DNA of 32,418 bases from an uncultured Pseudomonadota bacterium (GTDB taxonomy: Bacteria > Pseudomonadota > Alphaproteobacteria > UBA9219). Under the pieces are notes generated by a model. The model did no database searches. It was not told the DNA's origin and saw only the letters and a program-made list of their open reading frames with translations. How positions within the stretch are numbered: the stretch's first letter is position 1; each line of letters starts with the position of its first letter. Both the position numbers and the translations under genes were made by a program. The stretch covers positions 1-32,418 of the forward strand of contig CAIQVS010000078.1 of the NCBI GenBank assembly GCA_903875345.1, given 5' to 3'. This document shows, in pieces, positions 1 through 32,418 of the stretch.

Positions 1-20
1 AAATTTATGCCCGACAAAAC

Positions 21-1559
21 TCATGACGACGCTCCCGATTCAAATCCGCCCTGCGTCCGGCGAGCCAGAACGACCCCAATCAGCAGCAACCAAAAGCCCC
101 ACCCCGTAGGCGCAAACACTTCTTCCTGAAAAAGCGCATTGACAAGCAAAATCGCCAGTACCGCTGGCAAAACAATCACCGTGACCTTCCCCACTTGTTG
201 CTGTTGCGTTTCGATCGCGAACGCCCGAGCCTGACGCGATATCCAGCGCCAGAACAACAAAAACGACAGCAGCCCTGCAGCGCCCGCTTGATACATCAGA
301 ACACCGATCGCGCTTTCGACAGGAAAATCGCCCACCGCAGCCATGAGGTCACGTCCGGCTTGTTGTGCCTTGGTACTCGTGTCGGACATATTTCCGCCAA
401 CGCCAACCCCATGTCCCAACGGATTGCCGAGGAACCCTCTGACACAGCTCATGAAGCCGTCGAAATGGTTGTCATGCGATGCGATACCATAGGCGATGAC
501 CGCGCACGCGTAGAGAACAAGGACAACATTCAGCGTCTTAAGCGTTTTGGAAACGTCCGGAAAAACCCGGTTGATCAGCAACGCCCCAAGCGTGAAAAGG
601 ACAAGCATGATCGGTCCCTTGGCGCCGATCATCACGAACACCGGAACCATAAGCAGGCCAACCCAAAGTCGTCCCGAAATAACCCCGATCAGAAAAAAGA
701 AAGCGAGCGCATAGCCATAGCTGATGAAATGGAAAAGCGGACCGACCAAGCGCAAAGCCGACACACTTAACCCAAAAGTCCCCGACAAATTGAGAAAGGG
801 AACTGTAAGAAAATCCATAGTATCTTCAATGCCATAAAAGACCAGATTAGCATGGCCATTGCTGATCGAGGCAAACTTCATGTGCAAAAAATCGGTCAAA
901 TGGACAAAGGCGTACAGATCATAAGGGTAAAGCATCTCGACATAACCGTAGACGGCAAGAAGAAGACCAAACGGAGTCAACAACTTGAGAACACTGGCAA
1001 AAGGCAGACGCAACCCAAACGCCGCGCCAAGAACCAGATATATCAAGGCGCCCGAATAGGTTCGCAGATATAAAAAGGCGCTGTTAAAGGATTCCCGCGC
1101 CGCGCCCAAAACAAAGAAGACCGCGCAAACTCCAACAAAAATTGCTCCCAGAACAAAAGCGCGCTTCAGTCCATACGGCAATCCCTTCCAACGCTGCGCA
1201 AGATACAAGCAGGAGCATAGAAACAGGACATTTGTCACCATCGGGTTGGTCAGGCTCATCGCCTGCATCTCGCTTTCACCAGTGATCCTGTCCATAAAAA
1301 CACCGATCCAGAAATACTGGAACAACGACCCCGCCATCAGCAGGCATAGCGCAAAGCGTGGCCAGACAATGAAGCTGATCACCGTCAGCGGCAGCAGCAA
1401 CGCCAAAGCGAAATGAGCCGAGACGATAGACGCCAGATAAAAATGCAGCCCCAGCACAAGAACAGACGCAAGCGGAAGAATAACCGCGATAAGATCGCCG
1501 AGTGCTAGGCCACGACGCGCCGGGGATGATGAGAGAGGAGGAACGGAATCAAGGGACAT
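21..1559 (-). CDS. O-antigen ligase/polymerase-like polytopic membrane protein
   Basis: This 512-residue protein is dominated by hydrophobic stretches, roughly ten or more likely transmembrane segments, with a large loop between about residues 205 and 265 that faces away from the membrane. That layout (many helices, one large periplasmic loop, then more helices) is typical of the Wzy polymerase / WaaL ligase superfamily, which joins lipid-linked sugar units in the periplasm. I see no diagnostic motif, so the family call rests on topology. It starts 9 bases after the stop of the GH10 glycanase gene, so the two are almost certainly one operon. The pairing suggests the edge of an exopolysaccharide or capsule locus running off the left of the window. 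The Shine-Dalgarno before the ATG is weak, consistent with translational coupling. Confidence is good for a polytopic membrane protein and moderate for the function. Confidence 0.7.
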   Translation of the reverse strand: MSLDSVPPLSSSPARRGLALGDLIAVILPLASVLVLGLHFYLASIVSAHFALALLLPLTVISFIVWPRFALCLLMAGSLFQYFWIGVFMDRITGESEMQAMSLTNPMVTNVLFLCSCLYLAQRWKGLPYGLKRAFVLGAIFVGVCAVFFVLGAARESFNSAFLYLRTYSGALIYLVLGAAFGLRLPFASVLKLLTPFGLLLAVYGYVEMLYPYDLYAFVHLTDFLHMKFASISNGHANLVFYGIEDTMDFLTVPFLNLSGTFGLSVSALRLVGPLFHFISYGYALAFFFLIGVISGRLWVGLLMVPVFVMIGAKGPIMLVLFTLGALLINRVFPDVSKTLKTLNVVLVLYACAVIAYGIASHDNHFDGFMSCVRGFLGNPLGHGVGVGGNMSDTSTKAQQAGRDLMAAVGDFPVESAIGVLMYQAGAAGLLSFLLFWRWISRQARAFAIETQQQQVGKVTVIVLPAVLAILLVNALFQEEVFAPTGWGFWLLLIGVVLARRTQGGFESGASS

Positions 1560-1568
1560 GACAACCGA

Positions 1569-2684
1569 TCACGCCTTGGCCATCTGCTTGATTTCGTCAT
1601 AGAGAGTGAGCCACATCAGCTTGCGCTGACAGTCGACATCAAGAGGAAGCGGGCGCACAGGATCGCCGGAAGGATTTTCATCCGGCATGGCAAGCCACGT
1701 CGCGCGGTCGCTCAGCCCCCAAGTCAAAATCTGCGTCGGCTTCACCACGCTGCAAACCACGTCCAGAAACTCGTGTGTTTTGTCGGCGACCCGTTGATCC
1801 GCTTGCCCTACATCCTCGGGAGCATTTTCGTCCTTGACGTCCAGCTCGGTAATCAACAGATCAAGCCCCATGCGTTTAACCTCGCAGCAAAACGCGCCAA
1901 GATTGTCACGATCAATGTCGCTACCGACCTTGAGATGAGCCTGCATGCCAACGCCGTGTATCGGAACCTTGCTGTCCTGCAAATGATGCAGAAGCGCCAA
2001 AATCGCTTTTGCTTTCTCGCCGCCCGGATATTCCTGACCATAATCGTTATAGACCAGTTTAGCGCCCGGATCAGCCTCTGCCGCAAAGGTAAAGGCGGAG
2101 TCGATATACGAAGGACCAAGAGCGCGCAACCACGGCGTTTTTCTCATCTGCCTGTCGTGCCCGCTTTTGTTATCAATCGCTTCGTTAACGACATCCCATA
2201 CGATCAGCTTGCCGCGATAGCGTTCGACAACCGTGTGGATATGCTCTTCAAGCATCCCCAAGCCATCATCTTCATGCAGCTGCCGTCGCGCCCAACGCGG
2301 AAAAGATTCGTGCCAAACAAGCGTATGCCCCCGGACTTTCATGTCGTTCTTTTCGGCAAAGGCCAGCAGACGATCGACCGGATCGAAGTTCCAGCTCTCC
2401 GCCGTCGGCCTCAGGGCTTCCCATTTCAGATCGTATTCCGGAACGACGATGTTGCATTCCTTGGCGATCGCGGCGGCCAAGTCTGGCATGTCCCTAAGCC
2501 CATCGGCGGATGTCGCCGTGCCATAATAGATGCCCGCGCGTTCGGCCACAACGCGAAGGGGTTCAAGATTTTTATCCGTGGCTATTATCGACTGGGCTAA
2601 ATCCTGAACCCAAGCCGAGGCAGGCCAAAGCGCCAAACCAGAAACCAAGCCGGCCAGAAACCCACGTCGGGTCAAACGATCCAT
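1569..2684 (-). CDS. Endo-1,4-beta-xylanase-type glycoside hydrolase, GH10, Tat-exported
   Basis: The N-terminus carries a twin-arginine signal (TRRGFLAG then a hydrophobic stretch ending near WPASA), so a folded enzyme is probably exported through Tat. The rest is one GH10 (beta/alpha)8 barrel. The acid/base glutamate sits in WDVVNEA near residue 168 and the nucleophile in LLITELDV at about Glu280; HTLVWH and the late LTWGLSD are further GH10 landmarks. GH10 enzymes cleave beta-1,4-xylan or related glycans by a retaining mechanism. Length (371) is normal for a single-domain enzyme with no carbohydrate-binding module. Directly upstream of, and 9 bases from, the polymerase-like membrane protein gene, it more likely trims a self-made polysaccharide than digests plant xylan; that is inference. 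Confidence 0.88.
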   Translation of the reverse strand: MDRLTRRGFLAGLVSGLALWPASAWVQDLAQSIIATDKNLEPLRVVAERAGIYYGTATSADGLRDMPDLAAAIAKECNIVVPEYDLKWEALRPTAESWNFDPVDRLLAFAEKNDMKVRGHTLVWHESFPRWARRQLHEDDGLGMLEEHIHTVVERYRGKLIVWDVVNEAIDNKSGHDRQMRKTPWLRALGPSYIDSAFTFAAEADPGAKLVYNDYGQEYPGGEKAKAILALLHHLQDSKVPIHGVGMQAHLKVGSDIDRDNLGAFCCEVKRMGLDLLITELDVKDENAPEDVGQADQRVADKTHEFLDVVCSVVKPTQILTWGLSDRATWLAMPDENPSGDPVRPLPLDVDCQRKLMWLTLYDEIKQMAKA

Positions 2685-2728
2685 TGAGGAAACCCTTCGG
2701 GGACTAGTACCCTTTGGTCCGCACAGAC

Positions 2729-3307
2729 TTAATCGTTGCTCGGCACGATCGCGCCATGCACGCCGGCCAAGGGAGCAATCGGCTGCTGTGCCAACGAAAT
2801 CTGATCATCCAAAGAGTCGGTTTCGCAATCAGAGTTGGACTTGATCGCAGTTTGCGCCGACGAAAGAGCCGTACCGCGTAACCCTGACGATTGGGCAGAA
2901 ATATTAGCTTGCGTCGACATCCCTATGCCCGAAGTGAAAATCTTGGATGCACCCGCGCACCCTGTTCCACCGGCACTCGCCACATCGGCTGCGTTCAACA
3001 TGACCGTAATCAGCTGAACCGCCTGACCGACGCCGTCGGCAGGAATCTGGCTGACGAACGGAGTCGCGGTCGCAAAAATATCCGCAGCCTTGTCAAAGTT
3101 GGACGAAGACAGGCTTTGAGCCTGCTGCAACAGGTAAAGGGCTATGGCACCCTGCGCACCGGGATTATTCGCCGCAATGCGGTCAACATCCTCATACTTG
3201 CCGTTTTGAATAGCGGTATTGACTCCCGCCATCCACGCCTGAGCGCGAGCTAAATGAGGTGCGAGAATAATGGCACAAACAGCCAATGTAAAAACGAGTT
3301 TTTTCAT
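2729..3307 (-). CDS. Hypothetical secreted protein
   Basis: This 192-residue protein starts with a clear Sec signal peptide (MKKLVFTLAVCAIILAPHLARAQA, cleaved after ARA or AQA). The mature part is rich in Ala, Ser and Gln, predicted mainly helical, and has a segment (about residues 35-75) that reads like a single tetratricopeptide-like helical hairpin. Two cysteines in the mature part (in GTGCAGA and SDCETD) could form a disulfide in the periplasm. A good Shine-Dalgarno (GGAGAGGA) precedes the ATG. I do not recognise the family. It lies upstream of the GH10 gene on the same strand with a short gap, so it may share its transcript and the same envelope or polysaccharide context. Confidence 0.65.
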   Translation of the reverse strand: MKKLVFTLAVCAIILAPHLARAQAWMAGVNTAIQNGKYEDVDRIAANNPGAQGAIALYLLQQAQSLSSSNFDKAADIFATATPFVSQIPADGVGQAVQLITVMLNAADVASAGGTGCAGASKIFTSGIGMSTQANISAQSSGLRGTALSSAQTAIKSNSDCETDSLDDQISLAQQPIAPLAGVHGAIVPSND

Positions 3308-3479
3308 AGCAGTCCTCTCCGTAAATCAGGCCGCCACTTTAACACCAGAAATGCCCGATGTTCAATATATCATGTTTTAATTGCAGAGAAAAAAGTTCCG
3401 ACCTCTGGATTATCCGGTTAAACGATCGGTTGGTTTATAGATTTGGAGAGCAGGCCGGAACAGCCAGATATTAAAAATG

Positions 3480-3962
3480 CTAACCTTCACAACTGGATAG
3501 ACGGTTAATCCAGCCTTCGCTAACGATCGGTTCCTCGCCATGGTCGGTCATCCACTGGTTTTGCAGGGTATAGGCCTCGCGCTCCTTGGCGTTATGGCAA
3601 GCGTAGGTGCGTCCGCTCAATAATTGCGCATGATGAACCAGCTCATGCACCAGATAGCTCTGGGCGCTTAACGATTCCGGGTCCCAGATGATATTGTTAA
3701 TGATAATCTGCCCCGGCAGATAGGCCGCCATCGACCGCGCCGCCTGAACGCCCTCCAACCCCATCGAAGTCTTAAGAACCCGTCCGCTCGCCGTAATGAT
3801 TGGAGCGACCGGGATATTGACGCTCATCGCCTTTTCAACCCAGACGATCAGCGAAGCGACTTCGGCGCCAGAAATACGCGTTCCATCCGGAACGGCGGCG
3901 CGGCCAGACATCGGCAGGGATATAAGAATAAGAAGAACGATGATTTTGTAAAAGTATTTCAT
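3480..3962 (-). CDS. Putative exported zincin-like protein (HELVHH motif)
   Basis: Starting at the ATG at 3962, which has a GAGGTTG Shine-Dalgarno about eight bases away, gives a 160-residue protein with a Sec signal peptide (MKYFYKIIVLLILISLPMSGRA). A start 30 bases upstream is possible but would bury the signal behind ten extra residues. The mature part contains YLVHELVHHAQ, an HExxH zinc-binding motif, followed by a downstream EREAY that could supply the third, gluzincin-type ligand. The C-terminus has paired cysteines (TYACHN and LSSC). This resembles small DUF-type periplasmic zincins of proteobacteria; I cannot name the family with certainty. It is transcribed away from the phosphatase gene. 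Substrate is unknown, and peptidase activity is inferred from the motif only. Confidence 0.65.
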   Translation of the reverse strand: MKYFYKIIVLLILISLPMSGRAAVPDGTRISGAEVASLIVWVEKAMSVNIPVAPIITASGRVLKTSMGLEGVQAARSMAAYLPGQIIINNIIWDPESLSAQSYLVHELVHHAQLLSGRTYACHNAKEREAYTLQNQWMTDHGEEPIVSEGWINRLSSCEG

Positions 3963-4000
3963 GATATGACAACCTCGACTTACAGTTGTCATTATGGATT

Positions 4001-4012
4001 ATTATCGATAAT
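4001..4012. promoter_or_regulatory. Perfect 12-bp AT-rich palindrome in the divergent intergenic region
   Basis: ATTATCGATAAT reads the same on both strands and lies about 40 bases upstream of the zincin start, between two divergent genes. It could be a dimeric regulator site overlapping a promoter. Nothing else supports this, and a short AT-rich palindrome can occur by chance. Confidence 0.2.
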
Positions 4013-4150
4013 CGACTTTTAATTATGCTGAACGTTCGAGTAAAAATTACCCCGTATTTTACCGAGTTTGTTTTCAACCGGCTTGTTTTCATAGCTTTTT
4101 TCTGACATGACGACGACTAAGGGATCTGCGTTCGGAAAAATATTACGCCC

Positions 4151-4903
4151 ATGCAAAAAAACGTTCAGCAAAACCCCGAAAAAAACCGCCCCACCGTGCC
4201 GGAAGGATTGCGAATTTACGCGATTGGCGACATTCATGGCCGAATCGACTTGCTCGACGCGCTTCTGGCCAAAATCGACCGCGACGCCTCAACTACCAAA
4301 AAACGGGCGATACGGGTTTTTCTCGGCGATTACATTGATCGCGGCGCGCAAAGCCGACAAGTTCTCGACCGCTTGATCGGCTTGCAGCAAAAAGACGCCG
4401 AAGCCAACATCTTCCTGATCGGCAATCACGAGCTGGTCATGCGCGAACTTCTAGAAAAAGGCGATCCCTTCTTGCTGCAGGATTGGCTGCGTTTCGGCGG
4501 ACGCGAAACCCTGCTCAGCTATGGGATCGAGCTGTCCCAATTCACGAAAGCGCCCGAAACGCTTCTTCCCGCTCTGGCCGCCGCTTGCCCACCCGAACAC
4601 AGGCAATTCCTGAACAGCCTCAAATTATCGACGGAATTCGGCAGTTATTTTTTCTGTCATGCCGGAGCAAGGCCGGGAGTTGCCCTGAATAAACAAGCCG
4701 AAAAAGACCTGATCTGGATCCGCAATGAGTTTCTGAATTACACGGGTTCTTTCGGCAAGATCATCGTCCACGGCCACACAATTTGCGAAAAGGTGGAGCG
4801 CCACACCAACCGCATCAACATCGATACGGGCGCTTACGCCACGGGATGCCTGACGGCGCTAGGACTCGAAGGCTCGCGCTGGTGTTTGTTGCAAACCCGA
4901 TAA
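4151..4903 (+). CDS. PPP-family serine/threonine protein phosphatase (metallophosphoesterase)
   Basis: The 250-residue protein shows the full PPP metallophosphoesterase signature in order: GDIHGR near residue 26, GDYIDRG near 59, GNHE near 90, then FCHAG and VHGHT toward the C-terminus. These residues bind two metal ions. Bacterial members of this group remove phosphate from Ser/Thr or Tyr, or act on Ap4A-like nucleotides. No signal peptide is seen, so it should be cytoplasmic. The start has only a weak Shine-Dalgarno, so the N-terminal ten or so residues, which precede the fold, are uncertain. The stop codon abuts the stop of convergent pyrD with no spacer. Substrate is not evident from context. 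Confidence 0.85.
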   Translation: MQKNVQQNPEKNRPTVPEGLRIYAIGDIHGRIDLLDALLAKIDRDASTTKKRAIRVFLGDYIDRGAQSRQVLDRLIGLQQKDAEANIFLIGNHELVMRELLEKGDPFLLQDWLRFGGRETLLSYGIELSQFTKAPETLLPALAAACPPEHRQFLNSLKLSTEFGSYFFCHAGARPGVALNKQAEKDLIWIRNEFLNYTGSFGKIIVHGHTICEKVERHTNRINIDTGAYATGCLTALGLEGSRWCLLQTR

Positions 4904-5992
4904 TCACTTCACATCAACGCCGACGGCCTCGCTGACCGATTTCAGCCCGTCGCGCTCCAGCAATGCCGCCAATTCCCGATTGATGTGCGACACGAGAAAC
5001 GGACCTTTGTAAATGAGAGCCGTGTAAATCTGCACCAACGAAGCTCCGGCGCGAATTTTTGCATAGGCGTCCGCGCCGCTGCTGACGCCGCCGCAACCGA
5101 TCAGCGGAATTTTGCCCCCCGTCAACCGGTAGATGGAAGCAAGCACCTGCGTTGACAACGCAAAGAGCGGTTTACCCGAAAGCCCGCCTTCTTCCTTGGC
5201 CAAATTCTGGGGAATGGAATTGGGGCGAGTCACGGTCGTGTTGCCGATAATCAACCCGTCGATGCCGGAGGACACCACGATTTCGGCAATCTCATGTTGC
5301 TGCGGCTCGGTCAAATCCGGCGCGATCTTGACGAAAACCGGCTTGGGCTTGCCGCCGGCATCGCGCGCCGCGACGACGTGCTTCAGCAAATTCGTCAGGG
5401 CTTCGCCCGCCTGCAAGTCACGCAGCCCCGGCGTATTCGGCGAAGAAATATTCACCACCAGATAGTCGGCATAGGACTTGAAGGTCGCGATGCCTTTCAC
5501 ATAATCGGCGACGGCATCCACGCTGTCCTTGTTCTTACCGATATTGATGCCGATAATGCCAGCCTTCTTTTTCATGCCCGCATCGCGGAAAGCGGCAATG
5601 CGCCGCAAGCACACCGCCGCACCGTCGCTGTTGAACCCATAACGGTTAATAACGGCTTCCGCCGAAACGACGCGAAAAATGCGCGGCTTGGGATTGCCGG
5701 GCTGCGGCTTCGGGGTAATCGTGCCGAGTTCGACGAAACCAAAACCGAGATCAATCGCGTCAGAGATCACTTCGGCGTTTTTATCGAACCCCGCCGCCAA
5801 ACCGACGGGATTGGAAAACGGAATGCCGCAAACCTTGGTTTGCAGGGATGGATATACATCACACTTAAAGCGTGGAACGAGACCGCGCCGCATCAAAGCT
5901 ATTGTGAACGCGTGCGCTGCTTCGGGATCCATTTCAAACAGAAAAGGTCTCGCGAGGCCATAGAGATTAGGCCACAAATCGGATAACGCCAT
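4904..5992 (-). CDS. pyrD: Dihydroorotate dehydrogenase (quinone), class 2
   Basis: PyrD oxidises dihydroorotate to orotate in pyrimidine synthesis, passing electrons through FMN to quinone at the inner face of the membrane. The 362-residue length is typical of class 2. An N-terminal helical segment (about residues 1-40), used by class 2 enzymes for membrane and quinone contact, precedes the barrel. Visible signatures are NPVGLAAGFDKNAE, INRYGFNSDG, the catalytic-serine loop NISSPNTPGLRDLQ, FVKIAPDL, and the late phosphate/FMN motif LIGCGGVSSGADAY. The gene is convergent with and directly abuts the phosphatase. An AGGGG Shine-Dalgarno precedes the ATG. The call is secure. Confidence 0.96.
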   Translation of the reverse strand: MALSDLWPNLYGLARPFLFEMDPEAAHAFTIALMRRGLVPRFKCDVYPSLQTKVCGIPFSNPVGLAAGFDKNAEVISDAIDLGFGFVELGTITPKPQPGNPKPRIFRVVSAEAVINRYGFNSDGAAVCLRRIAAFRDAGMKKKAGIIGINIGKNKDSVDAVADYVKGIATFKSYADYLVVNISSPNTPGLRDLQAGEALTNLLKHVVAARDAGGKPKPVFVKIAPDLTEPQQHEIAEIVVSSGIDGLIIGNTTVTRPNSIPQNLAKEEGGLSGKPLFALSTQVLASIYRLTGGKIPLIGCGGVSSGADAYAKIRAGASLVQIYTALIYKGPFLVSHINRELAALLERDGLKSVSEAVGVDVK

Positions 5993-6043
5993 AACCCCTT
6001 ATTCCTCAACACCGTTGCAAGATGGGAATGTGAAGCATTTTTT

Positions 6044-6092
6044 CGCAAATTGCAATGCCTCGCAAATATATCGCAACGCAGCAAACCGCAAA
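6044..6092 (+). promoter_or_regulatory. CGCAA repeats upstream of the sigma-54 promoter, possible activator site
   Basis: CGCAAAT occurs at 6044 and 6061 and shorter CGCAA copies follow at 6072 and 6088, some 50-100 bases upstream of the -24/-12 promoter. Sigma-54 promoters need an upstream activator, so repeats at this distance are plausible enhancer-like sites. No known activator consensus matches; this is inference from position. Confidence 0.25.
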
Positions 6093-6141
6093 GCGTCTTG
6101 TTTTTCATGCGGTTAAAAAATTGGCAGCGCGACCCCGCATA

Positions 6142-6157
6142 TGGCACGGCTTTTGCT
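6142..6157 (+). promoter_or_regulatory. Sigma-54 (RpoN) -24/-12 promoter
   Basis: TGGCACGGCTTTTGCT matches the sigma-54 consensus TGGCACGNNNNTTGCW at every fixed position, with the GG (6143) and GC (6155) dinucleotides separated by exactly 10 bases. Transcription would begin about 6168 and run into the small gene at 6202, whose Shine-Dalgarno lies at 6191. The match and its placement make it convincing by sequence alone. Confidence 0.68.
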
Positions 6158-6201
6158 AAAACATACCTGTTAAGTTATTTTCATTTTCATAGGAGCATTT
6201 T

Positions 6202-6369
6202 ATGACACAATCTAAAAAGCTTACGGACAGCGTCAAGGGTAACGCGCAAAAAACCCCGCATGAAGGCTTGCCGCAAGATAAAATCAGCCGACCCTTCCTC
6301 CACGCCTTGCAAGCCGTCCGCGCCATGAAGCAACCGACCAATAAAAAAGACGACAAGAACAAGAAATAG
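6202..6369 (+). CDS. Small lysine-rich protein, sigma-54-controlled
   Basis: A 55-codon reading frame begins with ATG at 6202, six bases after a strong AGGAG Shine-Dalgarno. The product is hydrophilic and strongly basic: about ten lysines, a lysine/asparagine tail (KKDDKNKK), and a central segment SRPFLHALQAVRAMKQ that could form one amphipathic helix. It has no signal peptide, cysteine or known motif. Its composition suggests binding to nucleic acid or to an acidic protein, but this is a guess. The gene stands alone between pyrD (divergent) and the S24 regulator, directly downstream of a consensus sigma-54 promoter, so its expression is probably tied to nitrogen status, motility or envelope signals. 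I do not recognise the family. Confidence 0.6.
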   Translation: MTQSKKLTDSVKGNAQKTPHEGLPQDKISRPFLHALQAVRAMKQPTNKKDDKNKK

Positions 6370-6392
6370 ACCTCTTGCGGTGTGCGATAATG

Positions 6393-6412
6393 TAGGATAA
6401 TGATCCTATACT
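6393..6412 (+). promoter_or_regulatory. Inverted repeat overlapping a -10 element before the S24 regulator
   Basis: TAGGAT and ATCCTA, separated by four bases (6393-6408), overlap a good -10 hexamer TATACT (6407-6412) that lies about 24 bases before the regulator ATG. A repressor dimer here would block its own promoter, the usual design for S24/LexA-type regulators. No good -35 is visible. The site could alternatively be a short hairpin at the end of the upstream small gene, but no T-run follows. Confidence 0.42.
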
Positions 6413-6435
6413 CACAACGCAACTAGGGTTGACTA

Positions 6436-7065
6436 ATGTCTCTGAAACACGCCGATGTCTGGCGGGCGATTGATCGCCTCGCCGAACTGAACGGATTGTC
6501 GCCTTCGGGTCTCGCGCTCAAGTCCGGTTTAAGCTCGACCGCCTTTAATCCAAGCAAGCGCTTTTTCGGCAAGCGCAAGCGCTGGCCGTCAACCGAGAGC
6601 ATCGCGCAAATCCTGAAAGCGACCAACGCCACGCTGGACGAATTCGTCGCGCTGGCCTCGCCCGACGGTCACGCGCGAAAAACGACCCTGCCCCTGCTCG
6701 GCTACGCGCATGCGGGACGCAAGGGATTCTTCGACGATGCCGGTCATCCGACCGGCAAAGGCTGGGACGAAGTTAGCGCTCCCGCCATCAACGATCCGCA
6801 CGCTTTCGTGCTGGAAATCAGCGGTCGCGGTATGGAGCCGATCTACCGCGAGGGCGATCGCATCATCGTCGCGCCTGCGGAAAAAGCGCGCCGTGGCGAC
6901 CGCGTCATCGTTCGCACCGCACAGGGCGAAGTCATGATCAAAGAGCTTGGCCGCCAGACCGCGCAAAAGACCGAGTTCCTTTCGATCAATCCCGGCGCGG
7001 CAGCGATCGAACTCGCCACGCGCGACATCGAATGGATGTACCGGATCGTGTGGGCGAGTCAGTAA
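6436..7065 (+). CDS. HTH transcriptional regulator with S24 (LexA-like) domain lacking the catalytic Ser
   Basis: The N-terminal 75 residues form an XRE-like DNA-binding domain of the type common in alphaproteobacteria (WRAIDRLAELNGLSPSGLA, then WPSTESIAQILKATNATLDEF). Residues about 85-209 are an S24 peptidase-like domain (EISGRGMEPIYREGDRIIV and GEVMIKELGR). In LexA and phage repressors the nucleophile is the Ser in a G-x-S-M-x-P motif; here the aligned residue is Gly132, while the partner Lys169 is kept. Self-cleavage should therefore be impossible, making this either a non-inducible repressor or one using the domain only to dimerise. An inverted repeat over the promoter suggests autoregulation. 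A SAM methyltransferase follows 25 bases downstream. Confidence 0.85.
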   Translation: MSLKHADVWRAIDRLAELNGLSPSGLALKSGLSSTAFNPSKRFFGKRKRWPSTESIAQILKATNATLDEFVALASPDGHARKTTLPLLGYAHAGRKGFFDDAGHPTGKGWDEVSAPAINDPHAFVLEISGRGMEPIYREGDRIIVAPAEKARRGDRVIVRTAQGEVMIKELGRQTAQKTEFLSINPGAAAIELATRDIEWMYRIVWASQ

Positions 7066-7090
7066 CCAAGCGCGGAAACGGGGGGGGCTT

Positions 7091-7801
7091 GTGACGAATG
7101 GCAAAGACCTCTGCCACAAATGGCACGTTGAATATGAACGCGGCGGGATTCCGTCCTCGGTGCGAACGACGCCGTCAACCTCGGTCGTCTGGGCGTTCGG
7201 CGAGCTGAAAAAATCCCACCAGATTTTGCGCACGGCGATGGATGTCGGCTGCGGCAAAGGACGCAACAGCCTCTATCTCGCCGAAAAAGGTCTGCAGGTC
7301 ACGGCGATGGATTTCACGCCGAACGCGATCGAGTTTCTGCAGCACGAAGTCGAGACGCGCGGCATGACGGATAAAATCCGCCCCATCGTCAGCGACGCCA
7401 CCGAGCTTTGGCCGGTCGCCGAAGCCAGTATGGATTTCATTATCGACGCCTTCTGCTTTAAGCACATCACGCTGCACGCGGCGCGCATGACCTATAAACG
7501 GCAGTTGTTGCGCGCCCTGCGCTCGCACGGGCATTACATGATTTCCTTCGCCAGCGTCGGCGACGGCTATTACGGCCAGTATGTCGTCGACCGTATCGAC
7601 GGCGAGGAAATGCTGGTGTCCGATCCGGTCAACGGCATCGAATCCGTGCTGTATTCGCGCAACCGCGTGCTGCGGTTTTTCGGGCCGGAGCTTGTTCTGT
7701 TCCGTGAAATCGAGAACACCAAACCGTCAACGATGCACGGCACCGAATACCACCGCCAGACATACGCCCTGCTGCTGCAGCGCAATCCGCATTTGATATA
7801 G
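7091..7801 (+). CDS. Class I SAM-dependent methyltransferase
   Basis: The frame is open from 6947, but the upstream part is the regulator gene in another frame. The best start is the GTG at 7091, right after a G-rich Shine-Dalgarno-like run, giving 236 residues. Motif I of the Rossmann methyltransferase fold is clear (AMDVGCGKGRNSLYLAEKG near residue 45), followed by the acidic end of strand beta-2 (VTAMDF) and a motif-IV-like segment (MDFIIDAFCFKHI). The C-terminal third is less typical and may set substrate choice. It is probably in one transcript with the S24-type regulator. Substrate is unknown; the order of motifs resembles small-molecule methyltransferases rather than DNA methylases, as no NPPY-type motif is present. 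Confidence 0.82.
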   Translation: MTNGKDLCHKWHVEYERGGIPSSVRTTPSTSVVWAFGELKKSHQILRTAMDVGCGKGRNSLYLAEKGLQVTAMDFTPNAIEFLQHEVETRGMTDKIRPIVSDATELWPVAEASMDFIIDAFCFKHITLHAARMTYKRQLLRALRSHGHYMISFASVGDGYYGQYVVDRIDGEEMLVSDPVNGIESVLYSRNRVLRFFGPELVLFREIENTKPSTMHGTEYHRQTYALLLQRNPHLI

Positions 7802-7872
7802 CGGGGTTTTCCTTCCCCTTGCCGGACAGGGTGGAGAAAGGCTAGAAAGGGCGACACTTTGTGCCATCGCCG

Positions 7873-7910
7873 GATGAAGCGGTTTGCGCCGGACGCAGAG
7901 CCGCTTCATC
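7873..7910 (+). promoter_or_regulatory. Strong hairpin in the lysS leader
   Basis: GATGAAGCGG (7873-7882) and CCGCTTCATC (7901-7910) are perfect 10-base inverted repeats. Inside, TGCG and CGCA add four pairs around a five-base loop. The structure ends 41 bases before the lysS ATG. No T-run follows, so it is not a simple terminator; it may affect lysS mRNA stability or translation. Confidence 0.45.
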
Positions 7911-7951
7911 GCCCCTTGCGCGCCAAGCCCCCGTTTTTGCGAGAGTCCCGA

Positions 7952-9445
7952 ATGACCGAACCTGTTGTTGCCTTACAAGCCGAAGACGAATCCGCACGCC
8001 GCTCGGCACGGCTGGAAAAATTCACGCAGCGTTTCGGCGATCCGTTCCACATCACGCATTTTCCGAAGACCCATTCGGCGACCGCGATCAAGGCGTCCCA
8101 CGAAGCCTTGCCCGCCGGAGAAAAAACCGCCGACCGCGTCGCGGTGGCGGGACGCATCATGGCGATCCGCAACGGTGGCATGTTCATCGTCATTCTTGAC
8201 GACACCGACCGGCTGCAAATCTTTCACGACCTGAAGCATATCGCGCCGGAACGCGCCGAGCTGCTCGATTTGCTCGATCTCGGCGACATCGTCGGAGTCA
8301 CGGGTCTGGTGCGGCGCACGCCGCGCGGCGAGATCACCGTCGATGCCGAGGAGATCACGCTGCTGTCGAAGGCGCTGGAGCCGCCGCCCGAAAAATTCCA
8401 CGGGCTAAAGGACGTGGATTCGCGTTTCCGCCACCGCGAGCAAGACCTCGTCGCCACGCAAACCACGCGCGACACGCTGCGCGCCCGGTACAGGATGATC
8501 GCCGCCATCCGGCAGTTCTTGAACGATGATGGATTTCTTGAGGTCGAAACGCCGATGCTGCACGTGCTGGCGGGTGGCGCAATCGCCAAGCCGTTTGTCA
8601 CGCATCACAACAAGCTCGATATGCCGCTGTATCTGCGCATCGCGCCGGAGCTGCATCTGAAGCGCCTCGTCATCGGCGGCCTGTCGGAGAAGCTGTTCGA
8701 GATCAACCGCTGTTTCCGCAACGAAGGCATAAGCCCGCGCCATAATCCGGAATTCACGTCGCTGGAACTCTATCAATCCTACGTCGATTTCACGGCGATG
8801 ATCGAGCTGACGGAATCCATCGTCGCGCATGTCGCCAAGACCTTGCACGGCACGACGAAAGTCAAATTCGGCGAGATCGAATTGGATTTCACGCCGCCTT
8901 GGCCGCGCAAGGGCATGGCCGAGCTGGTGCGCGAACAGACCGGCCTTGATCTCGACAAGCATCCCGACGCGGCGGAAGCGCGGGAGCAAGCCGCGATCCT
9001 CGGCGTCAAAACGGAACCCGGCCTGAGCTGGGGTCAGATCGTCGAAGCCGTGTTCGGCGAGAAGGTCGAACACAAGCTGATCCAGCCGACGCATGTGATC
9101 GATCTGCCGAAGGAAATCTCGCCGCTGGCGAAAGCGTGGCCGGATCGCCCGCAAGTGGCGCAGCGTTTCGAGACTTATATCAACGGCTGGGAAATCGCGA
9201 ATGCGTTCAGCGAGCTGAACGATCCGCGCGAACAACGCGCGCGCTTTCTGGAACAGGCCGAGCAGAAGCGCGGTCCCGACGATCCCCCGCATCCGATCGA
9301 CGAGGATTTCATCAAGGCTCTGGCCTTCGGCATGCCGCCGATGGGCGGACTCGGCATCGGCATGGATCGGCTCGGCATGTTGATGACCGACAGCCCCTCG
9401 ATCCGCGAGGTCATCGCCTTCCCGACCATGAAACCGGTGGAGTGA
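7952..9445 (+). CDS. lysS: Lysyl-tRNA synthetase, class II
   Basis: The enzyme charges tRNA-Lys with lysine. From the ATG at 7952 the product is 497 residues, close to E. coli LysS (505). An earlier in-frame TTG exists at 7859, but translation from it would run through the leader hairpin and add residues unlike the family. An N-terminal OB-fold anticodon domain (about 60-165, with AGRIMAIRNGGMFIVI) precedes the class II core. Motif 2 is FRNEGISPRHNPEFTSLE, the lysine pocket INGWEIANAFSELND, and motif 3 GIGMDRLGMLMTDSPSIREV. Many alphaproteobacteria use the unrelated class I enzyme, so the class II type is notable. The stop lies close to a convergent small membrane protein gene. Confidence 0.95.
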   Translation: MTEPVVALQAEDESARRSARLEKFTQRFGDPFHITHFPKTHSATAIKASHEALPAGEKTADRVAVAGRIMAIRNGGMFIVILDDTDRLQIFHDLKHIAPERAELLDLLDLGDIVGVTGLVRRTPRGEITVDAEEITLLSKALEPPPEKFHGLKDVDSRFRHREQDLVATQTTRDTLRARYRMIAAIRQFLNDDGFLEVETPMLHVLAGGAIAKPFVTHHNKLDMPLYLRIAPELHLKRLVIGGLSEKLFEINRCFRNEGISPRHNPEFTSLELYQSYVDFTAMIELTESIVAHVAKTLHGTTKVKFGEIELDFTPPWPRKGMAELVREQTGLDLDKHPDAAEAREQAAILGVKTEPGLSWGQIVEAVFGEKVEHKLIQPTHVIDLPKEISPLAKAWPDRPQVAQRFETYINGWEIANAFSELNDPREQRARFLEQAEQKRGPDDPPHPIDEDFIKALAFGMPPMGGLGIGMDRLGMLMTDSPSIREVIAFPTMKPVE

Positions 9446-9472
9446 GAGATCACCGGCTTGTTTAGTCAGCAC

Positions 9473-9841
9473 TCATTTTTTGCTGTCCTGACCGCCCGGT
9501 TTCCGCTCTTGAAAAAAATGATGCAACATACGGTGCAGCCACGGCGCCAACAGCATCCCTGTCGCGCCGATAACGAACAAGCCGCTTAGCAAGGCATACG
9601 CCGAAGCAAAAAGTTTGATTGCGTCTCCGATCAACGGCGCAACCGGCCCCATGCCGCCGAGGATCATCGACGCCTCAAGGATCGCATCAACCCAAGACAG
9701 ATGCCCGATCACATGATAGCCAACGATCCCCACCGCCAGCATGAAACCCGCGAACAGAACAGCCAGACCGGCTGAATGCGCGACGCGGCGCAGCCATTTC
9801 CGGAACGGCAGGATCGGTTGGGTATAATGTTCGTACAGCAA
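9473..9841 (-). CDS. Two-helix membrane protein resembling a K+-channel pore module
   Basis: The 122-residue protein has a short basic N-terminal tail, one transmembrane helix (about 23-48), a loop and re-entrant-like hydrophobic segment containing ILGGMGPV (about 60-72), a second helix (about 78-103), and a His/Arg-rich cytoplasmic tail. That is the layout of an ion-channel pore domain (TM1, pore loop, TM2), but the potassium filter T-x-G-Y/F-G is absent and replaced by GGMGP. It may be a degenerate channel or another small membrane protein; I know of similar unnamed proteobacterial proteins but no proven function. It diverges from the mgtA-type gene with about 300 bases between, which could hint at a shared ion-stress context. 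Confidence 0.6.
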   Translation of the reverse strand: MLYEHYTQPILPFRKWLRRVAHSAGLAVLFAGFMLAVGIVGYHVIGHLSWVDAILEASMILGGMGPVAPLIGDAIKLFASAYALLSGLFVIGATGMLLAPWLHRMLHHFFQERKPGGQDSKK

Positions 9842-10143
9842 CGCACTCTCCTCAAAAGCAATTGAACTTAACCTTTAGCATGCAAATATCGTGGCTTCCC
9901 GCTCAAATCGCAACAAGCACACTGTCACCGGCGCAAAGGCAAAAGAATCTTGACTTACAGCATCTTCGGAGTGTACAGGGCGTTCAGCTGAATGGTTCGG
10001 CTAACTTTAACATGCGAGACGACAATGGACGGCGACAGGTGTCGGTGCGGCTTCGGCCCTGACGGCAGCGTGAGCAAGATGCGCCCCTAGGCCATCGTCC
10101 TCACCTTCCGAAACGGGCTAAATCCGCATTCCGGGAGGTAAAA
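9842..10143 (+). promoter_or_regulatory. Leader region upstream of mgtA
   Basis: These 302 bases separate two divergent genes and hold no convincing full gene. A possible -35 TTGACT at 9950 has only a weak -10. From about 10000 the sequence turns GC-rich and structured, including a UUCG-capped stem around 10040-10063. Two very short open frames lie in it: ATG at 10012 (16 codons, starting MRDD and ending RLRP) and GTG at 10070 (MSKMRP). Mg2+ transporter genes in other bacteria are often controlled through such leaders, so regulation here is plausible. I could not match it to the M-box or another named riboswitch. Confidence 0.3.
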
Positions 10144-12876
10144 ATGGTCGTGCAAACCCCACAAGACAACACTGGATGGATGAAGCGCGCGATGACGGCT
10201 GTGCTGCACGTGCTGCATCCGTCGCAGGTTGCGCGCGCCCAGACGCAACGAGTCGCAGAAACGTTTCAGGACATCGCCCATCTTGAGCCGGACGCCGCCG
10301 TCTTGCGGATGAACAGCCGCGCCGAGGGCTTGTCCGACGAAGAAGCCGTCGAACGGCGCGAAGTGAACGGCAAGAACATTATCGCCCGCGAGCCGCGCAA
10401 AAGCGCCGCAGAACAAATTGTACGGCTTCTCATTAATCCGCTGAACGTCATGCTGCTTGTGTTGGCGGGAACGAATTTCTTTTTTCTCAACGACTTCGAG
10501 TCCGGCGGCATCGTGACCTTGATGATCGTCCTCAGCGTCACGCTCTGTTATGTGCAGGAATACCGCTCGAATAACGCCGCAGAAAAGCTGCGCGCCATGG
10601 TCAGCAACACGGCTTCCGTCCTGCGGCTGAAGCCACGCGAAGACAACGCGGAACAGCAGACCGAAAACGACGCGCGGCGTTCGCTGCGCATGGAAATTCC
10701 GGTTGAGGACCTCGTTCCGGGCGACATGATCTGGCTGTCGGCGGGCGACATTATTCCCGCCGATGTGCGTATTCTTTCGGCGCGCGACATGTTCGTCAAT
10801 CAATCGGCGCTAACCGGCGAGTCGCTTCCGGTCGAAAAATTCTCCGGCCTGACCGATCCGACGGCGCAGAATTTCCTCGACTTCAGCAACATCGCGCTGA
10901 TGGGCAGCCACGTCACCAGCGGCACGGCGCAAGCCATCATAGTCTCTACCGGAACCAACACCTATTTCGGCGCTTTGGCCGGTTCCATCGTCGGACGCAG
11001 GGAACAGACCAGTTTTGAAAAAGGCGTGACGCGGTTCACATGGCTGATGATCCGATTCATGCTGGTGATGGTGCCGCTGGTCTTCCTCATCAACGGGTTC
11101 ACCAAACACAACTGGATGGAAGCGTTTATCTTCGCGATGTCGGTCGCCGTCGGCCTGACGCCGGAGATGCTACCGATGATCGTTACGGTCAATCTCAGCA
11201 AAGGCGCGCTGGCAATGTCGCGCAAGAAGGTGATCGTCAAGCGCCTGAACTCGATCCAGAATTTCGGCGCGATGGATGTGCTTTGCACCGACAAGACCGG
11301 CACGCTGACGCAAGACCGGGTCATCATGAAGCGCCACGTCAATTTGAACGGCGACGACGACGACACGGTTCTGAACTACGCCTATCTCAACAGCTTCTAT
11401 CAATCCGGCCTCAAAAACCTGCTCGACATCGCGGTGCTTGAGCATGTGGAGGTGCGACAGGATTTGCATATCGACGATCAGGCCTACGCCAAGATCGACG
11501 AAGTGCCGTTTGATTTCGTGCGTCGCCGCATGTCGGTAGTCGTCGCCAAAAAAGAAACCAGCCAGCACATCCTGATCTGCAAAGGCGCGGTCGAGGAAAT
11601 CCTCGCCATTTGCAGCAAGGGCGAACTGGACGGCAAGGTTTTCGACATCACGCTGGCGCAGCGGGACGAGATGCTGAAGCTCGCACGCGACCTGAACGAA
11701 GACGGATTCCGCGTCATCGCCGTCGCGCATAAAGATATGCCTGCGGAGCAAACCGTATACGGCGTGGCGGACGAATCCAGCCTGACCTTGATTGGCTATG
11801 TCGCTTTTCTCGATCCGCCGAAGGAAAGCGCGCGCGCCGCCATCGCCGCTCTGGAAGGCCACGGCGTCAAGGTCAAGATCCTGACCGGCGACAACGACAT
11901 CGTCACGCGCCGCGTCTGCAAGGACGTCAATCTGCGCATCGACGGGCTTCTTCTCGGCAGCGATGTCGAACACATGACGGATCAAGACCTCGACCAGAAA
12001 GTCGAAGCGACAACCGTCTTCGCCAAGCTGTCGCCCGCGCAAAAGGCGCGCGTCATCGCCGCCTTGCACCGCAAGGGGCATGTCGTCGGCTTTCTCGGCG
12101 ATGGCATTAACGATGGCCCGGCGCTGAAGGCCGCCGATGTCGGCGTCTCCGTCGATACCGGAGCCGACATCGCCAAGGAATCCGCCGATATTATCCTGCT
12201 GGAAAAAAGTCTGATGGTGCTGGAGGAAGGCGTTTTGGAAGGCCGCAAGGTCTTCGGCAACATCTCGAAATACATCAAGATGGGCGCAAGCTCGAACTTC
12301 GGAAACATGTTTAGCGTGCTGGGCGCGAGCGCCCTGCTGCCGTTCCTGCCGATGATGCCGATCCAGATTCTGGCCAACAACCTACTCTATGATTTCTCGC
12401 AAACAGCGATTCCGACCGACACGGTCGACGACGAATATCTGACCGCGCCGCGCAGCTGGGACATTCGACATATCGGCTGGTTCATGGCGGTACTCGGCCC
12501 GATCAGTTCGATCTTCGACTATATCACCTACGCTGTTATGTATTTCGGCTTCGGCGCGAACACAATGGCCACGGCACCGCTGTTCCAAACCGCATGGTTC
12601 GTCGAGTCGATCCTGACGCAGACGCTTATTATCCACATCATCCGCACCAACCGGATTCCCTTCCTGCAAAGCCGCGCCAGTTGGCCATTGATCATCACGA
12701 GCCTGTCGATCTGCGCCATCAGTATCTGGCTGCCGTTCTCACCCTTCGCGCACAGCCTTGGCTTCGTCGCCCTGCCGGAGCATTTCTGGTTGGTCGTCAC
12801 GACGATCATTCTTGCCTATCTCGGCCTTGCCCATATCGTAAAACAATGGTTCGTTAAGCGGTTTGGCTGGGGATGA
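10144..12876 (+). CDS. mgtA: Magnesium-transporting P-type ATPase (MgtA/MgtB type)
   Basis: This 910-residue inner-membrane pump fits the P3B class, which drives Mg2+ into the cell with ATP. Domains run in order: a cytoplasmic N-terminus, TM1-2 (about 97-140), the actuator domain with LTGESLPVEK, TM3-4 with the ion-binding PEMLP segment, the phosphorylation site DKTGTLT at Asp383, a nucleotide-binding domain (KGAVEEIL), the hinge GDGINDGPAL, and six C-terminal helices. The PEMLPMIVTVNLSKGA stretch and the total length fit MgtA/MgtB rather than a Ca2+ or heavy-metal pump. A strong GGGAGGT Shine-Dalgarno precedes the ATG. A 300-base leader upstream suggests Mg2+-responsive control. The gene appears monocistronic; no mgtC homologue is adjacent. 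Confidence 0.93.
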   Translation: MVVQTPQDNTGWMKRAMTAVLHVLHPSQVARAQTQRVAETFQDIAHLEPDAAVLRMNSRAEGLSDEEAVERREVNGKNIIAREPRKSAAEQIVRLLINPLNVMLLVLAGTNFFFLNDFESGGIVTLMIVLSVTLCYVQEYRSNNAAEKLRAMVSNTASVLRLKPREDNAEQQTENDARRSLRMEIPVEDLVPGDMIWLSAGDIIPADVRILSARDMFVNQSALTGESLPVEKFSGLTDPTAQNFLDFSNIALMGSHVTSGTAQAIIVSTGTNTYFGALAGSIVGRREQTSFEKGVTRFTWLMIRFMLVMVPLVFLINGFTKHNWMEAFIFAMSVAVGLTPEMLPMIVTVNLSKGALAMSRKKVIVKRLNSIQNFGAMDVLCTDKTGTLTQDRVIMKRHVNLNGDDDDTVLNYAYLNSFYQSGLKNLLDIAVLEHVEVRQDLHIDDQAYAKIDEVPFDFVRRRMSVVVAKKETSQHILICKGAVEEILAICSKGELDGKVFDITLAQRDEMLKLARDLNEDGFRVIAVAHKDMPAEQTVYGVADESSLTLIGYVAFLDPPKESARAAIAALEGHGVKVKILTGDNDIVTRRVCKDVNLRIDGLLLGSDVEHMTDQDLDQKVEATTVFAKLSPAQKARVIAALHRKGHVVGFLGDGINDGPALKAADVGVSVDTGADIAKESADIILLEKSLMVLEEGVLEGRKVFGNISKYIKMGASSNFGNMFSVLGASALLPFLPMMPIQILANNLLYDFSQTAIPTDTVDDEYLTAPRSWDIRHIGWFMAVLGPISSIFDYITYAVMYFGFGANTMATAPLFQTAWFVESILTQTLIIHIIRTNRIPFLQSRASWPLIITSLSICAISIWLPFSPFAHSLGFVALPEHFWLVVTTIILAYLGLAHIVKQWFVKRFGWG

Positions 12877-12965
12877 AAGCATTTCATGCGGTATTGCATA
12901 CGATAGTAGCGTTCCCCACGCATGCTTCAAAGCCGTCGCAGCTTAAAACAAGGTTAATGACTTGT

Positions 12966-12994
12966 TTGGCACAATTTCAAAGCGCTTTGATATA
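12966..12994 (+). promoter_or_regulatory. Promoter with a 14-bp palindrome in the spacer
   Basis: TTGGCA (12966-12971) and GATATA (12989-12994), 17 bases apart, form a plausible sigma-70-type promoter for the orphan gene at 13131. The spacer holds a perfect 14-base palindrome, TCAAAGCGCTTTGA (12977-12990), well placed for a repressor. The rest of 12877-13130 is AT-rich and shows no gene. Confidence 0.4.
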
Positions 12995-13130
12995 CATAGG
13001 CAACTAAACGTCGACTATTAACTATGGATTCACCTTAGCTTGATAGAGTGTGGTTTCATCGTCGCATATTCGTAGACTGCGCCAAGCAGAAGATAATTTA
13101 ATACACCACTCATTTTAGCGGAGATATTAT

Positions 13131-13631
13131 ATGACTTCCCACGATCATCATGGTACCGGAGCCGAAGCTAATGGACACACAACGCATGGGCATGCGGGGC
13201 CACATGCAGCATCCGGTCAGGCTGGCGCATCAGCCCAAAAGCTAAAAGCTGCTCAGCCCCAAGTTCCCGATAGCGAAATATCAACAGCGGCCTTGAATGA
13301 TTTGTCTTTAGGTTTAGCCCGGCATGCACACACGATCTCGGTTAGTCCAAAGGTGTTGATGCCGTATCTAAGATTGGATGACCACATAAACGAATCCAAC
13401 GAGGGTGCTCAGAGGTACGCAGATGAGCAAGCGGGTAGAGCGAGCGCACAAGCTCATAGTGCTGCGCAAACCGCAAAAACGGATGGGGGGACTTTGCACG
13501 GTAGCGGAGGAACAATCGCCGTCGAAACACTGGCACCACCTACTGCGGCAAAACCTGCAGTTACGGCCAGCGCTACTGGACAAGCATCCCCTGCGAAACC
13601 CATATCGTTGACGCAGTTTTTACCTCGATGA
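13131..13631 (+). CDS. Orphan histidine- and alanine-rich hypothetical protein
   Basis: The 166-residue product begins with a histidine-rich segment (nine His in the first 25 residues, pattern HDHHG...GHTTHGHAGPH) that could bind Ni2+, Zn2+ or Cu2+. A short ordered-looking middle (about 50-85, with DLSLGLARHAHTI and LMPYLRLDDHI) is followed by a low-complexity Ala/Thr/Ser/Pro tail ending PISLTQFLPR. No signal peptide or transmembrane segment is visible. A GGAG Shine-Dalgarno lies before the ATG. The gene sits alone in a stretch (about 12877-13830) that is clearly more AT-rich than its neighbours, suggesting recent acquisition or fast evolution. I do not recognise the family; metal storage or a chaperone-like role is only a guess from composition. 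Confidence 0.55.
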   Translation: MTSHDHHGTGAEANGHTTHGHAGPHAASGQAGASAQKLKAAQPQVPDSEISTAALNDLSLGLARHAHTISVSPKVLMPYLRLDDHINESNEGAQRYADEQAGRASAQAHSAAQTAKTDGGTLHGSGGTIAVETLAPPTAAKPAVTASATGQASPAKPISLTQFLPR

Positions 13632-13888
13632 TCGCGCACCCCGTTTGATAAAGTCAGATAAAATTCTGCGGCTGAATTGGCCACGCGAATTCTGACCGGT
13701 GAACCGCCCCCAGATTCATGCCCCCTTGCGCAGTATCAGCATCCTAGCGCCACTACGCAATTTCGATGGACAGCACTGCGTCTTAACCATAATTAGATTG
13801 ATTTTAAGGGCTGTCTGTTGTACCCAAGTCGTTGGGCAATCCGTTTCCTTCCGCCCGTTTTTCACGCATACATAACTTCGGGGTTGTC

Positions 13889-15229
13889 ATGGCTGGACAG
13901 AACGATAGCGACATCAGCGCGCGAATCTCCTTTATGAATGTCTCCTCGGAAACGCGCCGTCTGCTCGCCGAATTTTGGCCTGTCGTTTTGACCGAATTGC
14001 CGGATATTCTGACCGGATTTTATGAGCATGCCGCCGCCGTCCCCGCCCTCGCTAAATTGGTCGGCACCCAAGTTCCGCGCCTGAAGAAAGCTCAGGAAAC
14101 GCATTGGGGGCGCTTGTTTTCGGGGCGTTTCGACGACGACTATTACACCGGCGTAAAAACCATCGGTATGGTGCATAACAAGATCGGCCTCGAACCCCGC
14201 TGGTACATCGGCGGTTATAATTTCGTCTTGAGCCGCCTGACCGATCTGGCCGTGCGCACCTATCGCTGGACGCCGAAAAAGATGAGCGCCGTCATTCAGG
14301 CCGTTAACAGCGCCGTGATGCTCGACATGGACATCGCGATTTCCGTTTATCAGGAAGCGCTCGTGGCGGATCGCATGCGGCGCGGCGAAAAACTGGAAGC
14401 CCTGATGAAGGAATTCGAGTCGAAGGCCAGCCATATGGTCGGGCAAGTCGCGGGAGCCGCAACGGAGTTGCAAGCGACGGCGCAATCCATGACCGGCATT
14501 GTCTCCAAGACCAATGACCAGACGACGGCGGTCGCCGCCGCCGCCGAACAAGCCAGCGCCAACGTGCAGACTGTGGCCGCCGCCGCTGAAGAATTGTCCA
14601 GCTCGGTCACCGAAATTTCCCGTCAGGTTACGGAATCGTCGAGTACGGCGGGTCGCGCTGTCGCCGAGGCCGAGCGCACCAACAAGATCGTCGCCGAGCT
14701 TGCGGAAAGCGCCGACAAGATCGGCACGATTCTCCAGCTAATCAGCACCATTGCCGGGCAGACCAACCTGCTGGCGCTGAACGCGACGATCGAAGCCGCG
14801 CGCGCGGGCGATGCCGGAAAAGGATTTGCCGTCGTCGCGTCGGAGGTCAAGAGCCTCGCCAACCAAACGGCCAAGGCGACGGACGAAATCGGGCAGCAGA
14901 TCAACCAGATCCAAGGCGCGACGAAGGAAGCCGTAACCGCCATTCAAGGCATCAGCGCGACGATCGGCGACATCAGCAAGACCGCAGCCGCCATCGCGGC
15001 GGGTGTCGAGGAACAGGGCTCGGCCACCAAGGAAATCGCGCGCAACGTTCTGGAAGCCGCTTCTGGCACGCGGGAAGTCACCGTCAACATCACCGGAGTC
15101 AGTCAGGGCGCGAACGATACGGGCTCGGCGGCCTCGCAGGTTCTCGCGGCGGCCAGCGTTCTTTCAAAGGAAGCCGAAGAGTTGAACGCCGAAGTGCGGC
15201 GCTTCATCCAAAGCGCGAAAGAGATTTAA
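13889..15229 (+). CDS. Globin-coupled methyl-accepting chemotaxis protein (HemAT-like)
   Basis: From the ATG at 13889 the protein has 446 residues and no transmembrane helices, so it is a soluble transducer. Residues about 15-165 form a protoglobin domain: [23 protein letters not shown], then [16 protein letters not shown], and [17 protein letters not shown], in which the His is the likely heme-iron ligand. Residues about 180-446 are a coiled MCP signalling domain whose hairpin tip is [17 protein letters not shown], the CheA/CheW contact. Such globin-coupled sensors detect O2 and control swimming (aerotaxis). No other chemotaxis gene is near, so it must work with a distant che cluster. The 257 bases upstream show no gene and no clear promoter. 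Confidence 0.92.
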
Positions 15230-15251
15230 GCCGCGTTGTCGGGGAAAGACT

Positions 15252-16236
15252 TTACAAAAACCCCAACTTCTCCACAGGCGACAAAGCTGGATGCTGCAGA
15301 AGCTTTTTAAGATAGGCCTGCACATGCGCCAGATAAGGCAACTTATCAGACCTGCCGCCAAGCGCCAAGCGCGCGATGATGCCGAGTATCCGCGTGTGGC
15401 GTTGCGCCGACAGAACCACGGCGGCGCGCTTCAGATCCTCCGGCGATAAATCCGTTTGCGTCTCCTGACGGTATACGTTCAGCACATCGTCCAGAAGCGC
15501 GTCGCCGCCGTCACGCCGCACGACTTCGCACAGCGACGCGAGATCGTAGGCGATCGAACCGATGCCGCCGTCCTGAAAATCAAGCGTTCCGATCCGCCGC
15601 CACCCCTCGCGCTGCGGCAGAAGCATCAAATTGTCCGGCATGAAATCGCGCAAGATCAGGCTGCGCGGCAAGGCATCGATCGGTCGCAATACAGCATCCC
15701 ACGCGGCGCGGAAATCCTCGCATTCGCCCGCCGTCGCCTCACGCTTCAGCGCGAACGGCACATAGGAGTCGAGGAACATCGCGGCCTGTTCGATCAGAAG
15801 ACGGCTATCGAAGACGGGCAGATCGACACCGACTATCGAATCCCTATCAAAATGCCGGTGTAGATGCGCCAGCAGCCGCGCCGCATCGGCGAAAAGCGGC
15901 AGCGCTTCCGCGCCTTCGTCGAGCATCCTGCCGACATTGCCGTCGCCGAAATCCTCCATCAGCACAAGGCCGCGCTCCGGCACGGCGGCGTAGATCACCG
16001 GCGCGCTGATGCCGAGCGCGCGCAACGCGCCCGCCAGCGCGACGAATTGCGGGGTTTTCTGATTCAGGTCGGCGTCCATCAGAATGGCGCGAGCGCCGTC
16101 GGCGCGTTCGAGACGAGCGAAATGACGCGGCGAAAAATCCGCTTCGCAGGGGCGTCTGTCGCGCGTCGCCCCAACCCGCCGCATCGATAAAATCGGTGAT
16201 TTCAAGAACGCGATCAATCAACGGGCGTTCTCCCAT
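15252..16236 (-). CDS. amgK: Cell-wall sugar kinase AmgK-like phosphotransferase, frameshifted
   Basis: AmgK phosphorylates C1 of N-acetylmuramate/N-acetylglucosamine in peptidoglycan recycling. The body (downstream of 16150) reads as an APH-fold kinase: ILMDADL, VLMEDFGDGNVG, the catalytic loop LILRDFMPDNLML and the metal motif GTLDFQDGGIGS. The family's N-terminus (IDRVLEITDFIDAAGWGDARQTP) is found in a different frame, starting at the ATG at 16236. The two join if one base is removed from the GGGG run at 16149-16152, giving QTP-CEADFSPRHFARL at exactly the family spacing and a 327-residue protein. It overlaps the 3' end of tsaE by 19 bases, the usual tsaE-amgK order. The partner gene murU is not adjacent. 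It is either a real recent frameshift or a sequence error. Confidence 0.75.
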
Positions 16237-16688
16237 CGGCCTTGCCACGCGCCCTTCGGTTTCACGGCACAATGACGCGTCGCGGCATCGTCCATCGCAA
16301 AGTGAAGTTCCAATCGATCCTCCGGTAAAAATCCCGCCGCGCGCGTCGGCCATTCGACAATCGTCACCCCGTCGGCCAACGCCTCGTGCCAACCAAGCTC
16401 ATCCAGCTCGATCTCGATCTTCAAGCGATAAAGATCGAAATGATGCACAGGGAACGTCGCCGTTTCATAGCTCTGCAGCAGCGTAAAAGTCGGACTTGGA
16501 ACTTCGCCCGTCACACCAAGAACCCGGAGCAAGGCGCGAGCGAATGCCGTTTTTCCGGCTCCAAGATCGCCCTCAAGCGCGAGCAGATCGCCGCGCCGCA
16601 GCAAAGGCGCAAGCCGCGCCGCGAGCCGTTCCGTCGCGGCGAGATCGGGCAAGGGAACATGGAACGCGTCACCTGTTGTCATGCGCAT
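16218..16688 (-). CDS. tsaE: tRNA t6A-modification ATPase TsaE
   Basis: TsaE works with TsaB and TsaD to make threonylcarbamoyl-adenosine at position 37 of ANN-reading tRNAs. The Walker A loop is clear (EGDLGAGKTAFARALL), followed by the family segments SPTFTLLQSYE, VHHFDLYRL, and ELGWHEALADGVTIVEWPTRA. I chose the ATG at 16688 (157 residues, close to E. coli's 153); a second ATG is two codons on, and an upstream GTG at 16736 would add 16 residues unlike the family. The 3' end overlaps amgK by 19 bases, so the two are translationally coupled. The structured RNA gene lies upstream on the same strand with its own terminator, so tsaE probably has a separate promoter. Confidence 0.93.
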   Translation of the reverse strand: MRMTTGDAFHVPLPDLAATERLAARLAPLLRRGDLLALEGDLGAGKTAFARALLRVLGVTGEVPSPTFTLLQSYETATFPVHHFDLYRLKIEIELDELGWHEALADGVTIVEWPTRAAGFLPEDRLELHFAMDDAATRHCAVKPKGAWQGRWENAR

Positions 16689-16823
16689 AGTCCGCGTTAT
16701 CTGAAATGACGGGGCGGGCGAATTTCCCGTCCACACGGAGGAGAAACCCGTTTACTATCAATTCGAGCCCCTGATTTCCTCGTGATTTACATCGTTTTGA
16801 CCTTCCCACTCCCAGAACGCAAC

Positions 16824-16855
16824 AAAAAAGAAGAGGCGCCTCCTCGGCAGGCCTC
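16824..16855 (-). terminator. Rho-independent terminator of the small RNA gene
   Basis: On the minus strand a GC-rich hairpin (16855-16833, GAG-GCCT paired with AGGC and CTC) is followed by TTC and six T residues (16829-16824). Confidence 0.6.
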
Positions 16856-16993
16856 GCAGCCCATTGTCGGCGGCGAACGAGGCCAGCGGCATACCGCTTT
16901 GTTTGTCTCGGCTGGCGACTTTAACCCGAATTCCGTAGGTGCACCGGGACCCGCTGTCTCTGACAAACCCTACCCCTTTGCGACGAGGTAGTA
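16824..16993 (-). ncRNA. Structured non-coding RNA, possibly 6S RNA (ssrS)
   Basis: The minus strand shows a possible promoter (TTGCAA at 17027-17022, 17-base spacer, weak -10 TAGGAA at 17004-16999), about 170 bases of strongly structured sequence, and a rho-independent terminator. Internal pairings include GTTTGTC with GACAAAC, GCGG-tatg-CCGC, and GGCCTCG with CGAGGCC, each perfect. Segments TCGGGTTAAAGTCGCC and AATGGGCTGCGAGGCCTGCC recall conserved parts of alphaproteobacterial 6S RNA, the regulator that binds sigma-70 RNA polymerase. The length also fits. I am fairly sure of a real RNA gene and less sure of its identity. No protein frame here is convincing. Confidence 0.5.
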
Positions 16994-17067
16994 CGATATT
17001 CCTATCACAACGGGTGATGGATTGCAAGAGGAATTTTTGACTATTTTTTTGGGCGGCGATCATTCCC

Positions 17068-17217
17068 TTAACGTCATTCCGGGGCGCGCCTTTAGGCGCG
17101 AACCCGGAATCCAGTTATAGGATCGGATAAAATGTGTTTGCGGGAACGCAAACTGGATTCCGGATAAAATCGCGTTTTTGCAAGGGCAAAAAGGCGATTT
17201 TTCCGGAATGACGTTAA
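17068..17217. repeat. MITE-like repeat copy 1 (15-bp perfect terminal inverted repeats)
   Basis: The 150-base element begins TTAACGTCATTCCGG and ends CCGGAATGACGTTAA, perfect inverted copies. It also holds internal hairpins such as GTTTGCG-ggaa-CGCAAAC. It has no coding capacity. A second, inverted copy lies at 18518-18664 on the other side of xseB-ispA. The TTAA at each outer edge may be a duplicated target or part of the element. Confidence 0.75.
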
Positions 17218-17251
17218 GAAGAAACGGAAAAGGAATAAAAAGGGAACCGCC

Positions 17252-18151
17252 TCAATTCCGCCGATCGACCACGAAGCGCGCCACGTCTTCAAGATGCTTG
17301 GCGCGGCCATCGAACACGGAGAGATGCTGGATCGCCTGTTCCGACAGCAGTCCCGCCTGATTGCGCGCGCGTTCCGCACCCAAAATCGTGACGAAGGTCG
17401 CCTTGCCCGCTTTGGCGTCGCGGCCAACTGATTTGCCGGTTTCCTCTTCGGTGCCTTCGGCGTCGAGCAGATCGTCGATGATCTGAAAGGCGAGGCCGAG
17501 ATCATGCGCATAGGCGCGCAGCGCGTTGTGATGCTGCAACGACGCCTTGCCGAGAATGGCGCCCGCTTCGGCGGAGAACGCGATCAGCTCGCCGGTCTTC
17601 ATGCGTTGCAGGCGCGTGATCGCGCCGATGTCGAGCTGGGTCGTCTCGGCGATGAGGTCGAGCATCTGCCCGCCCACCATGCCGTTCGCGCCCGCCGCGC
17701 GCGCCAGCGCCGCGATCAACTTGCAGCGCACCTGCGGGTCTTCGTGGGTGCGCGGATCGGCGAGGATTTCAAAGGCCAGAGTCAACAAGGCGTCGCCCGC
17801 GAGAATGGCGGTGGCTTCGTCGAATTTTTTATGCACCGTCGGATTGCCGCGCCGCAGGTCGGAATTGTCCATCGCCGGCAGATCGTCATGCACCAGCGAA
17901 TAGCAATGCACGCATTCGACCGCAGCGGCGGCGCGTTGGGCGCATTCGTCGGCGACGCCGAAAATCCGCGCCGAACTCATCACCAGAAACGGGCGCAGCC
18001 TTTTGCCGCCGTTCAAGGCGCTGTAGCGCATCGATTCGAACAGCTTGCTTTCGGGATAATCCGATTTCGGCAGGATGCGTTCGAGCGTATCGCCGACGGC
18101 TTTGACGGCATCGGCCATGGCAGCGGCAAGAGAGGGGCTGATGGAGGGCAT
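17252..18151 (-). CDS. ispA: Farnesyl diphosphate synthase (polyprenyl synthetase)
   Basis: IspA condenses DMAPP/GPP with IPP to make farnesyl diphosphate for undecaprenyl phosphate, quinones and other isoprenoids. The frame is open from 18268, but the family N-terminus begins at the ATG at 18151 (MPSISPSLAAAMADAV), giving 299 residues. Signatures are LNGGKRLRP, the first aspartate-rich motif VHDDLPAMD, the second IIDDLLDAEG, and the preceding GELIAFSAEAGA. The gene lies 23 bases after xseB, the common xseB-ispA order; dxs, often third, is not present here, and the pair is bracketed by inverted copies of a MITE-like repeat. The call is secure. Confidence 0.95.
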   Translation of the reverse strand: MPSISPSLAAAMADAVKAVGDTLERILPKSDYPESKLFESMRYSALNGGKRLRPFLVMSSARIFGVADECAQRAAAAVECVHCYSLVHDDLPAMDNSDLRRGNPTVHKKFDEATAILAGDALLTLAFEILADPRTHEDPQVRCKLIAALARAAGANGMVGGQMLDLIAETTQLDIGAITRLQRMKTGELIAFSAEAGAILGKASLQHHNALRAYAHDLGLAFQIIDDLLDAEGTEEETGKSVGRDAKAGKATFVTILGAERARNQAGLLSEQAIQHLSVFDGRAKHLEDVARFVVDRRN

Positions 18152-18174
18152 GGGAACTCGGCAGGGGTTGGGGG

Positions 18175-18432
18175 TTAAGAAGCGAACGGAGTGGTCGAAA
18201 CTTTGCCGTCGGGACCGACGGCGATCTGGTCGATGCGCGCCTGAGCCTCGCGCAGCTTGGCCTCGCAATGACGACGGAGATTCATGCCGCGCTCATAGGC
18301 CGACATCGCGTCGTCAAGCTTGGCCTTGCCGTCTTCGAGCTGGCGCACCAGTTTTTCCAACTCGGTCAACGCGTCCTCGAAGCTGAGCTTCAGGATGTCC
18401 GGCGGCAAGGGGGAAAGAGCGGGTTTGGTCAT
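18175..18432 (-). CDS. xseB: Exodeoxyribonuclease VII small subunit
   Basis: XseB forms the small helical subunit of exonuclease VII, which degrades single-stranded DNA with XseA (not in this window). The 85-residue product from the ATG at 18432 contains the family core LSFEDALTELEKLVRQLEDGKAKLDDAMSAYERGMNL in a helical hairpin. Two further in-frame ATGs lie 4 and 10 codons upstream, so the exact start is not certain. It is followed by ispA after 23 bases in a likely two-gene operon. Confidence 0.93.
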   Translation of the reverse strand: MTKPALSPLPPDILKLSFEDALTELEKLVRQLEDGKAKLDDAMSAYERGMNLRRHCEAKLREAQARIDQIAVGPDGKVSTTPFAS

Positions 18433-18517
18433 GGTCGGCGACATTAAGCCGATTTCCCGCATCGGAGCAAGGGTTGCGATTGTTGTCCCGACTCTTGCCG
18501 GTCAAAATGCAAAAAAC

Positions 18518-18664
18518 AACGTCATTCTGGAAAAATCGCTTTTTTGCTCTTGCAAAAATGCGATTTTATCCGGAAGCCAGTTTGCGTTCCCGAAAGCACG
18601 TTTTAGCGGATGGCGTAACTAGATTCCGCATAAATTTGCTGCGCAAATTTTGCGGAATGACGTT
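18518..18664. repeat. MITE-like repeat copy 2, inverted relative to copy 1
   Basis: The 147-base element has ends AACGTCATTCTGG and GCGGAATGACGTT. Read on the minus strand, much of it matches copy 1, for example GGGAACGCAAACTGG (17142-17156 versus the complement of 18577-18591) and the following CCGGATAAAATCGC stretch. Its left end has one mismatch, so it is older or more diverged. It fills most of the gap between xseB and the small membrane-anchored protein gene. Confidence 0.72.
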
Positions 18665-18712
18665 ATCTTTTCGGCAATCTCAAGAATTTTGGCGGGACCG
18701 CCTCGTCTGCAA

Positions 18713-19033
18713 TCAGCCGCACGTCGTTCCAGGTGGCAGCTGTATCGGTTGCTCAAAAAGGCGGTCCCCCGTCACCACACTTTTCCCATCCGGACCAACC
18801 CGCACGTTGACAGCATTTGCTCTGTTTGGTCCGTCACACGTAACCCGATACTGAGATCCACGAAAATCAAAGACTATTTTTTTTGCTTGCGCTGCCCTTA
18901 TCAGCTCACCGGTTTGATGCTGCTTATCGATGCCGTCTGCCACTACCCCGAAGCCAACCACGGCGACACATACACCACAAACTGTACCAGCTCCGATGAG
19001 CCAGCCGCGAAGGTTAGATGACTTCTTCTCCAT
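18713..19033 (-). CDS. Small membrane-anchored hypothetical protein
   Basis: The 106-residue protein has a short basic start (MEKKSSNLRG), one hydrophobic segment (about residues 11-32) acting as an anchor or uncleaved signal, and a soluble domain of some 70 residues outside. That domain holds two cysteines (VTCDGPN and TTCG at the very end) that may pair in the periplasm, and reads as mainly beta (KIVFDFRGSQYRVTCDG, NAVNVRVGPDGKSV). A good GGGAG Shine-Dalgarno precedes the ATG. The family is not recognised. It lies alone between the MITE-like repeat and the hxlR gene, somewhat more AT-rich at its 5' end. Confidence 0.55.
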   Translation of the reverse strand: MEKKSSNLRGWLIGAGTVCGVCVAVVGFGVVADGIDKQHQTGELIRAAQAKKIVFDFRGSQYRVTCDGPNRANAVNVRVGPDGKSVVTGDRLFEQPIQLPPGTTCG

Positions 19034-19076
19034 AATATATCTCCCAAATAATGTTGCGTTGGCAGTTCAACTACTC

Positions 19077-19502
19077 TTATGAAATTTTTTCGTCAAGGGC
19101 TGCTCCATCGCCTCTTTCCGCATCAAAATCCGCGCGGGATTTCTGGATGTCCGGCCAGTGGCCTTCGACCCATGTCACCAACGATTCAACGGGGGTCAGA
19201 AGGCTTAACCCGCGCTCGGTCAGTTGATATTCGACGCGCGGCGGTATTTCCGGATAAATGTGCCGCGAGACGATGCCGTCACGCTCCAGATTGCGCACCG
19301 TCGTCGTCAGCATGCGTTGCGAAATACCATTGACGCCGCGCATCAATATCGAGAAACGGGCGCGATTACCGTCGGCCTTGGCCAAAGCCATGATGACCAG
19401 CAGGCTCCATTTGTCGCCAAGCCGGGACAAAAGATCGCGCAAGGGGCAGCGAACATGGTCTTCCGCGCCCTGTTTTTTGCAGTTTTCCTGATGATTTTTC
19501 AT
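19077..19502 (-). CDS. HxlR-family transcriptional regulator
   Basis: This 141-residue winged-helix protein matches the HxlR family: CPLRDLLSRLGDKWSLLVIMAL (start of the domain), GISQRMLTTTVRNLERDGIVSRHIYPEIPPRVEYQLTERG (recognition helix and wing). The cysteine at CPLRD, about residue 19, aligns with the redox-active Cys of HxlR/YodB/HypR members that sense quinones, diamide or disulfide stress. A further Cys lies just before it (ENCKKQ). The divergent gene encodes a WrbA-like flavoprotein, exactly the kind of target such regulators control. An inverted repeat at 19505-19520 beside its own start could be the operator. Repression relieved by electrophile or oxidant stress is the likely mode. 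Confidence 0.92.
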   Translation of the reverse strand: MKNHQENCKKQGAEDHVRCPLRDLLSRLGDKWSLLVIMALAKADGNRARFSILMRGVNGISQRMLTTTVRNLERDGIVSRHIYPEIPPRVEYQLTERGLSLLTPVESLVTWVEGHWPDIQKSRADFDAERGDGAALDEKIS

Positions 19503-19504
19503 AA

Positions 19505-19520
19505 CTTACCTTTGGGTAAC
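19505..19520. promoter_or_regulatory. Candidate HxlR operator
   Basis: CTTACCTTTGGGTAAC contains TTACC and GGTAA arms separated by four bases and lies immediately upstream of hxlR. HxlR-type sites are often short inverted repeats of this sort. It could control hxlR and, through the 124-base divergent region, the flavoprotein gene. Confidence 0.4.
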
Positions 19521-19626
19521 TGTATGATGTTTTTGTGCCTTCTTTTATTCGACAAAGTTATTATATATTATCAGGTATAGAAATACAACCTACCTAACGA
19601 AATCACCCCGCCACAGGAGCAACAGC

Positions 19627-20193
19627 ATGAAAATTTCCGTCGTTTACCACAGCGGCTACGGCCACACCGCCGAGCAGGCCAAAGCCGTCCTGCGCGGCGT
19701 TCAGTCCGTCAGCGGCGCCGAAGCCTTGCTGATTCCGGTGGCCGAGATCGAGCAGCATTGGGATAATCTGGAGCAATCCGCCGCGATTATTTTCGGCAGC
19801 CCGACCTATATGGGCAGCGTCAGCGCCGAGTTCAAAAAATTCATGGACGCAAGTTCCAAGGTCTGGTTCACCCGGAAATGGCAGGACAAACTCGCCGCCG
19901 GATTCACCAATTCCGCCAGCCAAAACGGCGACAAGCAAAACACGCTGACGACGCTCGCGGTCTTCGCCGCGCAGCACGGCATGATCTGGGCCAGCCTCGG
20001 CTTGCCGCCCGGCAACCATGACAGCAAGGGATCGGCCAACGATCTGAACCGGCTCGGCAGCGCGCTCGGCGCCATGGCGCAATCGAACGCCGATCAGGGG
20101 ACGGAGTCCGGACCGTCGCCCAGCGACTTGAAAACCGCAGAATATCTCGGTCAGCGCGTGGCGACCCTCGCGGCGCGTTTTGTCCGTAGGTAA
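19627..20193 (+). CDS. Flavodoxin-fold NAD(P)H:quinone oxidoreductase, WrbA-like
   Basis: The 188-residue protein has a flavodoxin fold: a phosphate-binding P-loop YHSGYGHTAEQA at residues 7-18, an FMN-ring loop GSPTYMGSVSAEFK (about 58-71), and FTNSASQNGDK plus GLPPGNHD later. WrbA-type enzymes reduce quinones by two electrons and avoid semiquinone radicals. The cytoplasmic enzyme uses FMN. The gene diverges from hxlR and precedes yceI by 34 bases, so the likely unit is a quinone/oxidant stress operon under HxlR control. An AGGAG-like Shine-Dalgarno (CAGGAGC) precedes the ATG. Small flavodoxin-family NADPH-dependent FMN reductases are the alternative. Confidence 0.85.
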   Translation: MKISVVYHSGYGHTAEQAKAVLRGVQSVSGAEALLIPVAEIEQHWDNLEQSAAIIFGSPTYMGSVSAEFKKFMDASSKVWFTRKWQDKLAAGFTNSASQNGDKQNTLTTLAVFAAQHGMIWASLGLPPGNHDSKGSANDLNRLGSALGAMAQSNADQGTESGPSPSDLKTAEYLGQRVATLAARFVRR

Positions 20194-20227
20194 TCTATCC
20201 CCCGTCAGCTGAATGGAGATTCTCGCT

Positions 20228-20848
20228 ATGTTGAAACAACCCCTCGCCACCCGTCTCGTTCTTGCCGCTACCCTGCTGTTGCCGTTGTCGGCTCCGGCCT
20301 TCGCGGCGGACAGCTATACGCTCGACCCGTCGCATACCGCCGTCGTTTGGCACATCAATCATTTCGGCTTTTCCAAGCCGTCGGGAAAATTCACCAACAT
20401 CACCGGCACGCTGACGCTCGATGTCAAAAACCTCGCCGCCAGCACGATCACGGCGACCATTCCGGTCGATAGCCTCGTGACCGGCATCGCCAAGCTCGAC
20501 GAGCATTTGAGGAGCAAGGATTTCTTCGACCTCGCAACCTATCCGACCGCCAGCTTTACCAGCACCAAGGTAACCTTTCGCGGCAGCAATGCGTCAACGC
20601 GGGATGGCGGCGGATCCATTGCAACGGTTGAGGGAACCCTGACTCTGCACGGCGTCACCAAGCCCGTGACGCTGGATGTTGTGCTGAACAAAATCGGCGT
20701 GAACATGTTCAAGAAGAAAACAGCGGGTTTCAGCGCCACCACGACGATCAAACGTTCGGATTTCGGCATGACGACCTACCTGCCCGGTCTCGGCGACGAA
20801 ATCCGTCTGGAGATCGAAAGCGAAGCGAATATCGCGGCGGGAGATTAG
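20228..20848 (+). CDS. YceI-family periplasmic lipid-binding protein
   Basis: The start at the ATG at 20228, nine bases after a GGAGA Shine-Dalgarno, gives 206 residues with a clean Sec signal peptide (ending PAFAA-DSYTLDP). The mature part is a YceI lipocalin-like barrel: YTLDPSHTAVVWHINHFGFSKPSGKF at its start, then LRSKDFFDLATYPTASFTS, GTLTLHGVTKPVTLDV, and FSATTTIKRSDFGM. Members bind isoprenoid or polyisoprenoid ligands in the periplasm and are often induced by base or stress. It follows the WrbA-like flavoprotein gene closely and is probably cotranscribed, tying quinone chemistry to an isoprenoid binder. An upstream ATG at 20213 is less likely. Confidence 0.92.
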   Translation: MLKQPLATRLVLAATLLLPLSAPAFAADSYTLDPSHTAVVWHINHFGFSKPSGKFTNITGTLTLDVKNLAASTITATIPVDSLVTGIAKLDEHLRSKDFFDLATYPTASFTSTKVTFRGSNASTRDGGGSIATVEGTLTLHGVTKPVTLDVVLNKIGVNMFKKKTAGFSATTTIKRSDFGMTTYLPGLGDEIRLEIESEANIAAGD

Positions 20849-20907
20849 ATCGAGCTTGCGCAGACAAAGCCGTCCCTTACTATGAAGACCCATAGAATGC
20901 GATCAGA

Positions 20908-21363
20908 ATGTCTGTGCCAAGAAAATACATGGCGGCTTCGGTGCCGCGCTTTCTGCGTCAGTCGCGTCTGGCTTATCTGCCGTTGAAGTGCGTCATCGGC
21001 AGTCGCTTGATTCAGGGCGAAGGGTCGAATTTGTATTTCGACATCGTCATGCTGCCCGTTCCTGAATTCCAGCGCATGCGCGGCAATGTCGGGCTTCAGC
21101 ATGTGAACGCCCCCGCCTTGAAGGCCGGACCGACCTTCAATCCCGGCTTTGTGCTTACCGATGCCAAACAGGTCATCGTGCCCGATAACGAGCCCAATCC
21201 TGAAGCTTTTGCCAAAAACCATTTTCTGGTACTGTTCGGGCTTATCGCACCCGATGTTCCGACCGAAACGACGGAGCAGCCACAATTCGAAAGTTTTTCA
21301 GAAATCGCCAAAAAATGCACGGCGCAGATCGATAAATATAATACTAGACTAGCCAAGTCCTGA
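20908..21363 (+). CDS. Conserved-looking hypothetical protein upstream of the suf operon
   Basis: A 151-residue frame with GC-rich third positions like its neighbours, so it looks genuinely coding. No signal peptide, transmembrane segment or motif is seen. It begins MSVPRKYMAASVPRF, has a hydrophobic middle (LYFDIVMLPVPEF, FLVLFGLIAPDVP), and ends in a charged helix (EIAKKCTAQIDKYNTRLAKS). One cysteine is present in the middle and one in the tail. The Shine-Dalgarno is weak. It stands 59 bases after yceI and 16 bases before sufR, and a perfect TATAAT for the suf operon lies inside its last codons. I do not recognise the family; an opposite-strand frame over most of it is less convincing. Confidence 0.55.
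   Translation: MSVPRKYMAASVPRFLRQSRLAYLPLKCVIGSRLIQGEGSNLYFDIVMLPVPEFQRMRGNVGLQHVNAPALKAGPTFNPGFVLTDAKQVIVPDNEPNPEAFAKNHFLVLFGLIAPDVPTETTEQPQFESFSEIAKKCTAQIDKYNTRLAKS
21337..21357 (+). promoter_or_regulatory. Likely suf operon promoter and SufR site
   Basis: A perfect -10 TATAAT (21337-21342) lies 38 bases before the sufR ATG with no good -35, which suggests activator or repressor control. The sequence CTAGACTAG directly after it (21344-21352) is a near-palindrome around the expected start of transcription, a reasonable place for autoregulation by the Rrf2 protein. Confidence 0.4.
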
Positions 21364-21379
21364 TTGCTACGCTGATCCC

Positions 21380-21847
21380 ATGATTAAAATTAGCCGTCTG
21401 ACTGACTATGCGATAGTCCTACTATCTCAAATGGTAGCGGGCAGCAAGAGCGTATTTTCCGCCTCGGATCTGGCGGAGCGCAGCAGCCTACCTCTGCCGA
21501 CAACGTCCAAGATACTGAAGAAACTGGCGAAAAACGGCATCGTCTCGGCGTTGCGCGGCGCGGCGGGCGGATACCGTCTGGAGCGACCCGCCGGAGCCAT
21601 TTCAATCGCCGCCATTATCGAGGCGATGGACGGCCCGATCTCCATCACCGACTGCGCCGATCCTGCGCCAAAGCGCGAGACCTGTCGCATCAAATCGATC
21701 TGTCCGATGAGCGCGAACTGGGGCAGCGTCAATCGCGTCGTGCGCGCCGCGCTCGAAGAAGTGTCCCTGACCGACATGCTTGCCGATTCGAGAGGCGATT
21801 TCGAAGACATTTTTGCGTCTGCGCCCGAACTGCGGAAGCGGGCATGA
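21380..21847 (+). CDS. sufR: Rrf2-family SUF operon regulator (SufR/IscR-like)
   Basis: The 155-residue protein has an N-terminal winged helix typical of Rrf2 ([48 protein letters not shown]) and three cysteines in the C-terminal half ([15 protein letters not shown]) arranged as in IscR, where they hold an Fe-S cluster. It should sense cluster supply and adjust suf expression. Its stop overlaps the sufB start (ATGA), so the two are translationally coupled. A TATAAT promoter and a palindromic CTAG site lie just upstream. It heads the suf operon, which fits the local-regulator role; other iron regulators could also act. Confidence 0.92.
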
Positions 21848-23305
21848 GCGTCCTGACCAAGACGCTGGCGAGTGAACTCGCCACCCAAACGTACAAGTAT
21901 GGCTTCGTCACCGCGATTGAATCCGAGACCGCGCCGAAGGGCTTGAACGAAGACACCGTCCGTTTCATCTCGGCGAAAAAGAGCGAACCGGAATGGTTGC
22001 TGGAAGGACGGCTGAAGGCCTTTCGCCACTGGCTGACGATGAAGGAGCCGGACTGGGCGAAGCTGAAACATCCGCCGATCGATTATCAGGATGCCTTTTA
22101 TTACGCAGCGCCGATGCAGAAGAAAAAACCCGGCAGCCTCGACGAGGTCGATCCCGAATTGCTGCGCGCTTATGAAAAGCTCGGCATTCCCTTGCGTGAA
22201 CAAGAGGTCTTGGCAGGGGTCAACCCGCGCGTCGCCGTGGACGCCGTGTTCGACAGCGTCTCGGTCGCCACGACTTATAAGAAAACGCTGGAGGATCAGG
22301 GCATTTTGTTTTGCCCGATTTCGGAAGCGGTGCAAAAATATCCGGAGCTGGTGAAAAAATATCTTGGCTCGGTCGTGCCGGTAACGGACAATTTTTTCGC
22401 CGCGCTCAATTCCGCCGTCTTCACCGACGGATCGTTCGTGTTCATTCCGAAAGGCGTCCGTTGCCCGATGGAGCTTTCGACCTATTTCCGCATCAATGCC
22501 GAAAACACCGGACAGTTCGAACGCACGCTCATCATCGCCGAGGAAGGGGCTTACGTCAGTTACCTCGAAGGCTGCACCGCGCCGAAGCGCGATGAGAATC
22601 AACTTCATGCGGCGGTGGTCGAGCTGATCGCGCATGACGATGCGCAGATCAAATATTCGACGGTGCAAAATTGGTATCCGGGCGACGAAAACGGCAAGGG
22701 CGGGATTTACAATTTTGTGACCAAGCGCGGCGCCTGTCGCGGCAAGCGTTCGAAAATCTCGTGGACTCAGGTCGAAACCGGATCGGCGATCACGTGGAAA
22801 TATCCGAGCTGCGTATTGCAGGGGCGATGATTCCGTCGGCGAGTTTTATTCGGTCGCCATCACCAGCCATCACCAGCAAGCCGACACCGGCACCAAGATG
22901 ATCCATATCGGCAAGAATACGCGCTCGACCATCGTCTCGAAGGGCATCAGCGCGGGCAAGGCGCAGAACACCTATCGCGGCTTGGTCAAAATCTTACGCA
23001 CCGCCAAGGGCGCGCGCAACCACACGCAATGCGACAGCCTGTTGATCGGCGACAGGTGCGGCGCGCATACGGTGCCGTACATCGAATCCCGCCAGCCTTC
23101 GGCGCGCGTCGAGCATGAAGCGACGACGTCCAAAATCAGCGACGACCAACTGTTCTATTGCCGCCAGCGCGGCCTGTCGCAGGAAGACGCAATGGCGCTG
23201 ATCGTCAACGGATTCTGCAAAGAAGTGCTGGCCGAACTGCCGATGGAATTTGCCGTCGAAGCGCAAAAGCTGGTGGGGGTTAGTCTGGAGGGAAGTGTGG
23301 GATGA
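21844..23305 (+). CDS. sufB: Fe-S cluster assembly protein SufB, frameshifted
   Basis: SufB with SufC and SufD forms the scaffold on which Fe-S clusters are built. The first part is intact SufB ([68 protein letters not shown]) to YPSCVLQG, where a stop appears in the wrong frame. The rest ([63 protein letters not shown]) continues one base further on. Removing one G from GGGG at 22821-22824 restores 486 residues of normal length with all key cysteines, including the one in [11 protein letters not shown] is the only Fe-S system visible here, so loss would probably be lethal; a sequence error or a frameshift mechanism should be considered before calling it a pseudogene. Confidence 0.88.
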
Positions 23306-23400
23306 CTGCGCTGCCGGAGTTCAATGATTATTTGGTTTTCGCTGATGAAGCGGAGGGGTATTCGTGGCTATATTGCACCGATTTAGGTGGCCGAAAAAAC
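23302..23400 (+). pseudogene. Possible gene remnant between sufB and the palindromic repeat
   Basis: An ATG overlaps the sufB stop (ATGA) and opens a frame beginning [19 protein letters not shown] that stays open only because it runs into the repeat. The DYLVFADE stretch faintly recalls the start of DUF3800 proteins (DYLVFxDESGDH). It may be the stub of a gene lost when the repeat arrived. The translated repeat that follows is surely not protein. Confidence 0.2.
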
Positions 23401-23403
23401 GGT

Positions 23404-23578
23404 CGTCATTCCCGCGAAAGCGGGAATCCAAGGACGCGCTTTCATCAGCGTCCTTTGCCGCGAAGCGGCAAAACGCCGCAAGAACTCATCGGTAGTTTTT
23501 ATGGCGTTTTGATGCTTCGCATCAAGCGCCCCCTGAAGAAAGCGGGGGCGCTGGATTCCCGCTTTCGCGGGAATGACG
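23404..23578. repeat. Palindromic intergenic repeat nest inside the suf operon
   Basis: Perfect 27-base terminal inverted repeats (23404-23430 and 23552-23578, core CATTCCCGCGAAAGCGGGAAT) enclose a chain of further hairpins: AGGACGC/GCGTCCT, GCCGC-gaa-GCGGC, TTGATGC-ttc-GCATCAA, and GCGCCCCC/GGGGGCGC. Each terminal repeat is itself a hairpin. The element has no coding capacity and separates sufB from sufC. The rest of the gap to 23753 holds nothing recognisable. The folded RNA could affect relative expression of the genes on either side. Confidence 0.8.
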
Positions 23579-23753
23579 AACCCCTTTTCGGGCTTTCAAA
23601 TCAACGCCGTAGAAAAAATGAAAGGACTCCGAGCTTCCCCAGAAGCCTGTCACCGACAGGGTTCCCTTGTCCTGAGTGCGCTGTAGCTCTTTTGTGCGAA
23701 AACAACAGCTTTGTTGTGCCTGTTAAACCTTAACCCATTGAGAAGTATCGAAG

Positions 23754-24506
23754 ATGCTTAAAATCACCAACCTTCACGCCGCGATTGACGGCAAGGATAT
23801 TCTCAAAGGCATCGACCTGACCATCGGCGCGGGCGAAGTGCATGCGATCATGGGTCCGAACGGGTCGGGCAAGAGCACGCTGTCCTATGTGCTGGCGGGG
23901 CGCGAGGGCTATGCCGTCACGCAAGGCTCGGTCACGTTCAAGGGGCAGGATTTGCTGAAGCTGGAGGCCGAGCAACGCGCCGCCGCCGGAATTTTTCTGG
24001 CCTTTCAATATCCGGTCGAGATTCCGGGCGTGACCAACATGAATTTCCTGAAAACCGCGCTCAACGCCCTTCGCAAGACGCGCGGCGAGCCGGATCTGGA
24101 CGCGATGCAGGTATTGAAAATCCTGCGCGAAAAAGCCAAGAAACTCGGCATGTCCGAGGAGATGCTGAAACGCGCCGTCAATGTCGGCTTTTCCGGCGGC
24201 GAGAAAAAACGCAACGACATTCTGCAAATGGCGGTGCTGGAGCCATGCTTCTGCATCCTTGACGAGACCGACAGCGGCCTCGATATCGACGCGCTGAAGA
24301 TCGTCGCCGACGGCGTCAACGCCCTGCGCGCGCCAGCCCGCTCGATGCTCATCATCACGCATTACCGGCGCTTGCTCGATTACATCAAACCCGATCGCGT
24401 GCATGTGCTGGCGCATGGAAAGATTCAGCGCTCCGGCGGCGCGGAACTGGCCGAGGAATTGGAAAAAACCGGCTACGCCGAATTCACTCCGCCGAAAGCC
24501 GCATGA
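23754..24506 (+). CDS. sufC: Fe-S cluster assembly ATPase SufC
   Basis: SufC is the ABC-type ATPase of the SufBCD scaffold; ATP-driven dimerisation reshapes SufB-SufD so a cluster can form. The 250-residue soluble protein shows Walker A GPNGSGKST near residue 36, a Q-loop (LAFQYPVEIPGV), the modified ABC signature FSGGEKKRNDI, Walker B with the Suf-specific LDETDSGLDIDALK, and the H-loop ITHYRRLL. All catalytic residues are present. The gene follows a 448-base gap holding the palindromic repeat nest and has a modest GAGAAG Shine-Dalgarno. Only one base separates its stop from the ATG of the HAD gene. Confidence 0.97.
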   Translation: MLKITNLHAAIDGKDILKGIDLTIGAGEVHAIMGPNGSGKSTLSYVLAGREGYAVTQGSVTFKGQDLLKLEAEQRAAAGIFLAFQYPVEIPGVTNMNFLKTALNALRKTRGEPDLDAMQVLKILREKAKKLGMSEEMLKRAVNVGFSGGEKKRNDILQMAVLEPCFCILDETDSGLDIDALKIVADGVNALRAPARSMLIITHYRRLLDYIKPDRVHVLAHGKIQRSGGAELAEELEKTGYAEFTPPKAA

Positions 24507-24507
24507 G

Positions 24508-25191
24508 ATGAAACCGTCCGAACGCCATATCGTCTTTGACTGGAACAGCACGCTGCTGGACGACATCGCCTATCTGCACGGCGCGACCAACCATTTATTG
24601 ACGTTGGAGGAAGTCGAGCCGGTCAGTCTCGACTTTTTCCGCTCGCATTACGACGTGCCGTTCCGCCAGCTTTATTACAATCTGGGCTTGCCAGACGAGC
24701 GGGTGCAACGGCTGATCGACCGCGAAAACAGCACCTTTCATGATTACTATGAGCCGATGGCGCTGCGCGACGGTTTGCGCGACGGCGCGACCGAAATTCT
24801 GGATCACGCGCGAACGCATGGCGTCAAGACCTATATCCTCAGCAATCACATCGTCGAGCCGATCCGGACGCAGTTGCGGCGGCTCGAAATCGAGCATTTC
24901 TTCGCCGAAGTCCTTGCCTATGCCAACCGCACGACGCAATTCCGCGATATGACCAAGGGCGAACGCTTGCGCCGTTTCCGCGCCGAGCACGGCTGGAGCG
25001 ATCATAGCGCCATCATCGTCGGCGATTCCGTCGAGGAGATCGACATCGCGCGCGAGCAGGACATGGTCGCCGTCGCGATCACGGGTGGGTGCGTATCGGA
25101 GGAACGGTTGCGCGACGCTAGGCCGGATTACGTCATCCATTCGCTGCATGAGCTGCAACCCATTCTTGAAAAGGAAGGGTTCGTGTCATGA
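24508..25191 (+). CDS. HAD-family hydrolase embedded in the suf operon
   Basis: From the ATG at 24508 the product is 227 residues. Motif I is FDWNSTLLDD: the nucleophile Asp is present, but the second Asp of DxDxT is Asn, a variant known in HAD proteins of the phosphoglycolate phosphatase-like group (DWNGTL). Motif II is YILSNH, motif III the Lys in TKGERL, and motif IV IIVGDSVEEIDIAR. A helical cap lies at about residues 20-90. It is likely an enzyme acting on a small phosphorylated compound. It starts one base after sufC and overlaps the sufD start (ATGA), so it is cotranslated with the scaffold genes. No such enzyme is a standard SUF component; its role is unknown. Confidence 0.85.
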   Translation: MKPSERHIVFDWNSTLLDDIAYLHGATNHLLTLEEVEPVSLDFFRSHYDVPFRQLYYNLGLPDERVQRLIDRENSTFHDYYEPMALRDGLRDGATEILDHARTHGVKTYILSNHIVEPIRTQLRRLEIEHFFAEVLAYANRTTQFRDMTKGERLRRFRAEHGWSDHSAIIVGDSVEEIDIAREQDMVAVAITGGCVSEERLRDARPDYVIHSLHELQPILEKEGFVS

Positions 25192-26306
25192 CGCTTGCCG
25201 CGACTCTCGAACGCAGCCGCCACGACCGCGAAGACTGGCGCTACACCGATCTTGAGAAAATTCTGGCATCGTCGTTTGCGCCAAAACCCGCAGCGAAGGT
25301 CGCGTCCGGCAACGCCTCGGCAAAGCAGGCTTTGGCGGATTTGAACCTGCGCCGCGACAATGTGTGCCGTCTGGTTTTTATCAACGGCGCTTGGCAGGCC
25401 GATTTGTCCGAGTTCGCCTCGCTGTCGCGGGATATTGTGAGCGACGATGCGCGGCAAGGCTTCCGCCTCGCTTTCGCCGATCAGGCCTGTCTTGTCACCA
25501 CGCCGATTGAGCTGGTGTTTATCAACGATGGTCGCGCCGCCGAAACATCAACCACATTGACGATCGACATCGGCGCGTCGGCGAGTCTGACGATCACCGA
25601 ACATCATGTCTCAACCGCCGCTGCCACGCAAATCCTCGACGCCGAAATTCGCCTCGGCCCGCAGGCCAAGCTGGAACACAACAAAATTCTTCATGCCAAT
25701 ACGCGCGCCGCTCATCTTGCGCGAACGGAGGCGCAGGTCGGCGCAGGCGCGTATTACCGCAATTTCGCGCTGATCAAAGACACGAAGCTGGTACGCAACG
25801 AAATCGAGGTGACGCTGCAGGATCGCCGCGCCCAATGCGCGTTGAACGGAGTCATGCTGCTGCGCGGCGAGGAGCATGCCGACACCTTTACGCGCATCAC
25901 GCATGCCGCGCCGCACGGCACCAGCCGCCAGTTTTACAAATCGGTCGTGGCCGGACGGGCGAAATGCGCGTTTCAGGGCAAGATCACCGTCGCCAAGAAT
26001 GCGCAAAAAACCGACGGGCGGCAAATGAGCCGCGCCTTGCTGCTGTCCGATCAGGCCGAGATGAACGCCAAGCCGGAGCTGGAAATTCACGCCGACGATG
26101 TGACCTGCAGCCACGGCAGCACGGTCGGCGATCTCGACACGGAGGCGTTGTTTTATCTGCGCACGCGCGGATTAAGTCTTGCCGAGGCGCGCGCGCTGTT
26201 GCTGCGTGGATTCGTCAATGAGGTTATCAATCAAACCGCCGAATCCCAAAACCACGACGGCGGCATCCGCGCCGTCGCCGAAAGGTGGCTCGATGAACAG
26301 CGCTGA
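25188..26306 (+). CDS. sufD: Fe-S cluster assembly protein SufD
   Basis: SufD pairs with SufB in the SufBC2D scaffold and contributes to cluster assembly and iron entry. The 372-residue length is slightly short of E. coli SufD (423), with a brief N-terminus (DREDWRYTDLEKIL) then the right-handed beta-helix core and a C-terminal helical domain. Signatures are YYRNFALIKDTKLVRNEIEV, THAAPHGTSRQFYKSVVAGRAKCAFQGKITV, DQAEMNAKPELEIHADDVTCSHGSTVGDLD, and LFYLRTRGLSLAEARALLLRGF. The conserved Cys-His of the CSHG segment is kept. The start overlaps the HAD stop by four bases, and the end overlaps sufS by 14 bases. Confidence 0.95.
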   Translation: MTLAATLERSRHDREDWRYTDLEKILASSFAPKPAAKVASGNASAKQALADLNLRRDNVCRLVFINGAWQADLSEFASLSRDIVSDDARQGFRLAFADQACLVTTPIELVFINDGRAAETSTTLTIDIGASASLTITEHHVSTAAATQILDAEIRLGPQAKLEHNKILHANTRAAHLARTEAQVGAGAYYRNFALIKDTKLVRNEIEVTLQDRRAQCALNGVMLLRGEEHADTFTRITHAAPHGTSRQFYKSVVAGRAKCAFQGKITVAKNAQKTDGRQMSRALLLSDQAEMNAKPELEIHADDVTCSHGSTVGDLDTEALFYLRTRGLSLAEARALLLRGFVNEVINQTAESQNHDGGIRAVAERWLDEQR

Positions 26307-27585
26307 ATCCGCAAGCCCCGTTTGCGCCGCGCCGGGGGACGAATTGTTCGCCTGCGCCGCGCCGCGCATGTACGCCGTCGACCAATACCGCAAGGATTTC
26401 CCGATCCTGTCGGAGAGCATCCACGGACATCCTCTGGTCTATCTCGACAACGCCGCCAGCACGCAGAAACCGCGTATGGCGATCGAGGCGATGACGCGCT
26501 TTATGGAACATGATTACGCCAACATCCATCGCGGCGTGCATGAACTCAGCGTCCGCGCAACCGACAAGCACGAAGCAGCGCGTGAAACCGTGCGACGCTT
26601 CATCAACGCCGAACGCAGCGATGAAATCATCTTCGTCCGCAACGGCACCGAGGCGATCAACCTTGTCGCCGCCAGTTGGGGGCGCAAATTCCTGAAGCAA
26701 GGCGACGAAATCGTACTTACCATTCTTGAGCATCATTCCAACATCGTGCCGTGGCAAATGCTGCGCGATGAAATCGGCGTCGCTCTGCGCGTCGTGCCGA
26801 TGACGGCGGACGGGGATATACGGCTTGAGGATGTCAAGGCGCAATTATCGCCGCGCACGAAACTGGTCGCGGTTACGCATGTGTCCAACACGCTCGGAAC
26901 CGTTTTGCCGGTAGCCGAGATTGCGCAACTGGCGCATGGCGTCGGCGCGAAAGTTTTGTTCGACGGCTGTCAGGCCGTGGCGCGGATGCCGGTCGATGTG
27001 CGCGCGCTTGACGCGGATTTCTACGCTTTCTCCGGACACAAGCTTTACGGTCCGACCGGTATCGGAATTTTGTACGGCAAGCACGATCTATTGGAATCCA
27101 TGCCGCCTTATCAGGGCGGCGGCGGCATGATCGCCAGCGTCACGTTTGATGAAACAACATACCGCGAGCCGCCCTATCGCTTCGAAGCCGGAACGCCCGC
27201 GATCACCGAAGCGGTCGGGCTTGCCGCCGCGATTGACTATATTACGACGCTTGGATTGAACCGCATCGCGCGGCATGAAGATGAACTCATGAGCTACGCC
27301 GTCGAGCAACTGCGCCACGTCAACAGCCTGAAAATTCTCGGCAATCCAAAACATCGCGCCGGAGCCCTGTCGTTCACGATGCAGAACGCGCATCCGCACG
27401 ACATCGGCACGATCCTCGACCGCCACGGCGTGGCGATCCGCGCCGGGCATCATTGCGCCCAGCCGCTGATGGAGCATCTGGGGGTTCCGGCGACGGCGCG
27501 GGCTTCGTTCGGATTGTATAACAGCAAGGCCGACATCGACGCGCTGGTTAGTGCAGTTAAAGACGTGCGGAGGATTTTTGCATGA
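26293..27585 (+). CDS. sufS: Cysteine desulfurase SufS
   Basis: SufS removes sulfur from cysteine with PLP and hands it on as a persulfide. The PLP lysine is in FSGHKLYGPTG, the catalytic Cys in GHHCAQPLMEHLG, and PLP contacts include NGTEAINLVAASWG, HHSNIVPWQ and FDGCQAV. I chose the ATG at 26293 because AAGGTGG lies just upstream; this gives 430 residues with an unusual Cys-containing 25-residue extension. An ATG at 26368 would give the usual 405 residues, so that start is also credible. The gene overlaps sufD by 14 bases and sufU by four. SufS needs a partner; here sufU, not sufE, follows. Confidence 0.96.
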   Translation: MNSAESASPVCAAPGDELFACAAPRMYAVDQYRKDFPILSESIHGHPLVYLDNAASTQKPRMAIEAMTRFMEHDYANIHRGVHELSVRATDKHEAARETVRRFINAERSDEIIFVRNGTEAINLVAASWGRKFLKQGDEIVLTILEHHSNIVPWQMLRDEIGVALRVVPMTADGDIRLEDVKAQLSPRTKLVAVTHVSNTLGTVLPVAEIAQLAHGVGAKVLFDGCQAVARMPVDVRALDADFYAFSGHKLYGPTGIGILYGKHDLLESMPPYQGGGGMIASVTFDETTYREPPYRFEAGTPAITEAVGLAAAIDYITTLGLNRIARHEDELMSYAVEQLRHVNSLKILGNPKHRAGALSFTMQNAHPHDIGTILDRHGVAIRAGHHCAQPLMEHLGVPATARASFGLYNSKADIDALVSAVKDVRRIFA

Positions 27586-28058
27586 CCGACACGCTCGATA
27601 ACGACCTCCGCGACCTGTATCAGGATTTGATCCTCGATCACAGCAAGCATCCGCATAATTTCCATGTTGTGCCTGATGCCAATCGCGAAGCGCTCGGCCA
27701 CAATCCGCTCTGCGGCGACCGGTTGTCGCTGACATTAAAGGTCGATGCCAAGGGCGTCATTCAAGACATCGGCTTTCAGGGCAGCGGCTGCGCGATCTCG
27801 GTCGCCTCGGCTTCGATCATGACCGACATGCTGAAAGGCAAAACCGTCGATGAAGCCAACGCCCTGTTCCAGCACATCCATGCGGCGTGTACGGGAGCGC
27901 CCGCCGTTGTCGCGGTTGTGATTAGCGAAGACGACAACGACCGGCTTCAGGCTTTGGCGGGCGTACGGCATTATCCCATGCGGGTCAAATGCGCGACGTT
28001 GGCGTGGCATACCATGCAAGCAGCGCTGAAGGACGAGAAAAAGGTATCGACCGAATGA
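27582..28058 (+). CDS. sufU: SufU-type Fe-S scaffold / sulfur-transfer protein
   Basis: The 158-residue protein belongs to the U-type scaffold superfamily. The three metal-binding cysteines are NPLCGD, GSGCAIS and RVKCATLAW, and the LDHSKHPHNFH start is typical. The 20-odd residue insertion between the second and third Cys is characteristic of SufU rather than IscU. SufU holds zinc and accepts sulfur from SufS, replacing SufE. Its ATG overlaps the sufS stop (ATGA) and its stop overlaps the sufT start, so the three are made together. No sufE is seen in the window. Confidence 0.93.
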   Translation: MTDTLDNDLRDLYQDLILDHSKHPHNFHVVPDANREALGHNPLCGDRLSLTLKVDAKGVIQDIGFQGSGCAISVASASIMTDMLKGKTVDEANALFQHIHAACTGAPAVVAVVISEDDNDRLQALAGVRHYPMRVKCATLAWHTMQAALKDEKKVSTE

Positions 28059-28426
28059 ACGACACGCCTGAAATTATCGCTTTGCAGCCTGAAACCTTGA
28101 CGACAACCCTCCAAGCCATCGGCGAAAAGATTGTCGAGCGCCTGCGCACGGTCTTTGATCCGGAGATTCCGGTGAACGTTTATGACCTCGGCCTGATTTA
28201 CAAAATCGACATCAAGCCGCTTGAAGACGGCACGTTCGATGTCCATATCCAGATGACGCTGACGACTCCGAATTGCCCGATTGCCGAACAAATGCCGGCG
28301 ATGGTGCGCAACGCGGCCATCAATCTGGATGAAGTCCACGACGTCACGGTTGAGCTGGTCTGGGATCCGCCTTGGGACAAAACTCGCATGTCGGACGAGG
28401 CGAAGTTGCAGTTGAATATGTTTTAG
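28055..28426 (+). CDS. sufT: SUF-associated MIP18-family protein SufT
   Basis: The 123-residue product carries the DUF59/MIP18 domain: VERLRTVFDPEIPVNVYDLGLIYKI at about 26-50, MTLTTPNCPIAEQMP with the conserved Cys, and VELVWDPPWDKTRMSDEAK near the end. Such proteins help mature Fe-S enzymes, acting late in transfer. The start chosen (ATG at 28055) overlaps the sufU stop; the frame is open upstream but that is sufU in another frame. It is the last gene before a palindromic repeat that separates it from sufA. Confidence 0.93.
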   Translation: MNDTPEIIALQPETLTTTLQAIGEKIVERLRTVFDPEIPVNVYDLGLIYKIDIKPLEDGTFDVHIQMTLTTPNCPIAEQMPAMVRNAAINLDEVHDVTVELVWDPPWDKTRMSDEAKLQLNMF

Positions 28427-28484
28427 GAATTGGGGGCGCGTCAGATAAAAGGTAGGAATAAGGGTGAAGAAAGAACCGAGGAAT

Positions 28485-28594
28485 CCCCCTCCCGCTTGCG
28501 GGAAGGGTTAGGGGCGGGCAAAATGTTGATGCAAAACCAGACGACACCGGCCATCACCCAACCTCTCCCGCAAGCGGGAGAGGGGCTCCTCCGC
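28485..28594. repeat. Paired GC-rich palindromic repeats between sufT and sufA
   Basis: Two hairpins of the type CCCTCCCGCTTGCGGGAAGGG (28486-28506) and CCTCTCCCGCAAGCGGGAGAGG (28562-28583) stand about 55 bases apart, in inverted arrangement. Each is a palindrome built on CCCGC/GCGGG. This resembles a widespread proteobacterial intergenic repeat class and is distinct from the CATTCC-type repeats elsewhere in the window. It fills most of the 234 bases between sufT and sufA; no gene is seen there. Confidence 0.7.
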
Positions 28595-28660
28595 TCTCGC
28601 TTCAAAGCGTATTCTCTACGATTAGGCTGATGCAGCCCTCTGGAAACACGGAACCCACCC

Positions 28661-29068
28661 ATGTCGCTTGATCACGTCTCAGGACCGGAAAACCACAATC
28701 CCGCACCGCCCTCCGGCGGCGCGATCCTGACGATCACGCCCGCCGCCGCCGAACGCATTAATGTCCTGCTGCGGAAAAAGATTCCGCAGCCGGAAGCGGT
28801 GCTGGTGTCGGTGACGAGCAAGGGATGCTCCGGCCACAGCTATGATTTGCAATATCTCGACCGCCTGTCCGACAAGCCGCCCTTCGCCGACGTGATCACC
28901 GAACATGGCGTGACGGTCGTCGTCGATCCGAAGGCGACGCTCTATATCGTCGGCTCGGTCATGGATTACAAGGAAAGCCCCACCCGCTCCGGCTTCGATT
29001 TCATCAATCCGAACGAAACCGGACGTTGCGGCTGCGGCGAGAGTTTCACGGTTGACCAGAAACCATGA
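28661..29068 (+). CDS. sufA: A-type Fe-S carrier protein SufA/IscA-like
   Basis: The 135-residue protein has a 20-residue variable start followed by the A-type carrier fold: LTITPAAAERINVLLRKK, SVTSKGCSGHSYDLQYL, VVDPKATLYIVGSVMDY, and the C-terminal RCGCGESF. The three conserved cysteines (GCSGHSY and CGCGES) bind an iron or a cluster and pass it to target proteins. It completes the suf pathway even though it stands behind a palindromic repeat. Its stop overlaps the start of the next gene (ATGA). Confidence 0.94.
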   Translation: MSLDHVSGPENHNPAPPSGGAILTITPAAAERINVLLRKKIPQPEAVLVSVTSKGCSGHSYDLQYLDRLSDKPPFADVITEHGVTVVVDPKATLYIVGSVMDYKESPTRSGFDFINPNETGRCGCGESFTVDQKP

Positions 29069-29586
29069 ACCTTACGTGCCACATATTGGCCTTCCTCGCC
29101 CTTTATTTTGTCTGGTCCGGAGATGCCGTGGCTGATACGTATCACTTGCTGCCCGTCGCCAGCGAAAATTTGAATGAAGAAGACGTCAAATTGCCCACCG
29201 ATCTGCCCTCAGAACGGACATTGCTGATCCTCGCCTTTCAGCGCGAGCAACAGGACAATATTGACACTTGGATCAACGGCATGGCGCTGCGCCAAAGCAA
29301 CCTGCCTTGGCTTGAACTTCCGGTTATCGATAATCCGGGACTGCTGGGGCGCTGGTTCATTAATTCCGGCATGCGCAACGGGATTCCCGATACCGACATG
29401 CGTTCCCATGTCGTGAGTCTTTACACCGATAAAGCAGCGTTCTTGTCGGCTCTCGGCATCGTCGATGAGAAGTACTGCTACGCGTTGGTCGTTGACCGGT
29501 CTGGCCGCGTTCTGGAAAATGTGCGGGGAGATTATACCGCCGAAGGCGCGAAAAAGATTTTGCGTAAATTGAATAGCGAAGAATGA
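29065..29586 (+). CDS. Exported thioredoxin-like protein coupled to sufA
   Basis: The 173-residue protein has a Sec signal peptide (MNLTCHILAFLALYFVWSGDAVA). The mature domain reads as a thioredoxin-like fold of the ATP10/DUF4174 kind: LLILAFQREQQDNIDTWI at the first strand-helix, WLELPVIDNPGLLGRWFINSGMRNGIPDTDMRSHVVSLYTDKAAF, then CYALVVDRSGRVLENVRGDYTAEGA near the end. There is no CxxC, so it is probably not a disulfide reductase. The gene overlaps sufA by four bases, which couples an exported protein to cytosolic cluster assembly. The nature of the link is unknown. The exact family name is not certain. Confidence 0.7.
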   Translation: MNLTCHILAFLALYFVWSGDAVADTYHLLPVASENLNEEDVKLPTDLPSERTLLILAFQREQQDNIDTWINGMALRQSNLPWLELPVIDNPGLLGRWFINSGMRNGIPDTDMRSHVVSLYTDKAAFLSALGIVDEKYCYALVVDRSGRVLENVRGDYTAEGAKKILRKLNSEE

Positions 29587-29649
29587 GATCGCCACACTTT
29601 GTTAACATTCACCTGCTGAAGTCTCATGGTCGTATGTGAGGACCAAGTC

Positions 29650-32265
29650 ATGAAAAAGCCCGTTGACGTTTTTCTTTCGGACTATACCGTTCCTGATTTC
29701 CTGATCGATCATGTCGATCTGGATATCGATATTCGCGGCGATCATGCCCGCGTCACATCGAGCCTGAAACTTCACCGCAATCCGGCAAGTAAAAAGAAAT
29801 CCGCGCCGTTGTTCCTGAACGGCGAGAGTCAGCATATTCTCGGCGTCGTGCTGAATGGCCGCGTGCTTAGCGCACGCGATTACAAACTGACCGCGCAGGG
29901 GCTCACTATCCCCGATATGCCCGCCAAGGCGGTGCTGGAGATCGCCAGCACTCATAACCCCTATGCCAACACTGCTTTATCCGGCCTCTATGCCGCCGGT
30001 CCTATGCTGAACACGCAATGCGAAGCCGAAGGTTTCCGCCGCATCACCTATTACCCCGACCGTCCCGACGTGATGGCGAAGTTCCGCGTCACGATCCACG
30101 CCGACAAAACGAAATTTCCGGTGTTGCTGGCGAACGGCAATCTGATCGGCAAGGGCTCTGAACGCGGCGGCCGACACTTCGCCGTCTGGGAAGACCCGTT
30201 TCCTAAGCCCTGCTATCTGTTCGCGATGGTAGCGGGCAAACTGGACAAGGTTAACGATCATTTTCGCACCCGATCGGGTCGCAAGGTTTTGATCGAGATT
30301 TACGTCGAGCCGGGCAAGAAAAACGAAACTGGATTCGCGCTCGTGGCGCTGAAAAAGGCGATGCGGTGGGATGAGCAACGCTTTGGTCTCGAATACGATC
30401 TCGACCGCTTCATGATCGTCGCGACGCCGTTCTTTAACATGGGCGCAATGGAGAACAAGGGGCTCAACATCTTTAACGACGCTTGCGTCCTTGGCCGCGT
30501 CGAGACCGCAACCGACGCGACAATTAGTTTTATCGAACGCGTCGTCGCGCATGAATATTTCCACAACTGGACGGGCGATCGTATCACCTGCCGCGACTGG
30601 TTTCAGTTGAGTTTGAAAGAAGGCTTGACCGTCTTTCGCGAACAGGAATTTATGGGCGCTATGAACTCCGTCGCCGTCGAACGGTTGGACAGCGTACGCG
30701 ATCTACGTCGCTCGCAGTTCGCCGAAGATGCGGGGGCCATGGCGCACCCCGTCCGTCCTGACCGTTATCAGGCCATCGACAATTTCTATACCGCGACCGT
30801 GTACGACAAGGGCTCGGAAGTCGTGCGCATGATCCAGACTCTCGTCGGCATCGACAGATTTAATCGTGGCATGAAGCTGTATGTCAAACGGCATGACGGG
30901 CAAGCCGTCACCTGCGACGATTTCGTCCGCGCCATGGCCGACGCCAATAGAATCGACCTGTCGCAATTCATGAACTGGTATCGACAAGCGGGAACGCCCG
31001 TGATCAAGGCCACGAGCCGTTACGACGCGAAAGCCAAGGTTTTGCGCCTGACGCTGCGCCAATCGACTCCGCCGACGCCCGAACAGAAAACCAAGAAGCC
31101 GTTGCATATTCCGTTTGCGGTCGGATTGCTTAATGAACAGGGGCGCGAGATTTTGCCAACGCAAATTCTGTCGATCAAAAAGCCGCGCCAAGAATTTGTT
31201 TTCCGCAACATTCCGAGCAAGCCGATTGTTTCTCTGCTGCGCGATTTTTCGGCTCCGGTACGGCTGGACTATGCGGCGACGGATGACGAATTATTATTAC
31301 TGCTCGCGCACGACACGGATGCGTTCAACCGTTGGGAAGCCAGCGTTAAACTGCTGACCAAATATCTGCTGCTGCTCGCCGACGGCAAGAAACCTGCGGC
31401 CAACGCTCTGGCGAAATTAACGGCGGCGCTCGGCTCGGTTCTGCGCGACGCGAAAACCGACGCCGCTTTCAAGGCGATGACCCTCGCGCTGCCAAGCGAA
31501 GGCGAGCTTGGCCTGACACTGAACGCCGCCGGACGGAAGATCGATCCCGATGCGCTGATCGCGGCGCGCAAGACGATGATCAAAATGATCGCAACAGCAT
31601 TACGGGATGATTTCGCTTCGGCTTTTGTCAAGCTTGCAAAACTCAGCCCCTCGGCCACCGACGGCGCGAGCATGGGCAAGCGTAGCCTAAAAAACCTGTG
31701 TCTGTATTATCGCGCCGTCTCGGACGACAAAACCATACTGGATCAGGTTTTCCGGCAAGCGACGGAATCCGGAAACATGACCGACCGCATCGCCGCGCTC
31801 GGCATTCTGGCGGAGAAAGATACGCCGCTGCGCGCCAAAGCTCTGGCGAAGTTCGAAAAAGACTGGAAGGCGATGCCGACCGTCATGGACAAATGGCTGG
31901 CCTTGCAAGCGGGGGCGAAACGCGCGGGCGTTCTGAAGGACGCGCAGCGCCTAATGAAACATCCGGCCTTCGACATCACGAATCCGAACCGCGTCTCGGC
32001 CTTGATTGGCGCGTTCGCGGGGAACATCGCCGGATTTCATGCCAAGGACGGCGCTGGATACCGTTTTATCGCCGACATGATTTTGCGCATCGATCCAATC
32101 AATCCGCACAAGGCGTCCGCCCTTACGAAGGCCTTCGCCCGTTGGCGCGATTACGAACCCAAACGGCAGAAGCTGATGCAACGCGAACTGAAACGCCTCG
32201 CGGCACAGAAAACCCTCTCGGCCAACACGCGCGAGATTGTGGTCAAGAGTTTGAAATCACTTTGA
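29650..32265 (+). CDS. pepN: Aminopeptidase N, M1 family
   Basis: PepN removes N-terminal residues from cytosolic peptides. The 871-residue product from the ATG at 29650, six bases after a GAGGA Shine-Dalgarno, matches E. coli PepN (870). The exopeptidase motif GAMEN is at residues 265-269. The zinc site is HEYFH (His301, Glu302, His305) with Glu324 in LKEGLT. A four-domain layout is typical: N-terminal beta domain, catalytic domain (to about 450), a small beta domain (about 450-550) and a helical C-terminus. No signal peptide. It starts 63 bases after the thioredoxin-like gene, so cotranscription with the suf operon is possible but not shown. Confidence 0.96.
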   Translation: MKKPVDVFLSDYTVPDFLIDHVDLDIDIRGDHARVTSSLKLHRNPASKKKSAPLFLNGESQHILGVVLNGRVLSARDYKLTAQGLTIPDMPAKAVLEIASTHNPYANTALSGLYAAGPMLNTQCEAEGFRRITYYPDRPDVMAKFRVTIHADKTKFPVLLANGNLIGKGSERGGRHFAVWEDPFPKPCYLFAMVAGKLDKVNDHFRTRSGRKVLIEIYVEPGKKNETGFALVALKKAMRWDEQRFGLEYDLDRFMIVATPFFNMGAMENKGLNIFNDACVLGRVETATDATISFIERVVAHEYFHNWTGDRITCRDWFQLSLKEGLTVFREQEFMGAMNSVAVERLDSVRDLRRSQFAEDAGAMAHPVRPDRYQAIDNFYTATVYDKGSEVVRMIQTLVGIDRFNRGMKLYVKRHDGQAVTCDDFVRAMADANRIDLSQFMNWYRQAGTPVIKATSRYDAKAKVLRLTLRQSTPPTPEQKTKKPLHIPFAVGLLNEQGREILPTQILSIKKPRQEFVFRNIPSKPIVSLLRDFSAPVRLDYAATDDELLLLLAHDTDAFNRWEASVKLLTKYLLLLADGKKPAANALAKLTAALGSVLRDAKTDAAFKAMTLALPSEGELGLTLNAAGRKIDPDALIAARKTMIKMIATALRDDFASAFVKLAKLSPSATDGASMGKRSLKNLCLYYRAVSDDKTILDQVFRQATESGNMTDRIAALGILAEKDTPLRAKALAKFEKDWKAMPTVMDKWLALQAGAKRAGVLKDAQRLMKHPAFDITNPNRVSALIGAFAGNIAGFHAKDGAGYRFIADMILRIDPINPHKASALTKAFARWRDYEPKRQKLMQRELKRLAAQKTLSANTREIVVKSLKSL

Positions 32266-32320
32266 AATTCATTGATACTTACCACCCCATGATTTTTAGT
32301 GGATATGGGATTTTGAGGGA

Positions 32321-32418
32321 TTGAGCACAGAAGATGAGATAACGCAGGCCTTGTTTACAAAGGGAAAGAGCGGATCGGACGATTTGTTTCAGACTGCCCG
32401 TGAGCGTGGTTTTTTTTG
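32321..32418 (+). CDS. Possible start of a gene cut by the window end
   Basis: A TTG at 32321 opens a frame reading MSTEDEITQALFTKGKSG that continues to the window edge. GAGGGA lies immediately before it, too close for an ideal Shine-Dalgarno. Its first residues look protein-like but only about 32 codons are visible, so this is weak. The 55 bases between it and pepN hold nothing recognisable. Confidence 0.22.
   Translation, partial: MSTEDEITQALFTKGKSGSDDLFQTARERGFF

Follow-up and report, generated by a model that had tools for sequence, protein, structure and literature searches.

The two palindromic elements that flank xseB and ispA in an alphaproteobacterial genome are best read, with a probability we put at about 0.83, as independently placed copies of a palindromic, non-autonomous repeat that form neither a functional pair nor a gene cassette. 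Both lie in a 32,418-nt stretch of DNA (hereafter the window), which is contig C78 of a draft assembly; the genome amounts to 3.12 Mb in 454 contigs, numbered likewise, with a completeness of 99.6% and an estimated contamination of 8%. This reading clears away a tempting wrong story of an inversion cassette and a lost dxs gene, and it establishes, for one order of Alphaproteobacteria, a palindromic repeat family whose fold can be checked.

W1, W2 and the repeat family

The first element, W1 (17070-17215, forward strand, 146 nt), lies 36 nt 3' of the ispA stop codon, and the second, W2 (18518-18664, reverse strand, 147 nt), lies 5' of xseB. Both are near-palindromes, with AACGTCATTC at the start and its complement GAATGACGTT at the end, and the termini of W1 are perfect over 16 nt. 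Mismatch-free AACGTCATTC was found at exactly four places in the window, which are the four ends of W1 and W2. These bounds bear out the preliminary description, in which two mutually inverted elements of about 150 bases with such terminal repeats flanked the xseB-ispA pair. W1 and W2 form an inverted repeat of 111 nt with 86% complementarity (arms 17105-17215 and 18518-18628). However, the described opposite orientation carries little meaning, because the element is nearly palindromic and the covariance model of the family matches every copy on both strands (154.6 and 90.3 bits for W1). Both elements folded far better than shuffled sequences on either strand (z = -9.5/-9.1 for W1 and -7.2/-6.7 for W2). 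Degenerate outer arms (CAAAATT..) are present beyond W2 and may extend it by about 30 nt per side.

Further copies, for which a genome search had been proposed, proved abundant. A blastn search with W1 against its own genome returned 42 matches, and the covariance model detected 28 loci at E < 1e-21 together with a tail of partial or truncated ones. GTCATTCCGS sites numbered 136 in the genome, compared with 7 for a reversed control pattern. Among the loci read, the W1/W2 type (family A) comprises 16 full copies of 144-183 nt, and a sister type (family B) of about a dozen copies differs in its terminal bases and in having outer arms of greater length (TTACCACCCTTCAAAATTTT). Remnants of outer arms surround about half of the copies, including W2 but not W1, and a 47-nt derivative (C362:3957-4003) has lost the inner arms and retains intact outer ends and one hairpin. 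The copies are mostly intergenic, in gaps between tandem (16), divergent (6) or convergent (3) genes; some overlap predicted open reading frames (ORFs). The earlier label of MITE-like elements is upheld by copy number, intergenic position, hairpin formation, size and termini. Literature searches, including searches with the terminal sequence, found no description of the family.

Relatives carry the family unevenly. By DNA similarity it was present in 11 of 39 genomes searched, and the structure model found related elements in 14 of 25. The carriers fall into three families within a single order, and in many relatives the repeat is absent. Palindromes of the form GTCATTCCGGCGAAAGCCGG set within outer arms AACCCGTAGCTCGGGTTT make up another repeat type, observed on C100, C421, C55 and other contigs; on C421 it stands a few bases from a W1-like copy.

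The consensus fold combines two stems, the outer one and a central GGAATCC/GGATTCC stem, with two side hairpins, the second of which is AAAATCGC..GCGATTTT. The first side hairpin occurs in three alternative sequences; W1 carries the class GGGGCGCGCC..GGCGCGAACCC and W2 the class GCAAAATTTGC..GCAAATTTATGC. In the alignment of the 16 full family A copies, 97.1% of the structure cells were paired and 12 pairs had changed on both sides, most of these double-sided changes stemming from the three hairpin 1 sequences and hence not being independent events. None of 500 shuffles reached the covariation of the 16-copy set, and the structure slid by 1 to 3 columns paired at no more than 57%. Supporting the fold, comparison between genera revealed seven pairs with compensatory changes and 98.5% pairing (slid controls, at most 59%), in stem segments that were picked by eye, mostly from one element per species, a choice that favours structure. 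Stems covarying between genera include GTCATTCC/GGAATGAC, GTCATCCC/GGGATGAC and GTCTTTCC/GGAAAGAC. Copies of the W1/W2 family thus share a covarying cruciform fold.

The covariation can be read in more than one way. Against a reading in which copies simply spread, part of it reflects swaps of whole arms among the three classes of hairpin 1, an outcome that template switching could equally yield. The repeats might instead be lineage-specific cruciform mobile elements that exchange hairpin arms between copies, keep the three-armed fold and are copied as folded single-stranded DNA by an enzyme acting in trans. The 47-nt derivative, which kept a hairpin with intact ends, and the stems that covary between genera bear on this idea, which we regard as decidedly improbable.

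We also considered that the folded repeats are retained for a function in RNA, such as stabilising 3' ends, offering an RNase III site, or acting as a weak terminator or attenuator. The strong folding, the compensatory changes and the location of W1 just beyond the ispA stop are in keeping with such a role, as is the processing of transcribed Correia and ERIC elements by RNase III or RNase E (review PMC10969869). However, terminator calls in the region (6, with 5.5 expected) showed no excess over chance, the copies occupy tandem, divergent and convergent gaps and not chiefly 3' ends, and Rfam contained no match to the repeats. An RNA role is therefore unlikely to account for the retention of the repeats. 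The preliminary description had both elements supplying hairpins at the ends of transcription units; this holds for W1, but W2 lies upstream of xseB.

xseB-ispA in its genomic context

The only recognised genes between W1 and W2 are ispA (polyprenyl synthetase, 17252-18151, reverse strand; PF00348, 1.5e-59), which is also supported by synteny and is part of no mobile unit, and xseB (exonuclease VII small subunit, 18175-18432, reverse strand; PF02609, 6.8e-19). It had been suggested that W1 and W2 could recombine to invert this segment of 1.3 kb; such an inversion would be either a switch or a past event. Apart from the 111-nt inverted repeat itself, the evidence runs against inversion. The orientation of xseB-ispA relative to Rrf2-sufB was identical in each of the 13 relatives in which the linkage is retained: nine show the window order, ispA(-) xseB(-) Rrf2(+) sufB(+), and four more the same order read from the opposite strand, among them the short contig of relative G004, which stops within the Rrf2 gene. 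In relative G005 the order corresponds gene by gene to that of the window (xseB, HxlR, the gene at 19603-20213, Rrf2, suf). Repeats of the GTCATTCC type were absent from the ispA loci of 18 relatives within the stretches scanned on both sides. The same order and orientation in relatives without the repeats indicate that xseB-ispA was neither inverted nor moved, and conserved synteny without repeats was what the preliminary description had itself named as grounds for giving up its proposal. Additionally, W1 and W2 share no exact match longer than 16 nt, where the median for family members is 26, an invertase gene was not seen near xseB-ispA, and a single orientation was found in this genome and the 13 relatives. 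Inversion by the two elements is thus highly improbable.

The proposal that the segment moves as a unit fared no better. Two related elements do flank the genes, and MITEs flanking a gene have been reported for other bacteria, as indicated by the title of a reference in PMC10969869. However, the hairpin class of W1 is not that of W2, and both have closer relatives at other places in the genome: W1 shares 99% identity with a copy on C421 and 86% with W2, whose nearest copy, on C115, is 88% identical. The genes occupy their ancestral place beside Rrf2-suf, and the genome contains no duplicate of them, its second ispA-like match being a paralogue of 34% identity. A composite transposon is recognised by near-identical flanks and a transposase that lies within the unit or acts on it; here the flanks are of different subtypes, 86% identical, and xseB and ispA were the only genes recognised between them. 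We consider a composite mobile unit extremely improbable, to the point of setting it aside. Nor does the bracketing require a special cause, since 40 copies placed at random should give about one pair of neighbours no more than 2.1 kb apart; comparable close pairs occur on C115 and C452.

The absence of dxs, the usual third gene, had been attributed to a rearrangement at the repeats. dxs is indeed not adjacent to xseB-ispA in the window and sits on C187, but the proposed cause was rejected. A search of 18 relatives from the order, repeat-free ones included, detected no dxs next to ispA, coverage downstream of ispA being only 1-4 kb in four of them. As a positive control, the same query detected dxs within 3.5 kb of ispA at 38 loci of other bacteria, 59 of the 80 control loci having sufficient room. 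Judged by the relatives and this control together, the absence of dxs predates the repeats.

Repeat X to the left of W1

A different multicopy repeat, X (16824-17046, reverse strand), lies to the left of W1 and has promoter-like and terminator-like ends. It occurs in 11 copies in this genome (those outside the window on C257, C351, C200, C259, C303, C182, C350, C100, C164 and C421) and in none of 38 relatives, with identities of 87-98% over most copies. Conserved TTGCAA and TAGGAATAT elements are separated by a variable spacer, the body contains paired variants (GCGGtatgCCGC / GCGAtataTCGC), and there is a GC hairpin followed by TTCTTTTTT. A codirectional gene begins about 20-140 nt downstream of X in six of seven readable cases; these downstream genes, of housekeeping type, are tsaE, obgE, a gyrase-B-type topoisomerase subunit, lptF, a PmbA/TldD peptidase and SBP_bac_5. 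X may be offered as a candidate multicopy small RNA or leader, and an RNA function is no more than a lead, because its predicted fold is no better than that of shuffled sequences (z = -1.1) and the alignment shows clear covariation at only one pair.

The left side of W1 could mark a true rearrangement point, at which ispA lost its ancestral downstream neighbour, an SBP_bac_5 gene that now lies on C259, through recombination at X or at the cluster of repeats. In four relatives (G004, G005, G007 and G011) an SBP_bac_5 gene follows ispA, and in G024 it comes after an FtsJ/TlyA-like gene. The SBP_bac_5 gene of the present genome lies about 20 nt from an X copy that terminates its contig (C259:14988-15139), and the APH gene left of W1 stands near ispA in no relative. 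However, nine of the 11 X copies are at contig ends, so that the real arrangement may be C259-X-W1-ispA, with the join at X in the window an assembly chimera; moreover, the broken place is X and not W1. A genuine rearrangement on this side is possible, though we lean against it. The break at X reflects either a chromosomal rearrangement or a mistaken join in the assembly of the window. Separately, we note that in G024 the FtsJ/TlyA-like gene still follows ispA.

Spread of the repeats and comparison with known systems

Returning to W1 and W2 as independently placed copies, we propose the following course of events. The non-coding unit consists of two dRS3-like palindromes (GTCATTCCGG-hairpin-CCGGAATCC) set face to face across a variable centre, and sequence and covariation show that either strand can fold into a three-armed cruciform. 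Copies would have spread among intergenic sites, probably mobilised in trans by an enzyme that takes the palindromic ends, or else the extruded single strand, as its recognition site; copies landing between genes would persist. The xseB-ispA pair has kept its ancestral place and orientation; its transcript receives a strong 3' hairpin from W1, while W2 contributes structure 5' of xseB, both evident in the sequence and both of which may influence expression. Insertion is deduced from presence or absence between genera, the genus of this bacterium being represented here by one genome.

Inspection of 27 copies for target duplication, at the core ends and close to them, revealed abutting direct repeats of at least 3 nt in none, and the longest direct repeats were the same as those between unrelated copies (mean 6.1 vs 5.8). 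A transposase with matching ends, which the preliminary description had proposed to look for, was not found: no insertion sequence (IS) with GTCATTCC or TTACCACCC ends was present among the sites listed in this draft assembly. Two candidates were rejected. The single Y1_Tnp gene of the genome is IS200-like, with hairpins of its own and without GTCATTCC ends. Inverted GTCATTCC ends 1.2 kb apart on C55, a possible parent IS, proved to be an IS30-like gene inserted in a related repeat. This IS30-like transposase gene (C55:4200-6600, locus L205; 541-1542, reverse strand) lies inside a GTCATTCCGG palindrome, and its insertion recalls the use of REP palindromes as targets by several IS families (PMC1525189). 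Repeats of this kind can attract IS elements and mark rearrangement points, and knowing them aids the annotation of these genomes.

The family shares with prokaryotic MITEs (Correia, ERIC, RPE and CIR) a size of 50-500 bp, non-coding sequence, terminal inverted repeats, multiple copies and intergenic location. It differs in showing no target duplication and no same-ended parent IS among the sites listed. Like REP/BIME sequences, which RAYT transposases mobilise, it comprises many intergenic palindromes with compensatory changes and inverted pairs; unlike them, it lacks the GT(A/G)G head by which REPs are defined (PMC2817692) and ends in GTCATTCC. No RAYT gene between two inverted REPs was found, the single IS200-like Y1_Tnp gene having no such flanks.

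The closest likeness in plan is to the intergenic mosaic elements of Neisseria (NIMEs), in which a core of 50-150 bp lies between inverted 20-bp dRS3 repeats, ATTCCC(N8)GGGAAT; a single genome can hold as many as about 700 copies of dRS3 (PMC3898611, PMC9778887). A third element in the window, absent from the preliminary description, displays this pattern exactly. It is longer (23403-23580, forward strand, about 180 nt; GTCATTCCCGCGAAAGCGGGAATCC...GGATTCCCGCTTTCGCGGGAATGAC), belongs to the same superfamily as W1 and W2, folds strongly (z = -13.4) and lies inside the suf gene cluster; the ORF that spans it (23302-23733) is probably not a gene. Its dRS3 matches occupy both ends (23408-23427 and 23555-23574), whereas W1 and W2 have ATTCCG arms with longer hairpins in place of N8, so that strict 20-bp arms are confined to the third element. 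All full copies nevertheless have the NIME architecture of a core between inverted palindrome copies. The shared features are two inverted ATTCC..GGAAT palindromes around a variable core, a length of 70-200 bp, intergenic location and many palindromes per genome; the differences are that no long arrays were seen here, that the host is an alphaproteobacterium and that the core is not known as an RS family. The resemblance of the W1/W2 repeat to NIME/dRS3 is one of plan, as distinct from established common descent.
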